From assembly GCF_000427465.1 (NCBI RefSeq), contig NZ_ATYB01000009.1:124001-188000 (forward strand): 64,000 nucleotides of DNA. The letters run 5' to 3'. The notes under the pieces are model-generated. The model ran no database searches. It was not told the DNA's origin and saw only the letters and a program-made list of their open reading frames with translations. The position numbers and the translations under genes are program-made. Below, one piece after another: positions 1 through 64,000 of this stretch. Source of the stretch: Sinorhizobium arboris LMG 14919 (GTDB taxonomy: Bacteria; Pseudomonadota; Alphaproteobacteria; Rhizobiales; Rhizobiaceae). Every line of letters starts with the position of its first letter. Within the stretch, counting starts at the first letter, position 1.

Positions 1-1423
1 AGATGTCGGTCGCGCGCTCCAGCGCGTCGCGGCCGCCAGCCTCCTGCCAACTGCCGTAGTTCTGCCAGTTGGACAGCATCGGCTGATAGAAAGCCGTCTC
101 GTACCGCGCCATCGTGTGCTCGGAACCGAAGAAGTGTCCTCCCGCCGGAACCGATTTGATGGCGTCGAAGCCGAGATCGTCCTCGGAGAATGGCATGGGC
201 TCGAGGAAGCCCATCATGTTCTGCAGGATCTCCACATCGAGCACGAGCTTCTCGTAGGAGGCCGTCAGGCCGCCTTCGAGCCATCCGGCGGCATGATAGA
301 TGAGGTTGGCGCCACCGAGCACCGCCCCCCAGGTCGCCATCTCCGTTTCGTAGGCCGCCTGAAGGTCGACCGCGTTGGAGGCATTGGCATTGGAGGTGCG
401 ATAGGGAAGCCTGTAGCGCCGCGCGAGCTGGCCCGCGATAATGTTGGCCTTGGCGTTTTCCGGCGTACCGAAGGCCGGGGCGCCGGAACGCATGTCCACA
501 TTGGACGTGAATGCGCCGTACATGACCGGCGTGCCGGGATTGACCAACTGCGCAAGCGTGACGCCGAACAAAGCCTCGGCATTCTGCTGGCAGAGTGCCG
601 CCGCAAGCGTCACCGGCGTCATGGCGCCCATCAGCGTGAAGGGCGTGATCGTCACCGGCTGCCCGTGCTCGGCCATGGCGATGAGTCCGTCCGCCATCGC
701 ATCGTCGAAAAGCCGCGGCGAATTCACCGAGATGATCGTGATGACGCCGGGGGAATGCCGCATCTCCTCGACGCTGATGCCGCGCGCGATCGCCATCATG
801 TTGATGCCGTCCACGGCGCGCCCCCGCCCGATGGCGGTGCAGTGGAAGCAGAGATCGCTGAGCGTGATATTCGCCCTGTAGGTATCGAGGTGCCGCGAAT
901 TGGCCGGCAGCTCCATCGGCGCGCAGACCTGGTTCCCGAGAATGTGGATCGCGTTGAAGTGGTGGGCGAGCCGCGTGAAATTCTGGTAATCGGCAAGATT
1001 GCCCTGCCGTCGGCCGTTGACCCGATCGTGCACATTGGGCGGACCTGCCACGAGGCCGAAGGCGATCCTATTGCCTCCGATCGTCAGCCGTTTCTCCGGA
1101 TTGCGGCTGGTCAGCGTGAAGGAAGACGGCGTCGTGGCGAGTGCTGCCTCGACGATGGATTCGTCGATGCGGATCATCAGGTTCTCACGGTCGACGATGG
1201 CGCCCGCCTTCTCGAACAGCGCCATCGCCTTTTCGCTCATGACGCGGATACCGATTTCGGAGAGGATCCGCATCGAATTGCGATGAAGCGCCTCGAGACG
1301 CGCCTCGTCGAGAAGCTGCATTGGCGCATAGGTATTGACGACCTCCTGCCACGGCAACTGCGAGATACCATCGCCGCCCCGGATCGCCCGCGATCGCCGT
1401 CCACCGCCGCGTCTGCCACTCAT
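1..1423 (-). CDS. MttB-family (non-pyrrolysine) methyltransferase, 3' end cut by window
   Basis: The minus strand reads open from an ATG at 1423 to the window edge (474 codons), beginning MSGRRGGGRRSRAIRG. Family signatures include GLVAGPPNVHD and repeated MYGAF/GTPENAKAN-type segments of trimethylamine methyltransferases. Pyrrolysine-containing MttB has an in-frame amber codon; none appears in the part visible here, so this is the non-Pyl subgroup, whose characterised members demethylate glycine betaine or related quaternary amines by transfer to a corrinoid protein. No corrinoid protein is in the window. It diverges from a LysR gene, and a dimethylglycine-dehydrogenase-type gene follows that regulator, which fits methylamine or betaine catabolism. 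The true substrate is unknown. The C-terminus is missing only because of the window boundary. Confidence 0.88.
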   Translation of the reverse strand, partial: MSGRRGGGRRSRAIRGGDGISQLPWQEVVNTYAPMQLLDEARLEALHRNSMRILSEIGIRVMSEKAMALFEKAGAIVDRENLMIRIDESIVEAALATTPSSFTLTSRNPEKRLTIGGNRIAFGLVAGPPNVHDRVNGRRQGNLADYQNFTRLAHHFNAIHILGNQVCAPMELPANSRHLDTYRANITLSDLCFHCTAIGRGRAVDGINMMAIARGISVEEMRHSPGVITIISVNSPRLFDDAMADGLIAMAEHGQPVTITPFTLMGAMTPVTLAAALCQQNAEALFGVTLAQLVNPGTPVMYGAFTSNVDMRSGAPAFGTPENAKANIIAGQLARRYRLPYRTSNANASNAVDLQAAYETEMATWGAVLGGANLIYHAAGWLEGGLTASYEKLVLDVEILQNMMGFLEPMPFSEDDLGFDAIKSVPAGGHFFGSEHTMARYETAFYQPMLSNWQNYGSWQEAGGRDALERATDI

Positions 1424-1565
1424 TGAGAACTGCCTTTCATCCCCCGATCCCGAGCGCCTGGACAACGGGGTGCCCCGGCCTCCGGATTTTGGTGCTTTTT
1501 CTTGTTCGCCTCACTTGAACTATGGACAATCACGCCCCGGTCTTCACACGATAAGTTTGGCGGCA

Positions 1566-1588
1566 ATGACCAAAAAAAACCATGTCAT
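1566..1588. promoter_or_regulatory. Candidate LysR binding dyad in the mttB-lysR divergent region
   Basis: An ATGAC-N13-GTCAT inverted repeat lies between the divergent mttB-like gene and the LysR gene, 66 bases before the regulator start. Spaced dyads in divergent promoters are typical LysR sites, but the arms are short and this is only a positional guess. Confidence 0.3.
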
Positions 1589-1654
1589 GGCGCGCTTGCT
1601 GCTTGCAAGTGCCGAACCGGCCTGACTAGCATGGAGCAAAAGGGGAACTTTCAA

Positions 1655-2542
1655 ATGAAGCCGCCGCCGCCATTGAACTACATCCGCTCCTTCGAGTGCT
1701 CAGCCCGGCATCTCAGCTTCACCGAGGCCGCAAACGAGCTGGGCTATACGCAAGCCGCCATCAGCAATCATGTGCGCGCGCTCGAACAGTATCTCGGACG
1801 CCAACTCTTCATCCGCTATCCGCGCAGCCTCAAGCTGACCGAAATGGGAGAGGCCTTTCTTCCCACCCTGCGCCAGGCTCTGAACCAGATCGATTTCGCC
1901 ACGGAAGCAGTCCTCGCGTCGGCCCGCAACAGAACCGTCGTCATCTCCTGCCCGACCAGTCTTGCCGAAAACTGGCTGGCACGGTGCGTCGCCGGGTTCA
2001 GCAGGAAACATCCGGACGTGGAGATCCTTCTGCACGGCACCATCTGGGAGGATTCGACCGAGCAGATCGCCGATATTCTCATTTCGATCCGCCGTTTCGA
2101 CAACATGCCGGCAAACGGCATGCAGTTGTGGAATGACAGACTTGTGCTTCTATGCGCACCCCAGTTCGTACATGGGCAGAATGCCATCAGGACGCCGGCA
2201 GACGTTCTGAGATCGAACTGGATCGCCGTGCACGGACGGCAGGAGTTCTGGCAGGAAATGGCCGACGCGCTCGGCATAGACGCATCCGCAAACGACAACC
2301 GGCTCTCCACCAACTCCACCAATATCGCGCTGGAAATGGCCGCGAGCGGCGCCGGCTGCATCGTGACCACCCAGTCGCTCGCGCGGACCTATGTGGATCG
2401 CGGGCTGCTCGTCGAGCCGTTCCAGATCCGCACCAGGAGCGCATGGAACTACTACCTCGCCGAAGGGCAGGCATCGAAGGGAACGACCGTCTCGAAGGTG
2501 CGCGACTGGATCATAGCGGAGGCTCAGAGGGTGATCGGCTGA
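1655..2542 (+). CDS. LysR-family transcriptional regulator (GcvA-like)
   Basis: This is a 295-residue protein with an N-terminal winged helix-turn-helix (SFTEAANELGYTQAAISNHV, about residues 18-37) and a C-terminal substrate-binding domain, the normal LysR size. The N-terminus resembles GcvA/AmpR-type members (PPLNYIRSFECSARHLSF). I chose the ATG at 1655, preceded by AAAAGGGGAACTTTCAA, over an upstream in-frame ATG at 1631 that has no good ribosome-binding site. It sits divergent from the mttB-like gene and upstream of the dimethylglycine-dehydrogenase-like gene, so it probably controls both in response to a methylated amine. The effector is inferred, not seen. Confidence 0.92.
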   Translation: MKPPPPLNYIRSFECSARHLSFTEAANELGYTQAAISNHVRALEQYLGRQLFIRYPRSLKLTEMGEAFLPTLRQALNQIDFATEAVLASARNRTVVISCPTSLAENWLARCVAGFSRKHPDVEILLHGTIWEDSTEQIADILISIRRFDNMPANGMQLWNDRLVLLCAPQFVHGQNAIRTPADVLRSNWIAVHGRQEFWQEMADALGIDASANDNRLSTNSTNIALEMAASGAGCIVTTQSLARTYVDRGLLVEPFQIRTRSAWNYYLAEGQASKGTTVSKVRDWIIAEAQRVIG

Positions 2543-2778
2543 CCGGCTCACCCATTGGCCAGATAGCGGAAAGGGCCGATTCCAGACTAGCCGGAACCCG
2601 TCTGGCAACAAACGAAAATTGCGAGATCAATGACCTCGTTTTATTTGTCCATCCGATGACAAAAGGGGCCGATTTCCCGCTTTGCGCAGCTTTGCAAAAA
2701 ACGGCCGGTCCCTAAACTGGAGCCGCGCCGGCAGAGATCAGCCGGCGGCAGAGGTCATTGTTTCAAGGCTGGATTTCC

Positions 2779-5199
2779 ATGCGCTCCCACGCTCAAGCAG
2801 TCGTCATCGGCGGCGGTCTCATCGGCTGTTCCATTCTCTATCATCTCACCAAGCTCGGCTGGTCCGATGTCGTGCTTCTCGAGCGGAGCGAACTGACATC
2901 AGGGTCGACCTGGCATGCGGCTGCCAATATCCACGGCCTGCACGACTCGACCAATATCAGCCTGCTTCAGCATTATACGATGGCGCTCTACAAGGAACTG
3001 GAGGTGGAGACCGGGCAAGGCTGCGGCATCTTTCAGCCGGGTTCGCTCTATCTTGCGCAGACCGAGGCGCGCGAGCACCAGCTCCGGCTCCAGGAGGCCA
3101 AGGCGCGCCGCTACAAGATGAACTTCTACGAGATCGGCCGTGACGAAGCGGAGCGGCTGCATCCGCTCGTCAACTTCGACGGCATCCGCTGCATCATGTA
3201 CGAGCCGGAGGGCGGCAATGTCGACCCCTCCGGCGTGACGATGGCCTATGCTGCGGGCGCGCGCCGGCGCGGCGCCGAAATCCACCGCTTCACGCCCGTC
3301 ACCGGCACGGAGGCGCAAGCGGACGGCAGCTGGATCGTGCGCACCCCGAAGGGCGACATCCGCACCCGGTGGGTGGTCAACGCCGCGGGACTATGGGGCC
3401 GGGAAGTCGCCGCCATGGCGGGCCTCGAACTTCCGCTGATGCCGACGGAACACCAGTATTTCGTGACCGAGACCATAGCGGAGATCGCCGCCCTCGACCG
3501 GCGGCTTCCCTCCGTCGCGGACCGTGACGGCGAATATTACCTTCGGCAGGAAGGCCTGGGGCTGCTGATCGGCGCCTATGAGCGCGACATGCGCTTTTGG
3601 GCCGAGGACGGCACGCCGCTCGGTTTCGGTCACGAACTCTTCCCCGACGACCTCGAACGCATCGAGGAAAATATGATGCGCGCGATCGACCGTGTGCCCG
3701 TGGTCGGAACGGCGGGCATCAAGCGCGTCATCAACGGGCCGATGATCTGGTCGCCCGATAGCGCGGTCCTCTTCGGCCCGGTCCCGGAAATGACGAATTA
3801 CTTCTGCTGCAACGGCATCATCCCCGGCTTCTCGCAGTCGGGCGGCATGGGCAAGCTAGCGGCAGAATGGATGATCGAGGGCGAGCCGTCGCTCGACATG
3901 TTCGGCTGGGACATGGCGCGCTTCGGTCACTGGGCAAACAGGGCTTTCACCAGGGCGCGCGTGCAGGACCAGTACAGCCACCGCTTCAAGATCCACTTTC
4001 CCAACGAGGAGCGGGCAGCCGGACGCCCCGTCCGCACCCGGCCGGCTTATGAGAAGCAGAAGGCGTTGGGCGCCGTCTTCGGCCTCAATTTCGGCTGGGA
4101 ACATCCGCTCTGGTATTCCGCCGATGGCGAGCCGAAGGAAGAGACGATCGGTTTTACCCGCCAGAACTGGTGGGCACCCGTCGGCCGCGAGGCCCGCATG
4201 CTGCGCGAAAACGCCGGCATCATCGACATTTCCAACTTCGCGAAATATGCGGTGAAGGGAGCTGGCGCCTCGGACTGGCTGAACGCGCTTTTTGCCAACC
4301 GCATGCCCACTGAAATCGGCCGCTCGTGCCTGACCCCTCTCATCGGCAAGCGGGGCGGCATTGCGGGCGACTTCACGGTGACGAAGCTCGGCGACGACGA
4401 GTTCATGATCTTCGGCTCCGGCATGGCCGAACGCTACCATCAGCGCTTCTTCAATGCGGTTCCGCTGGCGGAGGGCACCACCTTTGTCTCGATGACGGAA
4501 CGCCTTTGCGCCTTCAACATCGCCGGGCCCAAATCTCGCGATTTGCTGATGCGCCTGACCAATGACGACCTCTCCAACGAAAGCTTTCCCTTCATGCGGT
4601 CGCGCAGAATACGTGTCGCCGGCGTCGAGGTCGTCGCACTGCGCGTCTCCTTTACCGGCGATCTGGGTTGGGAGCTCTACTGCGACGCCGACCGGCAGGT
4701 CGCGCTCTACGACGCCCTGCTGGAGGCCGGCACGGATCTCGGCGCGGGGCCGGTCGGCTCACGAGCACTCGCCTCGCTGCGCATCGAAAAGGGCTATGGC
4801 AGCTGGAGCCGCGAGTATTCGCCGGAATACTGGCCGCAGGAATGCGCCCTCGATCGCCTCATCAAGATCGACAAAGGCGCATTCCTGAACAGGGACTCCT
4901 ATCAGGAAATCGCAAGGAAGCGTCCGAGGCAGAAGCTCGCCATGATATCGATCGACGCCACGGATGCGGACGCCACCGGCGGCGAGCCGATCTTTCTCCA
5001 GGACGGCACCCCGATCGGCCAGGTTTCATCCGGCGCCTACGGCTATACCGTCGGCATGTCGCTCGCGCTCTGCTACATCAAGGCGGAAATGGCGAAACCG
5101 GGTGACAAGGTGAGTGTCGCCATCCTCGGCCGACCCCATGACGCAGTCATCCTGGAACGGCCGCCGTTCGACCCGGCAGGCGAAAGGCTTCGAATGTGA
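2779..5199 (+). CDS. FAD-dependent dimethylglycine/sarcosine dehydrogenase with GcvT-like domain
   Basis: This is an 806-residue protein built like mitochondrial dimethylglycine and sarcosine dehydrogenases. It has an N-terminal DAO-type FAD fold (VVIGGGLIGCSILYHL at about residue 8, then ELTSGSTWHAAANIHGLHD with the His that carries covalent FAD in relatives), a central FAO_M domain, and a C-terminal tetrahydrofolate-binding aminomethyltransferase (GcvT) region from about residue 430. Such enzymes remove an N-methyl group oxidatively and pass the one-carbon unit to tetrahydrofolate. The ATG at 2779 is chosen over a TTG at 2758 because the Rossmann motif then starts at the usual distance. With the mttB-like gene next door, stepwise demethylation of a betaine-like compound is likely. 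The exact substrate is open. Confidence 0.9.
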   Translation: MRSHAQAVVIGGGLIGCSILYHLTKLGWSDVVLLERSELTSGSTWHAAANIHGLHDSTNISLLQHYTMALYKELEVETGQGCGIFQPGSLYLAQTEAREHQLRLQEAKARRYKMNFYEIGRDEAERLHPLVNFDGIRCIMYEPEGGNVDPSGVTMAYAAGARRRGAEIHRFTPVTGTEAQADGSWIVRTPKGDIRTRWVVNAAGLWGREVAAMAGLELPLMPTEHQYFVTETIAEIAALDRRLPSVADRDGEYYLRQEGLGLLIGAYERDMRFWAEDGTPLGFGHELFPDDLERIEENMMRAIDRVPVVGTAGIKRVINGPMIWSPDSAVLFGPVPEMTNYFCCNGIIPGFSQSGGMGKLAAEWMIEGEPSLDMFGWDMARFGHWANRAFTRARVQDQYSHRFKIHFPNEERAAGRPVRTRPAYEKQKALGAVFGLNFGWEHPLWYSADGEPKEETIGFTRQNWWAPVGREARMLRENAGIIDISNFAKYAVKGAGASDWLNALFANRMPTEIGRSCLTPLIGKRGGIAGDFTVTKLGDDEFMIFGSGMAERYHQRFFNAVPLAEGTTFVSMTERLCAFNIAGPKSRDLLMRLTNDDLSNESFPFMRSRRIRVAGVEVVALRVSFTGDLGWELYCDADRQVALYDALLEAGTDLGAGPVGSRALASLRIEKGYGSWSREYSPEYWPQECALDRLIKIDKGAFLNRDSYQEIARKRPRQKLAMISIDATDADATGGEPIFLQDGTPIGQVSSGAYGYTVGMSLALCYIKAEMAKPGDKVSVAILGRPHDAVILERPPFDPAGERLRM

Positions 5200-5355
5200 C
5201 GGACAGATGTGTGCCGCCCTTCTGAAGGCGACACAGGTGCGAGCATCGACCAGAGGTCGCGTGCCGGTGACAGCGCCGCCGGTCAAGACCCGACGGCGAT
5301 CGCGATTTCAATTTGAACGCTCCCATTTCGGGAGACGCCGCTCGCCCGTCGCCTT

Positions 5356-6669
5356 TCAGTAAACGCTTTCGTAGGCCGCGCAGATCTCCGCCTGGGTCTT
5401 GCCCGCAAGATAACCTATCTCGCCCTCCTTATGCTTGACGTAGACGTCGGCAAAGCCTTCAGGGAACCAGCCGCACACCGTCGCATCGCCCTTGAAGCGC
5501 TCGAGGGCCGCTTCGAGTGTCTGCGGCAGGCGGACGTAGCCGCGGGCGGCAAGGTCCTCCGGGTCCAGGAGCGAGAGATCCTCCTGCGTCGCCTCCGGCA
5601 CCACCAGGCCCTCTTCAATGCCCTGTGCGCCGGCATGGACGATGGCCGCGAGGACAAGATGCGGATTGGCGGTTGCATCGGCGGCGCGGAACTCGAAGTT
5701 GAACTGTGCAGCACGGGCGATGTCGCTGATGTCGGAGACCGGGCAGATGCGCACCGATGCCTCGCGATCGCGAAAGCCGAGATTGTTGAAGGCCGCACTC
5801 CAGCGATGCGGCGTGAGGCGCAGGTAGGAGACCACGCTCGGCGCCGTGATCGCAATGATCGAATCGAGATATTTCAAAATGCCAGCAACGAACTTTCCCG
5901 CGACTTCGGAAAGCTCATGTTTGCCGTTCGGATCGTAGGTGACTGGGTTACCCGCCGCATCCAGCATGCTCAAATGCACATGCACACCGTTGCCGACGCC
6001 GGCCGGATCGCGGATCGGCGTGAACGTCGGTTCGTAGCGGAGCTCGCGGGCGACGAGACCCACGAGTTCGCGCGTGATCAAGGAATGGTCTGCGATGGTG
6101 ACGCCCTCCTGGGGACCCATCGTCACCTCGAACTGGCCTGTGCCGAATTCTTTCAGAATCGTGTCGGGCGTTACGCCCGCCTCGCGCATCGCCGCAATGA
6201 TCGCCTCGCAGAAATGCCGCTCCTGCTGAAATCCGCCGAGCGTAAAGGCTTTTCCGACGTCCGACACGAGATGCTTAAGCTGGAATTCATGCTCGAAGGC
6301 GCCGTAGAGTGTGACGCCTGCCACCCTGCGCAACCGCTGCAGGGCGGCCTCGAGGATCGAGCGTGTGCAGAATTCCCAGGGTCGACCGTCGGTGTAACGG
6401 ATGTTGCCGAGGACGAAATTCTCCTTCGGGGCTCCCTCCTCGGTTTCGACGCTGACGCAGGTTGACGGATCGGGAATGAGCACGAGGTCGCCGAGCGAGC
6501 CGAAAGGGCTTTCGGCAATTGCGTCAAAGCAGGTGATCTGCACATTTGTCGGCGTCCAGCCGACACCTCGCTTCAAGCGCTTGTCCATCTGCGCCAGCGG
6601 AAACGCCTTGCCGCGCACCTTGCCCGAGAGATCGCCGCAGCAGGCCACCATCATTTCCTCACGTTTCAT
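5356..6669 (-). CDS. Glutamine-synthetase-family ligase (possible gamma-glutamyl-amide synthetase)
   Basis: This is a 437-residue protein with the glutamine synthetase catalytic fold: metal ligands in GAFEHEFQL, GNGVHVHLSM for the central His pair, LRLTPHRWSAAFNN for the ATP/glutamate arginine, and FEFRAADATANPHLVLAAIV near the C-terminus. It belongs with the divergent GlnA-like ligases (PuuA, GlnT, GMA synthetase) that condense glutamate with ammonia or an amine, not with the housekeeping GlnA; I see no adenylylation-loop tyrosine that I can trust. The ATG at 6669 overlaps the end of the rpiR gene by 11 bases; an ATG at 6654 is an alternative. Co-transcription with an RpiR regulator and divergence from an amidase/transport operon suggest a catabolic gamma-glutamylation role, which is inference. 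Confidence 0.85.
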   Translation of the reverse strand: MKREEMMVACCGDLSGKVRGKAFPLAQMDKRLKRGVGWTPTNVQITCFDAIAESPFGSLGDLVLIPDPSTCVSVETEEGAPKENFVLGNIRYTDGRPWEFCTRSILEAALQRLRRVAGVTLYGAFEHEFQLKHLVSDVGKAFTLGGFQQERHFCEAIIAAMREAGVTPDTILKEFGTGQFEVTMGPQEGVTIADHSLITRELVGLVARELRYEPTFTPIRDPAGVGNGVHVHLSMLDAAGNPVTYDPNGKHELSEVAGKFVAGILKYLDSIIAITAPSVVSYLRLTPHRWSAAFNNLGFRDREASVRICPVSDISDIARAAQFNFEFRAADATANPHLVLAAIVHAGAQGIEEGLVVPEATQEDLSLLDPEDLAARGYVRLPQTLEAALERFKGDATVCGWFPEGFADVYVKHKEGEIGYLAGKTQAEICAAYESVY

Positions 6670-7561
6670 CTGCGTCCCCGTTGATCCTGTCCTGGTCATA
6701 GCCCGGCATCGCAAAGCGAATGCCGTCCCAATCGTTGATGCGTTTCTGCGTTGCCGCCCAGTCGCTCTCCGAGACGCGGACGATCAGTGCCTCGACGAGC
6801 GCCATGGCAGCCGAAACCGTGTCCCAGGCCGTGCCGGCGTCGATCGGCAGCGCGACGATGTGATCGGCGCTGCGGGCGGCCGGCGACATCCACTTGTCGG
6901 TGACGACGACGATGGTCGCGCCACGCTTCTGCGCGATGTTCTCGGCGAGGCGCGCGAGGCTGAGCTGGTAGCGCCGGAAATCGATCAGCAGCACGACATC
7001 CTTCCTGCGCATGCGCAGCACATGCTCCGGCCAGAATTCCGGGTTGTCGGCCATGTGATAGATGCCGCTGCGGATCTGCCGGAGATGGATCGACAGGAAG
7101 GAAGCGATGCTGTCGCTGACGCGCCCCCCGAGCAGGAAGATGTTGCGCGACGGGTCGGCGAGAAGCTCGGCCAGAATGTCGAACTGTGCCTGCGAGACCA
7201 TCCCTGTCATTTCCCGCATGACGGCCGAAACGCGCCCGACATATTCCGACAGGAACTCCGAATGGCCGACCGGCTTCTGGCTGGACTTGAGGTCGAGCGG
7301 CGAGCGCTGACCTTCCTTCAGCTCCGCGATCAACTGCCGCTGCAGGTCCTGGAAGCCGCCGCAGCCGATCTTGCTGACAAAACGAGTGATGGACGGCGCG
7401 CTGACGCCAGTCTTGGCCGCCAGTTCCTGAATGCTTTCCAGCCCGGTGAAGGGATAGTCGGCAAGAATGGCATTGGCGATCTTACGCTCGCTGGCCGTCA
7501 GCTGCCCGGCGGTCTCGCGGATCCTCGCCCGGATTGTTGTCGACGATTTCCCATCGTTCAT
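6659..7561 (-). CDS. RpiR-family (HTH_6 + SIS) transcriptional regulator
   Basis: This is a 300-residue protein with an N-terminal RpiR helix-turn-helix (ELAAKTGVSAPSITRFVSKI, about residues 46-65) and a C-terminal SIS domain (FLLGGRVSDSIASFLSIHL; KDVVLLIDFRRYQ), which binds phosphosugars in many relatives. It is divergent from the amidohydrolase-isochorismatase-Liv operon and overlaps the downstream glutamine-synthetase-like gene, so it probably controls both units. The intergenic space holds three A/T-rich GAAAANTTT-type blocks that could be its operators. RpiR members in rhizobia also regulate non-sugar catabolism, so the ligand cannot be named. Confidence 0.92.
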   Translation of the reverse strand: MNDGKSSTTIRARIRETAGQLTASERKIANAILADYPFTGLESIQELAAKTGVSAPSITRFVSKIGCGGFQDLQRQLIAELKEGQRSPLDLKSSQKPVGHSEFLSEYVGRVSAVMREMTGMVSQAQFDILAELLADPSRNIFLLGGRVSDSIASFLSIHLRQIRSGIYHMADNPEFWPEHVLRMRRKDVVLLIDFRRYQLSLARLAENIAQKRGATIVVVTDKWMSPAARSADHIVALPIDAGTAWDTVSAAMALVEALIVRVSESDWAATQKRINDWDGIRFAMPGYDQDRINGDADET

Positions 7562-7598
7562 TGGCCTGTTCCCTCGTTGAACCGGATATTTGTGCCAT

Positions 7599-7650
7599 GA
7601 AAAAAATTAGTCAAATGGAAAATTTGGATTGACTATGATTGAAAAATTTC
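7599..7650. promoter_or_regulatory. Candidate RpiR operator cluster
   Basis: Three similar A/T blocks lie between rpiR and the divergent operon: GAAAAAAATT from 7599, GGAAAATTTGG from 7617 and GAAAAATTTC from 7641. RpiR regulators often bind GAAA-TTTC-type dyads, and the repeats start 19-23 bases apart. No other obvious control element was seen here. Confidence 0.45.
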
Positions 7651-7716
7651 TTTGACTGCCTGTCATCGCAGCCCGCGCTCCCGGCCTTCGCCGGACCGCA
7701 CGACGGATTTCATTTC

Positions 7717-8532
7717 ATGCTCAGGCTCGCAGATCGCGACACGACCAGATTGCTGCAGGCGGGCGATCCCGATCCGGTAGAATGGATCAACTCCGCCGGT
7801 CGATCGGCGATCTTCCTCACCTGCGAACATGCGGGCCGCGCCGTGCCTGCAGCGCTTGGCGATCTCGGGATTGCGCCCGAGGAGATGGATCGCCATATCG
7901 CATACGACGTGGGCGCCGAGGGTGTGGCGCGCGGCATTTCCCAACACCTCGATGCAGCACTCGTTCTGCAACGCTACAGCCGGCTCGTCATCGACTGCAA
8001 CCGCCCCTTCGCGGCAGCGGACTGCATCGTGGCACAGAGCGACGGCACCGTCGTTCCGGCCAATGCCGACGTGTCCGACCGCGATCGCCGCGGCCGCTAC
8101 GTCGAGATCCACCAGCCGCTGCATGAAGCCATCGCCGTCGCGCTTGACCAGCGTCAGGCGGCCGGCAAGGCGCTCTTCCTCGTCTCGGTACATAGCTTCA
8201 CGCCGATGATGCGCGCGACCGGCGTCGTGCGGAACTTCGAGCTCGGCCTTCTTTACAATCGCGACGCTCGCTTCGCCGAACAGCTGGCCGAATTCTTCCG
8301 CCTCTCCAATCCGGACATCACCGTCAGGCTCAACGAGCCGTATCACGTCGACGATCTCTCCGATTACACGATCCCAATGCACGGCGAGCGGCGCGGCATT
8401 CCGCATGTGCTTCTCGAAGTGCGAAACGACCTTATCAACGACGCCCGCGGGCAACAGGAATGGGCGGACCGGCTGGCCGGCCCCCTGCGCTTTGCGGCAG
8501 AAGCTCTCGAAGGAACCATTGATGGCCGCTGA
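7717..8532 (+). CDS. N-formylglutamate amidohydrolase family protein
   Basis: This is a 271-residue protein of the HutG-like N-formylglutamate amidohydrolase family. Typical segments are FLTCEHAGRAVP with the first metal ligands, RYSRLVIDCNR, VSVHSFTPMM with the metal-binding His, and VLLEVRNDLI at the end. Classic HutG releases formate from N-formylglutamate, but no histidine-utilisation genes are nearby, so the substrate may be another N-acyl or amide compound. The ATG at 7717 is the first methionine in frame; a TTG at 7639 would add 26 residues but falls inside the putative operator. Its end overlaps the next start by 11 bases, so it opens the transport operon. Confidence 0.85.
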   Translation: MLRLADRDTTRLLQAGDPDPVEWINSAGRSAIFLTCEHAGRAVPAALGDLGIAPEEMDRHIAYDVGAEGVARGISQHLDAALVLQRYSRLVIDCNRPFAAADCIVAQSDGTVVPANADVSDRDRRGRYVEIHQPLHEAIAVALDQRQAAGKALFLVSVHSFTPMMRATGVVRNFELGLLYNRDARFAEQLAEFFRLSNPDITVRLNEPYHVDDLSDYTIPMHGERRGIPHVLLEVRNDLINDARGQQEWADRLAGPLRFAAEALEGTIDGR

Positions 8533-9172
8533 CCATCTGACCACCCGCGACGTGCCGCTCGACCCGGCCGCTTCCGCCATCCTGTTCATCGACGTGCAGA
8601 ACTTTTCCGTCAGCCGCGAGGGGGGCGAGTTCAAGGATGTTTCCGACGCGGAGATCGCCGGCAAGTACGGCTACTATTTCAGCCGTATCCGCGAGGTGGC
8701 GATACCGAACATGCAGCGCCTGCTCGCCGGTTTCCGCAAGGCCGGGATCGAAGTGTTGCACACGACGATCGAGAGCCTGACGAAGGACGGCCGCGACCGC
8801 AGCCTCGACTACAAGATCACCGGCTTCAACGTGCCGAAGGGCTCCTGGGATGGTAAGGTAATCGACGAACTCGAACCGCTGGAGGACGAAATCGTCTTCC
8901 CGAAGAGTTCCTCCAGCGTCTTCGTCTCCACCCATATCGACTATGTACTGCGCAACCTTAGGGTGAGGCAGCTCGTGCTGTGCGGCCTCCTGACCGACCA
9001 ATGCGTGGAATCGGCAGTGCGCGACGCCTGCGACCTCAACTATCTGGTGACGCTCGTGCCGGATGCCTGCGGCACCTATTCCGAGGAACGCCATGACGCT
9101 TCGCTGAGTGCGATCAAGGGCTATTGCCGCCAGATATCGACCGACGATCTTTTGAAGGAAATCGGGCAGTAA
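8522..9172 (+). CDS. Isochorismatase-family cysteine hydrolase (first copy)
   Basis: This is a 216-residue cysteine hydrolase of the isochorismatase/nicotinamidase fold. The triad Asp is in ILFIDVQNFSV, the Lys in EIVFPKSSSS and the nucleophilic Cys in GLLTDQCVESAV. Family members hydrolyse amides (N-carbamoylsarcosine, nicotinamide, biuret, ureidoacrylate) or vinyl ethers. The ATG at 8522 follows GAAGGAACC and overlaps the preceding stop, showing translational coupling. A second, diverged copy lies at the far end of the same operon (13883), so the pathway probably has two amide-cleavage steps or two related substrates. The methylated-amine genes to the left make an N-carbamoylsarcosine-like role tempting but unproven. 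Confidence 0.9.
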   Translation: MAADHLTTRDVPLDPAASAILFIDVQNFSVSREGGEFKDVSDAEIAGKYGYYFSRIREVAIPNMQRLLAGFRKAGIEVLHTTIESLTKDGRDRSLDYKITGFNVPKGSWDGKVIDELEPLEDEIVFPKSSSSVFVSTHIDYVLRNLRVRQLVLCGLLTDQCVESAVRDACDLNYLVTLVPDACGTYSEERHDASLSAIKGYCRQISTDDLLKEIGQ

Positions 9173-9292
9173 CCTGCCCAAACGGCCGACGGGAGGCAAA
9201 AAGGAGCATACGAGAGCGGCCCGCACAAGAAGGTCAAAAGACCAGGCCGCAAAACCGATCACTGCCGAACGGCATCAATAAGGGGAACGACC

Positions 9293-10465
9293 ATGATGAA
9301 GACTTCCAGACTGTTTCTCGCAACGGCAAGCCTGGCGCTTGCCTCTTCCACAGCCATTGCCGACGACGACAAGATCCTGATCGGCGGCGCACTCTCGATG
9401 ACGGGGATCCAGGCTCCCCTCGACACGCCCGGCTACAACGGCGCGAAGGTCGCCGTGAAATATCTCAACGACAATGGCGGCGTGCTCGGCAAGCAGATCG
9501 AGTTCATCAACATCGACGGCAAGTCGGACCCGGTGACGGTCGGCAATGTCGCGGTCGAGCTCATCGACAAGGGTGCGGAGATCATCGTCGCGCCGTGCGA
9601 TTTCGACTTCGGTTCGCCCGCAAGCCGTGAAGCGCAGTCGGCGGGCCTCGTCGGCATCTCGACCTGCGCCTCCGACCCGCTCTATTCCTCCTGGTCTCTC
9701 GGCGACAAGCAGTTCACGCTCTCCATGTGGAACACCACGATGGGTGCGACGGCCGCCGACTTCGCCGTGAAGGAAAAGGGCTGGAAGACGGCCTATGTCG
9801 TCACCGACCAGTTCATCGCCTATACCAAGTCGCTCTCTAAATATTTCGTGGAGCAGTTCAAGGCCGATGGCGGCGAGATTCTGCTCGAAGACACCTACAC
9901 GAACGGCGACAATAATTTCTCCGCCCAGCTCGCCCGGCTCCAGGCGCTCGGCAAAAAGCCGGACGTGATCTTCGTCTCCTCCTATGGAACGGACATCGGT
10001 GTGATTATCCGTGCGTTGCGCGAAGTCGGCTATGATGCGCCGGTTCTCGGCGGTGACGCCTATGACGACCCGGCCATGCACGAGGCGCTCGGCGAAAAAT
10101 TCGGCAATGACGTCTATTTCGTCACGCATACCTGGATGGGCCCGGAGGCACATCCGGATATGCCGAAGTTCATCGAGCTCTACAAGGAGATGTTCGGCAA
10201 GGCGCCGGACACGTCCTTCGTTTCCACAGGCTGGGATACGATCATGCTGCTCGCCGAGGCGGTCAAGGCGGCCGGGACGACCGAAGGCGCCGCGCTCGCC
10301 AAGGCGCTGGAAGATGGCCAGTTCAAACTGCTGACCGGCGATCTCGATTACGGCACGAACGAAGAAGGCCATGTGCCGAACAAGGCTGCGGCCGTGATCG
10401 AGCTCAAGGGCGGCAAGCCGAGCTTCGTTGGATGGCGCAAGCCGGAATCCCTGCCTAAGCCCTGA
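9293..10465 (+). CDS. Branched-chain-type ABC transporter substrate-binding protein
   Basis: This is a 390-residue periplasmic binding protein (Peripla_BP_6 / Leu-Ile-Val type). A Sec signal peptide ends near residue 24 (SLALASSTAIA), followed by KILIGGALSMTG and GYNGAKVAVKYLNDNGG, the usual opening of LivJ-like receptors. The start follows AAGGGGAACGACC. It is the first gene of a complete Liv-type importer (9293-13886). In rhizobia such systems often carry amides, urea, nitrogenous acids or aromatics and not only branched-chain amino acids. The neighbouring amidohydrolases suggest an amide-bearing ligand. Confidence 0.93.
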   Translation: MMKTSRLFLATASLALASSTAIADDDKILIGGALSMTGIQAPLDTPGYNGAKVAVKYLNDNGGVLGKQIEFINIDGKSDPVTVGNVAVELIDKGAEIIVAPCDFDFGSPASREAQSAGLVGISTCASDPLYSSWSLGDKQFTLSMWNTTMGATAADFAVKEKGWKTAYVVTDQFIAYTKSLSKYFVEQFKADGGEILLEDTYTNGDNNFSAQLARLQALGKKPDVIFVSSYGTDIGVIIRALREVGYDAPVLGGDAYDDPAMHEALGEKFGNDVYFVTHTWMGPEAHPDMPKFIELYKEMFGKAPDTSFVSTGWDTIMLLAEAVKAAGTTEGAALAKALEDGQFKLLTGDLDYGTNEEGHVPNKAAAVIELKGGKPSFVGWRKPESLPKP

Positions 10466-10476
10466 TCGGTCAATTC

Positions 10477-10498
10477 GGGTCGGCCGCAAGGCCGGCCC
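10477..10498 (+). other. Intercistronic GNRA stem-loop after the binding-protein gene
   Basis: GGGTCGGCC (10477-10485) pairs with GGCCGGCCC (10490-10498) through nine base pairs, one of them a G-T wobble, closing a GCAA tetraloop. It lies in the 51-base gap before the ATPase gene and lacks a T-tract. It therefore fits an mRNA-stabilising or attenuating element that lets the binding protein be made in excess. Confidence 0.6.
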
Positions 10499-10516
10499 CG
10501 TCACTTCGGAAAAGCC

Positions 10517-11251
10517 ATGTCTGAAACGCGTCTCGCGGTAAACGACGTGTCGGTGGAATTCACCGGCCTGCGCGCACTCGACCATGTCTCGCTCTCGGTC
10601 GCCACCGGCGAAGTCGTCGGCCTCATCGGGCCGAACGGTTCCGGCAAGACGACGCTCATCAATGCCATTACCGGTCAGGTGAAGCTGGCGACCGGCTCGA
10701 TCACCGCCGGCGACACCACTCTGTCGGGTCTCTCGCCGCGTGAGATCGCGCTTGCGGGCGTCAGCCGCTCCTTCCAGATCGTGCGCATTTTCAACTCCAT
10801 GACGGTTTGGGAAAATGTCGAGGCGGCCGCGCTGGCAAAGGGCGCCTCCCGCACTGTGTCGGCTGAACGGGCGAAAGGCCTGCTGGCCGAACTCGGCCTG
10901 ACGGCGAAGGCGGACGAGCTTGGCGCAAGCCTCAGCTACGGCGACAAGCGCCGCGTGGAAATCGCCCGGGCGCTCGCCGCCGAACCGCGGTTCCTGCTGC
11001 TCGACGAGCCTGCGGCCGGCATGAACGATGCCGAGACGGAGACCCTGTTGCACACGCTCGCCGAATTGCCCGGCAAACGCGGCCTCGGCCTCCTCATCAT
11101 CGACCACGATATGGGCCTCATCATGCGCCTCTGCCACAGGCTGCATGTGCTCGCTTCGGGCCGCACGATCGCGGAGGGTGACGCCACTCATGTCCGCAGC
11201 CACCCGGCCGTCATCGAGGCCTATCTCGGCAAGGGGGCGACCCATGCTTGA
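10517..11251 (+). CDS. Liv-type ABC transporter ATP-binding protein (LivG-like)
   Basis: This is a 244-residue ABC ATPase with Walker A GPNGSGKTT (about residue 38), signature LSYGDKRRVEIARAL, Walker B FLLLDEPAAGM and switch His in IIDHDMGL. The DEPAAGMN segment is typical of LivG. It pairs with the next gene (LivF-like), which it overlaps by eight bases, to power the permeases at 11955 and 12858. The start at 10517 follows the stem-loop region, with a GGAAAAGCC-like Shine-Dalgarno. Confidence 0.94.
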   Translation: MSETRLAVNDVSVEFTGLRALDHVSLSVATGEVVGLIGPNGSGKTTLINAITGQVKLATGSITAGDTTLSGLSPREIALAGVSRSFQIVRIFNSMTVWENVEAAALAKGASRTVSAERAKGLLAELGLTAKADELGASLSYGDKRRVEIARALAAEPRFLLLDEPAAGMNDAETETLLHTLAELPGKRGLGLLIIDHDMGLIMRLCHRLHVLASGRTIAEGDATHVRSHPAVIEAYLGKGATHA

Positions 11252-11951
11252 CATCAGCGACCTTTCCGTCAGCTACGGTGCGATCCGCGCTGTGCGCAGC
11301 ATCAGCTTCACGCTTCGAAAGGGCGAGCTGGTGAGCCTGCTCGGCGCCAATGGTGCGGGCAAATCCTCGACCATCAGGTGCATCGCCGGCGCGCTGAAAG
11401 CCTCCGGCGGCACGATTACGCTCGAAGGCAAGGACATCACCGCGGCGAACCCCGAACAGGTCGTGCGCGCGGGCCTTGCCACCGTGCCGGAAACCCGCGA
11501 CGTGTTCCCGGACCTGACGGTCGCCGAAAACCTGATGCTCGGCGCCTATATCCACCGCCGCGACCAAGCCGGCAACCGCGACAACCTCGACAAGCTGAAC
11601 ACGCTCTTCCCGCGCCTCGCCGAGCGCTCGAAACAGGCGGCCGGCACGCTCTCCGGCGGCGAGCAACAGATGCTCGTCATCGCCCGCGCGCTGATGGCGC
11701 GGCCAAGCGTGCTTCTTCTCGACGAACCCTCGCTCGGCCTTGCGCCGGCCATCGTCGAACGCATCTTCGAGATGATCGAGACGCTGAAGAAATCCGGCCT
11801 GACCATCCTGCTCGTCGAGCAGAACGTGAACCAGGCGCTCGCCGTCGCCGACCGCGCCTTCGTCATGCGCCTCGGCGCCATCGTCGCATCGGGCACGGCC
11901 GAGGAGATCCGCTCGACCAGCGACCTCAGCGCGCATTATCTGGGAGGCTGA
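11244..11951 (+). CDS. Liv-type ABC transporter ATP-binding protein (LivF-like)
   Basis: This is a 235-residue ABC ATPase: Walker A GANGAGKSS, Q-loop region VPETRDVFPDLTV, signature LSGGEQQMLVIARAL, Walker B VLLLDEPSLGLAP and VEQNVNQAL, which are LivF hallmarks. The ATG at 11244 overlaps the preceding stop, and the open frame extending further upstream lies within livG and is ignored. It is the second ATPase of the importer. Confidence 0.94.
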   Translation: MLDISDLSVSYGAIRAVRSISFTLRKGELVSLLGANGAGKSSTIRCIAGALKASGGTITLEGKDITAANPEQVVRAGLATVPETRDVFPDLTVAENLMLGAYIHRRDQAGNRDNLDKLNTLFPRLAERSKQAAGTLSGGEQQMLVIARALMARPSVLLLDEPSLGLAPAIVERIFEMIETLKKSGLTILLVEQNVNQALAVADRAFVMRLGAIVASGTAEEIRSTSDLSAHYLGG

Positions 11952-11954
11952 TCC

Positions 11955-12845
11955 ATGGCTTTCGCGATCCAGTTCGTCATCGACGTGTTGAGCCTCGGCG
12001 GCGCCTATGCCCTGATGGCGCTTGGCCTCGTCATCATCTACGGCATCCTGCGCCTCGTGAACTTCGCCTACGGCGAACTCATCATGGTGGCCGGCTATAC
12101 GATGTTCCTCGCCAGCGGCTCCGGGCTGCCCTGGATCGTCATGGCAGTGCTCGCCGTCGGCATGGCGATCCTCTTCGGCATCATCACCGACTATGCCGCC
12201 TTCCGTCCGGTGCGCGCCAAGTCGGTGACGGCGGTGCTGATCACCTCCTTCGCCTTCTCCAACCTGCTGCAGAACGCGGCACTGCTCTTCATCTCGCCGC
12301 GACCGCGCAACGTGCCGCTGCCGGATATCTTCTCGCAGACAGTCTCGATCGGCGGTGCCATCACCCCCGTCCGCAACCTCATCACTATCGCCGCTTCGAT
12401 CGTGCTGCTCGCCGGCGTCGCCTTCCTGATGCGCAGGACGACCCTCGGCATAGCTATGCGCGCAGCGGCGACGAACTTTACCATGGCGCGCATGCTGGGC
12501 GTGCCGGCGAACCTCGTCATCTCGTCCGCCTTCGCGCTTTCAGGTTTCCTGGCCGGCGTCGTCGGCATTCTCTGGATCGGCCGCATCGGCACGGTCGTTC
12601 CGGGCGTCGGCCTGGAACCGCTGCTCGTCGCCTTCATCGCCACGGTCATCGGCGGCATGCGGAGCCTGCCCGGTGCCGTCGTCGGCGGCTTCCTGCTTGC
12701 GCTCATCGACACCACGCTCAACTACACCCTGTCGCAGGACCTGCTGAAATTCCGCGACGCTTTCACCTTCAGCCTCGTCATCCTGATCCTGCTTTGGCGC
12801 CCGGAAGGGCTCATCAGGGGTCCGGCGAGCGGGCAGCGGACCTGA
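11955..12845 (+). CDS. Liv-type ABC transporter permease (LivH-like)
   Basis: This is a 296-residue polytopic membrane protein with an N-terminal SLGGAYALMALGLVIIYGIL segment, the standard opening of LivH permeases, and the RAAATNFTMARMLGVPANLV loop that contacts the ATPases. It starts three bases after the ATPase stop. About eight hydrophobic segments are visible. Confidence 0.94.
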   Translation: MAFAIQFVIDVLSLGGAYALMALGLVIIYGILRLVNFAYGELIMVAGYTMFLASGSGLPWIVMAVLAVGMAILFGIITDYAAFRPVRAKSVTAVLITSFAFSNLLQNAALLFISPRPRNVPLPDIFSQTVSIGGAITPVRNLITIAASIVLLAGVAFLMRRTTLGIAMRAAATNFTMARMLGVPANLVISSAFALSGFLAGVVGILWIGRIGTVVPGVGLEPLLVAFIATVIGGMRSLPGAVVGGFLLALIDTTLNYTLSQDLLKFRDAFTFSLVILILLWRPEGLIRGPASGQRT

Positions 12846-12857
12846 GGGAGCGCGATC

Positions 12858-13886
12858 ATGAAACATTCCTTTCTCACCGCCCTCATCCTCATCGCCGTCA
12901 TCGCCATCATTGCCGTCGGCAGTCAGCTCCTCGGCATCCGCCTTTATGACCGTATCGCCACCAACCTGCTGATCTCGCTCGTCCTGGTCGTCGGACTGCA
13001 GACCTTCATGGGCAATTCCGGTCTGCTCTCCTTCGCCCACATCGGCTTCATGGGCCTCGGCGCCTATACGTCCGCGGTGCTCACCATTCCGACTCAGATG
13101 AAGGGCATGGCGCTGCCGGACCTCTACGAATTCATGAAGGTCGTGGAAGTTTCGCCGCTCCTCGCCATGGTCGCAGCGGGCATGCTGGCCGCCGTCGTCG
13201 CAGCCGTCGTCGCCTATCCGCTGATGCGGCTTTCGGATGCGGCGGCGGTGATCACCTCCTTCGCGCTGCTTGTCGTGCTCTACACGGTCATGAACAACTG
13301 GAGCGCCTTTACCAACGGCCCGCGCACGCTCTTCGGCCTGCCGAAGACGACGGACATGCCGGTGGCCGCCATCGTCGCGTCCATCGTCGTCCTCGTAGCG
13401 CTTGCTTTCAAGGAATCGCGTACCGGCAAGCTGCTGCGCGCCTCGCGGGAGGACGAGATCGCCGCAGCGGCGCTCGGTGCCGACATTCCGCACCTGCGCT
13501 GGCGTGCCTTCATCCTCGCTGCATTCATCGCCGGCATCGGCGGAGCACTGTGGGGACACTTCATCACCTCCTTTGCGCCGAAAGCCTTCTATCTCAAGGA
13601 GACGTTTCTCATCATCACCATGCTGGTGATCGGCGGCGCCAGCACGGTGACCGGCGCCGTGGCCGGCACGATCCTTATCACCTTCGCCTACGAGGGGCTG
13701 CGCGGCACGGAAGGCGCGCTCAACGCCACCGCCTTCGGCGCCGGTCAGGTCGTCGGCCTCACGGAAATCGTCCTCGCGCTCGCCATGATCGCCGTGATGA
13801 TCGTCAAGCCGGGCGGTCTCTTCCCGAACCGCGAGATAGGTCACATCCTCACCCGCGCCCGACGCAAGAAGGAGACAGTTGCATGA
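12858..13886 (+). CDS. Liv-type ABC transporter permease (LivM-like)
   Basis: This is a 342-residue membrane protein of the LivM class: LLISLVLVVGLQTFMGNSGL near the start, SFAHIGFMGLGAYTSAVL, the RASREDEIAAAALGADI coupling loop and a C-terminal GGLFP segment. It completes the importer with the LivH-like permease. Its stop codon overlaps the start of the second isochorismatase-family gene (ATGA), tying transport and hydrolysis into one operon. Confidence 0.94.
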   Translation: MKHSFLTALILIAVIAIIAVGSQLLGIRLYDRIATNLLISLVLVVGLQTFMGNSGLLSFAHIGFMGLGAYTSAVLTIPTQMKGMALPDLYEFMKVVEVSPLLAMVAAGMLAAVVAAVVAYPLMRLSDAAAVITSFALLVVLYTVMNNWSAFTNGPRTLFGLPKTTDMPVAAIVASIVVLVALAFKESRTGKLLRASREDEIAAAALGADIPHLRWRAFILAAFIAGIGGALWGHFITSFAPKAFYLKETFLIITMLVIGGASTVTGAVAGTILITFAYEGLRGTEGALNATAFGAGQVVGLTEIVLALAMIAVMIVKPGGLFPNREIGHILTRARRKKETVA

Positions 13887-14551
13887 GCTGGAAGACCGCC
13901 TACCGATCTTTCTACTATGCCGGTGCCGAGGAGCCGGACGACATCGTGCTCGATCCGGAGACGACGGCGCTGCTGGTCATCGACATTCAGAACACCTATC
14001 TCGATCCGAAGGATACGCCTGAGGAAACCGCCCGCTGGCAACCTTTCTACGAGCGCATGCGCGAGACGGTGATCCCGAACACGGCGCGGCTGATCGACGA
14101 ATGCCGCAAACGCAAGGTGGAGGTTATCTTCGCCCGCATCGCCTGCCTCAAGGCGGACGGTCGCGACCGGTCGCTGAGCCAGAAGAAGCCTGGCTTCAAC
14201 TACCTGCTTCTGCCGAAGGAGCTGCCGGAGGGCCAGGTCGTTCCGGAACTCGAACCGCGTAGCGACGAGATCGTCGTCACCAAGACGACAGACAGCGCGC
14301 TGACCGGTACGAACCTTCGCCTCATCCTTCACAATATGGGCATCAAGGATGTCATCTGCTGTGGCATCTTCACCGACCAGTGCGTCTCTTCGACGGTGCG
14401 CAGCCTTGCGGACGAAAGTTTCGGCGTGGTCGTCGTCGACGATTGCGGAGCCGCGGCGACGGACGATCTGCACCGGCGCGAACTGGAGATCATCAACATG
14501 ATCTACTGCCATGTCGTCTCGCTCGAAGAGCTTCTCACCTTTTTCAGATAG
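13883..14551 (+). CDS. Isochorismatase-family cysteine hydrolase (second copy)
   Basis: This is a 222-residue hydrolase with the triad Asp in ALLVIDIQNTYLD, Lys in IVVTKTTDSAL and Cys in GIFTDQCVSSTV. The ATG at 13883 follows GAAGGAGACAG and overlaps the permease stop. It resembles the copy at 8522 in length and motif layout (both keep ADGRDRSL or KDGRDRSL and then a GFN motif), so the two are clear paralogs kept at opposite ends of one operon. Possible activities are those of N-carbamoylsarcosine amidase, biuret hydrolase or related enzymes; nothing here decides among them. Confidence 0.9.
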   Translation: MSWKTAYRSFYYAGAEEPDDIVLDPETTALLVIDIQNTYLDPKDTPEETARWQPFYERMRETVIPNTARLIDECRKRKVEVIFARIACLKADGRDRSLSQKKPGFNYLLLPKELPEGQVVPELEPRSDEIVVTKTTDSALTGTNLRLILHNMGIKDVICCGIFTDQCVSSTVRSLADESFGVVVVDDCGAAATDDLHRRELEIINMIYCHVVSLEELLTFFR

Positions 14552-14570
14552 AGGAGAGGAGGATAGCGTC

Positions 14571-15884
14571 GTGCCCGGTCTCTACGCCCGCGAAAGCCGC
14601 TCGGTTTCCAAAATGGCGCACCTGCGGTTTTTTCCCCAGGCGGTCGTCGGCGGCAGCGGCGCCTATCTGACCACCGACGACGGGCGGCGGCTCCTCGATT
14701 TCTCCGCCTCCTGGGGCGCGGCGAGCCTCGGCCATTCCCATCCGGCGATCCGTGATGCGGTGGGCCGCGCGCTCTCCGATCAGGCGGGCGCGAGCTATCT
14801 TTCGTCGGCCAACGAGGCTTGCGTGCTGCTCGCCGAAAAGCTGCTTTCGCTCGTGCCGGAGCGCGCCCGCGGCCGTGTATGGTTCGGCCATTCCGGCTCC
14901 GACGCCAATGAGACGGTCGCCCGCATGGTCGTCGCGGCCACCGGCCGGCCGCGCATCCTTGCGTTCAACGGTGCCTATCACGGCGGCACCATCGGTTCCA
15001 TGGGCATTTCCGGCCATCCGGCACAACAGGGCGGCCGGGCAGAGGGCCTGACGCTCGTGCCCTACCCGAACTGCTATGCCGCCGGCAGCCCCGAGGTTGC
15101 AAGGGACGCCGCGCTCGCCCATCTCGAACGGCTCTTCGCGACCGGAGTGCCGCCGGAAGAGGTCGCAGCCTTCTTCATCGAGCCGATCCAGTCGGACGGC
15201 GGCATGCTTGTGCCGCCGGACGGATTCTTCAAAGCGGTGGAAGCGCTCTGCCGCAGGCACGGCATCCTGATCGTATCGGACGAAGTGAAGGTGGGACTCG
15301 GCCGCAGCGGCCGCTTCAACGCCTTCGAGCATTCCGGTATCGAGCCCGACATCGTCGTCTTCGGCAAGGGTCTTGGCGGCGGCCTGCCGATATCCGCAGT
15401 GGTCGGCCCGGAAACCATCATGAACCACAGCGTTGCCTTCTCACTGCAAACCGTGCACGGCAATCCGGTCTGCGCGGCCGCCGCGCTGGCCGTATTGCAG
15501 ACCATAGAGCGCGACCACCTCATCGAGAATGCGGAAAGAAGCGGCAAGCTGCTGCGCGAGTCGCTTGAACGCCTTGCTGCCCGCCATGCGCTGATCGGCG
15601 ATGTGCGCGGCCGCGGCCTCGCCCTTGGCGTCGAACTCGTGGCCGATCTCGCCAGCCGCGAACCGGCTTCGCGTCAGGCGGCACTCACCGTCTACCGGGC
15701 CTTCCAATTGGGCCTCGTACTCTATTACGTCGGCGTGCGCTCCAACGTACTCGAACTCACGCCGCCGCTGACATTGACACAGGCGGAGGCCGAAGCGGGT
15801 GTCGCCATGCTCGACCGGGCGCTCACCGATGTCGCGGCCGGGCGAGTCGACGATGACTTGCTTGGAGATTTCGCGGGCTGGTAA
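14571..15884 (+). CDS. Class III pyridoxal-phosphate aminotransferase
   Basis: This is a 437-residue class III (ornithine/omega-amino-acid type) aminotransferase: GSDANETVARMV for the phosphate pocket, AYHGGTIGSMGISGHP, the cofactor Asp in LIVSDEVKVGLGR, and the Schiff-base Lys in VVFGKGLGGGLPISAV. The GTG at 14571 is preceded by the strong AGGAGAGGAGG site; upstream in-frame codons lie inside the previous gene. It is the last gene of the amidohydrolase/Liv operon and probably transaminates the amine freed by the hydrolases. Two hairpins follow it. Confidence 0.9.
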   Translation: MPGLYARESRSVSKMAHLRFFPQAVVGGSGAYLTTDDGRRLLDFSASWGAASLGHSHPAIRDAVGRALSDQAGASYLSSANEACVLLAEKLLSLVPERARGRVWFGHSGSDANETVARMVVAATGRPRILAFNGAYHGGTIGSMGISGHPAQQGGRAEGLTLVPYPNCYAAGSPEVARDAALAHLERLFATGVPPEEVAAFFIEPIQSDGGMLVPPDGFFKAVEALCRRHGILIVSDEVKVGLGRSGRFNAFEHSGIEPDIVVFGKGLGGGLPISAVVGPETIMNHSVAFSLQTVHGNPVCAAAALAVLQTIERDHLIENAERSGKLLRESLERLAARHALIGDVRGRGLALGVELVADLASREPASRQAALTVYRAFQLGLVLYYVGVRSNVLELTPPLTLTQAEAEAGVAMLDRALTDVAAGRVDDDLLGDFAGW

Positions 15885-16006
15885 CTGATCCGCACTCAAC
15901 GTCGGCACGGCGATGCCGCTGCTGATTATCGCGCGGTGTGCAAGGCAGGTTGACCCTCGCACATTTGCGAGCAGGCGTGATGGCGTTCCTCCCTACCGAA
16001 TGACGA

Positions 16007-16031
16007 ACCCGCGGCCGATCCGGCCGCGGGT
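16007..16031 (+). terminator. Rho-independent-like terminator of the transport operon
   Basis: Ten-base arms ACCCGCGGCC and GGCCGCGGGT are separated by GATCC and followed by TCTTCTC. It lies between the convergent aminotransferase and dctP genes. Confidence 0.65.
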
Positions 16032-16048
16032 CTTCTCTAAATAGTGAG

Positions 16049-16076
16049 CAAGGCCACGTTCCGGAACGCGGCCTTG
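16049..16076. terminator. Second convergent-gene hairpin
   Basis: CAAGGCCACGTTCC (16049-16062) is followed at once by GGAACGCGGCCTTG, a 14-base arm pair with one mismatch, then TCTTTTGTTT on the plus strand. It lies nine bases beyond the dctP stop and may act in both directions. Confidence 0.6.
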
Positions 16077-16084
16077 TCTTTTGT

Positions 16085-17089
16085 TTACTTGCGGATCTCT
16101 TCCAGCTTGGCGAGAATACCGTCTACCACGTCGGCACCGATCGCAGCCTTGTGCTTTTCATAGACGACCATGGACTTCTCGCGGATACGAGCCTGTTCTT
16201 CAGGAGACAAGGCGTTCACCTCGAGGCCGGCTTCCTTGATCTTTTCCAGCGACTTCTTGTTGAGGTCCTGGATCACCTTGCGCTCTTCGTCGCGACCGAC
16301 GACTGCACATTCACGCAGTGCTGCCTGCTCTTCCGGCGTATAGCTGTCGAAGATCGGCTTCGAGAACAGGAAGAGGAAGGGCGTGTAAGCGTGGTTCGTT
16401 TCAGTGACGTACTTCTGCACTTCGAAGAACTTCGAGGTATCGATCGTCACATAAGGGTTTTCCTGCGCGTCGATCGCCTTGGTTTCGAGCGCCGAGAAGA
16501 CTTCGCCGAAGGCCATCGGAGTGGCGTTGGCACCGAGGTTCTGGAAGGTGTCGAGGAAGATGTTGTTCTGCATCACGCGAACCTTCATCCCTTCGAAATC
16601 TTCCCACTTGGTGACCGGACGAACCGAGTTCGACAGGTTACGGAATCCGTTTTCCCAATAGGCGAGATTGACCAGGCCGGCAGCTTCCAGCTTCTCGTTC
16701 ATCATGTCGCCGAAATCGCCATCGAGCACCGTGTAGGCTTCCTGAGCGTTGGCGAAGAGGAACGGCAAGTCGAAGACGCCGAGTGCCGGGATGATGCCGA
16801 CGAGCGGCGAGGACGACGTCACGACGGCCTCCTGCACGCCGGAGCGCAGGGCCTGCGTTGCCTGAAGGTCGCCACCGAGCGCGCCGCCCCAGAAAGCGGT
16901 AAGCTTCAGCTTGCCGCCCGACTTCTGATCGAGGCAGGCTTGCATCGCCTTGATGCCGTTGCCAACCGGATGGTCTTCGTTGATGCCGTTGGACACGCGG
17001 ATGTTGCGGTCGTTGAACTCGGCGAAAGCCGGAGCCGCGGCCGAAAGGCCGAAAGCGATGGCAGTCGTGGCAAGGAGCAGTTTTCTCAC
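16085..17089 (-). CDS. TRAP transporter substrate-binding protein (DctP family)
   Basis: This is a 334-residue periplasmic receptor with a signal peptide cut near residue 23 (GLSAAAPAFA), the GVFDLPFLFANAQEAY segment and MKVRVMQNNIF, whose Arg normally salt-bridges the ligand carboxylate, then GEVFSALETKAIDAQENP. DctP proteins bind organic acids, and here the neighbours point to a sugar acid. It is the last gene of the minus-strand unit FAH-dctQ-dctM-dctP. Confidence 0.94.
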   Translation of the reverse strand: MRKLLLATTAIAFGLSAAAPAFAEFNDRNIRVSNGINEDHPVGNGIKAMQACLDQKSGGKLKLTAFWGGALGGDLQATQALRSGVQEAVVTSSSPLVGIIPALGVFDLPFLFANAQEAYTVLDGDFGDMMNEKLEAAGLVNLAYWENGFRNLSNSVRPVTKWEDFEGMKVRVMQNNIFLDTFQNLGANATPMAFGEVFSALETKAIDAQENPYVTIDTSKFFEVQKYVTETNHAYTPFLFLFSKPIFDSYTPEEQAALRECAVVGRDEERKVIQDLNKKSLEKIKEAGLEVNALSPEEQARIREKSMVVYEKHKAAIGADVVDGILAKLEEIRK

Positions 17090-17128
17090 GGGGTATCCTC
17101 CCTTGGATTTTGTTGGTGAGGTTGCGGA

Positions 17129-18406
17129 TTAGTTGAGCCAGCGTGCGGGCACGATGACGATGTCCGGGAACAGGACAAGAAGGAAAAGCACCAGTATCTG
17201 GGCCACCAGGAAGGGAGCCACGCCTACGGTCACCTTCCCAAGCGGAACCCGGCCGACGCCGCTGACGACGTTCAACACGACGCCGACAGGCGGGGTCAGG
17301 AGCCCAATGCAGGTATTCATGATGAACAGAACACCGAAATAGACAGGATCGATGCCGGCCTGCTTGACGATCGGCATCAGCACAGGCGTCAGGATCAGGA
17401 TCGTGGGCGTAAGGTCGAGTGCGGTGCCCACCACCAATACGACCGCCATGATCACGATCATCAATAGCGTCGGCCGGTCAATGAGCGGAGAGATGAAGCC
17501 GGTGATTTCTGCCGGGATGTTCGCGGCAGTTATCAGCCACGCAGAAACCAGTGCAGCGCAAACGAGGAACATGATGACAGCGGTGGTCTTCGCCGCCTGA
17601 AGAATGACGCGTGGCAATTCACTGGGCTTGAGCTCCCGATAGATGACCATGCCGACGAAGAGGGCGTAGGCTGCAGCGACCACGGCAGCTTCGGTCGGCG
17701 TCACGACGCCGGCCTTGATGCCACCCAGAATGATGACCGGCATGCCGAGGGCCCAAAGCGCTCTCCCGGTGGCGCCGAGCCGCTCTTTGATCGGCGTGCG
17801 TGGGAGCGGCTGGATTTTATCCTTCCGCACGACCAGCAGCCAGGTTGCGATCAGGGCGATACCCATGATCAGGCCGGGCACGATCCCGGCCATGAAGAGC
17901 TGCGTAATCGAGACGTTCGCCGCCACCCCGAACACGATGAAGGCCATGGATGGCGGAATGACGGGGGCAATGACGCCGCCTGCAGCAATCAGGCCCGCGG
18001 ATCGGGGAACGTTGTAACCAGCCTTGGCCATCATCGGGATGAGGATTGCCGCAAGTGCCGCGGTATCGGCTGCTGCCGAACCCGAGATACTTGCCATGAT
18101 CACGGCTGCCATGATGGCGACGATGCCGAGGCCGCCGCGGATGTGACCGACACAGGCGATTGCGAAATCGATGATGCGACGCGAGAGGCCGCCTGCGTTC
18201 ATCAATTCACCGGCGAGAATGAAGAACGGGATGGCGAGGAGCGTGAAGGTATCCGCACCCGCGATCATGTTTTGTGCAATGATCTGGGTATTGAACATGC
18301 CCATGTACCACATGAGCATGACGCCGCAGAACATCAGCGAGAAGGCAACCGGCACGCCGATTGCCATGGCGCCCAGCAGCGACACGATGAAGACGACAAG
18401 AGTCAT
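17129..18406 (-). CDS. TRAP transporter large permease (DctM family)
   Basis: This is a 425-residue protein with about 12 hydrophobic segments and DctM hallmarks: GVPVAFSLMFCGV near the start, SISGSAAADTAAL, GGVIAPVIPPSMAFIVFG and the C-terminal GLLTPPVGVVLNVVSGVG. It carries the Na+/substrate transport path of the TRAP system. Its start shares one base with the dctQ stop. Confidence 0.95.
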   Translation of the reverse strand: MTLVVFIVSLLGAMAIGVPVAFSLMFCGVMLMWYMGMFNTQIIAQNMIAGADTFTLLAIPFFILAGELMNAGGLSRRIIDFAIACVGHIRGGLGIVAIMAAVIMASISGSAAADTAALAAILIPMMAKAGYNVPRSAGLIAAGGVIAPVIPPSMAFIVFGVAANVSITQLFMAGIVPGLIMGIALIATWLLVVRKDKIQPLPRTPIKERLGATGRALWALGMPVIILGGIKAGVVTPTEAAVVAAAYALFVGMVIYRELKPSELPRVILQAAKTTAVIMFLVCAALVSAWLITAANIPAEITGFISPLIDRPTLLMIVIMAVVLVVGTALDLTPTILILTPVLMPIVKQAGIDPVYFGVLFIMNTCIGLLTPPVGVVLNVVSGVGRVPLGKVTVGVAPFLVAQILVLFLLVLFPDIVIVPARWLN

Positions 18407-18939
18407 TATGTGCGCTCCGCCAGGTGCTCGAGGGACATGTTTTCACCGGCGAAGGCGGCGATCTCTTCTTCCGTGATGCGTCCCGTCAGCAAGCGGAAAA
18501 GGCGTTCGAGCGCGATCAGGACGACGCCTGCTCCGGTGAAAAAGCCGATCCCGTAAACCCACAACATCGAGATGCCGGTAACCGGCGCGGCCATCGAGGC
18601 GTTGATCGGCGATTGCTTCCAGGTGCCCCAGAAGAAGATCGCCGACACGGCGATGATGACAATGTTGGAGAGGATCATGCAGATGATGCGGCCCTTGCGA
18701 CCGAACAGCATGACCATGGTCTCGACGCCGACGTGCGAATTTTCGCGAAAGGTGACGACCGCACCAATGAAGGTAAGCCACACAAAGAAATACCGCGACA
18801 TCTCGTCCGAGACGTTGATGCCGGAGTTGAAGCCATAGCGCAGCACGACGTTCAGGAACACCATGACGGCCATACCTGCGAGCAGCACGATCAGCAGCAG
18901 CTCGAGGAGCCTGTAGAAAATATCGATCGCTCTTTGCAT
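18406..18939 (-). CDS. TRAP transporter small permease (DctQ family)
   Basis: This is a 177-residue protein with four membrane segments and the DctQ signature NVSDEMSRYFFVWLTFIGAV in its second quarter. It bridges the binding protein and the large permease. It sits directly after the XylX-like dehydratase gene (18-base gap). Confidence 0.93.
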   Translation of the reverse strand: MQRAIDIFYRLLELLLIVLLAGMAVMVFLNVVLRYGFNSGINVSDEMSRYFFVWLTFIGAVVTFRENSHVGVETMVMLFGRKGRIICMILSNIVIIAVSAIFFWGTWKQSPINASMAAPVTGISMLWVYGIGFFTGAGVVLIALERLFRLLTGRITEEEIAAFAGENMSLEHLAERT

Positions 18940-18957
18940 CTGATCCTCCCCTTTCGG

Positions 18958-20118
18958 CTACAGGAGCCCGCGTTCAGCGAGGTTTTTCATCAGAGCGCCA
19001 AGGCCGAAGCTCCATTTCGGGCAGCGGTCGCTATGGTCGACCCAGTTTACAAGGCGCCCGAGGCGCGGCGTCGAGATCTCGACCCGGTCTCCGATTTCAT
19101 GCGTGAAACCAAGGCCTGCGCCGCGACGGTCCTTCACTGGCGCAAACATGGTTCCGAGGAAGAAAACCACGCCATCGGGATACTGGTGGTTGTCGTTGAG
19201 AAGCTGCGAAACGAGGTCTTCGGGGCTGCGGCTGATCGCCGACATCGGGCTGACGCCGGTCATCTTGAAACCTTCCCGGCCGTCGACGACAAGCGAGACC
19301 TCCGCCTGCTTCACGTCCTCGATCGTGAAGGCACCGTCGAAGAGCCGTATGAACGGGCCGATCGAGCAGGACGCATTATTGTCCTTCGCCTTGCTGAGAA
19401 GCAGTGCGGAGCGCCCTTCGAAATCGCGAAGGTTGACATCGTTGCCGAGCGCCGCGCCGACTATCTTGCCCTTCGACGTGACGGCGAGCACCACTTCCGG
19501 CTCCGGATTGTTCCAATCGGATTTGGGGTGGATGCCGATATGCGCACCGCAACCGACCGAAGACATGGGCTGCGCCTTGGTGAAGATTTCGGCATCGGGA
19601 CCAATACCCACTTCGAGGTACTGCGACCAGAGACCGAGTTCCTGGAGCAGTTGCTTGACCTCTGCCGCCTTGTCGGAACCGGCAACGAGGCCCTTGAGAT
19701 TGTCGCCGAGGACAGGGGCGAGCCGGCCGCGAATTTCCTGTGCGCGCAGCGGATCGCCCTTGGCCTGTTCCTCGATGACGCGCTCCAGCATGCTATCCGC
19801 AAAGGTCACGCCTGCCGCCTTGACGGCCTGCAGATCGGCGGGCGCCAGAAGATCGCCCGCCTCGCCTCGGAGGAATGCATCGAGAGAGCCGAGGCTTGCA
19901 AAACGCGAAGTATCGCGCAAGCCGTCGACAAGACCTTCGATCTCAAGAAGCGCGGAAAGCGTTGCCGCGAGGGGAGTAAGGTCGAAAACCTCTCCACCGG
20001 AGACCAGGACCGGGCAAGGCCCGCCTGCCGTTTTGGACCAGACACGCCCGACGAGCACCGCGCTGGATGCATCTGCAGGTAGGATTGAATCGGCGCTCAG
20101 CGCCTGCTCGAAATTCAC
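18958..20118 (-). CDS. FAH-family 2-keto-3-deoxy-aldonate dehydratase (XylX-like)
   Basis: This is a 386-residue fumarylacetoacetate-hydrolase-fold enzyme. From memory of the family it matches Caulobacter XylX (2-keto-3-deoxy-D-xylonate dehydratase) closely in length and in long blocks: KAAGVTFADSMLERVIEE, LWSQYLEVGIGPDAEIF, ALGNDVNLRDFEGRSALLL, AKDNNASCSIGPFIRLFD and GALMKNLAERGLL. The metal ligands would be in the IGPDAEIF and LGNDVN region. The GTG start at 20118 follows GGAGG. It heads the TRAP operon and sits beside a FadR-type regulator and a perfect dyad at 20164. Probable role: dehydration of a 2-keto-3-deoxy sugar acid to an alpha-keto semialdehyde. The stereochemistry of the substrate cannot be read from sequence. 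Confidence 0.85.
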   Translation of the reverse strand: MNFEQALSADSILPADASSAVLVGRVWSKTAGGPCPVLVSGGEVFDLTPLAATLSALLEIEGLVDGLRDTSRFASLGSLDAFLRGEAGDLLAPADLQAVKAAGVTFADSMLERVIEEQAKGDPLRAQEIRGRLAPVLGDNLKGLVAGSDKAAEVKQLLQELGLWSQYLEVGIGPDAEIFTKAQPMSSVGCGAHIGIHPKSDWNNPEPEVVLAVTSKGKIVGAALGNDVNLRDFEGRSALLLSKAKDNNASCSIGPFIRLFDGAFTIEDVKQAEVSLVVDGREGFKMTGVSPMSAISRSPEDLVSQLLNDNHQYPDGVVFFLGTMFAPVKDRRGAGLGFTHEIGDRVEISTPRLGRLVNWVDHSDRCPKWSFGLGALMKNLAERGLL

Positions 20119-20163
20119 CAGAAATCCTCCGCTTATCTCGCACCTGGAAGTACGGGTTCCTTA

Positions 20164-20182
20164 TTGTCAGGATGTCTGACAA
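20164..20182. promoter_or_regulatory. Candidate FadR-type operator upstream of the XylX/TRAP operon
   Basis: TTGTCAG-GATGT-CTGACAA is a perfect seven-base inverted repeat 46 bases upstream of the operon start. It contains GTCTGAC, the core pattern of FadR-subfamily GntR regulators such as LldR (GTCNGAC). Related cores occur at 21048 and 22613. Confidence 0.7.
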
Positions 20183-20297
20183 CGGGATGACCCGCTTCTA
20201 GTATGACTTTTTGGCCATGTCTAGGCCGTCGGTAAGTAAAGTCTGATATTCTTCCAGGACCTCGCGGACGGCGCCAACCGATCCGTCCGCTGCGGGC

Positions 20298-21008
20298 CTA
20301 GAAGCTTTCAATCGTCAAGTCCAGACGCGCCGCTGCCCCGTTCAGATGATACCGCATTGCCTCCTCAGCCTTGACGGGATCCCGTGCCGCCACGCCATCG
20401 CGGATCGAGACATGTTCTGCAATCGTGACTTCAACGATTTCCTCCAGTATCGCGGCGGCACGCGCCGCGTTGATGGCCAGGCTGATCCGCTCCGCGATGA
20501 ATCCGATGAAGAGCAGGAAATATTCGTTGTGGGTTGCCGCCGCGATTGCGCGGTGAAAGGCGAGGTCGGCGACGATCCCCTGCTCCGTCCATTTCTCTGC
20601 ACCGGTCATCTGCTGCAGCGCTTCGTCGATCTTGCCCAGATCCTCCGGTGTATGATGGATCGCCGCAAGTCGTGCCGCCTCCACCTCCAGCGGAATCCGG
20701 AGCTGAAAGAGATCACGGAAGCTTCCCCGGTTCGAGAGATCTCCCTGCTCTATCCGAAGCGATTGCCGGCGTTCGATTTCCGTGGCGAAGGCGCCGACAC
20801 CTTGGCGGGTCTCCACCAGCCCCTCATTGCGCAATTGGGCTATGGCCTCCCGCACGACCGAGCGGCTGACCCCGAAGGTCTTGGCTAGCAGATGCTCCGT
20901 CGGCAGTTTCTCTCCGGGCGCGATACGTCCCTCGATGATCTCCCTGCCGATCTTCGCAGCGATGCGCGCGGGCAGATGCTCGCTCCTGCTGAGCTGACCG
21001 AAATCCAT
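20298..21008 (-). CDS. GntR/FadR-family transcriptional regulator
   Basis: This is a 236-residue regulator with an N-terminal winged helix (KLPTEHLLAKTFGVSRSVVR, then EAIAQLRNEGLVETRQGVGAF) and a C-terminal all-helical FCD ligand domain (DLAFHRAIAAATHNEYFLLF with the metal-binding Asp/His pattern, AEHVSIRDGVAARD). These features place it in the FadR subfamily. The ATG at 21008 is chosen; a TTG nine bases upstream has comparable spacing to AGAGGAG. It lies between the oxidase and dehydratase/TRAP units and is the likely repressor of both and of the divergent denD operon, given the three shared dyads. Confidence 0.92.
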   Translation of the reverse strand: MDFGQLSRSEHLPARIAAKIGREIIEGRIAPGEKLPTEHLLAKTFGVSRSVVREAIAQLRNEGLVETRQGVGAFATEIERRQSLRIEQGDLSNRGSFRDLFQLRIPLEVEAARLAAIHHTPEDLGKIDEALQQMTGAEKWTEQGIVADLAFHRAIAAATHNEYFLLFIGFIAERISLAINAARAAAILEEIVEVTIAEHVSIRDGVAARDPVKAEEAMRYHLNGAAARLDLTIESF

Positions 21009-21047
21009 TGCCGCCAAGATTGCTCCTCTCCACCAGATCACGATGAC

Positions 21048-21068
21048 TTTAGGTCGGACCGACCTAAA
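21048..21068. promoter_or_regulatory. Perfect dyad between the oxidase and gntR genes (candidate autoregulatory operator)
   Basis: Ten-base arms TTTAGGTCGG and CCGACCTAAA surround one central base. With no loop and no T-tract, it fits a protein-binding site better than a terminator. It overlaps the oxidase stop codon and lies 39 bases before gntR. It carries GTCGGAC, matching the GTCNGAC pattern seen at 20164. Confidence 0.6.
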
Positions 21069-22515
21069 ATCTCAATTGACAACCAGGGTTCATGATCATC
21101 TCGGGATCAATGGCATGCTTTAGCGCCGTCAACAACTTTCGACGGGTGCCGGTCAGCCTGACATCGAAATCCGGGCGCTTCAGGCGGCCGATACCGTGCT
21201 CGGCGCTGATGCTTCCGGTGTAGCGATCGAGCACCTCGTTGACGACCATTTTGGCCGTGTAAATGCATTGGACTCGCTCCTCGGACGTACTGCCTGCCGG
21301 CGGCAAGACGTTGAGATGCACATTGCCGTCGCCGACATGGCCGTAGGAGACGCTGACAGCGCCCGGAAGCGCCTCGGATACCGCCTTTTCCGCCTCCTCG
21401 ACGAAGGATGCGAGCTGTGAGAGCGGTACGGAAATATCGGTGCGCATATGCGTGCCGCGCTTCGCCTGGCCTTCGTTCATGCCTTCGCGGATCAGCCAAA
21501 GATTGCGAGCTTGCGTCTGCGAGGCGGCGATCGTTCCGTCGACGACGAGCCCTTCCTCCATCACACCTTCAAGGAAGCGCTGCATCAGATCGTCGACATC
21601 GACGAGACCGGAGCCGGAAATCTCCATGAGCACATAGGCCGGATATTCCGCCGGGATCGGGATCGGCAGATCGGGCATCGCCTCCTGCGCCAAGGTGAAG
21701 GCGAGCGGCGGCATGAACTCGAAGGCCGACATCAGATCACAGCAGTCCCGCCGCGCCCGGCGATAAAGCGTGATGGCGTCTTCCAGCGAGGCAAGCCCGA
21801 GCAGCGCGGTAGATACGCGGTCGGGATAGGGCATCAGCTTGAGGGAAACGGCGGTGATGATGCCGAGTGTGCCTTCCGCACCGATGAACAGCTGCTTCAG
21901 GTCAATACCGCGATTGTCCTTTCTCAGCGTCGAAAGACCTTCGAGGATGCTGCCGTCCGGGAGAACCACTTCAAGTCCAAGCACCAGTTCACGGGTCATG
22001 CCGTAGCGGAGCACGTTGACGCCGCCGGCGTTCGTCGAAACATTCCCTCCGATCAGGCAGCTTCCCTGCGCGCCGAGCGCAAGCGGAAAGAACATGCCCG
22101 TTTCCGCAATCGCATCCTTGAGCTCGGACAGGATGCAGCCGGCCTCCACAACTGCGGAAAAGTCGTCGGCATCGATCTTGCGGATGCGGTTCATGCGTTC
22201 GAGAGAAAGCACGACCTGCCGCTCCGGCGCATCGGGGATTGCGCCAAGCACGAGGCCGGTATTGCCGCCCTGCGGCACGATCGAAAGCCCGAGTTCGCGG
22301 CAGGCTTTCACAGCCGCTGCGACCTGCTCGGTCGAGCGCGGGCGAATCACAGCCACGGCGCCGCTGGTCACGTCGCCATGCCAGTCACGGCAGTAGCGGA
22401 GCGTTTCTTCCGTTTCCGTCAGCACCATGCCTTCACCGAGCATACGGCGTAGCGCCAGGCGCTGTTCCGCAAGGCCCGTCGCATCCTCTATCGTGGCCGC
22501 AATTCCGCTCGTCAT
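21064..22515 (-). CDS. FAD-linked oxidase / D-2-hydroxyacid dehydrogenase (GlcD/D2HGDH-like)
   Basis: This is a 483-residue protein with a PCMH-type FAD domain (VAVIRPRSTEQVAAAVKACR, IVPQGGNTGLVLGA, GGNVSTNAGGVNVLRYG) and a C-terminal FAD-oxidase domain with the metal-binding SYGHVGDGNVHLNV and SAEHGIGRLKR motifs. The family includes D-lactate, D-2-hydroxyglutarate and glycolate dehydrogenases that pass electrons to a quinone, ETF or cytochrome. The ATG at 22515 follows AGGCAAGGCGG; the longer frame upstream crosses the divergent promoter. Next to sugar-acid genes it may oxidise glycolate or another D-2-hydroxyacid released from the substrate. Confidence 0.88.
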   Translation of the reverse strand: MTSGIAATIEDATGLAEQRLALRRMLGEGMVLTETEETLRYCRDWHGDVTSGAVAVIRPRSTEQVAAAVKACRELGLSIVPQGGNTGLVLGAIPDAPERQVVLSLERMNRIRKIDADDFSAVVEAGCILSELKDAIAETGMFFPLALGAQGSCLIGGNVSTNAGGVNVLRYGMTRELVLGLEVVLPDGSILEGLSTLRKDNRGIDLKQLFIGAEGTLGIITAVSLKLMPYPDRVSTALLGLASLEDAITLYRRARRDCCDLMSAFEFMPPLAFTLAQEAMPDLPIPIPAEYPAYVLMEISGSGLVDVDDLMQRFLEGVMEEGLVVDGTIAASQTQARNLWLIREGMNEGQAKRGTHMRTDISVPLSQLASFVEEAEKAVSEALPGAVSVSYGHVGDGNVHLNVLPPAGSTSEERVQCIYTAKMVVNEVLDRYTGSISAEHGIGRLKRPDFDVRLTGTRRKLLTALKHAIDPEMIMNPGCQLRF

Positions 22516-22612
22516 CCGCCTTGCCTTCCTCCGCGCCGGTCCATGTGCTCGCACGTGAGCCGAGAATCTTTCCGCGAACCGCCAATATCCTGTTTTCAAG
22601 CGAAGCATATAA

Positions 22613-22627
22613 GGTTATCAGACAACC
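22613..22627. promoter_or_regulatory. Candidate FadR-type operator in the oxidase-denD divergent promoter
   Basis: GGTTATCAGACAACC reads GGTTGTCTGATAACC on the other strand. Its TGTCTGAYAAC core matches the dyad at 20164. It lies between the divergent oxidase (22515) and denD (22698) starts, where one regulator could control both. Confidence 0.6.
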
Positions 22628-22697
22628 GTACAAGACAAATTTTCGAACCCGCATGAAAGACCTGGTCGCATGCGGCCTCACCATGGAGGAGACACCC

Positions 22698-23681
22698 ATG
22701 CATATCCTGATCATCGGCGCTGCCGGGATGGTCGGCCGCAAGCTCACGCAACGACTTGTCAAAGACGGCACTCTCGGCGGCAAGCCGGTCGAGAAGCTGA
22801 CGCTCGTGGACGTGGTGGCGCCGGAGGCGCCGCAGGGCTTTACCGGGACGGCCGTGGCACGCGAAGGCGACCTTTCCGCTTCCGGCGAAGCCGAAAAGCT
22901 GATCGAGGGGCGCCCGGATGTTATCTTCCATCTGGCGGCAATCGTTTCGGGTGAAGCCGAACTCGACTTCGACAAGGGCTACCGCATCAATCTTGACGGC
23001 ACGCGCTATCTCTTCGATGCAATCCGCCTCGCTCACAATCAGGACGGCTACAAGCCTCGCCTCGTCTTCACTTCATCGATCGCCGTGGTCGGAGCACCGC
23101 TCCCCTTCCCCATCCCCGACGATTATCACCTCACTCCGCTCACGAGCTACGGCACCCAGAAAGCGGTCTGCGAGCTGCTGCTCTCCGACTACAGCCGCCG
23201 CGGCTTCTTCGATGGCATCGGCATCCGCCTGCCGACGATATGCATCCGTCCCGGAAAGCCCAACAAGGCCGCTTCCGGTTTCTTCTCCAATATCCTGCGC
23301 GAGCCGCTGGTCGGCCAGGAAGCCGTACTGCCTGTTTCAGAGGATGTCCGCCACTGGCATACTTCGCCCCGATCGGCGGTCGGCTTCCTTATCCACGGCG
23401 CGACGATCGACCTTGAAAAGGTCGGCCCGCGGCGAAACCTTTCCATGCCGGGTCTCAGTGCCACCGTCGGCGAGCAGATCCAGGCGCTGCGCCGCGTTGC
23501 CGGCGAAAGGGCCGCGAAGCTCATCCGCCGCGAACCCGACGAGATGATCATGAAGATGGTCGCCGGCTGGGCACCGGGCTTCGAGGCCAAGCGCGCCACC
23601 GAACTTGGCTTCACCGCCGAAAAGAGCTTCGACGAGATCATCCGCGTGCACATCGAGGACGAACTGGGAGGAAAGCTGTGA
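22698..23681 (+). CDS. denD: D-erythronate dehydrogenase-like SDR (DenD)
   Basis: This is a 327-residue extended short-chain dehydrogenase: NAD-binding ILIIGAAGMVGRKL at the N-terminus, catalytic Ser in FTSSIAVVG, and Tyr/Lys in TSYGTQKAVCELL. The RLPTICIRPGKPNKAASGFF block and RHWHTSPRSAVGFL are those of DenD, which oxidises D-erythronate at C2 in C4 sugar-acid pathways. The ATG at 22698 follows ATGGAGGAGACACCC; longer upstream frames lie inside the divergent promoter. It starts an operon with the 3-hydroxyacid dehydrogenase and the XylD-like dehydratase, overlapping the next gene by GTGA. The symbol reflects the family; the substrate here could be a related 2-hydroxy acid. Confidence 0.85.
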   Translation: MHILIIGAAGMVGRKLTQRLVKDGTLGGKPVEKLTLVDVVAPEAPQGFTGTAVAREGDLSASGEAEKLIEGRPDVIFHLAAIVSGEAELDFDKGYRINLDGTRYLFDAIRLAHNQDGYKPRLVFTSSIAVVGAPLPFPIPDDYHLTPLTSYGTQKAVCELLLSDYSRRGFFDGIGIRLPTICIRPGKPNKAASGFFSNILREPLVGQEAVLPVSEDVRHWHTSPRSAVGFLIHGATIDLEKVGPRRNLSMPGLSATVGEQIQALRRVAGERAAKLIRREPDEMIMKMVAGWAPGFEAKRATELGFTAEKSFDEIIRVHIEDELGGKL

Positions 23682-24574
23682 TCGGGAAGCCGAAGATTGC
23701 GTTTCTAGGCACGGGCTTGATGGGTGCGCCGATGGCACGGCGTCTCCTCGATGCCGGTTTTCCGGTTACGGTCTGGAACCGTGATGCCGGCAAGGCCGAG
23801 CCGCTGGCCGCCAACGGTGCTGAAGTTGCTGCCTCGCCGGCCGATGCCGTTGCCGGCGCTGCAGTCGTCTTTACGATGCTGACCAATGGCCAGGCCGTAT
23901 CCGAGGTCCTGTTCGAGCGCGGCGTCGCCGATGCACTGCCGGAAGGCACGATCGTGGTGGATTGCAGTTCCATCGCCCCGCCGATCGCCCGCGAACATGC
24001 CCGCAGATTGGCAGAAAAGGGCATCCGTCATCTCGACGCGCCGGTTTCGGGCGGCGTCGTCGGCGCGGCCGCCGGTACGCTCGCCATCATGGCCGGCGGC
24101 GATGGCGCCGTTGTTGAAAGCCTCAAGGACGTCTTCGCGGTGCTCGGCCGCGTGACCCACGTGGGCCCGAGCGGTGCCGGCCAGGTCTGCAAGCTCGCGA
24201 ACCAACAGATCGTCGCCGTGACCATCGGCGCAGTGGCCGAAGCCATGATCCTGGTGGACGCAGGGGGAGCCTCGCGCGCGGCCTTTCGGGACGCGATCCG
24301 CGGCGGCTTTGCCGAAAGCCGGATCCTGGAACTGCACGGCGCCCGTATGGTGGAGCGCAACTTCACGCCGGGCGGCGCGTCGATCAACCAGCTGAAGGAC
24401 CTGAATGCCGTAATGGCCATGGCGGAAGAAGTCTCCCTGGAGCTTCCCCTGACCAGGCAGGTGTGGCAGGAGTTTGCCGATTTCGTCGAGTCCGGCGGAG
24501 CCGAACAGGATCACAGCGGCCTGCTTCTGCATCTCGAAAAGCTCAACCCAAGGAACAAGGTCCGTCATGACTGA
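23678..24574 (+). CDS. NAD(P)-dependent beta-hydroxyacid dehydrogenase (LtnD/GarR-like)
   Basis: This is a 298-residue 3-hydroxyisobutyrate-dehydrogenase-family enzyme: Rossmann [18 protein letters not shown], the family signature [16 protein letters not shown], and the catalytic Lys in [12 protein letters not shown]. The GTG start overlaps the denD stop. Members reduce tartronate semialdehyde or oxidise L-threonate and related acids. Placement between DenD and an aldonate dehydratase suggests a sugar-acid step but not which one. Confidence 0.9.
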
Positions 24575-26345
24575 CAAACCCCAGCGCCGCCTGCGCTCGC
24601 AGGACTGGTTCGACAATCCGGACCATATCGACTTGACAGCGCTCTATCTGGAGCGGTTCATGAACTACGGCGTGACGCCGGAGGAATTGCGTTCCGGCAA
24701 GCCCATCATCGGCATTGCCCAAAGCGGCAGCGATCTCACCCCGTGCAATCGGGTACACATGGATCTGGCCAAGCGCGTGCGCGACGGCATCCGCGATGCC
24801 GGCGGCATTCCGATCGAATTCCCGACGCATCCGATTTTCGAGAACTGCAAGCGCCCGACGGCCGCCCTCGATCGCAACCTCGCCTATCTCGGCCTTGTCG
24901 AAATTCTCTACGGCTATCCGCTGGATGGGGTGGTGCTGACCACCGGCTGCGACAAGACCACGCCGGCTGCCCTGATGGCGGCCTCGACCGTCGATATCCC
25001 GGCGATCGTGCTCTCCGGCGGCCCCATGCTCGACGGCTGGCACGAAGGTGACCTCGCCGGCTCCGGCACGGTGATCTGGCGCATGCGGCGCAAGTTCGCG
25101 GCAGGCGAGATCGACCGCGAAGAGTTCCTGCAGGCGGCGCTCGATTCGGCTCCTTCCGTCGGCCATTGCAACACCATGGGCACGGCTTCGACAATGAACG
25201 CGATGGCCGAAGCACTCGGCATGTCGCTGACCGGCTGCGGCGCGATTCCGGCTGCCTATCGCGAGCGGGGACAAATGGCCTATCGTACCGGGCGCCGCGC
25301 CGTGGAAATCGTCTTCGAGGACCTGAAACCCTCCGACATCCTGACCCGGGAAGCCTTTCTCAACGCCATCCGCGTCAACTCGGCGATCGGCGGATCGACC
25401 AATGCCCAGCCACATCTTGCGGCCATGGCCAAGCATGCCGGCGTCGAGCTCTATCCGGACGACTGGCAGGTACATGGCTTCGATATCCCGCTGCTTGCCA
25501 ACGTCCAGCCGGCGGGTGCCTATCTCGGCGAACGCTATCACCGCGCGGGTGGCACGCCCGCCATCATGTGGGAGCTCCTGAAGGCTGGAAAACTTCACGG
25601 CGACTGTGGCACCGTCACGGGTAAAACCATGGCCGAGAACCTCGAAGGACGCGAATCCACGGACCGGGAGGTTATTCGGCCCTTCAACGATCCTCTCAAG
25701 GAAAAGGCAGGTTTCCTGGTACTGAAGGGCAATCTCTTCGATTTCGCCATCATGAAGATGAGCGTGGTCTCCGACGATTTCAGGAAGCGCTATCTTCAGG
25801 AGCCGGGCCGCGAGGGCGTTTTCGAAGGCAAGGCCGTGGTCTTCGATGGTTCGGAGGACTACCACAAGCGCATCAACGACTCCGAACTCGAGATCGACGA
25901 GAACACCATCCTGGTGATCCGCGGCGCTGGCCCGCTCGGCTGGCCGGGATCGGCCGAGGTCGTGAACATGCAGCCGCCGGATCATCTCTTGAAGCGCGGC
26001 ATCAGCAGCTTGCCGACCATCGGTGACGGCCGCCAATCCGGCACGGCCGACAGCCCCTCCATCCTCAACGCCTCCCCGGAAAGTGCGGCCGGCGGCGGTC
26101 TCGCCTGGCTTCGCAACGGTGACGTGATCCGCATCGACTTCAATCAGGGCCGCTGCGACATGCTGATATCCGATGAGGAGATCGAAAGACGCAGGGCGGA
26201 CGGTATTCCCGCCGTGCCGGCCGATGCCACGCCCTGGCAGCGCATCTACCGCAAGTCCGTCACCCAGCTTTCCGACGGCGCTGTGCTCGATGGTGCAGCG
26301 GAGTTCCGGCAAATCGCCAAGAATATGCCGCGCCACAATCACTAG
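24567..26345 (+). CDS. IlvD/Edd-family aldonate dehydratase (XylD-like)
   Basis: This is a 592-residue dehydratase that, from memory of the family, closely matches Caulobacter xylonate dehydratase Xyl[41 protein letters not shown] and [19 protein letters not shown]. The [2Fe-2S] ligands fall at Cys60 (LTPCNRVH), Cys128 (TTGCDKTT) and Cys201 (VGHCNTMG), the same numbers I recall for the Caulobacter enzyme. It would convert an aldonate (D-xylonate or a relative) to the 2-keto-3-deoxy acid that the XylX-like enzyme at 18958 then dehydrates. The ATG at 24567 overlaps the previous gene by eight bases. It ends the denD operon and is followed by a clear terminator. Confidence 0.9.
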
Positions 26346-26687
26346 GTTCCAGTGTCCGAAGATCGAGCGCCCTGTGTCGCCCATTTTGGACGCACGGCGC
26401 TCCAAGACCCCGATGATGGAAGGGCGGCTCCGGCCGCCCATTTTTTTTGGCAGCCTTCCAGGTCCGTGCTGCTCCTGGTCCGTAAAATCTGTCCTCTGTC
26501 CAGCGTAGCGACCCCTCGAATCGCGAGCAACGAAAGACGGCTTCAGCCGCAAGGCCACCGTCGCAACCCCATGTGCAAGTCGAATCTTCCCGGCGACTTT
26601 CCCTTCGCCGGGATCGTCTGCGCGAGAAGCGCGTTCCCCTCCTGAATGTTTGAACACCACATCGTTTCATTCATGAAAGGAACCGGC
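26346..26687. other. Intergenic region between the XylD-like gene and otsA
   Basis: No gene is supported here. The region holds the xylD terminator (26422-26448) and presumably the otsA promoter. Short open frames on both strands have no family features. Confidence 0.6.
26422..26448 (+). terminator. Rho-independent terminator after the XylD-like gene
   Basis: GGGCGGC and GCCGCCC form a seven-base stem with a TCCG loop, followed by A and eight T bases. It is the cleanest intrinsic terminator in the window. Confidence 0.85.
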
Positions 26688-28079
26688 ATGAGCCGTCTCG
26701 TTATTGTTTCCAATCGTGTACCCGTTCCGGACAAGGGTGGCATTGCGCCCGCCGGTGGGCTGGCGGTCGCGCTGAAAGTTGCCCTTGAAGAGCATGGCGG
26801 CATTTGGATGGGCTGGTCGGGACAATCGAGCGGGGAACACGAGCCAAAGCCGCTTTCTCAGTTGCGCCAGGGCAATATCATCTATGCGCTGACGGACCTC
26901 ACGGATACCGATGTAGAAGAGTACTACCGCGGCTTCGCCAACCGCGTTCTCTGGCCGATCTGCCACTACCGGCTTGATCTCGCCGAATACGGTCGCAAGG
27001 AGATGGCCGGGTATTTCCGCGTCAACCGCTTCTTCGCCCACCGGCTTGCGCCGCTGGTCAAACCCGACGACGTCATCTGGGTCCACGACTACCACTTGAT
27101 TCCTCTCGCCGCGGAACTGCGCCTGATGGGTTTGAAAAACCGGATCGGCTTCTTTCTTCACATCCCCTGGCCGCCTGCCGACGTGCTCTTCACGATGCCC
27201 GTCCACGAGGAGATCATGCGCGGCCTGTCGCACTACGATGTCGTCGGCTTTCAGACCGACCACGACCTTGAGAACTTCGCCGGCTGCCTCAGGCGGGAAG
27301 GCATCGGCGATGAACTTGGTGGAGGCCGCTTCAGCGCCTATGGCCGTATCTTCAAGGGCGGCATTTATGCAATCGGCATTGAGACTGCGGCTTTTGCCGA
27401 GTTCGCCAAAGAGGCACTGACCAACAAGACGGTCAGGAAAGCGCGTGAGAGCATCGGACACCGCAGCCTCATCATCGGTGTCGATCGCCTCGATTACTCC
27501 AAAGGAATCACGCAGCGCATCGACGCGTTTGAGCGCTTCATCCTGGCCAATCCGGCCCAGCAGGGGCGTGTGACCTATTTGCAGATCACGCCGAAGTCCC
27601 GTTCCGAAGTGCCCGAATACGAAGCCATGCAGCGCACGGTGGCCGAACAGGCCGGCAGGGTGAACGGCGCGCTGGGCGCAGTCGATTGGGTCCCTATACG
27701 CTACATCAACCGTTCGGTCGGTCGGCCTGTTCTTGCAGGGCTTTACCGGCTCGGCAAAGTTGGCCTCGTGACGCCGCTTCGCGACGGGATGAACCTGGTC
27801 GCGAAGGAATATGTGGCCGCGCAGGACCCGGACGATCCCGGCGTACTGGTGCTTTCGCGCTTTGCCGGAGCCGCCCGCCATCTAAGGGGTGCCCTGCTCG
27901 TCAATCCATATGACATAGAGGGAACCGCAAACGCTATGGCGCGCGCGCTCAGCATGCCGCTGGAAGAGCGGAAGGATCGCTGGAAGACGATGATGGAACA
28001 CCTGCTGAAACACGACGTTTCGCGCTGGTGCCGGGACTTCCTTGATGATCTGACGGCATCACCCGATGAGTCGGGTTAA
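26688..28079 (+). CDS. otsA: Trehalose-6-phosphate synthase
   Basis: This is a 463-residue GT20 glycosyltransferase joining UDP-glucose and glucose-6-phosphate. It begins SRLVIVSNRVPVP and shows GWSG, VWVHDYHLIPLAAELR, IGFFLHIPWPP, GVDRLDYSKGI, and TPLRDGMNLVAKEYVAAQ for the nucleotide-sugar end. The length is normal. The ATG at 26688 follows GAAAGGAACCGGC; an ATG at 26646 would add an unrelated tail. No otsB is adjacent. Trehalose synthesis serves osmotic and desiccation tolerance in rhizobia. Confidence 0.95.
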   Translation: MSRLVIVSNRVPVPDKGGIAPAGGLAVALKVALEEHGGIWMGWSGQSSGEHEPKPLSQLRQGNIIYALTDLTDTDVEEYYRGFANRVLWPICHYRLDLAEYGRKEMAGYFRVNRFFAHRLAPLVKPDDVIWVHDYHLIPLAAELRLMGLKNRIGFFLHIPWPPADVLFTMPVHEEIMRGLSHYDVVGFQTDHDLENFAGCLRREGIGDELGGGRFSAYGRIFKGGIYAIGIETAAFAEFAKEALTNKTVRKARESIGHRSLIIGVDRLDYSKGITQRIDAFERFILANPAQQGRVTYLQITPKSRSEVPEYEAMQRTVAEQAGRVNGALGAVDWVPIRYINRSVGRPVLAGLYRLGKVGLVTPLRDGMNLVAKEYVAAQDPDDPGVLVLSRFAGAARHLRGALLVNPYDIEGTANAMARALSMPLEERKDRWKTMMEHLLKHDVSRWCRDFLDDLTASPDESG

Positions 28080-28140
28080 AGCAGTTCCAGGAAAAGGTCG
28101 CAGCGGTTTTCCGTCCGGATGTGCGCAGCCTCAAAGAGTT

Positions 28141-28171
28141 GGAGCGTTTCAATGAAGCACTGAAACGCTCC
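28141..28171. terminator. Inverted repeat between convergent otsA and the AGCS symporter gene
   Basis: Eleven-base arms GGAGCGTTTCA and TGAAACGCTCC flank a nine-base loop, placed between convergent genes. No T-tract follows on the plus strand, so termination is inferred from position. Confidence 0.5.
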
Positions 28172-28196
28172 ACCATCGCGTCCGCCGCAACAGCCT

Positions 28197-29576
28197 TCAG
28201 CCTCGGCTGTGCGACGCCAGTCCCGCGCCGGCGCGTTCTTCGGCAAAGTAGTCGCGCGTCAGTTGGGCGATGACCGGGGACAGGAGCAGCAACGAGATCA
28301 GGTTGGGAATGGCCATCAGTGCGTTCAAGGTGTCGGCCACCAGCCAGGCAAAGTCGAGGCTGAGCGTGGCACCGAAAAACACCGCGACGGTCCACAGGAT
28401 GCGGAACGGTATCGCGCTCACGGTTCCGATCAGGAATTCCCAGCATTTCTCGGCATAGTAGGCCCAGCCAAGGATCGTTGTGAAGGCGAATAGCGCCAGG
28501 GAGATCGTCACGAGGTAATTCCCGAAGCCGGGCAGCGCCGCTTCGAATGCCGCGGAGCTCAGCACCGCCCCGGTCTCGCCCGAGGTCCAGACGCCCGACA
28601 CCATGATCGCCAGACCCGTCAAAGTGCAGACGATGATCGTGTCGATGAACGTGCCCATCATGCCGATGACGCCGGAGAAAACAGGATTGGTTGTCGAGCC
28701 GGCGGCCTGTGCAATACCTGCAGTACCGAGGCCTGCCTCGTTCGAGAAGATGCCGCGCGCCACCCCCATGCGGATCGCCATCAGCACGGTGGAGCCGAGG
28801 AAACCGCCGGTGGCCGCCGTCGGACTGAATGCCTGGGTGAAGATGGTGGCAATGGCCTGGGGAATATTGCCGGCAAAGATAATCAGGACGACAGCCACGC
28901 AGACGAGATAGAAGATTGCCATGAACGGCACGACCCTCTCGGCCACCGCACCGATTCGCTTGATGCCGCCCAAGATCACCGCACCCGTTAAGACCATGAT
29001 GACGACGCCGCTGATCCAGGTCTCGATGCCGAAGGCGTTCTGGACCGCGCTTGCGATCCCGTTGGCCTGCACCATGTTCCCGATACCGAAGCCCGCCAGT
29101 CCGCCAAAGATGGCAAAGGCGGTGCCCAGCCACTGCCAATTCTTCCCCAGGCCATTCTTGATCGCGAACATCGGGCCGCCGGCGTGTTCGCCTTTGTCGT
29201 CGACTTCGCGGTATTTCACCGCAACGACGACTTCGGCATATTTTGTTGCCATGCCGACGAAGGCCGTAACCCACATCCAGAACAACGCGCCTGGTCCGCC
29301 CACGGCGATTGCGGTTGCGACGCCGGCGATGTTGCCGGTGCCGATGGTCGCCGACAGCGCCGTCATGAGCGCGGCGTAAGGCGTAATCTCGCCTTCGGCG
29401 GCCTTGCCGGGGGTGCGGCTTTTCAGGATCATGCGGAAGCCGTAGGCCACTTTGCGGATTGGCATGAAGCCCAGGCGAAGCTGCAGATACAGACCGGTGC
29501 CGATGATCAGCACAATCATCGGCACGCCCCAAACGACGCCGTTGAGCCAGTTAAAGAATTGGTCAAGTGCTTCCAC
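28197..29576 (-). CDS. Alanine/glycine:cation symporter (AGCS family)
   Basis: This is a 459-residue membrane carrier with about 11 hydrophobic segments and AGCS hallmarks: TALSATIGTGNIAGVATAI, GGPGALFWMWVTAFVGMATK, GGPMFAIKNGLGK and GVARGIFSNEAGLGTAGIAQA. It imports alanine, glycine or a similar small amino acid with sodium or protons. It is convergent with otsA and has no obvious partner gene. A 527-codon open frame on the same strand but in another reading frame is a shadow. Confidence 0.94.
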   Translation of the reverse strand: MEALDQFFNWLNGVVWGVPMIVLIIGTGLYLQLRLGFMPIRKVAYGFRMILKSRTPGKAAEGEITPYAALMTALSATIGTGNIAGVATAIAVGGPGALFWMWVTAFVGMATKYAEVVVAVKYREVDDKGEHAGGPMFAIKNGLGKNWQWLGTAFAIFGGLAGFGIGNMVQANGIASAVQNAFGIETWISGVVIMVLTGAVILGGIKRIGAVAERVVPFMAIFYLVCVAVVLIIFAGNIPQAIATIFTQAFSPTAATGGFLGSTVLMAIRMGVARGIFSNEAGLGTAGIAQAAGSTTNPVFSGVIGMMGTFIDTIIVCTLTGLAIMVSGVWTSGETGAVLSSAAFEAALPGFGNYLVTISLALFAFTTILGWAYYAEKCWEFLIGTVSAIPFRILWTVAVFFGATLSLDFAWLVADTLNALMAIPNLISLLLLSPVIAQLTRDYFAEERAGAGLASHSRG

Positions 29577-29994
29577 GAAACTGCTCTCCTCGCTAGTGCC
29601 CTATCTTTCCGCGATCCTGCGCACGTCGCTGACTTACGTCATCGGCAGATATTTTCAAACCGTCTTGTCCATGGCCACCGGCACGTTCAATTCTTCTCGG
29701 TCGAGGATGGACTAGGGGTGTCTCCCGACGGCGAGCAGCGGTGCCCATCGAGCTAGCCCGTCAGGCGCGACGGCACTCGCCGAGCCTCGGGAGCCGCGAT
29801 CATACATAGAAGTCGGCCCTGGTGAATTTCATAGTGCGAATGCTCCTATTCATGAAATTGATAGTGAGCGGCTTTAAGAATGACCGCGGTGAGGAGAATG
29901 TCCCACTTTCCAACGACATCTTGCCCTTGTATGTTCCCTTTCCGTTCCGACCAGCTGCGGCCGGACCGTCGGAGAGCTCATCGAGGTGAAATGA
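29577..29994. other. 418-base intergenic region with a spaced inverted repeat
   Basis: This stretch separates the divergent AGCS symporter and the helicase. I see no supported gene. AATTTCAT at 29825 and ATGAAATT at 29852 form a spaced inverted repeat with ATAGTG following the first arm and ATAGTGAG near the second, in a locally AT-richer patch. Promoters for both genes should lie here. Confidence 0.5.
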
Positions 29995-32064
29995 ATGGCG
30001 ACAGCGGCCCATCTGGAGAAACTGAACGAGAGACAGCGCTGCGCCGTTGAATATGGTGTCGGAGCAGGAGAAAGCACCCAGGCGGGCCCGCTGTTGATCA
30101 TCGCAGGCGCGGGCTCGGGGAAGACCAACACCTTGGCCCATCGCGTTGCTCATCTCGTCGTCAACGGAGCCGATCCCCGCCGCATTCTCCTCATGACCTT
30201 CTCGCGCAGGGCAGCCGCTGAAATGTCGCGCCGCGTCGCGCGGATCTGCGCGCAGGTGCTCGGCCCCAGTTCCGGCCAAATGACCGACGCCCTTTCGTGG
30301 GCGGGAACCTTTCACGGCATCGGGGCGCGGCTGCTCCGGATTTATGCCGAACAGATCGGGCTGGATCCGGAGTTCACCATCCACGACCGCGAGGACAGCG
30401 CCGACCTGATCAATCTCGTGCGGCACGAGCTCGGCTTATCGAAGATGGAAAGCCGGTTTCCGACCAAGGCCACCTGTCTGGCGATCTATTCGCGGGCAGT
30501 AAACGCGGAAATGCCGCTGAACGAAGTGCTCCGCAACTGGTACCCTTGGGCGTCTGGCTGGGAACAGCAGTTGAAGGAGCTGTTTGCCGGATATGTCGAC
30601 GCCAAGCAGGCCCAGAACGTCCTCGACTACGACGACCTCCTTCTCTACTGGGCGCAGATGGTCAGCGATCCCTGCCTGGCCGACGATGTCGGCAACCGGT
30701 TCGACTATGTCCTCGTCGACGAATATCAGGATACGAACAAGCTCCAATCTTCGGTGCTGCTGGCGCTGAAGCCGGGCGGGCATGGCCTGACGGTCGTCGG
30801 CGACGACGCCCAATCGATCTATTCGTTTCGGGCAGCGACGGTCCGCAACATTCTCGACTTTCCGAAGCAATTCTCGCCGGCGGCCGAGATCATCACGCTC
30901 GACCGCAACTACCGCTCGACGCAGCCGATCCTCGCGGCCGCCAACGCAGTCATCGACCTGGCGCGGGAGCGCTTCACTAAAAATCTCTGGACGGACCGGG
31001 AGTCGGCGGAACGTCCTAAGCTGCTGACAGTGAAGGACGAGGCGGATCAGGCGAGCTGCATCGTCGAGCAGGTGCTTGCCAACCGTGAATCCGGGTTGCT
31101 CCTGAAGCAGCAGGCCGTCCTGTTCCGCACTTCGAGCCACAGCGGCCCGCTTGAGGTGGAACTGACCCGCCGCAACATCCCCTTCGTTAAGTTCGGAGGT
31201 CTGAAGTTCCTCGACAGTGCCCATGTCAAGGACATGCTGGCCGTGCTGCGCTTTGCGCAGAACCCACGTGACCGGGTCGCGGGCTTCCGGCTCCTGCAGA
31301 TGTTGCCGGGCATCGGTCCGCAGACCGCGGGCAAGATCCTGGACACGATCGCGGCCGACCCCGAGCCGTTGATGGCGCTTGGCGAAATCCCGGCTCCGCC
31401 CAAGAGCGGCGCGGACTGGCCGTCCCTTGTCGAGCTGCTGCAGGCCCTGCGCAAACCTGCCTCCGGCTGGCCGACCGAAATCGAGATGGCACGAATGTGG
31501 TATGAGCCGCATCTCGAACGAATACACGAGGACTGCGAGACCCGCCGGGCCGACCTGGTGCAGCTCGAGCAGATCGCCGCCGGATATCCGAGCCGCGAGC
31601 GCTTCCTTACGGAGCTGACGCTCGATCCGCCGGACGCGACGAGCGATCAGGCCGGCGTGCCTTTACTCGACGAGGATTATTTAATCCTGTCGACGATCCA
31701 TTCTGCCAAGGGCCAGGAATGGCGGTCCGTATTCATGCTCAACGTCGTCGACGGCTGCATTCCGTCGGACCTGGCCGCGGGCACGAGCCAGGACCTGGAA
31801 GAGGAGCGGCGGCTTCTCTATGTCGGTATGACGCGCGCCAAGGACAGCCTGACGCTGATCGTGCCGCAGCGCTTTTTCACCGGCGGTCAGCACGCGCAGG
31901 GGGACCGACATGTCTACGCAAGCCGCACGCGCTTTATTCCCGCGACCTTGCTTCAGTTCTTCGAGAGTGGAACCTGGCCCCTCGTGAGCCCCAATGCCTC
32001 CGAGCGCAGCGCCAGGCAAATCCGCATCGATGTCGCAGCACGGATGCGAACCATGTGGCGGTAG
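29995..32064 (+). CDS. UvrD/Rep-like ATP-dependent DNA helicase
   Basis: This is a 689-residue superfamily 1A helicase. Walker A GAGSGKT is at residues 38-44, motif Ia in RILLMTFSRRAAAEMSRR, motif II in YVLVDEYQDTN, motif III in VVGDDAQSIYSFRAA, motif IV in ITLDRNYRSTQPIL, and motifs V/VI in LSTIHSAKGQEW and RRLLYVGMTRAKDSL. UvrD/PcrA of this size unwind DNA 3' to 5' in repair or replication restart. The ATG at 29995 follows GAGGTGAA. It stands alone with no nuclease or defence partner, so it is a UvrD paralog and not an AddA or defence-island enzyme. Confidence 0.92.
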   Translation: MATAAHLEKLNERQRCAVEYGVGAGESTQAGPLLIIAGAGSGKTNTLAHRVAHLVVNGADPRRILLMTFSRRAAAEMSRRVARICAQVLGPSSGQMTDALSWAGTFHGIGARLLRIYAEQIGLDPEFTIHDREDSADLINLVRHELGLSKMESRFPTKATCLAIYSRAVNAEMPLNEVLRNWYPWASGWEQQLKELFAGYVDAKQAQNVLDYDDLLLYWAQMVSDPCLADDVGNRFDYVLVDEYQDTNKLQSSVLLALKPGGHGLTVVGDDAQSIYSFRAATVRNILDFPKQFSPAAEIITLDRNYRSTQPILAAANAVIDLARERFTKNLWTDRESAERPKLLTVKDEADQASCIVEQVLANRESGLLLKQQAVLFRTSSHSGPLEVELTRRNIPFVKFGGLKFLDSAHVKDMLAVLRFAQNPRDRVAGFRLLQMLPGIGPQTAGKILDTIAADPEPLMALGEIPAPPKSGADWPSLVELLQALRKPASGWPTEIEMARMWYEPHLERIHEDCETRRADLVQLEQIAAGYPSRERFLTELTLDPPDATSDQAGVPLLDEDYLILSTIHSAKGQEWRSVFMLNVVDGCIPSDLAAGTSQDLEEERRLLYVGMTRAKDSLTLIVPQRFFTGGQHAQGDRHVYASRTRFIPATLLQFFESGTWPLVSPNASERSARQIRIDVAARMRTMWR

Positions 32065-32102
32065 AATTCGGCGCTGTGCCCAGTCGTTCGCGCTCATGAC
32101 CT

Positions 32103-32993
32103 TCAGCTCGCCAGAACCAGCCCCCCGTAACGGCTGATTTCGTTCTGGATTTCACCGACGAGCGTATCGAGCGCGGGATTTCGCGCCTTTCGCGCGCGGC
32201 GCGCGACATAGGCCAAGCCGGGGGGTGAGGGCAGGTGGGTGGTGACGATCTGCATCCCGGGGCGCAGATGGCGCTCGCTCAGAAGTGCTACACCCATGGC
32301 CGAAGTGACCGCCGCAACGATTCCGGCAGCGCTTGCACATTCAAACACGGTTTCAAGATTCACGCCGCCGTCCTGTCCGATGTCGAGCGCCCACCTTCTA
32401 TAGAAACACTCGTCGTCGAAGGACAGGAAGGGAATCGCGCCGTTCTGCGGCAACGTCAGTTCCGGGTGCTTGACCCAGTGAAGCTCCTCCCGGAACAGGA
32501 CAACATCGGTCGGGCGGACTTCATGAGCGAAAACCTGCAAGATCGCGGCGTCCAGTTCCCCGCGTTCGAGCATCGCCCGCAGGACCAGACTCATGCGGAC
32601 CTTGGTACGGACGGAGACATGCGGATGCAGGCGGCGAAACCTCCCCAATATGCGTGCAAGATCGCTGCAGGCCGTATCTTCCGTCAAGCCGAGAGCGATG
32701 CGCCCCGCAAGCGACGTTTTCGACAGACTGAGAAGCGCCTCGTCGTGCAGGCCGAGGATTCGGCCGGCGTAATGCAGCAAATCCTCTCCGGCTGCGGTGA
32801 ACATCGCTCCGCCTGGCTTGCGGCCGAGCAGGTCGCAACCGAGGCTCGTCTCAAGCCGCTTAATCTTGTGGCTGACTGCGGATTGCGACAGCCCCAAGGC
32901 TTCCGCCGCGCGCGTGATCCCGCCGTGATGGCGGACCGCCCAGAGGGCGCGCAGTGCGTCGATTTCTAAACGCCGGCTGTTGAACTCGATCAT
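32103..32993 (-). CDS. LysR-family transcriptional regulator
   Basis: This is a 296-residue LysR protein with HTH GITRAAEALGLSQSAVSHKI (about residues 25-44) and a C-terminal effector domain. It is divergent from an EamA-family exporter at 33171, and the shared 177-base gap is the probable control region. LysR/EamA divergent pairs are common, with the regulator controlling the exporter. Confidence 0.93.
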   Translation of the reverse strand: MIEFNSRRLEIDALRALWAVRHHGGITRAAEALGLSQSAVSHKIKRLETSLGCDLLGRKPGGAMFTAAGEDLLHYAGRILGLHDEALLSLSKTSLAGRIALGLTEDTACSDLARILGRFRRLHPHVSVRTKVRMSLVLRAMLERGELDAAILQVFAHEVRPTDVVLFREELHWVKHPELTLPQNGAIPFLSFDDECFYRRWALDIGQDGGVNLETVFECASAAGIVAAVTSAMGVALLSERHLRPGMQIVTTHLPSPPGLAYVARRARKARNPALDTLVGEIQNEISRYGGLVLAS

Positions 32994-33170
32994 GCGGCCC
33001 TGACCCCCTGATGATGCGTTTCGGCCAAACTATGCGGCTTCAGACAAGATTTAGCAAAAGATCATTACTGTGCCGGCTCGATTGTCATGTCGTGATCGAA
33101 ATTTGTCATGTGCAACCGAGTTTTTCGTTGCCTATGGCTGAGCGGCGAGCAATCCGCAACCGAGAGCCTC

Positions 33171-34067
33171 ATGACACACCAACCCGTATCGGTGCCCGCA
33201 CCGAATCCGTGCCGTTTTCTCTGGCCCCTGATGGCCACACTCCTGGTAATCGGCTGGAGTTCCGGCTTCGTCGGCATCCGCTATGCCAGCGAAGAGGCCT
33301 CCGTCGTGCTGGTTCTTTTCTGGCGCACGCTTCTGTCGGGCTTGATCCTGCTGCCCTTCGCCTTGGCTATCGGGCCCCGGATGCGGTTGCGCGGAGTGCT
33401 GGAGCAGATGCTCTTCGGCGTGATGTCGGTTTTTCTGTATCTGGGTGGCTTCGCACTTGCCATCGAGCAGCGGGTCCCGACGGGATTGGTCGCACTGATC
33501 TCGGACCTCTTGCCGTTGGCGATCGCGGCCTTGTCGCAGCCCGTATTGGGCGAGCGACTGAGCGCGCGACAATGGCTGGGAACGGCGATCGCGGTCGCCG
33601 GCGTACTCGTCGTGTCGTTCGACAGCCTCAGCTTCGGTGCCGCGCCGTCGTGGGCCTATGGATTGACGGTGGGTTCGATGCTGGTTTTCGCGCTCGCGTC
33701 GGTGATGCACAAGCGGCGGCGGATCCTGCACATGCCTGTTCACCAGAGTCTCTGCGTCCATACCCTTACCGGCGCGGCCTTGTTCGGCGTCTGCGCCATC
33801 ATGCAGGGCAACCTGACCCCGCCGATGACGCGCGAGTTCGCCGTGGGAATGGTGTGGCTGGTGCTGGTTGCGACCTTTGCCGCCTATTCGGTCTACTATA
33901 CCAGCCTGCGTCTCTTCCCGGTGGCGCAGGTCAGCGCAGCGATCTATCTCAGCCCACCTGTCACCATGCTATGGGCATGGGCGCTGTTTTCCGAACCGTT
34001 GACCGCGGCGATGTTCATCGGGCTGGCGGTGACGCTGGTGGGCGTCTGGATGACCTCGCGCGGGTGA
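33171..34067 (+). CDS. EamA/DMT-family membrane transporter
   Basis: This is a 298-residue protein with about ten hydrophobic segments in two EamA halves (SSGFVGIRYASEEASVVLVL in the first; YYTSLRLFPVAQVSAAIYLS and WALFSEPLTAAMFIGLAVTL in the second). DMT-family proteins export amino acids or metabolites. The ATG at 33171 is preferred because the 21 residues before it look unlike a membrane-protein N-terminus; the ribosome-binding site is weak. It is probably regulated by the divergent LysR gene. Confidence 0.9.
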   Translation: MTHQPVSVPAPNPCRFLWPLMATLLVIGWSSGFVGIRYASEEASVVLVLFWRTLLSGLILLPFALAIGPRMRLRGVLEQMLFGVMSVFLYLGGFALAIEQRVPTGLVALISDLLPLAIAALSQPVLGERLSARQWLGTAIAVAGVLVVSFDSLSFGAAPSWAYGLTVGSMLVFALASVMHKRRRILHMPVHQSLCVHTLTGAALFGVCAIMQGNLTPPMTREFAVGMVWLVLVATFAAYSVYYTSLRLFPVAQVSAAIYLSPPVTMLWAWALFSEPLTAAMFIGLAVTLVGVWMTSRG

Positions 34068-34309
34068 GAGCGCTGGAATTCCGCGCCACGGCCTTCGGCT
34101 CGTCCCACCCAGGAGTGAGCGGCGCACCGGCTACGGTGAAGCACAACAAGGTTGATCTTGTGCAAGCCGCCCGCCGGATGTGGCCAATGGAGCCGGCTCA
34201 AGTTTGCGGCCGAGTATGCTTCAGCGGAGTAATAAAGGCACGAGTGCGATCTCGCCCGCCGATGATGAGCGCGGCGAGTCCGGCCAGCCGCGCCCTCTGT
34301 CGCAGACCC

Positions 34310-36019
34310 TCAGAGCCGTTCGAGGCGAAGCATCGAGGCGTTGCCTACCCACGCGTCGCGCCATCGGCGGGTCGCCGTTTCGACCATGGCCTCGTTGCCG
34401 CGTGCACGATAGACCTCGCTCAGCCCGAACAATGCCCAACCATTGTTCGGAGCGAGATCGAGGCTTTCGAGAAAGGCGTTCTCCGCACCATCGAGATCGC
34501 CGACGCGAAGCAGCGCCGCCCCGAGCGACTGCCCGACCGGATAATACCAATGGCGCGGCTCCATATAGGAGAGGCGATCCTCCACTTTCTTGGCCTGTGC
34601 GAAAGCGCGAACGGCAGCCGGCCAATCATCCCCCGCTTGGGCGATCCGCGCCGTGAGAACGTGCCCGGCTATTTCAAGCACGTCACCTGCGGGCATTCCG
34701 CCGGCTTCCAAGCCGCTCAGGTCGGACGAGCGGGCGATCTCGGCAACCGCCGTTCTTTCGACCCGTGCAGCTTCAAGATCGCCGCGCGCAGCCTGGGCTA
34801 CGCCGCGCATATAATGCCAGGCCGCGTCGACAAACGGGAAGGCGCCTGTGGGGCGCGGCATCGCAAGGATCGTTTCAGGATCGCTGAACTGGGTATGCGC
34901 GAAGAGGGGCGCGGCCTTGATCGGCTGGACAAAAGCAGGTGCGGTGCGCGCGAGCTCGTCCGAAATCACCCCGGAGAGCTTCTGCGCCGCCTGGATTGCT
35001 GTCGGTCCGTCGCCAGCCATTTGCGCCGAAACCAGCAGGAAGTGGATATTGTGCGGATAATAGCCGCCCGCATAGAGCCCCTCAGGCGCCACGGCTTGAA
35101 AGAAAGCCTCATCCATTGCGACTGCCCGGCGGTTGACCGCAAGCGAATCCGCATAGCGTCCGACACGGTAGTAGATGTGAGAGGGCATGTGAGTGAGATG
35201 GCCGGCATCGATTACCATCTTTGCGAGGCGATCGGCGTAGGGCTCTGCACGCTCGGGCGTGGCCGAGGCCTCGACGGCATGAATGTAGAGATGAATGGCG
35301 CCGACATGATCCGGATTGCGCGCCAGCACCCGCTCAAGCGTCGAGACGATCTCCGTCGTTTTCCCCTTCGGTCTTGTACCGTCACCGGTCCAGTAGTCCC
35401 AAGGGTTGAGATCCATCAAGGCCTCCGCATAAAGAACGGCAATATCGTCGTCGTCCGGAAACCTGCCAGCGACCTCCGCCATGGCATCTGCATAGGCCTG
35501 GTCAAGAACCGTACGGTCGGTATCCGCAGCATAGCGGTGCGCCAGAGCGGCGATCAACGCCTGCTCACGCGGAGACGCGTTGGGCGCAAAGGCCACGGCC
35601 TTTGCCACCGCGGCCATTGCGGCAGCATTTGCGTCTGGATCCATCGGAGCATTGATGTTGGGGCCGAGCACGAGCGCCTCGCCCCAGAAACAAATCGCGC
35701 AAGACGGATCGAGTTTCTGTGCTTGCCTGAAGTTGCGTGCAGCCTCGGCATGGTTGAACCCGAAACTCAGCATCATCGCCTGATCTATATGAGCCTGCGC
35801 TTCGTCGCTCGCTGTCGAGGCGGCGGAGCGATGACCGGCCAGACTTGGCCACAGAGGAACTTGTTCGCCGCGGATAACTGGCGCCGGAAGCTGGTTGCCG
35901 CCGAACTGTTTCAGTTCGGTGCTCTTGGCCAGGTGGTGCTTCTCGTCATGGGCAAGCGCGGGTGCGACGGCGATCAGGATCGCTGCGGACAGGGCGCTGG
36001 AGAGCAGATGCGTTTTCAT
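34310..36019 (-). CDS. Secreted tetratricopeptide-repeat protein
   Basis: This is a 569-residue protein with a signal peptide cut near residue 24 (LIAVAPALA), then a His-rich start (HDEKHHLAK), TPR-like helices (SFGFNHAEAARNFRQAQKLD; GDLDGAENAFLESLDLAPNN) and a conserved CAICFWGEAL motif with two Cys three apart. Proteins of this type are widespread in Proteobacteria as uncharacterised TPR proteins. The ATG at 36019 lies behind AGATGAGAACGACC; an ATG at 36031 is also possible. A 1,044-codon open frame on the other strand (33011-36145) is an antisense artefact. Function unknown. Confidence 0.88.
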   Translation of the reverse strand: MKTHLLSSALSAAILIAVAPALAHDEKHHLAKSTELKQFGGNQLPAPVIRGEQVPLWPSLAGHRSAASTASDEAQAHIDQAMMLSFGFNHAEAARNFRQAQKLDPSCAICFWGEALVLGPNINAPMDPDANAAAMAAVAKAVAFAPNASPREQALIAALAHRYAADTDRTVLDQAYADAMAEVAGRFPDDDDIAVLYAEALMDLNPWDYWTGDGTRPKGKTTEIVSTLERVLARNPDHVGAIHLYIHAVEASATPERAEPYADRLAKMVIDAGHLTHMPSHIYYRVGRYADSLAVNRRAVAMDEAFFQAVAPEGLYAGGYYPHNIHFLLVSAQMAGDGPTAIQAAQKLSGVISDELARTAPAFVQPIKAAPLFAHTQFSDPETILAMPRPTGAFPFVDAAWHYMRGVAQAARGDLEAARVERTAVAEIARSSDLSGLEAGGMPAGDVLEIAGHVLTARIAQAGDDWPAAVRAFAQAKKVEDRLSYMEPRHWYYPVGQSLGAALLRVGDLDGAENAFLESLDLAPNNGWALFGLSEVYRARGNEAMVETATRRWRDAWVGNASMLRLERL

Positions 36020-36027
36020 GGTCGTTC

Positions 36028-36297
36028 TCATCTGTTTCGATCGGAGGCTAGCGTTTCGGTCGTTTCACGCGCCTTTGCGCCTCGTCCGGAACAGACGAGG
36101 TGGTCAACTTCGAAACGCGTCACGCCGATGTCCTTAAGGATGTAATCCGGCAACTCGTGCAGGGCGCAGCCGCGTGCACGACTGATCCGCCTCCGACGGC
36201 GGATTGTCTCGGCAACTCGTGCAGCGTAGCTTAAGAAGGCTGGGCTTCGCGCCGCTGCAAGGAAGGCCGATGGGTTGATGTTGAAGGTCATAGACAT
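36028..36297 (-). CDS. DUF1127 (YjiS-like) small protein
   Basis: This is an 89-residue protein whose C-terminus, ALHELPDYILKDIGVTRFEV, is the DUF1127 signature (L-x-DIG-x-R), preceded by an Arg-rich stretch. Rhizobial DUF1127 proteins have been linked to RNA turnover and phosphate or stress physiology. The ATG at 36297 follows GAGAAGGGAAGCACC, so the longer 153-codon frame is not used. It lies eight bases upstream of the TPR gene, perhaps in one transcript. Confidence 0.85.
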   Translation of the reverse strand: MSMTFNINPSAFLAAARSPAFLSYAARVAETIRRRRRISRARGCALHELPDYILKDIGVTRFEVDHLVCSGRGAKARETTETLASDRNR

Positions 36298-36778
36298 GGT
36301 GCTTCCCTTCTCGGTCTGAGTATCCAGCAGCCGGTTGAGTCTCGCCAATGCGGCCGTGGGAGACGACCGCCGAGTCACTCCTGATGCGACGGCTACGGTT
36401 CGTTCAGCCCTCATGTGCAGTCGATACACCCCTATAAATACATGGGTCGCGCCGCTGCGGCAGTTCCTTAAGTAACTGGGCGCAGCCATGGCGCGCTCCG
36501 CCTCGCGGCATGGTTCCAGGGCGGATTGGACGGCCCGGCAAAGCGCTTGAAATTCCGCAAGGCGGCGCCAGGCTCCCTGTCACCCAGGGATGCATCGCCG
36601 TCCTCGTTCGGGCGGGCAATGAACTGTCCTGCCGTCCGGACAAATTGGCTGCGGCGCTCACAAGCATGTGCTAATTCTCGCCACCGCTGACCAGATAGAG
36701 TATTCTCACCTCACGGCGACGGCCTTGTATTCAGTGCGCTCACCGGGAGCTTGGCGGGGGTGCAGCGGGGGGTGCAAA
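36298..36778. other. Intergenic region between DUF1127 and the GAF kinase gene
   Basis: This 481-base divergent region must hold promoters for both directions. I see an A/T-rich patch around 36425-36445, near the expected DUF1127 promoter, but no convincing gene or conserved motif. Confidence 0.5.
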
Positions 36779-39700
36779 GTGGAGGAATCGACGCTCCGTA
36801 CTGATAATGAGGCAGCGTTTCTGAAGCGCGAGCTTTTTGACGCAATCGAACGGCAGTCGGCGACCAGCGAAATCCTGCGGGTGATTTCGGCCTCAACCCA
36901 GGATGCCCAACCCGTCTTCCACGCCATAGCAGCAAATGCGGCAAGGCTTTGCGCGGCCGAATTTTGCTTCGTCTTCAGGTTCGAGGGAGAACGCCTCCAT
37001 CCCGTCGCCTATCACGGCATTTCACCGGAAGGCATCGAAGCGGTCCGCGCCAAATTTCCGCAGCATCCCAGTAAAGGCAATGTCACCGGGCGAGCCTTCA
37101 TAAGCGGCGCCATTGAACAGATTCCAGACGTATTCGCCGACCCTGATTACCAGATGCTGTCGCTGGCGAGCATCGTCTCCTACCGAAGTGCCATCGGCGT
37201 GCCGCTGATGCTGAAAGGACGTCCGATCGGATCAATCGCCGTCACGCGTCGAGAGGTTGGATATTTCCCGGATCGGCAGATCGAACTCCTGCGAACATTC
37301 GCGGATCAGGCGGTGATCGCCATCGAGAACGTGCGCCTTTTCGAAGAAGCGAGGTTACGCAACAGAGACCTGACCGAATCGCTTGAGCAGCAGACGGCGA
37401 CAGGCGAAATTCTACGCGTTATCTCCACATCGCCCACCGATGCACAGCCAGTATTCGACACGATCGCACAAAGTGCCGCTCGCCTGTGCGGGGCCCAATT
37501 CTGCCACGTATTTCGATACGACGGACAGCAGCTCCACTTCGTGGCGTATCACCGGCTGGAGCCCGAAGGCGTGGAGGCCGTCCGCTCTCTGTTTCCCGCA
37601 CCGCCCGACCGAGGCAGCGCGGCCGGGCGTTCCATTCTCAGCGGGTCGGTGGAACAGATACCGGACCGTGTCCTCGACGCCGACTATAAGGCACACACCA
37701 CGCTTGAGGTGAAATCCGCGAACTATCGAAGCCTGGTTGGCGTCCCGATCATGCGGAAGGAAAAGCCAATTGGCAGCATTGTGGTGGCACGAACGCAGCC
37801 AGGAGTGTTTCCGGACCGCCACGTAGAACTTCTCAGGACTTTCGCCGAGCAGGCAGCGATTGCGATCGAGAATGTGCGGCTGTTCACCGACTTGGAGAAA
37901 CGAAATCTCGAACTAAGAGATTCGCTACAGCAGCAAACTGCAACAGCGGATGTTCTCAAGGTCATCAGCCGGTCCGCGTTTGATCTCCAGGCGGTGCTCG
38001 ACACTCTCGTCGAATCCGCCGTGCGGCTCTGCGAAGCCTATGATGCAGCCATTTTCCTGAAGGATGGAGGCGACCGGCTCTGCCTCCACGCTCATCACGG
38101 ACCAATTCCGATCGATTTCACGGGCTGGCCGATATCACGCGACTGGGTCACGGGCCGAGCCGTCGTGGACGGCAAGCCCGTTCATGTGCCCGATCTGACT
38201 GCGGCGCCGTTAGAGTTCCCGGACGGACAGAGCATGGCTGTTCGGTTGGGCCATCGCACCATTTTGGCAGCGCCCCTGCTGCGCCAGCAGGAGGCGATTG
38301 GCGGTCTCGTGATCAGGCGGACAGAAGTCAAGCCGTTCACCGAAAAGCAGATTGATCTCCTCCAGACGTTCGCCGATCAGGCGGTCATAGCAATCGAGAA
38401 CGTGCGGCTGTTCGACGAGGTGAAAGCCCGGACGGCCGACCTGGCCGAAGCGCTGGAGCAGCAGACTGCAACGGCGGATGTGTTGAAAGTGATCAGCCGT
38501 TCTGCCTTTGATCTGCAGGCGGTTCTCGATACCCTCGTGACCTCCGCTGCTCGCCTTTGCGAGGCGGACATGGCGACGATGACTCGCCCCATGGGCGGTG
38601 CGCACTATCCGGTCGCCAGCTACGGCTTCTCGCACGAATTCGGTGAGTATCTGCGCGCGCTGCCGCTGGAACCGGGGCGCGGGACGATCGTCGGACGTAC
38701 CTTGCTCGAAACCCGGCCGGTTCAGGTCGCCGACGTTCTCGACGATCCGGAATACGAGTTGATCGAGGGGCAACGACTCGGAGGCTTTAGAACGGTACTC
38801 GGGGTACCGCTGTTGCGCGAGGGGAGCCCGATCGGCGTGCTTGCACTAACCCGATCAAATGTGCGGCCTTTCGTCGAAAAACAAATAGAGCTGGCGTCGA
38901 CTTTCGCCGACCAGGCCGTGATCGCGATCGAAAATGTGCGCCTCTTTGAAGAGGTGCAAGCCAGAACAGAAGAACTGTCGCGGTCCCTCGAGGATCTGAG
39001 GACTGCCCAGGGCAGGTTGATACAGGCCGAGAAGCTTGCTTCGCTTGGGCAATTAACTGCCGGCATCGCGCACGAAATAAAAAACCCCCTGAACTTCGTG
39101 AATAATTTTGCGGCGATCTCCGTCGAGCTGGTGGAGGAACTGCAACAGGCACTTGACGGCTCTGTCGCTCAAGGCGCGAGCCGGACGGAGATCGACGATC
39201 TTGCCGAAATGCTCAAGGCCAACCTCGAGAAGATCGTCCAGCACGGCAACCGCGCCGACTCGATCGTTAAGAACATGCTCCTGCACTCACGCCAAGGCGC
39301 TGGCGAGCGCCGGCCGGCTGACATCAACGCTCTTGTCGAGGAGAGCCTCAACCTTGCCTATCATGGTGCGCGTGCCGCGAAGCAGGGATTCAATGTGACG
39401 CTGGAGAAATCCTTCGATCCGGCGGCCGGCGAAATTGATCTTTACCCTCAGGAGATCACACGCGCGCTTCTTAACCTGATCTCCAACGGTTTCTATGCGA
39501 CGAGCCAGCGGGCCGCCTCCGAGTCTTGCGAGGGTTATGAGCCGACGCTGAGCGCGGTTACGAAGAACCTCGGTGACACCGTCGAGATCGTTATCCGCGA
39601 CAACGGCCCCGGCATTCCGGCCGCGGTGAGGGAGAAAATGTTCAATCCGTTCTTCACCACCAAACCTGCCGGCGAGGGAACGGGACTCGGACTGTCCCTC

Positions 39701-39826
39701 AGCCACGATATTGTCGTGAAGCAGCATGGCGGTTCCATTACGGTCGACACCGAGCTCGGTCACTACACCGAGTTTCGCATCCACCTGCCGCGAATGGCCG
39801 CCGCAAGAACGGGGGCGAACCGATGA
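36779..39826 (+). CDS. Sensor histidine kinase with four tandem GAF domains
   Basis: This is a roughly 1,015-residue soluble kinase. Four GAF units follow one another, each led by a near-identical coiled linker (EQQTATGEILRVIS, then EQQTATADVLKVIS twice, after AIERQSATSEILRVIS) and each ending in a PDRQIELLRTFADQAVIAIE-type helix. A HisKA segment carries the phospho-acceptor at about His765 (GIAHEIKNPLNFVNNF), then HATPase boxes NLISNGFYAT, IRDNGPGIP and NPFFTTKPAGEGTGLGLSLS. No membrane segment is visible, so it senses a cytoplasmic ligand. The start is uncertain: GTG 36779 has a GGGGGG tract upstream, but other in-frame starts exist to 36668. It overlaps the receiver gene by ATGA. Confidence 0.9.
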   Translation: MEESTLRTDNEAAFLKRELFDAIERQSATSEILRVISASTQDAQPVFHAIAANAARLCAAEFCFVFRFEGERLHPVAYHGISPEGIEAVRAKFPQHPSKGNVTGRAFISGAIEQIPDVFADPDYQMLSLASIVSYRSAIGVPLMLKGRPIGSIAVTRREVGYFPDRQIELLRTFADQAVIAIENVRLFEEARLRNRDLTESLEQQTATGEILRVISTSPTDAQPVFDTIAQSAARLCGAQFCHVFRYDGQQLHFVAYHRLEPEGVEAVRSLFPAPPDRGSAAGRSILSGSVEQIPDRVLDADYKAHTTLEVKSANYRSLVGVPIMRKEKPIGSIVVARTQPGVFPDRHVELLRTFAEQAAIAIENVRLFTDLEKRNLELRDSLQQQTATADVLKVISRSAFDLQAVLDTLVESAVRLCEAYDAAIFLKDGGDRLCLHAHHGPIPIDFTGWPISRDWVTGRAVVDGKPVHVPDLTAAPLEFPDGQSMAVRLGHRTILAAPLLRQQEAIGGLVIRRTEVKPFTEKQIDLLQTFADQAVIAIENVRLFDEVKARTADLAEALEQQTATADVLKVISRSAFDLQAVLDTLVTSAARLCEADMATMTRPMGGAHYPVASYGFSHEFGEYLRALPLEPGRGTIVGRTLLETRPVQVADVLDDPEYELIEGQRLGGFRTVLGVPLLREGSPIGVLALTRSNVRPFVEKQIELASTFADQAVIAIENVRLFEEVQARTEELSRSLEDLRTAQGRLIQAEKLASLGQLTAGIAHEIKNPLNFVNNFAAISVELVEELQQALDGSVAQGASRTEIDDLAEMLKANLEKIVQHGNRADSIVKNMLLHSRQGAGERRPADINALVEESLNLAYHGARAAKQGFNVTLEKSFDPAAGEIDLYPQEITRALLNLISNGFYATSQRAASESCEGYEPTLSAVTKNLGDTVEIVIRDNGPGIPAAVREKMFNPFFTTKPAGEGTGLGLSLSHDIVVKQHGGSITVDTELGHYTEFRIHLPRMAAARTGANR

Positions 39827-40212
39827 GTCCCCTCATCCTGGTGGTCGATGACGAGCCGGATATTGAGCTGCTTTTCCGGCAGCAATTCCGCCGAGACCTG
39901 CGCGCCGGCCGCTTCAAAATGGAGTTCGCGCGATCGGCGCCGGCCGCGCTAGCGCGGATTGCCGATGCCGCCGATGTCACGCTCATTCTCATTCTGTCGG
40001 ATGTCAACATGCCTGGAATGAGCGGACTTGAAATGCTGCCGAAGGCGCGGAGCGTACGGCCCGACGTACCGGTGATCATGATCACCGCCTACGGCGATCC
40101 GGACACGAGACAAAGGGCTTTGGAAGGAGGCGCGGAGGCACTGCTGAGCAAGCCCATCGACTTCGTCGCACTGAGCGAAGAGATCAACATGCGTGTCGGG
40201 CGCTTGGTATGA
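39823..40212 (+). CDS. Single-domain response regulator
   Basis: This is a 129-residue receiver with acidic pocket VVDDEPD, phospho-acceptor Asp60 ([13 protein letters not shown]), Thr in MITAYGD and Lys in LLSKPIDF. There is no output domain. It overlaps both the kinase stop and the next start by four bases, so the three genes form one coupled operon. It may act as a phosphate shuttle or sink between the kinase and the cyclase-bearing regulator. Confidence 0.95.
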
Positions 40213-41453
40213 GCAACTGTATCCTCGTTGTCGACGATGAACCGGACCTGGAAGCACTGCTCATTCAGAAATTCCGGCAGCAGATCCGCGATGGGGCGCT
40301 GCGCTTTCTCTTTGCCCGCGACGGTATCGAGGCGCTGGCAGTGATCGCTGAGCACGACGTGGACCTGGTGCTGAGCGACATCAATATGCCCCGCATGGAT
40401 GGCTTGGCGCTCCTGGCGACGCTTCAGGAGAAGGGAACAGACCTGTCCACGATCATCGTCTCCGCCTATAGCGATATGCCCAATATTCGCACCGCGATGA
40501 ACCGCGGCGCCTATGACTTTGTGACCAAGCCGATCGATTTTGCCGACCTTCAGGCTACAATCGCCAAGACGATCCACCACGTCGAGGCACTGCGCGAGGT
40601 GCAGCGCCGACAGGAGGCGGCCGAACATGCGCGGGCGGCGCTTTCTCGCTACTTCTCACCCAATCTCGCCGAACGCCTGGCAAACAGCCGCGACAGCCTG
40701 GACCTTGGAGGCACGCGCCGGGAAGTTGCCTCGCTTTTCACAGACCTGACCGGGTTTACCACCCTGGTGGAAACGATCGAACCGAGCGAGCTCGGTCGCC
40801 TCCTCAACGACTACATTGCCGGAATGACTGATATCGTCTTTGCCCACGACGGAACCGTAGCAAAGATAATCGGCGACGCGCTCCACGTGCTGTTCGGTGC
40901 TCCCTCCGATCAGCCGGACCATGCCACGCGCGCGGTCGCCTGTTCGCTCGAGCTTGACGCCTTCGCATGCTCCTTCCGGGATCACTGTCACAGAAAAGGA
41001 ATCTCGCTTGGCCACACACGCATTGGAGCGCACGCCGGAACCGCAGTCGTTGGCAATTTCGGAGGAGGGCGGTTTTTCGATTACAGCGCCTATGGTGATA
41101 CCATTAACGTCGCCGCACGCCTGCAAGCCGCCAACAAAACCTTGGGCACGCGAATGTGCGTGAGCTCCGTTATTGCTGTTAGGGCACAGGCGTTCTGCGG
41201 CCGCCCGGTCGGCGACCTCGTCCTCAGGGGCCGCGCCCAGCCGATCCGGGCTTACGAGCCGCTTGATGCCGAGACTTGCGCCAGCTCAGAAACACAGGCG
41301 TACCTGCGGGCTTTCCAGGAGCTGGAGTCGGGCGATCCTCATGCAGTTGCAGCATTTGCGGCCCTCGTTGGCCGCGACGCGGAGGACCGGCTCGCCGGCT
41401 TCCATCTGAAGCGACTGTTAAATGGTGAAGTAAAAACGACGATCAAGCTCTGA
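40209..41453 (+). CDS. Response regulator with class III adenylate/guanylate cyclase domain
   Basis: This is a 414-residue fusion. A receiver (VVDDEPD, Asp57 in [18 protein letters not shown]) is joined by a coiled linker (residues 125-165) to a class III nucleotide cyclase. The two metal-binding Asp are at about 179 ([11 protein letters not shown]) and 223 ([11 protein letters not shown]), 44 apart as usual, and the transition-state Asn/Arg are in INVAARLQ. The catalytic set appears complete. It would make cAMP (or cGMP) under control of the upstream GAF kinase. Fusions like this are common in rhizobia, which carry many cyclases. Confidence 0.93.
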
Positions 41454-41836
41454 AGATTGTCGCCACCTGATCCTCTGATCAGTGGGATCTATCATGCCTC
41501 CTCTTGACCTTCCGAATTGCCTGCCCAACCCAAACGAGGTGAGGTGATCTGTCCATTTGACCCATGAGCAATTCAAAACTGCGTAATCGAGATTCCATCC
41601 AACCTCGAGAAATGTTCTGTAACCCCGACTACACGGGTCGACATTATTTTAGGTATCAAGAATTTGTTCTAATAACGGCGCATCAATATTAAATATTGTT
41701 AAGATGACCGCCAGATAAACACCGATCATTATTGTCATCGAGGCTGGATACTGCCGGCGACTGAGGTCGCGACCCGACAATATCAGGCAGCCCCGACTGG
41801 AGGCTCATGCTTCCTCATTTTCTAGGAGACAAGAAA
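41454..41836. other. 383-base AT-richer intergenic region with a palindrome
   Basis: No gene is supported. The stretch is clearly richer in A/T than its surroundings and contains the perfect palindrome CAATATT-A-AATATTG at 41684-41698, which could be a regulator site for the small secreted protein that follows. A short hairpin (CTGATC-CTCT-GATCAG, 41467-41482) just after the cyclase stop may help end that operon. Confidence 0.5.
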
Positions 41837-42289
41837 ATGCGCTCGTTCATCAAGACACTTCCAATCGCAGCTCTCGTCCTGTCCCTGGCAGCGGGCGGTG
41901 CACTCGCCGCTGAACATCAGGGGCACGAGGATCGCGGCATTTCCTTGAGAGGCCCTGAAAACGGCGACTACTACAGCGGACTTTTCGGGGGCGACGGCGC
42001 TGCAGCGCCGGCGGTACCGGTATATCAAGCTCCCACCGCTGTGCGCGCGCCACGGCTCAGCAATATTCTCAGCGAGCTGCGTGCTGCCAACCATCTCATA
42101 GACACCAAGCGCTCAGAAGGCGAACTCAATGCCGTGACGTTCAACCGGCTGCGGCGTGAGGAAGCCAGCATTCGCGCACGGGCTGTTCAGGTGGCGGACC
42201 TGCACGGCGGCGCGATTCCAAGGGTATCGTATGCACACCTGCAAAAGGATGTGCGTCGACTTGACGGCGATATTGCCCACTCGGCCTGA
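41837..42289 (+). CDS. Small secreted protein of unknown function
   Basis: This is a 150-residue protein with a signal peptide cut near residue 24 (LVLSLAAGGALA), a His/Gly/Asp-rich first part (EHQGHEDRGISLRGPENGDY) and a helical second half (NILSELRAANHLIDTKRSEG). I do not recognise the family. The ATG at 41837 follows AGGAGACAAGAAA. It is followed by a strong hairpin (42328-42354), so it is probably transcribed alone. Confidence 0.8.
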   Translation: MRSFIKTLPIAALVLSLAAGGALAAEHQGHEDRGISLRGPENGDYYSGLFGGDGAAAPAVPVYQAPTAVRAPRLSNILSELRAANHLIDTKRSEGELNAVTFNRLRREEASIRARAVQVADLHGGAIPRVSYAHLQKDVRRLDGDIAHSA

Positions 42290-42327
42290 TGGCCATGCTC
42301 GCGGGCTATACCCTTCCGCCGCTGGAG

Positions 42328-42354
42328 AACCGCCGCAGCTCAGCTGCGGCGGTT
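42328..42354 (+). terminator. Hairpin after the small secreted protein gene
   Basis: Twelve-base perfect arms AACCGCCGCAGC and GCTGCGGCGGTT enclose a TCA loop. Only a short TT follows, so it may terminate in both directions between the convergent genes. Confidence 0.6.
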
Positions 42355-42410
42355 TCCACAAAGCAAGATGTTTCCAGGGAAGCTGGAAGACTTCGAAGCT
42401 TGTGCCGCGG

Positions 42411-42941
42411 CTATCTTGACGCTGCGGCTGCGGTTTCGCCCGGCGGCAAGATCCTGAACATAAAGGTCGGCACCTTTTCCCCTGGCTTGAACGGACCCGG
42501 TACCTGATGGCTTACCGGTTCCAGGCTTTGAAGGAATGCCGCGATTGCGTCTGCGTCTTCCTTTTTGAGTTGCGCAAATGCGTGCCACGGCATAATCGGC
42601 GCCAGCATGCGGCCGTCGGGACGCTGCCCGGTCTGAATGGCAGTCACAATCTGTTCCCTGGTCCAGCTGCCGATGCCAGTCTCCTTGTCGGGCGTGATGT
42701 TGCGACCGATGAAAACGCCCTCCCCGGGGATTTCGAAGCCTACATCGGACCCGCCGAGAAAACGTGAGCTGTCGGGTTTTCCGAAGAAATATCCCGGCGT
42801 GTGGCAGTCGTTGCAGCCGCCGATCGTGACGAGATATTCCCCCCGCGCCACCTCGGGATCGTCGGCAGCAACTGCAGCCAGCGGCTGTAGCCCCAAAGCA
42901 GATGTGGCGAATAATGCGAATCCAAAGCTTAGCCGAGACAT
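42411..42941 (-). CDS. Periplasmic c-type cytochrome
   Basis: This is a 176-residue monoheme cytochrome c with a signal peptide cut near residue 26 (AAVAA), the haem motif CNDCH at residues 43-47, and a likely axial Met in MLAPIMPWHAF. It resembles small cytochromes fused to or working with alcohol or aldehyde dehydrogenases (GEYLVTIGGCNDCHTPGYF is typical). It lies 308 bases from a divergent flavoprotein gene and has no oxidase partner nearby, so the electron donor is unknown. Confidence 0.9.
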   Translation of the reverse strand: MSRLSFGFALFATSALGLQPLAAVAADDPEVARGEYLVTIGGCNDCHTPGYFFGKPDSSRFLGGSDVGFEIPGEGVFIGRNITPDKETGIGSWTREQIVTAIQTGQRPDGRMLAPIMPWHAFAQLKKEDADAIAAFLQSLEPVSHQVPGPFKPGEKVPTFMFRILPPGETAAAASR

Positions 42942-43249
42942 GCTTACCTCCCCCTGAGGCTCGCTGCTGAGGAAGACTGAATATCATAACGGAGTCGCGC
43001 TATATATTAGCCATTTTGAATTATCGGAACTGGATGTCGGCCGCAGAGCCCGACTTCGCAGCTAGGCGCATCATGTCGCCGCCACAAGCGGGCAAGTGCT
43101 TCATCGAACGCGCCGCGGCGATGTGCGGATGGCCGCTTCGACCCGGCCGGAGCGACAGTCTTCGCGTCTAATTGTAACAACAATTGTTGCGATTTTCGTG
43201 GCGTGCTGTATGCTGGCGGCTCGGACGAAATTCGGAGCGAGATAGACCA
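42942..43249. other. Divergent intergenic region between the cytochrome c and flavoprotein genes
   Basis: No gene is supported in these 308 bases. An A/T-rich stretch near 42985-43025 probably holds the cytochrome promoter. A repeat and palindrome at 43170-43189 is annotated separately. Confidence 0.5.
43170..43189. promoter_or_regulatory. Candidate Rrf2 operator upstream of the flavoprotein-rrf2 operon
   Basis: AATTGT repeats at 43170 and 43182 with a perfect palindrome CAACAATTGTTG (43178-43189). It lies 60 bases before the first gene of the operon that encodes an Rrf2 regulator, where an autoregulatory site is expected. Confidence 0.5.
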
Positions 43250-44200
43250 ATGGAACGTGTTGTGGACGCGGCAATCGTCGGCGCTGGTATTGCGGGTCTA
43301 AGCGCCGCTTTGTTCCTCGGAAGAGCGGGCCGTTCCGCGATCGTATTTGATGGAGGCCCAAGCCGAATCGAAAGCGTCGGGGAAGTTCGCGAATATCTCG
43401 GTTTCGATGGTTTGCCGCCCCGGGAGCTTCTTTCCCGTGCCCGCGCCGAGGTTCACGGGTATGGGATCGGGATCAAACGTCACCGGGTATCCTCCGTGAC
43501 GCCGCAGGCCGACGGGCTTTTCGAGGTGCAACACGGCCATTCGGTAACGTTTGCCCGTACAGTTGTTCTTGCGACCGGGCTGATCGACAAGCTGCCTCCG
43601 CTTTCGGGATTACCTAAGGTCTGGGGTCGAGATCTTCGCGTCTGTCCGTGCTTCGATGGTTATGAGGTGCAAGGAAAGCGCTTCGTCGTCTTCGGCGTGC
43701 CGAAGAGGCTGGTCCACATGGCATCGTGGGTTTGGATGTGGTCTCGCGATGTGACGGTGGTTTCGCAGCATGCATTCACGGATACCGAGCTCGAACGGCT
43801 GCGGCTTCTGGACATCGACGTGATAGCCGACGAGGTGACGGGACTGGTTCACAGCGGCGAGCGACTTGAAGCGCTCATGACACGCAAGGGCAAATCGATC
43901 GCCTGCGACGCCGCATGGATTGCCGCTGACATGGTAGCGGCCTCCGAACTCGCCGCACACCTGTGCGATGTCGACGAAATGGGACTGGCGCGGGTCGACG
44001 GCGCCGGCCGGACAAGCAGACCGGGGATTTTCGCCGTCGGAAACGCTGCAGATCCTGCCGCGCATCTCGCGCATGCATCCGCCGCCGGCACCAATGTCGG
44101 CCCGCATATCGTCATGTACCTGCTGGAGAGAGAAATCGAACGGCGGAAATTCAGCCGGAAGGATGCACATCCGGCCGACATTTCCCAGAGAGTGTCATGA
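43250..44200 (+). CDS. Thioredoxin-reductase-like FAD/NAD(P) oxidoreductase lacking a CxxC
   Basis: This is a 316-residue flavoprotein of the thioredoxin reductase fold: FAD motif AAIVGAGIAGLSAALFLGRAG, the TGL(I/V)DKLP segment, and a C-terminal GIFAVGNAADPAAHLAHA. Where true thioredoxin reductase has CATCDG, this one reads VCPCFDGYE, with the two Cys only one residue apart, so a normal disulfide-exchange centre is absent. Relatives annotated as NAD(P)/FAD-dependent oxidoreductases often pair with Rrf2 or thiol regulators, and the next gene here is an Rrf2 regulator overlapping by ATGA. The ATG at 43250 follows GGAGCGAG. Function uncertain. Confidence 0.85.
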   Translation: MERVVDAAIVGAGIAGLSAALFLGRAGRSAIVFDGGPSRIESVGEVREYLGFDGLPPRELLSRARAEVHGYGIGIKRHRVSSVTPQADGLFEVQHGHSVTFARTVVLATGLIDKLPPLSGLPKVWGRDLRVCPCFDGYEVQGKRFVVFGVPKRLVHMASWVWMWSRDVTVVSQHAFTDTELERLRLLDIDVIADEVTGLVHSGERLEALMTRKGKSIACDAAWIAADMVAASELAAHLCDVDEMGLARVDGAGRTSRPGIFAVGNAADPAAHLAHASAAGTNVGPHIVMYLLEREIERRKFSRKDAHPADISQRVS

Positions 44201-44634
44201 GAATCGACAGCCGCTTGTCCCGCATGCTGCACGTCCTGCTGCACATGGCGCGCCATGATCGTCCCTACACGTCCGAGCAGATTGCCGGAATGCTTCAGAC
44301 GAACGCTGTTGTCGTACGCCGGACCATGGCCGGCTTGCGCGCCCACGGCTATGTTCGATCCGTCACCGGACAGGGTGGCGGCTGGACGATCGCCTGCGAC
44401 CTCAACAGAACGACCCTGCTGGACATTCATCGGGCGGTTGGCGGCCGTCATATCTTCGCGATTGGCATCGACAACGCCAATCCATCCTGCGCGGTCGAAC
44501 GGGTCGTCAACAGCTCAGTCGCGGATGCGCTCAATCAGGCCGAACGGCTGCTGATGGGTAGACTGGGCGAGATCACACTCGCCGACCTGGCGGAAGAGTT
44601 CGATGCCATCTGCCGAGCCGAACTCAAACAGTAG
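44197..44634 (+). CDS. Rrf2-family transcriptional regulator
   Basis: This is a 145-residue regulator with an N-terminal winged helix (TSEQIAGMLQTNAVVVRRTM, LRAHGYVRSVTGQGGGWTIA) typical of Rrf2. Only one Cys is in the usual cluster region (NANPSCAVERVV), so it lacks the three-Cys Fe-S set of IscR and NsrR and resembles the CymR/YwgB-like subgroup. It is coupled to the flavoprotein upstream. The palindrome at 43178 is its likely target. Confidence 0.9.
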   Translation: MRIDSRLSRMLHVLLHMARHDRPYTSEQIAGMLQTNAVVVRRTMAGLRAHGYVRSVTGQGGGWTIACDLNRTTLLDIHRAVGGRHIFAIGIDNANPSCAVERVVNSSVADALNQAERLLMGRLGEITLADLAEEFDAICRAELKQ

Positions 44635-44841
44635 CGCCTCTGCCGGCCGGCTCGGAGTTAGCTACGGGCTCGACTTCGAGGTTGGGTTCGGCGAACCGTC
44701 CTCTCAGCTGCCGACCGCGGCATCAAAATTATACACCCGTATAACAATTCTCTTGCCTGGCGGAAGGTTCCCGATATTTTGGCGGTCATCCGACCGCCGC
44801 GCTTCCATGCGGCGACCGCAGTTCCTTCAGGATGGCAGACC

Positions 44842-46935
44842 ATGTCCCGAGACCCCCGCTTCGATATTCTTTTCGAACCCGTCAAGATCGGGCCGGTCAC
44901 GGCCCGCAACCGCTTCTACCAGGTGCCCCACTGTTCCGGCATGGGCTACCGCTATCCCAATGCGGAGGCCCATCTGCGCGGCATGAAGGCGGAAGGCGGC
45001 TGGGCCGTCGTTTCGACCCAGGAGGCGGAAATCCACCCGACATCGGACCTGACGCCAGCCAACGAAGCCCGCCTTTGGGACGACGGCGACCTCCCTGCCC
45101 TTTCCGCCGTCACCGAGCGCATCCACGCCCATGGCAGCCTCGCCGCGATCCAGCTCGTGCACAACGGCCTGCACGTCGCCAACCGTTTCAGCCGGATGAT
45201 TCCGCTCGCTCCTTCGCACGCCGTCAGCGACAGCCTCGATCCGGTCCAGGCGCGCGCAATGGACAAGGCCGACATCGCCGACATGCGCCGTTGGTACCGC
45301 AATGCCGCGCTGCGTGCCAAAAGGGCCGGCTTCGACATCATCTACCTCTATGCCGGCCACGACATGAGCGTGTTGCAGCACTTCCTGTCCCGCCGCCATA
45401 ATGCCCGCAGCGACGAATATGGCGGCTCCTTCGAAAACCGGCTCCGTCTGTTCCGGGAGATTCTCGACGATGTGCGCGACGCGATCGGCGACACCTGCGC
45501 GCTCGCGGTGCGCCTTGCCGTCGACGAACTGATGGGCCCTTTCGGCATCACCTGGGAGGGGGAAGGCCAAGACATCATCTCGGCGCTTGGCGAGCTTCCC
45601 GACCTTTGGGACGTCAACCTCTCCGACTGGTCGAACGACAGTCAGACGGCTCGCTTCTCCGAGGAAGGCTACCAGGAGCCCTATATCCGCTTCGTCAAAT
45701 CCGTCACGACCAAGCCGGTGGTCGGCGTCGGCCGCTATACGTCTCCGGACAGCATGGTGCGGGCGATCAAGCAGGGCATTCTCGACTTCATCGGCGCCGC
45801 GCGCCCGTCGATTGCCGATCCCTACCTGCCGCAGAAGATCGAGGAGGGCCGCATCGATGACATCCGCGAATGCATCGGCTGCAACATCTGCACCTCCGGC
45901 GACAACACGAACGTACCGATGCGCTGCACGCAGAACCCGACGATTGGCGAGGAGTGGCGCAAGGGCTGGCATCCGGAGATCATCGCGAAGTCGGAAACCC
46001 CCGAACCCGCCCTCGTGATCGGCGGCGGACCCGCGGGCCTCGAAGCGGCACGCGCGCTCGCCCAGCGGGGCGTCGATGTCGTGCTGGCGGAGGGCGGCGG
46101 CGAATGGGGCGGCCGCGTCGCGCGCGAATGCCGGCTGCCCGGCCTGGCGACCTGGGGCCGCGTGCGCGACTGGCGCGTGAGCCAGCTCAGCACCCGCGTC
46201 AACGCCGAGCTTTACCTGCACAGCCTGCTTTCGGCTTCCGACGTGCTGCAATACGGCATCCCCCATGTGGCAATCGCGACGGGCGCGAACTGGCGCACCG
46301 ACGGCGTCGGCCGCACCCACCGGGTGCCGCTCGACTTTCTGTCGGCAGGTACCCTCGTCTCTCCCGATGCCATCCTTTCCGAGGGCGCCCGGGCGGTGCC
46401 CACCGACGGGCCTGTCATCGTCTTCGACGACGATTGCTTCTACATGGGCAGCGTGCTCGCCGAATTGCTCGCCAGGGCCGGCCGCATGGTTATCTTCGTG
46501 ACGCCCGAATGCCAGGTTTCCCCCTGGAGTAAAAACACGCTGGAACAGGGACGCGTCCAAAAGCGCCTCATTGACCTCGGTGTCGAAATCATCACGGCCA
46601 TGGCCCTTGCCGATCGCACGAAAGACCGGCTCGAACTATCATGCGTCTACAGCGGCAGGACCCGCCCGGTGGAGTGCGCCGCTCTCGTCCCAGTCACCGC
46701 CCGCCTGCCGGACGAGACCCTGTGGCTGGAACTCAAGGCCCGCGAAGACGAGTGGGCTGACGCCGGCATCAAGAGCGTGACCCGCCTCGGCGACTGCCTC
46801 GCGCCAGGGCTGATTGCAGCCGCCGTCTATTCTGGCCATCAATATGCCCGGACCTATCAGGAACAGGTCGACGTAGATCGAGCTCCGTTCCTGCGCGAAG
46901 ATATTGCGAGGCTTCATCGTCTGTGCTCGGCGTAG
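44842..46935 (+). CDS. Trimethylamine-dehydrogenase-family FMN/[4Fe-4S]/FAD demethylase (StcD/DgcA-like)
   Basis: This is a 697-residue protein with an old-yellow-enzyme FMN barrel and a C-terminal Rossmann half. The NRFYQVPHCSGMG motif keeps Cys31, matching the Cys that binds FMN covalently in trimethylamine dehydrogenase, and the [4Fe-4S] ligands sit in CIGCNICTSGD and MRCTQNP. The second nucleotide domain begins ALVIGGGPAGLEAARAL. Relatives demethylate di/trimethylamine, dimethylglycine or N-methylproline (stachydrine pathway). The ATG at 44842 follows AGGATGG; the longer frame adds 21 unlikely residues. It stands alone after the Rrf2 gene. The substrate is open, but it joins the methylated-amine theme at the left edge. 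Confidence 0.88.
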   Translation: MSRDPRFDILFEPVKIGPVTARNRFYQVPHCSGMGYRYPNAEAHLRGMKAEGGWAVVSTQEAEIHPTSDLTPANEARLWDDGDLPALSAVTERIHAHGSLAAIQLVHNGLHVANRFSRMIPLAPSHAVSDSLDPVQARAMDKADIADMRRWYRNAALRAKRAGFDIIYLYAGHDMSVLQHFLSRRHNARSDEYGGSFENRLRLFREILDDVRDAIGDTCALAVRLAVDELMGPFGITWEGEGQDIISALGELPDLWDVNLSDWSNDSQTARFSEEGYQEPYIRFVKSVTTKPVVGVGRYTSPDSMVRAIKQGILDFIGAARPSIADPYLPQKIEEGRIDDIRECIGCNICTSGDNTNVPMRCTQNPTIGEEWRKGWHPEIIAKSETPEPALVIGGGPAGLEAARALAQRGVDVVLAEGGGEWGGRVARECRLPGLATWGRVRDWRVSQLSTRVNAELYLHSLLSASDVLQYGIPHVAIATGANWRTDGVGRTHRVPLDFLSAGTLVSPDAILSEGARAVPTDGPVIVFDDDCFYMGSVLAELLARAGRMVIFVTPECQVSPWSKNTLEQGRVQKRLIDLGVEIITAMALADRTKDRLELSCVYSGRTRPVECAALVPVTARLPDETLWLELKAREDEWADAGIKSVTRLGDCLAPGLIAAAVYSGHQYARTYQEQVDVDRAPFLREDIARLHRLCSA

Positions 46936-47031
46936 GACGGTTTGCGGCGGCCAGGAGCGGATGAGGCATGCCGCGCAGGAACTGTCACCTGAAGTAGCTG
47001 CGAGGGATCAACTGTTCTTTTCGCACACGAC

Positions 47032-47670
47032 TTACCAGTTGATTATGCGGCGGGCGACAAGCCCCCCTGCAAGCGACAGGATTACGACTGCCATCGTGTA
47101 CCAGATTGCAACGAAAAGCGGAGAGTCATCCGTGCAGTGCGAAGCATAGAAAGCCGCCGCAACGCCGCCGGCGGCCAAGCCGGCAACCGCGCCCGCAAGC
47201 GCGGGATGTGACGGAGCTCCATGGCGCAGCGCCAGCAGCAGCAGAGCGAGCGGCCCGATGCCGATCAGCGGTATAAAGGTCAGGCACACGAGAGCGTTCG
47301 TTCCAAAGAGCTTCGGGAACCATGTGCTTGCCGGGACGGCAAAGAGCTCGGCGATAACCGCCAGTGCGATTAGTACCGGCGCGACCATCAGAGTGGGCAG
47401 CAAGTCGCGCGGCTCGGTTTCCGGCCGGGAGAGCGAGCGCAAGGCGCCAAGGCAGCTGACTGCAAGGACGATCGCCGCCACAATCTTGAACGGGAAGCGC
47501 AACGTCTGCATTGCGCTTGCAATATCCGGCCTCGGACCAAGGAAGGCGAAGAAGACACCTGCAGCGAGGGCGACGGCGAGGGCAATGGCGCCCGACCAGG
47601 CGACAGTCATCGGCATGCCGCTTCGCCGGTTGTCCGCAGCCAAGGCCTTGATGAGTTCCTGCGTTTCCAT
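47032..47670 (-). CDS. nrsF: NrsF-family (DUF1109) anti-sigma factor
   Basis: This is a 212-residue membrane protein with about six hydrophobic segments and the DUF1109 layout. Cys129 (NALVCLTF) and Cys179 (YASHCTDD) sit at nearly the same positions as the two periplasmic Cys reported essential for sensing in Caulobacter NrsF. It would hold the ECF sigma factor inactive until metal or oxidant stress. The ATG at 47670 lies just beyond the sigma stop codon (TGATATG), so the two are translationally coupled. The symbol is assigned by family and context. Confidence 0.88.
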   Translation of the reverse strand: METQELIKALAADNRRSGMPMTVAWSGAIALAVALAAGVFFAFLGPRPDIASAMQTLRFPFKIVAAIVLAVSCLGALRSLSRPETEPRDLLPTLMVAPVLIALAVIAELFAVPASTWFPKLFGTNALVCLTFIPLIGIGPLALLLLALRHGAPSHPALAGAVAGLAAGGVAAAFYASHCTDDSPLFVAIWYTMAVVILSLAGGLVARRIINW

Positions 47671-47671
47671 A

Positions 47672-48232
47672 TCACTTCCGTCCAAATCGCCTGGCGATGG
47701 CAGCAAGGCCGCGATGGAGCGCGACGCGAACCGCGGTTTCATTCATGTCGAGGCTTCTTGCAGCCTCGGCGATCGTGCGGCCCTCCACCGATATAGCAGT
47801 CACGACCGAGCGTTGGCCGGGCGTCAGCGCCTCGAGCGCGCGGCCAATCTCCCAGTCCCTGGCGGTTTCCGCCTCCTCTGTCACGAGAACGTCCTCGACC
47901 GCGTCGAGTCGCACGCGAGCATGGCGGCCATGCCGTCGCAAGGCATCCACGAGCTTATGCCTCGCGATGGCAAACAGCCAAGGCTTCACAGGTCCGTCGG
48001 TTCGCCAGGTATGGCGCTTCAAATGGACCGCCAGCAGTGTCTCCTGGACGACATCTTCGGGATCAAGGCCATTGGCCACTCTCCGGCGCGCCCAGATTCG
48101 AACAAGGGCAGCCGCGTTTTGCAGGAAATCGCTGTAGGCCTTCTCGTCGCCACCAAGCGACATACGAAGGAGCCGGGCGAGATCGCGGTCGTCAGCGCCG
48201 TTCACCTGCTCTTCCTTCCTATTCGCCGACAT
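47672..48232 (-). CDS. ECF sigma factor (SigF/NrsF-type)
   Basis: This is a 186-residue sigma-70 ECF protein: region 2 GLDPEDVVQETLLAVHLKRH and KPWLFAIARHKLVDALRR, region 4 ALTPGQRSVVTAISVEGRTI and SLDMNETAVRVALHRGLAA. Its genetic partner is the NrsF-like anti-sigma gene, and it diverges from the bufferin operon, the same arrangement as the Caulobacter SigF regulon. The start is ambiguous: ATG 48232 is used here, but a GTTACA/CGAA-like autoregulatory promoter overlaps that codon, and GTG 48205, behind AGGAAGAGCAG, may be the true start. Confidence 0.9.
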   Translation of the reverse strand: MSANRKEEQVNGADDRDLARLLRMSLGGDEKAYSDFLQNAAALVRIWARRRVANGLDPEDVVQETLLAVHLKRHTWRTDGPVKPWLFAIARHKLVDALRRHGRHARVRLDAVEDVLVTEEAETARDWEIGRALEALTPGQRSVVTAISVEGRTIAEAARSLDMNETAVRVALHRGLAAIARRFGRK

Positions 48233-48246
48233 TTGCCACTTGTTAC
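48222..48246 (-). promoter_or_regulatory. Candidate ECF autoregulatory promoter
   Basis: On the minus strand GTAACA (48246-48241) is followed after 15 bases by CGAA (48225-48222). It resembles the plus-strand site at 48375 but with one base less spacing, and it overlaps the annotated ATG, which is why the downstream GTG start is considered. Confidence 0.5.
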
Positions 48247-48374
48247 ATGCCCCCACGCGGCAAATGTTTGCCGCGCAGGCCGTGGGGCCGGAAGTATGCG
48301 TTCTTCCTAAATCTTCCCGCACCCGTCCTAAAATCAAACGTCACCGCGCTCACGAAAGCGTGTAGCGGTCGATT

Positions 48375-48400
48375 GTAACATCCCGCTCGGTGGCCGCGAA
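48375..48400 (+). promoter_or_regulatory. ECF sigma promoter of the bufferin operon
   Basis: GTAACA (48375-48380), 16 bases, then CGAA (48397-48400), 54 bases before the precursor gene. As I recall, the Caulobacter SigF promoter is described as GTAAC with CGAA at this spacing, so the local ECF factor probably drives the operon from here. Confidence 0.72.
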
Positions 48401-48453
48401 GGACGGACTGCGTGCCTATGCTAGGCGCACGCAGCAACGATGGAGGGAAGACC

Positions 48454-48777
48454 ATGACAACCAGAAGCTCGATCAACACGGCCATGCTTGCCGGCGCTGT
48501 GGCAACCGCGGTGTCGTCGCTCGCCATGGCCGCGCCGCTTTCGCAGGCCGAGGTCAAGGCCGCAATGGATGCAGGCAAGGAGAAGTGCTACGGCGTCGCG
48601 CTCAAGGGCCAGAATGATTGTGCAGCAGGCCCCGGCACGACCTGCCAGGCCACGTCGACTGTCGACTACCAAGGCAATGCCTGGAAATTCGTCGACGGCG
48701 GCACCTGCACGACTATGGAACTGCCGGGTGACCGCAAGGGCTCGCCGGAGCCGCTGACGCGCGATCTTCCATCTTAA
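48454..48777 (+). CDS. bufA1: Bufferin precursor peptide (DUF2282, BufA1-type)
   Basis: This is a 107-residue secreted precursor with a signal peptide cut after about residue 26 (AVSSLAMA), then the DUF2282 core with four Cys at 45 (GKEKCYGVA), 56 (GQNDCAAG), 64 (GTTCQATS) and 85 (GGTCTTM) and the [11 protein letters not shown] block. Bufferins are RiPPs whose core Cys are modified by a DUF692 enzyme to thiooxazoles and which bind copper in the periplasm. The ATG at 48454 follows GGAGGGAAGACC. It is the first gene of the operon, just downstream of the ECF promoter. Confidence 0.9.
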
Positions 48778-48805
48778 TCGGAACAGCCGGAAAGTGGAGG
48801 CGACA

Positions 48806-49732
48806 ATGCCGGAAGTGGCAATTCACGCTGATCGCGCCCCGCCAGAAGCGCTCCGCTTTCCGGCGCATCCGGTCGATGGACTGGCCGGAACCAGCTTTAA
48901 ACATCAGCATCTGCAGGACATTCTCGCCGACGGACCGGCTGGCGGCTTCTTCGAAGTTCATGCCGAAAACTATATGGGAGCCGGCGGCCCTCCGCATGCC
49001 GCGCTGACGAAGATACGCGAGGACTATCCGCTATCGCTTCATGGCGTGTGCATGTCGATCGGCGGACCGCAGCCGCTGGACAAAGGCCATCTCGGCCGCC
49101 TCGCTGCCCTCGTCCGCCGATACGAGCCGGCGCTCGTTTCGGAACATCTCGCCTGGTCTACGCACGACTCGACCTATTACAACGACCTATTGCCCTTGCC
49201 TTACACCGAGGCAAGCTTGCAGCGCGTGGCAGAACACATCGACGAGGTACAGGAGGCGATCGGACGGCCGCTCCTGCTTGAGAATCCCTCGACCTACCTG
49301 CTTTTCAGGGAATCGACGATGAGCGAAACGGCGTTCATCCGGGAACTGGTGAGGCGCACCGGCTGTGGCCTCTTGCTCGACATCAACAATGTCTTCGTTT
49401 CGGCCACCAACCATGGCTTTTGCGCCCTCGCCTATCTATCCGACTTTCCGCTGGCCCATGTCGGCGAGATTCACCTCGCCGGCCATACGGAGCAGGAGGA
49501 CGATGAAGGCGATCTGCTGTTGATCGACAGTCACGATGGGCCGGTCGCCGACGCGGTGTGGAAGCTCTTCGAGGTGGTGATCGCCCGACATGGCCCGACG
49601 CCTACGCTGATCGAATGGGATAGCGCTATTCCGGATTGGCCGGTGTTGAAACATGAGGCGAAGGCCGCCCAAATGCTCATGGACCGCCACGCCGCCGGCC
49701 TTCGACAGGAGACGTTGCATGGGCGCGGTTAG
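48806..49732 (+). CDS. bufB: DUF692 multinuclear iron-dependent oxidase (MNIO, BufB)
   Basis: This is a 308-residue TIM-barrel protein with the metal-ligand motifs of MNIOs in order: [57 protein letters not shown] and [11 protein letters not shown]. MNIOs use two or three iron ions and oxygen to oxidise Cys in precursor peptides; in bufferin loci they form thiooxazoles. It follows the precursor by 28 bases and overlaps the DUF2063 gene by 14. The ATG at 48806 after GGAGGCGACA is preferred to a GTG at 48794. Confidence 0.92.
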
Positions 49733-50540
49733 GGACTGTTTCTTGAAGCCGGCGGACGACCTCAACTATCCCGGAAGCTTCGTGGCCGGCCTGCTCGATC
49801 CCGCTTGTCCAACCCCGACGCTCCTTGCCGGCCCGCACGGCAAGGCGGCCGACAGGCGCTTCAACGTCTACCGCAACAATGTGACGGTAAGCCTTATGGA
49901 GGCGCTGGCTGCCACATTCCCGGCGACGAGGCGCATCACCGGCGAAGCATTCTTCCGTGCCATGGCCCGGTTCCATATCCGCGAGACGCCACCGAAATCG
50001 CCACTCCTCTTCGAATACGGCCAGGACTTTCCCGACTTCATAGAACGCTACGAATATGCCAAGCCGATGCCGTGGCTGGCCGATATCGCGCGGATCGAGC
50101 GCGCCTGGCTCGATGCCTATCATGCGCCGGACGCAGCCGTCCTGCTGCCGCAGGCGCTGGCAGCCGCTGAGCCCGCTGAACTTGCCGACCTCGTTTTCGA
50201 GCCGCATCCGGCGACCGGTCTGGTCCGCTCCTCCTATCCGGCCGTGACCGTGTTCTCTGCAAATCGCGGGGATGGTCCGGTCGGGCGCATCGAGGCCACG
50301 GCCCCGGAAACCGCGCTGATCACCCGCCCTGCGCTCGAGGTGGAGGTCCGCGCTCTTCCGCCGGAGGTCGGCATCTTCGTCGTCAGTCTCCTCGAAGGGG
50401 AGCCATTGGGCCGTGCCGCGGTCGCGGCGCAGGCTCGCCACCCCGGCTTCGATCTTGCTCCTGTCATCAGGATGATGCTGGAGGCCGGTGCTTTTGCCGC
50501 TATTGGCCATGGAGGACGAAAGGGCGATGTTGGGACGTAA
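49719..50540 (+). CDS. bufC: DUF2063 MNIO partner protein (BufC)
   Basis: This is a 273-residue protein with the N-terminal DUF2063 domain ([59 protein letters not shown]) and a C-terminal wing. In MNIO systems this partner carries a precursor-recognition element and delivers the peptide to the enzyme. It overlaps bufB upstream and the DoxX gene downstream, so all four genes are likely translated as a coupled unit. Confidence 0.9.
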
Positions 50541-51033
50541 CTTCCTCGACGGACACGAGAACGGGAAAAAGAGAAGCTTGCTCGGCCGAACCGACGGCAT
50601 GATCGCCGCCTTCGTCCCGGCGTCCTTGGCCCAACTCGCCTTACGCCTGGCGCTTGCCGTGCCCTTCTGGCGCTCTGGCATGGGCAAATGGGATGGTTTT
50701 CTTGAACTCAACGACGTTGCCCTTCTTCTGTTCACGTCGGAATTCCAGCTTCACCTGCCGGGCGGGCCATATCCGTTCCCGGCACCGGCGGTGACTGCCT
50801 TCATTGTCGCCTGCGCCGAGGTCTTGTTGCCCATCTTCCTGGTCCTGGGCTTGGCGACACGCCTTGCCGCGCTCGGGCTTCTCGCAATGACGATCGTGAT
50901 CCAGTTCACCATTCCGGACGGGTGGCCCATTCATCTGACCTGGGCTGCGATGGCTTTGGGCGTCATCGCCGCGGGTGCGGGGCGGCTGTCGCTTGACCAC
51001 TGGCTCATGACACCGGTTGCGCCCGGAAAATGA
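50527..51033 (+). CDS. bufD: DoxX-family membrane protein (BufD)
   Basis: This is a 168-residue DoxX protein with four hydrophobic segments (QLALRLALAVPFWRSGMGKW; VTAFIVACAEVLLPIFLVLG; RLAALGLLAMTIVIQF; a C-terminal one). DoxX proteins commonly close bufferin operons; their exact role is unknown. The ATG at 50527 follows GGACGAAAGGGCG and overlaps bufC by 14 bases. The C-terminus overlaps the frame of the decayed toxin on the other strand. Confidence 0.85.
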   Translation: MLGRNFLDGHENGKKRSLLGRTDGMIAAFVPASLAQLALRLALAVPFWRSGMGKWDGFLELNDVALLLFTSEFQLHLPGGPYPFPAPAVTAFIVACAEVLLPIFLVLGLATRLAALGLLAMTIVIQFTIPDGWPIHLTWAAMALGVIAAGAGRLSLDHWLMTPVAPGK

Positions 51034-51325
51034 GCAGCCGGAGTCTCGATCCGCACCGATCCGAGCCAGACAATCCGCCGCCGAGCGCGAACTGACGGCT
51101 GTGCCGATTCAGCTGATGCTTGCGCTTGTAGACCCGTAACGTGGTAGCCGAGACGCTTCTGGTGCCGGAACCCGGCTCGCTTCTACAACGCCAAGCCGTC
51201 GTGAATCCCCCGCCTTGAACGGCATCGACCCGTCGACCTACCGCCGCCGTCGGATTCTCGTTTTCGATGTAAGTGAAGATGGTGTCGCGATCGTCAAGCG
51301 CAAATCGCGCCCAGACGAGCCTCAT
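51005..51325 (-). pseudogene. Decayed RelE/ParE-family toxin
   Basis: A 106-codon frame starts like a ParE/RelE toxin (MRLVWARFALDDRDTIFTYI, then ENENPTAAV) but from about residue 31 loses all family resemblance, as expected after a frameshift or internal deletion. The ATG overlaps the antitoxin stop (ATGA), the normal toxin-antitoxin coupling. The end overlaps the DoxX gene, so the frame length is accidental. It is probably non-functional. Confidence 0.65.
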
Positions 51326-51624
51326 CGATCACCCGGCGCAGCCTTGCGCAAAGCTGCCGACCGGCGCTCTCGAAAGTGCGCATCGGCATCGTCGACGTCG
51401 GGTCGGGTATCCTCGAGTGCCCGCAGCACTTTGGCACGGAACCAAGCGTCGTGCGCCTCGCTGTGACTGAAGAGTTCCAGCGGCAGGGCGCCCTCATTCG
51501 CAGTCCGAGTCAACAGGATTCGAACAGCGTCCGAGACCGTCAGACCCATGTTCTCTAAAACCGCCGTGGCGCGCTCTTTGACCTCGGCATCGATCCGAGT
51601 CTGAACAAGTGCATTTGAAGCCAT
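51322..51624 (-). CDS. DinJ/RelB-family antitoxin
   Basis: This is a 100-residue protein with the ribbon-helix-helix opening MASNALVQTRIDAEVKERAT and the LGLTVSDAVRILLTR-like helix (here MGLTVSDAVRILLTRTANEG) of RelB/DinJ antitoxins. The ATG at 51624 is behind AAGGAG. The toxin partner just downstream appears broken, so this may be an orphan antitoxin that now only regulates its own promoter. Confidence 0.88.
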   Translation of the reverse strand: MASNALVQTRIDAEVKERATAVLENMGLTVSDAVRILLTRTANEGALPLELFSHSEAHDAWFRAKVLRALEDTRPDVDDADAHFRERRSAALRKAAPGDR

Positions 51625-51650
51625 GTGCAATCTCCTTCACCGCCAATGTA

Positions 51651-51662
51651 ATGCACATGCAT
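51651..51662. promoter_or_regulatory. Candidate antitoxin autoregulatory operator
   Basis: ATGCACATGCAT is a near-palindrome 27 bases upstream of the antitoxin start, where RHH antitoxins usually bind. The motif is short. Confidence 0.4.
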
Positions 51663-51943
51663 GACAGATACTAGAGCCGCCGCGACGGTCTCATGCCAAA
51701 TTCAAACCGACTCGGGCCGGCTACAGCGCCGTTCCTGTTGATAGATTATGCGATCTTGTGGTCCGGAACGTGAACATCCTCGCAACAAGCCGCGCACAGG
51801 CCTCGTGCAGAATGGCTCTCTTCGACACCTTAAGGATGGAAACGGCAGGTGCGCCCCGTTGACAGCCTCAATTCGTTTATCCGATCGAGGACGCTGCTGT
51901 GAGGCTCGCGGGTATGATCTCGCGTTGCAACAGCTTCAAAGGT

Positions 51944-52837
51944 TTAGCCAAGAGCGTGGCTTGCGAGGCCGTAGAGGTTTGTTCCGGGCACCACGTCCGC
52001 GCCGCCTTTGCCCTGACGGGACATTGCGAGCACGGTGTCGAAGACGGTCAGGCCCGACTGTAAGAGGAATGTGGCGAAAGGGCCTGTCTCGGCCGGTGTG
52101 TCGAGCCTCAGAAACTGATTCTCGTGTGCGGCGACATGCTGTCGGATAACTGCGATGGCATCAGCATCAGAGTCCGCAACGACCGGGCCGATAACATGAC
52201 CTCTGCCAAAAGGACGGCAAAGCGCGAAAGCGTGAAGCCGACCGTCGCGAAACAACCCGTAACTTTTGGCTTGTGCGAAGAGTTTGCCAATCAGCGCCAC
52301 CCTCGAAATACCGAATGCCCGTGCATCCAGTTCAGCGACCGCGGGAAAGTCCTCCCCTTCCAGTCGCCGAACGGCCGACTGCTCCGCCGGCGATAAGCTC
52401 TCGGTCGAGAGGTGGACAATGCCTTGGCATTGATAGATGGTCCGCAAGGGCTGGAAACCGAGCGAATGATAAAGACGGCGGGCAGGCCTCGTCGCATTGA
52501 GCCTGAGATGGCGTCCCCGGCAATCCGAAAGCACGTGATCCATGAGCCAACGTGCGGTGCCGTTTGTCTGCAGGCGCGGAGAAGTGATCACCATGCCTAT
52601 GGTCGCGAAATCGTCGCCATGCGGGAACCACATGGCAGAACCTGTTAGCCTGCCAATATCATCGCGCGCGACATAGCCGTGGCCGCACTCGCGCAGAAAC
52701 TGCAAATCCTCCGAACGCAGAGGCCAACCGACGGAAACGGACAAGGCATGCAACTGTTCGAGATCGGCGCTCTCGATTGTGGCCACATGCATTTTGAAGC
52801 TGTCGATCAATTTAGAATCGGCTGCCGGTGCGCCCAC
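51944..52837 (-). CDS. Two-domain GNAT acetyltransferase (paralog 1)
   Basis: This is a 297-residue protein with an N-terminal GNAT fold (TIGMVITSPRLQTNGTARWL is the acetyl-CoA region, less perfect than usual) and a C-terminal Acetyltransf_18-like domain (LDARAFGISRVALIGKLFA, CRPFGRGHVIGPVVADSD). The GTG at 52837 has the good site GGGAGGCAAAGG; ATG 52792 has none. A clear paralog lies at 62577 with the same two-domain order and the shared RPFGRG-VIGPVVA block. The substrate is unknown. The weaker CoA loop suggests relaxed constraint compared with the copy at 62577. Confidence 0.88.
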   Translation of the reverse strand: MGAPAADSKLIDSFKMHVATIESADLEQLHALSVSVGWPLRSEDLQFLRECGHGYVARDDIGRLTGSAMWFPHGDDFATIGMVITSPRLQTNGTARWLMDHVLSDCRGRHLRLNATRPARRLYHSLGFQPLRTIYQCQGIVHLSTESLSPAEQSAVRRLEGEDFPAVAELDARAFGISRVALIGKLFAQAKSYGLFRDGRLHAFALCRPFGRGHVIGPVVADSDADAIAVIRQHVAAHENQFLRLDTPAETGPFATFLLQSGLTVFDTVLAMSRQGKGGADVVPGTNLYGLASHALG

Positions 52838-53165
52838 CCTTTGCCTCCCGCCATTGTTTTTGCTTTCGTCTCATCTTCGCCAGTAGAGTTTCAGCCAGGC
52901 GGTGGCGAAAGCTTTTCTTGCTCACAATAGGACCTGACGCACGACACGATTCGCTTGAGAGCGTATTGCGCACACAACAATCCTCCGAATTCGACGCGCT
53001 TTCAGCATGTAAATCGTTCGCAGGCTTCTAAGGTACCTGTCGAAAAGCGAGCCGCGGGTCGCTTGCCGCTCATCTCATGCGGACACGTCGATATCAAAAC
53101 TTTCGTTGTGAACGCATGAACGACAGCATCGATCTCGAAAAGCCGGGCATATTATGAGGGAACCG
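52838..53165. other. Divergent intergenic region between the GNAT and ArgE-family genes
   Basis: This is 328 bases with no supported gene. It must carry promoters for both directions; no dyad or terminator stood out. Confidence 0.5.
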
Positions 53166-54290
53166 ATGCAGGCAACGGAAATCCTGGAGAAGCTCGTTGG
53201 CTTTCGCTCTGTCGTGGGCCTGCCCAATGAAGACATAGCGGGTTGGATCCGCAGGTTTCTGGAAAGTCACGGCATAGCTGTCACTGTCCTTCCCGGTCCG
53301 GAGGGCGATCGGTCGAACATCTTCGCCAGCATCGGGCCGAAAGAGGCGCGTGGCTATATTCTATCGGGTCACATGGACGTCGTTCCGGCGGATGAAACCG
53401 GCTGGGCAAGTGATCCCTTCCGCCTGCGTGCGGAAGCGGGCCGGCTCCATGGGCGCGGCGCCACCGACATGAAAGGCTTTCTCGCCGCCGTTCTCGCCAC
53501 CGTTCCCAGGCTCGCAGCCAAGCCGCTTCGCCAGCCGCTGCACCTCGCCTTCTCCTATGACGAGGAGGCGGGCTGCCGCGGCGTGCCGCATATGATCGCG
53601 CGCTTGCCGGAACTCTGCGCGAGGCCGCTCGGTGCGATCGTCGGCGAGCCGAGCGGCCTGCGCGCGATACGCGCCCACAAGGGCAAGGCTGCCGCCAGAC
53701 TGACCGTCAAAGGTCGTTCGGGCCATTCTTCACGTCCCGACCAAGGGCTGAACGCCATCCATGCTGTCACGGGTGTCTTTGCTCGCGCGGTCGCAGAAGC
53801 CGACCGACTGACCTGTGGTCCGTTCGAGCATGTCTTCGAGCCGCCCTACTCTTCCCTGCAGGTCGGCACGGTGAAAGGCGGCCAGACAATCAACATCATT
53901 CCGGACACTTGCGAGGCCGAGTTCGAGGCCCGGGCGATTTCCGGCGTCGATCCGGCGGAACTCCTCGCGCCGGTGCGAGAGGCAGCCGAGGCGCTGTCGG
54001 AAGGAGGCTTCGAAGTGGACTGGCAAGAACTAAGCTCCTATCCGGCACTTTCGCTTAGCCCCGAAGCGCCCCTTGCGCGGCTGCTTGAAAAATTGACCGG
54101 TCTCGAGCCTCTCCCAGCCGTCAGCTACGGCACCGAAGCGGGACTTTTCCAACGGGCCGGCATCGACGCGATCATCTGCGGCCCCGGAAACATCGACCGC
54201 GCCCACAGGCCCAACGAATTCATTCACGTCGATGAGCTCCTGGCCTGTCAGGCGATGATCGAGCGGCTTGGCGAGACTTGCCGCGCCTGA
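53166..54290 (+). CDS. M20-family deacylase (acetylornithine deacetylase, ArgE-like)
   Basis: This is a 374-residue zinc amidohydrolase: [11 protein letters not shown] for the first metal ligands, [15 protein letters not shown] with the bridging Asp, [10 protein letters not shown] with the catalytic Glu, and the C-terminal metal His in [14 protein letters not shown], the ArgE signature. It would release an N-acyl group from ornithine or another amino acid. Since it opens a catabolic block and not an arginine-biosynthesis locus, a degradative deacylation is more likely. The ATG at 53166 follows AGGGAACCG. Confidence 0.9.
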
Positions 54291-54312
54291 GGCTCGGAGA
54301 AGGAGACGCGCG

Positions 54313-55236
54313 ATGACCTTCCTCTTCAATTCCGACGCAAAACGTGGCGCAATCTTCGCCAAGGCCTTTTCGCGTGAACTGCCGGAGATTTCTTTCGCCA
54401 CGGACCCGGCGGCGGTCGATCCGGAATCGGTGCGCTACCTGATCACCTGGACAGTGCCCGAAGATCTCTCGCGCTATAGCAATCTTGAGATCCTTTTCTC
54501 GATCGGCGCCGGCGTTGACCAGTTCCACATCGATGCAGTGCCGCCGCATGTGCAGGTGGTGCGAACGGTCGAGGACGGTATCATCCGGATGATGCAGGAG
54601 TATGTGACACTTGCTGTGCTCGCGCTTCACCGCAACCTGCCGGCCTATCTCGAGTGGCAGCGAGGCGAGAATTGGCAGGCCATTGCGCCGGTCCAGGCGG
54701 CCGAGCGACGGGTCGGCGTGCTCGGCCTCGGTATGCTTGGAACTGCGGTACTCGATCGACTGATGCCTTTCGGCTTTCCGCTCTCCGGCTGGAGCCGCAG
54801 CCCGCATGAAATCGAAGGCGTGAGATGCCTGAACGGCCGAAACGGTCTTGATGCTTTGCTGGGCTCGACCGACATTCTCATCTGCCTGCTGCCGCTGACC
54901 GACGAGACCCGTGGGCTGCTAAGTGCCCAACTCTTCGCCAGGCTCCCGGCCGGCGCGGCGCTCGTCCATGTCGGACGCGGACCGCAACTCGACCACCAGG
55001 CACTCCTCCAGGCACTCGACAGCGGCCATCTCTCCGGGGCCGTCATCGATGTCACTGACCCCGAACCGCTGCCGGCGGGTCATCCCTTCTGGAGCCACCG
55101 GAAGATCCTGTTGACGCCGCACATCGCGAGCGTCACCCAGCCGGAAACCGCGGCCAAAGCAGTGATCGAGAACATCAAGCGGCATCGATCAGGTCTCAAG
55201 CCCTTTGGGCTGGTCGACCGCCGCCGCGGCTATTAA
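54313..55236 (+). CDS. NAD(P)-dependent 2-hydroxyacid dehydrogenase (GhrA-like)
   Basis: This is a 307-residue D-2-hydroxyacid dehydrogenase: [12 protein letters not shown], Rossmann [30 protein letters not shown], catalytic Arg in HVGRGPQLD, Glu in [14 protein letters not shown] and His in LLTPHIAS. Its length and sequence fit glyoxylate/hydroxypyruvate reductase A. The ATG at 54313 follows AAGGAGACGCGCG, 22 bases after the ArgE-like gene. Confidence 0.92.
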
Positions 55237-55363
55237 GGCGCGTCGCGTTGAAGCGCAACCATGTGAAACGCTTTACGTCTTGTTTTCATGAATGTTGTTG
55301 CCCGGATACCGCTGCACAGGTTCGGCGAAATGCATCAAGATCTAACCCCAGGAAAGGAAAGCC

Positions 55364-55717
55364 ATGTCGCTGTTGAAAACCATCGAGACCAGCCCCTCTT
55401 TCGCGCCGCGCGAGTCTAGCCCGCTCCCCGAGCGTCTGATCTCCGGCAATCCCTCCTTCAAGACCTGGGCTCAGGACGTCGCCCGCGGCGAGATGATCCA
55501 TACCGGTGTCTGGGAAGCGACCCCCGGCGAGACGCGCTCGATCAAGGGCGAGACCTTCGAGTTCTGCCATATCCTTTCGGGCGTCGTCGAACTCACGCCG
55601 GAAGGCGGCGAGCCGGTCGTCTACAAGAGCGGCGACAGCTTCGTCATGAAGCCGGGTTTCGTCGGCGTCTGGAAGACGATCGAGAAGGTGCGCAAGATCT
55701 ACGTGACCGTGATGTAG
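55364..55717 (+). CDS. Cupin-domain protein (Cupin_3/DUF861)
   Basis: This is a 117-residue single-domain cupin with GVWEATPGETRSIKGETFEF (motif 1 region) and GDSFVMKPGFVGVWKT (motif 2 region). It belongs to the small DUF861 group that often accompanies amine or sugar-acid catabolism. The start follows GGAAAGGAAAGCC. No enzymatic role can be assigned. Confidence 0.88.
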   Translation: MSLLKTIETSPSFAPRESSPLPERLISGNPSFKTWAQDVARGEMIHTGVWEATPGETRSIKGETFEFCHILSGVVELTPEGGEPVVYKSGDSFVMKPGFVGVWKTIEKVRKIYVTVM

Positions 55718-56068
55718 TGCGCGACGCGCGATCCGATCGGGGGCTTCTCATACGGGCTACCCCCGCGGATCGCGCTCGAACAGGTTCGACGGAATTTTGC
55801 GGCAGACCGGCATCCTCGCCCAACACGGCACGTTCGCGGCTTTCTGGCGCATCCTCGCTTCTCCAACCCATCAATCGCTCCCTCCCGCCCCTTTCGGATT
55901 GCTCCGGCGCATCGCCGATACGTCACCGTCGCGTCCATCCCGGTCTCCAAACATTTCGCTGTCCAGTCGCTGAAAACGTAATTTTCCGCCGTCGTTGCTC
56001 CTTCACTCGATGCATGCTGCTCGGCTTCGTCCGTTAGCTTGGCTTTAAGCCCATGCCGAGGATGCGCG
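55718..56068. other. Intergenic region with a long imperfect hairpin
   Basis: No gene is supported in these 351 bases, though short open frames exist. The main feature is the structured inverted repeat at 55726-55775. The rest probably carries the promoter for the aldehyde-dehydrogenase operon. Confidence 0.5.
55726..55775 (+). terminator. Structured inverted repeat after the cupin gene
   Basis: GCGCGATCCG (55726) pairs with CGGATCGCGC (55766), with an inner GGGGG/CCCCC stem (55739, 55760) and a 16-base loop. It begins nine bases after the cupin stop. With no T-tract it is a weak intrinsic terminator or another RNA structure. Confidence 0.45.
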
Positions 56069-57532
56069 ATGACACTCAGCTTTGATCCTGACACACTTCC
56101 CCTGCCCATCGGGCATTTCATCGGCGACCGACTGGTATCGGCCGAGGGTGTCATCGACATGCGTCGCCCGTCCGACGGCAAGCCTTATGCGGGCTGCCCT
56201 CTTGCGGACGAAGCTCTCGTCGACCGCGCCGTCGAGACGGCCAAAGCGGCGCTGAAATCCAGCAACTGGGGCGGCGTGCGGCCGCGCGAGCGCACAGTCG
56301 TGCTGCAACGCTGGGCCGACCTGATCGAAAAGGAAGCAGGAACCCTCGCCAAGCTCGAGGCGCTTTCCTCGACCCGCCCCGTCGGGCACCTCGTCGCGGG
56401 CGATATAGCTGTTAGTGCCGAACAGATCCGCTTTTTCGCCGAGTTCGCCGACAAAGAAGGAAGCAATCTCGTGCCGACCGACGACGCCAGTCTCGGCATG
56501 GTCATGACCGAGCCCTATGGCGTCGTCGGTGCCATCACGCCCTGGAACTTTCCCATTTCCATGGCCGCCTGGAAGCTCGGACCCGCTCTCGCCGCCGGTA
56601 ATGCGGTGGTGCTGAAGCCCTCCGAAATGACGCCGTTCTCGACAGTCTACCTTGCCGAGCTTGCGATCCGCGCCGGTCTGCCAGCCGGTCTCATCAATAT
56701 CGTGCTCGGCGACGGAGCAGTCACCGGCAATACCATCACCGGTCACCCGGACATCGGCAAGGTGAGCTTCACCGGCTCGACCGGCGCGGGCTCCGCCATC
56801 ATGACCAATATTGCCCGCACCGGCATCAAGCCGATGACGCTGGAGCTCGGCGGCAAGAGCCCCCAACTGGTCTTCGCCGACGCCGATCTCGAAAAGGCCG
56901 CAGTGGCGATCGCGCAGAGCATGCTTTCGAACGCCGGCCAGGCCTGCGTCGCCGGCTCCCGCCTGCTTGTGGAGGAAAGCATCGCCGCCCCGCTCGCCGA
57001 GGCGATCGTCACCCGCATGAAGGCTGCGGTGCCGGGGCCGACCTGGGATGAGACGAGTGAATATTCGCCGATCATCTCGAAGCGTCAGCTGAACCGCATC
57101 CACGGCATCGTCGAGACGGCCGTGGCGGCGGGCGGCGAATGCCTGTTCGGAGGCGCCCCAATGGATGTGCCGGGGTATTTCTATCAGCCGACGCTGATGG
57201 CCGTGCGCGACAGCTCCTCGCCAGCGATTACGGAAGAAATCTTCGGCCCGGTGCTGACGATGCAGACTTTCGCCGACGAGGAGGAGGCATTAGCTCTCGC
57301 CGATCACCCCACCTACGGCCTTGCTGCCGGCCTCTTCACCCGCGACCTGTCGCGCGCACTGCGGCTGACGCGCAGGCTTCAGGCCGGCACCGTTTGGGTT
57401 AACCGTTACAGCCGATCGCGCGACCACATCCTGCCGACTGGGGGCTACAAGCGCTCTGGCATCGGTAAGGACCTCGGCCGCGAGGCGTATCACGCCAACC
57501 GCAAGAGCAAGAGCGTGCTCATCAGCCTTTAG
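56069..57532 (+). CDS. Aldehyde dehydrogenase family protein
   Basis: This is a 487-residue NAD(P) aldehyde dehydrogenase: TPWNFPISMAAWK, VVLKPSEMTPFS, FTGSTGAGSAIM, catalytic Glu in TLELGGKSPQLVF and catalytic Cys in SNAGQACVAGSRLL. The sequence fits broad-substrate betaine/amino-aldehyde or hydroxy-aldehyde dehydrogenases. The ATG at 56069 follows CCGAGGATGCGCG. It is followed closely by the tartrate-dehydrogenase-like and GabD-like genes in one operon. Confidence 0.93.
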   Translation: MTLSFDPDTLPLPIGHFIGDRLVSAEGVIDMRRPSDGKPYAGCPLADEALVDRAVETAKAALKSSNWGGVRPRERTVVLQRWADLIEKEAGTLAKLEALSSTRPVGHLVAGDIAVSAEQIRFFAEFADKEGSNLVPTDDASLGMVMTEPYGVVGAITPWNFPISMAAWKLGPALAAGNAVVLKPSEMTPFSTVYLAELAIRAGLPAGLINIVLGDGAVTGNTITGHPDIGKVSFTGSTGAGSAIMTNIARTGIKPMTLELGGKSPQLVFADADLEKAAVAIAQSMLSNAGQACVAGSRLLVEESIAAPLAEAIVTRMKAAVPGPTWDETSEYSPIISKRQLNRIHGIVETAVAAGGECLFGGAPMDVPGYFYQPTLMAVRDSSSPAITEEIFGPVLTMQTFADEEEALALADHPTYGLAAGLFTRDLSRALRLTRRLQAGTVWVNRYSRSRDHILPTGGYKRSGIGKDLGREAYHANRKSKSVLISL

Positions 57533-57540
57533 GAGCTTTC

Positions 57541-58584
57541 ATGAAATCCTATTCGATCGCACTCATCCCCGGGGACGGAATCGGCCCGGACGTGACGGAT
57601 GCCGCCTGGCAGGTCCTTTCGACCGTCGCAAGGCATTCCGGCTTCACGCTCACCGGAACGCCCCTTCCGTGGTCCTGCGCCTTCTACAATGAGACCGGTG
57701 CGATGATGCCACCAGGCGGCATCGAAACGCTCCGCCGCTTCGACGCGATTCTGCTCGGCGCCGTCGGCTGGCCGGCGGAGGTGCCGGATTCCATCTCGCT
57801 CCATGGCCTGCTGCTGCCAATCCGCAAGGCCTTCGTGCAGTACGCCAATCTTCGCCCGCACCGACTACTACCGGGCGTGCAGGGGCCGTTGAAAGCTGGA
57901 GCCTTTGACATTCTCTGCATTCGCGAGAATACGGAGGGGGAATATTCCGGTGCCGGTGGCCGCGTCCATCATGGGACGGAGGACGAGGTCGCGGTCGAAA
58001 CCTCGATCTTCACCCGCACGGGCGTCGAACGGATCCTGCGTTTCGGCTTCGAGCAGGCACGTCAGCGTCGCGGCAAGCTCGCTTCGGTGACCAAATCCAA
58101 CGCCCAGAAATACTCCATGGTGCTCTGGGACGAGATCACGCGAGAGCTCTCTGCCGAATACGCTGAGGTGGAGGTGACGAGCTACCACATCGATGCCATG
58201 GCCGCGCGCATGGTGATGGCGCCTGAAAGCCTCGACGTGGTCGTCGCCTCCAACCTCTTCGGCGACATACTCACCGATCTCGGCGCGGCCATTCAGGGCG
58301 GACTCGGTTTTGCCGCCTCGGCCAATGTCAATCCGGACAGGAGCGCCCCTTCCATGTTCGAGCCGGTACACGGCTCCGCTCCGGACATTGCGCATCTCGG
58401 CATCGCAAACCCCATCGCCTCCATCTGGTCCGGCGCCATGCTGCTCGACCATCTCGGGGAACGAGAGGCAGGGCGGAGGGTCATGGAAGCGCTTGAAAGA
58501 ACGACCAGCCGCGGCATCGGAACGGTGCCGGGAAAAGACAGAACCGAAACCATTACCGCGGCGGTTGTCGCCGCGCTCGACTGA
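57541..58584 (+). CDS. Tartrate dehydrogenase / decarboxylating 3-hydroxyacid dehydrogenase (TtuC/DmlA-like)
   Basis: This is a 347-residue member of the isocitrate/isopropylmalate dehydrogenase family: IALIPGDGIGPDVTDAAW, RENTEGEYSGAGGR, catalytic Lys/Tyr region SVTKSNAQKYS, metal Asp in VVASNLFGDILTDLGAA and GSAPDIA. Members oxidise D-malate or tartrate and may decarboxylate. It follows the aldehyde dehydrogenase by eight bases. Confidence 0.9.
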   Translation: MKSYSIALIPGDGIGPDVTDAAWQVLSTVARHSGFTLTGTPLPWSCAFYNETGAMMPPGGIETLRRFDAILLGAVGWPAEVPDSISLHGLLLPIRKAFVQYANLRPHRLLPGVQGPLKAGAFDILCIRENTEGEYSGAGGRVHHGTEDEVAVETSIFTRTGVERILRFGFEQARQRRGKLASVTKSNAQKYSMVLWDEITRELSAEYAEVEVTSYHIDAMAARMVMAPESLDVVVASNLFGDILTDLGAAIQGGLGFAASANVNPDRSAPSMFEPVHGSAPDIAHLGIANPIASIWSGAMLLDHLGEREAGRRVMEALERTTSRGIGTVPGKDRTETITAAVVAALD

Positions 58585-58601
58585 TTCCAGGAGGACAGCA
58601 C

Positions 58602-60056
58602 ATGAAATTGAAGGACAAGGAGCTTTTCCAGCAATCCGGCCTGATCGGCGGTGAGTGGATCGCCGGCACCTCGGGCGACGTCGTCGAGGTCATCGATCCG
58701 GCCAGCCAGGCGGTTCTCGGGACCGTGCCGGACATGGGAACTGCCGAAACCCGCGCGGCCATCGAGGCCGCCAACAGGGCCTTTGGGCCCTGGAAGAAGA
58801 AAACGCATGCCGAACGGGCGGTCCTGCTCGAGCGCTGGCATGCGCTGATGATCGAAAATCTTGAGGATCTGGCGCTGCTCCTGACGATGGAGCAGGGCAA
58901 GCCGCTCGACGAAGCGCGCGTCGAGATCCGCTACGGCGCTTCCTTCGTCAAATGGTTCGCCGAAGAAGCCCGCCGCATCGGCGGCCACACCATCCCCTCG
59001 CCGACGCAGGACCGCCGCATTGTCGTGCTGAAGGAAGCGGTCGGCGTCTGCGCCATCGTCACGCCCTGGAATTTCCCGAACGCGATGATCACCCGCAAAG
59101 TGGCACCCGCGTTGGCCGCCGGCTGCACCGTGGTCGTCAAGCCTTCGGAATTCACGCCTTTTTCGGCGCTCGCCCTCGGCGTGCTAGCCGAGCGCGCCGG
59201 CATTCCGGCCGGCGTCATCAACATCGTCACCGGCATGCCAGCGGCCATCGGTAACGAGTTCATGGCGAACGAGACGGTGCGCAAGATCTCCTTCACCGGC
59301 TCGACGCGCGTCGGCTCGCTTCTGATGCGTGGTGCCGCAGACAGCGTCAAGCGCCTCTCCCTCGAACTCGGCGGCAATGCCCCCTTCATTGTCTTCGACG
59401 ATGCCGATCTCGATCTCGCGGTCGAAGGCGCGATCGCCTCGAAGTTCCGCAATGGCGGCCAGACCTGCGTCTGCGCCAACCGCATCCTGGTGCAGGCCGG
59501 CGTCTACGACGCTTTCGCGGAGAAGCTCGCTGCCCGCGTCAACGCGATGAAGGTCGGTCCGGGCATGGAGCCCGGCGTAGCGATTGGCCCGATGATCAAC
59601 GAGGCGGCGATCGAGAAGATCAACCGCCATGTCGAGGACGCGCTTGCCAAGGGAGCGAAGGTTGCGGCGCGAGGAAAATCGCTGCCGGAGGGCAGGCAAT
59701 ACGCCGCCCCGATCGTGCTGACCGGTGCCACGACCGACATGCTGCTCGCCAGCGAAGAGACTTTCGGCCCCGTTGCCCCGCTCTTCCGTTTCGAGACGGA
59801 AGAAGAGGCAATCGCGATCGCCAACGGCACGCCGTTCGGCCTAGCTGCCTATTTCTACACCGAAAGCCTCAAGCGCTCCTGGCGCGTTGGGGAAGCGCTG
59901 GAGTTCGGCATGATCGGCCTCAACACCGGCGCCGTCTCCACCGAAGTCGCTCCCTTCGGCGGCGTCAAGCAATCCGGCCTTGGCCGAGAGGGCGCCCAGG
60001 TCGGCATCGAGGAATATCTCGAGATGAAGAGCTTTCACATCGGCGGGCTTGGATAG
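58602..60056 (+). CDS. gabD: NAD(P)-dependent succinate-semialdehyde dehydrogenase-like (GabD)
   Basis: This is a 484-residue aldehyde dehydrogenase beginning LKDKELFQQSGLIGGEWI, typical of GabD, with LTMEQGKPLDEARVEIRYGA, TPWNFPNAMITRK, catalytic Glu in LSLELGGNAPFIVF and Cys in NGGQTCVCANRI. The extra Cys two residues on is the redox Cys seen in GabD. It oxidises succinate semialdehyde from GABA-type intermediates. Nearby amine-oxidising and aminotransferase genes fit that role. Confidence 0.9.
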   Translation: MKLKDKELFQQSGLIGGEWIAGTSGDVVEVIDPASQAVLGTVPDMGTAETRAAIEAANRAFGPWKKKTHAERAVLLERWHALMIENLEDLALLLTMEQGKPLDEARVEIRYGASFVKWFAEEARRIGGHTIPSPTQDRRIVVLKEAVGVCAIVTPWNFPNAMITRKVAPALAAGCTVVVKPSEFTPFSALALGVLAERAGIPAGVINIVTGMPAAIGNEFMANETVRKISFTGSTRVGSLLMRGAADSVKRLSLELGGNAPFIVFDDADLDLAVEGAIASKFRNGGQTCVCANRILVQAGVYDAFAEKLAARVNAMKVGPGMEPGVAIGPMINEAAIEKINRHVEDALAKGAKVAARGKSLPEGRQYAAPIVLTGATTDMLLASEETFGPVAPLFRFETEEEAIAIANGTPFGLAAYFYTESLKRSWRVGEALEFGMIGLNTGAVSTEVAPFGGVKQSGLGREGAQVGIEEYLEMKSFHIGGLG

Positions 60057-60297
60057 CCCGTCGGTTCTCGGCGCATCGCCTTGATCATCCTGCCGGGCGG
60101 TCCATCACCGCTCGGCATTCGTTTGTCGGCCCGGCGCCTCTGGACTGGGCGCAGCGCCGGTGCGGTACGTTAAAGCAAGGATAAGGGTTTTAAACTCATT
60201 GAGGAGTCTTAGCGGCCCCGGGGTGGGTTCAGGGGCAATCCGGAAGACCTGAAGATGTGCCGGAAAAGCGCATGCGGATATGCCCGTCGCGCCTGGC

Positions 60298-61572
60298 CTA
60301 CTGGATCCTGTCCAGCATCTTGTAATACATGCCGACAAAGGGCAGGAACCAGGGCTTGCCGAAATGGCCTGGCACCGCCGGCCAGTCGAGACCCTTCAGC
60401 GGATTACAGTCAGGCCGGTCAAGGATCGCGTCCGCCATGATCATGCCGAGATGTGTCGAAAGCTGCGCCCCGTGGCCGGAATAGCCCATCGCGTACCAGA
60501 CCCCGTCGTGATAGCCGGCGCGGGGGAAGCGGTCCTTGGTCATGTCGACGAGACCGCCCCAGCAATAGTCGATCTCGACATTGGCAAGCTGCGGGAAGAT
60601 TTCCTTGAGGCTCGCCTTGAGGATGGCGCCGCTTTTGGCGTCCGAGCGCTGGTCGGAAGTCGCCGAGAAGCGGGCGCGGCCGCCGAAGATCAGCCGGTCG
60701 TCGGGCGAGAGCCTAAAATAGTTGCCGATGTTCATGGACGTGACGCAGGTGCGGTTGCCGGGCATCGTCGCTGCGATCTCCGGTGCCGTCAGCGGCCGGG
60801 TAGCGATGATGAAGCTGCCTACGGCGATGATGCGGCGGCGGAAATAGCCGAAGGTCGAAGGCGTATAGGCGCCGGTGGCGACAAGCACGGCATCCGCAGT
60901 GATGCTGCCGCGTGATGTTTTCAGATGATGGCGGCCGCCCGCCTGTCGATGTTCTGTTACGGCTGCCTGCTCGAATATCGTGGCGCCGTGACGTTGCGCC
61001 GCTTCGGCGAGACCGACAACATAGCGGCCCATATGCATCATCGCGCTCTTCTTTGAGAGCATGGCGCCAAAGAAAGGAGCCCCGACCTCCTGCTTCAGAT
61101 CGTCTGCTCTGAGAAGCGCCGTATCGGGGTCGACCTCGGCGTGCACGGCTTCGAAGTTGCGGGCGATCGCGTCGAAATGCTGGGGCTTGGAGGCGAGCTT
61201 CAGCTTTCCGGCGCGGCGGAAATTGCAGTCGATCCCCTCCTCCGCGATCAACGCCTCGATTGTGTCGATCGAGGCGTCGAGCGCCTTATAGAGGGCGATT
61301 GCCCGCTCCTTGCCGAGCTCCGCCTTGGCCGCCAGATAGCCATGCGCAAGTCCGTTGTTAAGGTGCCCGCCATTGCGGCCGGAGGCGCCCCAGCCAACCC
61401 TCTCCGCCTCCAGCACGACGACTTTAGCGCCAGCCTTGGCGAGCTGCCGAGCAGCAGCGAGGCCGGTGAAGCCGCCGCCGATCACTGCGACGTCGTAGTG
61501 GCCATCGACCGGACCCTGAGCGGCCCCGGCAAACGCCGGGGTTGTGTCGTGCCAGTAGGAGAGGAATTTCAT
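60298..61572 (-). CDS. DadA/PuuB-like FAD-dependent amine oxidoreductase
   Basis: This is a 424-residue DAO-family flavoprotein: DVAVIGGGFTGLAAARQLAK, ERVGWGASGRNGGHLNNGL and a C-terminal MGYSGHGAQLSTHLGM. The N-terminal tail FLSYWHDTTPAF is usual for gamma-glutamylputrescine oxidase-like proteins. It would oxidise a glutamylated polyamine or another secondary amine to an aldehyde for the GabD-like enzyme. The ATG at 61572 follows AAGGCGG; the longer frame is not supported. It is 16 bases downstream of the haloacid dehalogenase gene on the same strand. Confidence 0.9.
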   Translation of the reverse strand: MKFLSYWHDTTPAFAGAAQGPVDGHYDVAVIGGGFTGLAAARQLAKAGAKVVVLEAERVGWGASGRNGGHLNNGLAHGYLAAKAELGKERAIALYKALDASIDTIEALIAEEGIDCNFRRAGKLKLASKPQHFDAIARNFEAVHAEVDPDTALLRADDLKQEVGAPFFGAMLSKKSAMMHMGRYVVGLAEAAQRHGATIFEQAAVTEHRQAGGRHHLKTSRGSITADAVLVATGAYTPSTFGYFRRRIIAVGSFIIATRPLTAPEIAATMPGNRTCVTSMNIGNYFRLSPDDRLIFGGRARFSATSDQRSDAKSGAILKASLKEIFPQLANVEIDYCWGGLVDMTKDRFPRAGYHDGVWYAMGYSGHGAQLSTHLGMIMADAILDRPDCNPLKGLDWPAVPGHFGKPWFLPFVGMYYKMLDRIQ

Positions 61573-61588
61573 GGCGATCCGCCTTTTC

Positions 61589-62257
61589 TTAGAGCCCGAC
61601 GACGCCCGGCAGGCCGGAGATATCGGCAATCTCCACGTAGCCGTAAAAGGGATTGGCCGGCTCGTGGCCGCGATTGACCCAGACCTTGTTCTTGATGCCG
61701 AGGTCATGCGCCGACATCAGGTCATAGCGGAATGAGGATGAGCAGTGGAGAATGTCCTCCGGACCGCAGCCGAGCATGTCGAGCATGTATTCGAACGCCT
61801 GGAAACGCGGTTTGTAAGCCTGTGCCTGTTCGGCAGTGTAGACGGCGTGGAAAGGAGCGCCCAATTTTTCGACATTCGACATGATCTGCGAGTTCATCGC
61901 ATTCGAGAGAATGACCAAAGGGATCTCTTTGGCTACTTTGGCGAGACCCGCAGGCACGTCGGCGTGCGGACCCCAGGTCGGAACGCGCTCATAGACCATG
62001 CGCGCCGCTTCCTCGCGGAATTTTATGCCATTGCGCTTGCAGGTCCGTTCGAGCGAATTGTGCACCACCTCCGCATAGGGCTTCCAGTCGCCGAGAATCT
62101 CGTCGAGGCGATAGGCGGCGAAATTCTTGATGAACTCCGCCATGCGCGGCTCGTCGAGTTGTTCGCCGTAGAGGTCGCGCGCTGCTTCTGCCATCTGGAA
62201 GTTGGTCAGCGTGCCGTAGCAATCGAAGGTGATATATTTCGGACGGAAGGTCGACAT
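61589..62257 (-). CDS. L-2-haloacid dehalogenase-type HAD hydrolase
   Basis: This is a 222-residue type II HAD enzyme: nucleophile Asp in YITFDCYGTLTNF, the Ser/Asn loop in LVILSNAMNSQIM, Lys in AYKPRFQAFEYML, and the closing Ser/Asp loop in LHCSSSFRYDLMSAHDLG. Family members remove halide from 2-haloacids, though many act on phosphate esters. It is co-oriented with the amine oxidoreductase, an arrangement I have also seen in polyamine-type clusters. Confidence 0.9.
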   Translation of the reverse strand: MSTFRPKYITFDCYGTLTNFQMAEAARDLYGEQLDEPRMAEFIKNFAAYRLDEILGDWKPYAEVVHNSLERTCKRNGIKFREEAARMVYERVPTWGPHADVPAGLAKVAKEIPLVILSNAMNSQIMSNVEKLGAPFHAVYTAEQAQAYKPRFQAFEYMLDMLGCGPEDILHCSSSFRYDLMSAHDLGIKNKVWVNRGHEPANPFYGYVEIADISGLPGVVGL

Positions 62258-62576
62258 GTGAACTATCCTCGAAAGAGCCGGACTAGGGGTTTACGTGTAA
62301 GATCATAGGCGCCAGCTCATCCCTCGGCTCACCTGATTTCGCGACAATCGAAGCAGATTCTATCGTATCCAAAGTCGGCTTTGGCAGAAGGTTGCGGAGC
62401 TTTGCCGCCGCGCTGCTTCTTACCGGCGGCATTTTCGCTCCCGCTCTTGCCTGCCAGCATAAGATGCGGCGGCCCGTAAGAGCAAAGCTATAAGATATCG
62501 CGCGGGCCGCGGTCTTCAGCCGATCTGCCGGCCGCCACTCCTGCAGACTTCAGGGCAGGAAATGAAGGACATCCCC
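62258..62576. other. Divergent intergenic region with a signal-peptide-like short frame
   Basis: No confirmed gene lies in these 319 bases. A frame from a TTG at 62392 to a stop at 62491-62493 reads like a hydrophobic signal peptide (SFAAALLLTGGIFAPALAC) with a basic tail; no ribosome-binding site precedes it. Promoters for the dehalogenase and GNAT genes should lie here. Confidence 0.4.
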
Positions 62577-63413
62577 ATGCAGACAAATCAGATCGACATC
62601 ACCGCCTTCGGTCCCGAGCATCTGGAAGCCGCCGTCAGGCTCTCCCGGCAGGCGGGCTGGCCGCATCGCCCGGAGGATTGGCAGATGGCGCTCACCCTGA
62701 GCGAAGGCGTGGTGGCTATCGAGGATGCCCGAGTTGTCGGCACCGTGCTCGTCACCCCCTATAAAGCGGACTGCGCGACGATCAACATGGTGATCGTCGA
62801 CGAGGCGATGCGCGGCCGCGGTCTCGGTCGGATGCTCATGGACGCCGCTCTGCGGATCGCCGGCGACCGGCCGCTCCGGCTCGTCGCGACCGCCGAGGGA
62901 TTGCCGCTCTACGAGAAACTTGGCTTTCGGGAGACGGGGCGCGTGCTGCAGCACCAGGGCGTGGTCGGCGACGTCGCCGCGCCGCTGGGGATCGAGGCTG
63001 CAACCGCTGCCGATATCGGCGCTATCGCCGCACTTGACCGCCGGGCCTTCGGCGCCGACCGGGAAGGATTGATCGCTTATCTCGCCAAGGTGGGCGAGTT
63101 CGCCGTCCGCCGTCGCGACGGCCGCATCTCGGGTTGCGCGGCGATACGCCCCTTTGGCCGCGGCGAGGTTATCGGGCCCGTCGTTGCCGCCGATCTTGAT
63201 GATGCCAAGGCGCTTGTCGCGCATTTCATTGCCGCGCGGCCTGGCCGGTTCCTCAGACTGGACACCACGGCCGACACCGACCTCGCGCCCTGGCTTGCCG
63301 AACAGGGCCTCGCCCATGTCGGCGGCGGCATCGCGATGATGAAGCCGCCGATCCACCGCGCCGCAGATCGCGCCGCTAACATCTTTGCCCTCGCCAATCA
63401 GGCGTTCGGCTGA
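62577..63413 (+). CDS. Two-domain GNAT acetyltransferase (paralog 2)
   Basis: This is a 278-residue protein with an N-terminal GNAT domain whose acetyl-CoA loop is intact (VIVDEAMRGRGLGRMLMDAA) and a C-terminal Acetyltransf_18-like domain (LDRRAFGADREGLIAYLA, RPFGRGEVIGPVVAADLD). It pairs with the copy at 51944. The ATG at 62577 has AAGGA seven bases upstream; ATG 62562 is a less well spaced alternative. It is followed after 14 bases by the aminotransferase, so the acylated product may feed transamination. Confidence 0.9.
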   Translation: MQTNQIDITAFGPEHLEAAVRLSRQAGWPHRPEDWQMALTLSEGVVAIEDARVVGTVLVTPYKADCATINMVIVDEAMRGRGLGRMLMDAALRIAGDRPLRLVATAEGLPLYEKLGFRETGRVLQHQGVVGDVAAPLGIEAATAADIGAIAALDRRAFGADREGLIAYLAKVGEFAVRRRDGRISGCAAIRPFGRGEVIGPVVAADLDDAKALVAHFIAARPGRFLRLDTTADTDLAPWLAEQGLAHVGGGIAMMKPPIHRAADRAANIFALANQAFG

Positions 63414-63427
63414 TCCGGAGATCTTTG

Positions 63428-64000
63428 ATGTACAGCAATTCCCTCATCGAACTCGATCGTGCCCACCTCATCCATCCGGTCGCTTCCTATCGCAGCCACG
63501 AAAAGCTCGGCGTGCGCGTGCTCGCCTCGGCCAAAGGCGCGACCGTCACCGACGCCTCAGGTAGACAATTGATCGACGGTTTCGCCGGCCTCTGGTGCGT
63601 CAATGCCGGCTACGGACATGAGAGTATCGTCGAGGCGGCGGCGAAGCAGATGCGCGAACTCCCTTACGCGACGGCCTATTTCGGCCTCGGTTCGGAACCT
63701 GCGATCCGCCTTGCCTCGGAATTGGCCGAACGCGCGCCGGGCGACCTCAACCACGTCTATTTCACGCTCGGCGGTTCCGATGCCATCGATAGTACGATCC
63801 GCTTTATCCGCTACTATTGGATTGCCCGCGGCGAACCGCAGCGCGATCAGTTCATCTCGGTCGAGCAAGGCTATCACGGCTCCTCGACGGTCGGCGCCGG
63901 TCTGACCGCGCTACCGGCCTTCCATGCCGGTTTCGGCATCCCCTTCGACTGGCAGCACAGGATTCCGTCGCACTACGCCTACCGCAACCCGGTGGGTGGA
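63428..64000 (+). CDS. Class III aminotransferase, 3' end cut by window
   Basis: The first 191 residues are a class III omega-aminotransferase: DGFAGLWCVNAGYGHESIVE, ATAYFGLGSEPAIRLASELA, the PLP phosphate loop FTLGGSDAIDSTIRF and QGYHGSSTVGAGLT. This opening is like putrescine- or spermidine-pyruvate aminotransferases (SpuC type). The lysine region lies beyond the window. It continues the amine-degrading theme of the block with GabD and the FAD oxidoreductase. Confidence 0.88.
   Translation, partial: MYSNSLIELDRAHLIHPVASYRSHEKLGVRVLASAKGATVTDASGRQLIDGFAGLWCVNAGYGHESIVEAAAKQMRELPYATAYFGLGSEPAIRLASELAERAPGDLNHVYFTLGGSDAIDSTIRFIRYYWIARGEPQRDQFISVEQGYHGSSTVGAGLTALPAFHAGFGIPFDWQHRIPSHYAYRNPVGG

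Follow-up and report, generated by a model that had tools for sequence, protein, structure and literature searches.

A Buf1-type bufferin operon with a predicted ECF16-type sigma/NrsF switch in Sinorhizobium arboris, counterpart of Sinorhizobium meliloti rpoE7-ecfR7

Background

In Caulobacter, an ECF/NrsF pair encoded by sigF-nrsF controls CC3254-CC3257, an operon of DUF2282, DUF692, DUF2063 and DoxX genes (PMC3511200), and a second operon, CC2907-2905, is also reported to be under sigma-F. Under every condition tested, copper is reported to induce the SigF regulon, and a sigF::Tn5 mutant is copper-sensitive (PMC8224329). Cysteine-to-serine changes in Caulobacter NrsF raise the regulon without stress (PMC3511200). 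The characterised Buf1 bufferin improves growth under copper excess (PMC12452194). The gig operons of Cupriavidus metallidurans and Legionella, likened here by description only, are likewise described as bufferin gene clusters (PMC12452194). The gig operon of C. metallidurans is raised by gold, silver and copper (PMC8224329, PMC12452194), and the like cluster of this species is reported to have no effect on copper resistance (PMC8224329).

A rhizobial system of this kind has been studied in Sinorhizobium meliloti under the name rpoE7-ecfR7. Overexpression of RpoE7, a sigma factor assigned to ECF16, raises ecfR7 together with four divergent genes, and the RpoE7-dependent promoters are ECF16-like (PMC6180224, published in 2018). 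Promoter fusions are reported to show no induction by H2O2, CdCl2 or K2CrO4, and copper is not among the agents named there (PMC6180224). A later preprint cites this study among work linking MNIO clusters to stress (PMC12668002). At the level of titles and abstract openings, no copper test on the rhizobial locus was found in the literature.

Here we describe a locus of Sinorhizobium arboris LMG 14919 that is, judged by its sequence, already known in kind, being the counterpart of the S. meliloti locus for which RpoE7 dependence was reported in 2018. What our analysis adds is an ECF16-type motif on both divergent promoters, in agreement with the presence of NrsF. The DNA analysed, called the window, is a stretch of 64,000 nucleotides.

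Methods

Proteins were compared with Pfam and NCBIfam profiles, with solved structures and with relatives in other genomes. The Caulobacter system was likened through published descriptions and not by direct sequence comparison. For the promoter survey, 59 stretches around neighbouring NrsF and DUF2282 genes were taken among the matches listed, with the pairs picked by eye. Most relatives were taken from the genome search because the contig search for related loci confirmed only one locus. Four stretches (L118-L121), in which bufA was not a close divergent neighbour, were omitted before counting, and the remaining 55 were scored together with the window; seven stretches (L111-L117) were placed by guess from NrsF alone. 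The relaxed form of the motif allowed any first base and restricted the position, and its count further drops L113, in which bufA was not found, leaving 55 loci. Position-model scores are not independent evidence because the model was built from the exact matches.

Results and discussion

Six intact frames occupy 47032-51033 of the window, and each of their proteins exceeds the cut-off of at least one Pfam family. The minus strand carries nrsF, which encodes a DUF1109 anti-sigma protein of 212 aa (47032..47670; PF06532, 177 bits, cut-off 27), and an ECF sigma gene of 177 aa read from an inferred GTG start (47672..48205; Sigma70_r2 and r4_2; NF009165, 232 bits, cut-off 198). Diverging from these on the plus strand is a four-gene operon. 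It begins with bufA, which encodes a DUF2282 (Buf1) bufferin precursor of 107 aa (48454..48777; PF10048, 79.8 bits, cut-off 22.4), and after 28 bases continues with bufB, for an MNIO (DUF692) maturase of 308 aa (48806..49732; 353 bits in Pfam and 383 bits for NF050167 MNIO_BufB, cut-off 310). The DUF2063 partner gene bufC (49719..50540; PF09836, 89 bits, cut-off 27) overlaps bufB by 14 bases, and doxX, for a DoxX membrane protein (50527..51033; PF07681, 61.5 bits, cut-off 23.6), overlaps bufC by the same length. By these matches the operon is complete as a Buf1 type, with a DUF2282 precursor, a BufB-type MNIO protein, a DUF2063 partner and DoxX. The sequence-only reading had proposed a sigma/DUF1109 pair divergent from these four genes, which overlap or are spaced by 28 bases, and had expected strong matches to MNIO and DUF2282 models; the frames, spacing and scores agree with it.

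BufB aligns to the solved structure 3bww. No solved structure was matched by the DUF2063 protein at E 0.001, and the single match of BufA, at E 0.084, was taken as chance. The DUF2063, DoxX and NrsF proteins are called relatives or family members rather than named equivalogs because they fall below the NCBIfam cut-offs for HvfC (43 bits vs 142), HvfX (62 bits vs 80) and, by far, the NrsF equivalog NF042994 (94 bits vs 300).

BufA carries one hydrophobic segment at residues 11-25, followed by AMA-AP as read by eye, and has exactly four cysteines, at 45, 56, 64 and 85. The claim that the precursor keeps four cysteines is borne out by 121 of 121 aligned sequences (the window and the best 120 of 7446 relatives), a count uninformative on distant homologues because only the closest relatives were aligned. 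The broader claim that bufferin cysteines become thiooxazoles holds for two of the four, since in Buf1 only the two central cysteines are reported as thiooxazoles, and a disulphide is reported for the outer pair (PMC12452194). For S. arboris, both this chemistry and copper binding are carried over from Caulobacter and S. meliloti and would apply by analogy.

The peptide could instead be a metallophore for metal uptake or storage rather than detoxification, as MNIO enzymes also make copper-acquiring methanobactins (PMC12452194). We consider this very improbable: the characterised Buf1 helps growth in copper excess (PMC12452194), copper excess induces the Caulobacter operon (PMC8224329), and a profile search recognised no TonB receptor or known importer family among the four operon products.

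The NrsF protein has six hydrophobic segments by hydropathy, as reported for Caulobacter. An ECF sigma gene followed by a gene for a six-segment membrane anti-sigma protein of the NrsF family is the arrangement of an ECF16/SigF-NrsF switch. Cys129 and Cys179 are retained in 120 of 120 sequences and a third cysteine, at 73, is present in 1 of 120 (best 120 of 1798, window included); these counts too are uninformative on distant homologues, as only the closest relatives were aligned. The spacing of 50 residues equals that of C131 and C181 of Caulobacter NrsF (PMC3511200); the sequence-only reading had matched the two pairs. The sigma protein shares 89% of its residues with the S. meliloti pSymB copy, an identity that would place it in group ECF16. 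A sulfite-type sigma factor (RpoE1/RpoE4) was considered and dropped, as these belong to ECF26, with a different anti-sigma type and a different promoter (PMC6180224, PMC3511301). The start of the sigma gene is probably GTG 48205: the promoter motif described below extends over the upstream ATG, and in the S. meliloti pMl1 copy the annotated start falls at the same residue.

The S. meliloti counterpart and movement of the gene set

About 47030-51043 of the window aligns at 85% nucleotide identity to positions 552134-556158 of NC_003078 (pSymB) of S. meliloti 1021, with protein identities of 78-95%. The NC_003078 record is unannotated at this locus, which is taken to be rpoE7-ecfR7/SMb20530-SMb20527 because it contains, immediately upstream of the sigma gene, an exact copy of the rpoE7 promoter sequence given in Table 1 of PMC6180224. 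The two loci are alike in their six genes, divergent order and promoter motif on both sides. They differ in their flanks, and the S. arboris genome contains a further bufferin operon at a distance of about 26 kb.

Among 297 genomes of the window's family, taken to be Rhizobiaceae, NrsF was matched in 111 and DUF2282 in 157. When the window was compared with L027 (Ensifer sp. USDA 6670), L028 (the pSymB copy) and L029, the alignable block stopped at the cassette edges or no more than about 30 bases from them, bar a 78-base piece in L029. The pSymB copy and a copy on plasmid pMl1, which is typed conjugative, are 98.7% identical over 3969 bases, and no further match was found in the 16-18 kb compared. 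These alignments indicate that in S. meliloti the 4-kb gene set has moved between replicons. L027 and pSymB share about 1.06 kb past one edge, plus 126 bases close to the opposite edge; because of these shared flanks this pair seems to have kept its place, which counts against a freely moving cassette. A search for end repeats of a mobile element gave weak matches only, and a 17-base inverted pair outside the cassette (46718, 51472) was taken as chance. To the right of the window locus, the sequence at 51.9-58 kb has matches on other S. meliloti replicons, for example NC_003037, which we take to be pSymA.

A rival reading is that these genes form an accessory island that is decaying or silent and serves no function in the S. 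arboris strain. In the pSymB locus of S. meliloti ml21, a deletion of about 3 kb runs from within nrsF into bufC, close to its end, so that an nrsF remnant and doxX remain; the pMl1 copy in this strain is whole. S. meliloti Rm41 and S. medicae are also reported not to have the locus (PMC6180224). In the window, however, all six frames are intact, the key residues are conserved and both promoter motifs are kept, and we regard decay as extremely improbable.

The ECF16-type promoter motif

The pattern TGTAAC-N16-CGAA was found upstream of the sigma gene (48222..48247, minus strand) and TGTAAC-N17-CGAA upstream of bufA (48374..48400, plus strand). The window holds three matches vs 0.17 expected; the third, at 6393, lies inside long frames.

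Across the 56 loci scored, the exact TGTAAC form gave at least one site in 36 and both sites in 20, and its backward pattern gave none (0/56). The relaxed motif was found upstream of bufA in 53 of 55 NrsF-linked loci, 167-218 bases from the first cysteine codon. On the opposite strand, 47 of 55 had a site no more than 700 bases from that codon. Both sites were present in 45 of 55, and ten lack one by the pattern used. In L088, one of these ten, the second site is about 2 kb off. With the position restriction lifted, the relaxed pattern matched 42 of 2800 shuffled strands, and the backward pattern 0/56 and 4/56 on the two strands.

Control loci were scored on one strand. In genomes without a detected NrsF, none of 20 bufA loci had the motif, in a screen that scored at most ten candidates per genome and could have missed some NrsF. 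The motif was found in 6 of 20 bufA loci that are not linked to NrsF. Sorted by eye, these comprise genomes with NrsF only elsewhere (6/7), second bufA copies from genomes whose first copy is linked, S. arboris included (0/6), and the remainder (0/7, two with NrsF matches under the family cut-off). From these control counts we infer that the motif tracks the presence of the sigma/NrsF switch. The distribution supports sigma control of bufA, as predicted from sequence. The bare pattern TGTAAC-N15-17-CGWA does not define a regulon, because a genome-wide search gave 19 matches vs 65 for the backward pattern; for the 17 matches outside the locus, what was looked at was the nearby frames.

Taken together, the profiles, gene order, conserved cysteines and promoter motif on both sides support the prediction that the Buf1 operon is under the control of the adjacent ECF/NrsF pair.

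A second bufferin operon

The S. arboris genome gave two DUF2282, two MNIO and one NrsF match. The second set of bufA, bufB, bufC and doxX lies about 26 kb from the window locus on the same contig (contig C3, about 201.5-204.1 kb; L005, about 13502-16095, minus strand). Its BufB is 50% identical to the first over 285 residues and its BufA 51% over 43. Among the frames listed, no sigma or NrsF gene was recognised beside it, and no promoter motif was found (best score -0.8, shuffle median 3.6). The second operon of Caulobacter is under sigma-F, whereas the S. arboris one has no motif and has its own DoxX gene.

These observations would fit two paralogous bufferin systems with split control, one in the ECF16/NrsF circuit and the other motif-free and either constitutive or answering to a different signal. 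We consider the case for this evenly balanced. If true, rhizobial second copies would be uncoupled from the sigma factor, as the 0/6 motif count would have it, unlike in Caulobacter where one sigma drives both operons, and split control would provide one basal and one emergency copper buffer.

Signal and proposed mechanism

Without stress, the six-segment membrane protein NrsF would hold the sigma factor. Metal stress in the envelope, with excess copper as the most likely cause, would alter the Cys129/Cys179 pair and release it, and the free sigma factor would read the TGTAAC-N16/17-CGAA promoters in both directions, raising its own operon and bufABC-doxX. BufB with BufC would then convert the two central cysteines of the precursor into thiooxazoles and the outer two would form a disulphide. 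The BufA peptide may leave via Sec and chelate copper in the periplasm. Sigma dependence and copper as the signal are extended to S. arboris from Caulobacter and S. meliloti. The sequence-only reading had called the locus a metal-stress buffering system; a bufferin operon with an ECF/NrsF pair stands, and the role of copper is carried over from Caulobacter (PMC8224329, PMC12452194).

The same operon and switch could have envelope sulfur or oxidant stress (sulfite, hypochlorite or thiol-reactive agents) as the natural signal, with metal binding secondary. Relatives of DoxX have links to both sulfur and oxidative stress, and a YedY/MsrPQ pair belongs to the Caulobacter regulon (PMC3511200, PMC8224329, PMC12452194). 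The NrsF thiol pair could sense oxidants, and the S. meliloti fusions did not respond to cadmium or chromate (PMC6180224). Nor, however, did they respond to H2O2 (PMC6180224), and the Caulobacter sigma-F genes are reported not to be induced by agents that generate reactive oxygen species (PMC3511200). Copper does induce that regulon, and loss of sigF confers copper sensitivity (PMC8224329). We judge a sulfur or oxidant signal to be unlikely.

Conclusions

It is highly probable that the S. arboris locus corresponds to S. meliloti rpoE7-ecfR7 and comprises a Buf1 bufferin operon controlled by a dedicated ECF16-type sigma/NrsF switch, with copper as the most likely signal. The sequence-only reading held such systems to be rarely annotated as bufferins in rhizobia, and this is true in part. 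NCBI names were found for 37 of the 120 BufA relatives listed (best 120 of 7446); 23 of these are still named 'DUF2282', but 8 are named 'BufA1 family periplasmic bufferin-type metallophore', 6 of the 8 belonging to Sinorhizobium, Ensifer or Rhizobium. The S. meliloti counterpart is known from earlier work under the name rpoE7 (PMC6180224).

The general picture of bufferins is unchanged by this locus. For S. meliloti, RpoE7, a sigma factor without a found inducer, would now be tied to the bufferin family, making copper induction a simple test. The promoter motif may in turn allow those rhizobial bufferin operons that respond to the sigma/NrsF switch to be recognised from sequence.

Genomic surroundings of the cassette

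To the left of the 4-kb cassette in the window lie two plus-strand genes, one for an Rrf2-type regulator (44158-44631) and one for a large flavoprotein of the Oxidored_FMN family, akin to old yellow enzyme (44842-46932). A short way outside the cassette lies a RelB-type antitoxin gene on the minus strand (51325-51630), and the adjoining frame 51005-51325 was without a Pfam match. A second bufferin operon of the same genome, comprising bufA, bufB, bufC and doxX, is encoded outside the window on the minus strand (13502-16095 of the fetched stretch L005; contig C3, ~201.5-204.1 kb). No sigma gene was recognised among the frames listed beside this operon, which is followed by an NDH-2-like gene, and scoring of its upstream region returned no ECF16 motif.

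Variation among related loci

Two bufA genes occur in tandem at five of the 55 loci with bufA (L090, L091, L095, L100 and L101), where the central Cys are separated by 6 residues in one precursor and 7 in the other; 7 residues separate them in all remaining precursors. In a same-genus genome (L088, 727-2747), both divergent promoter motifs are retained ~2 kb apart.

Copies or a remnant of the cassette were located on S. meliloti 1021 pSymB (NC_003078; L028, 6006-9997) and in the fetched stretches L029 (6985-10994) and L162 (1-5232). Sequence comparison revealed that pSymB and plasmid pMl1 each carry the 4-kb cassette in 98.7% identical copies with differing flanks. The pSymB copy of strain ml21 has undergone an internal deletion, leaving an nrsF remnant.
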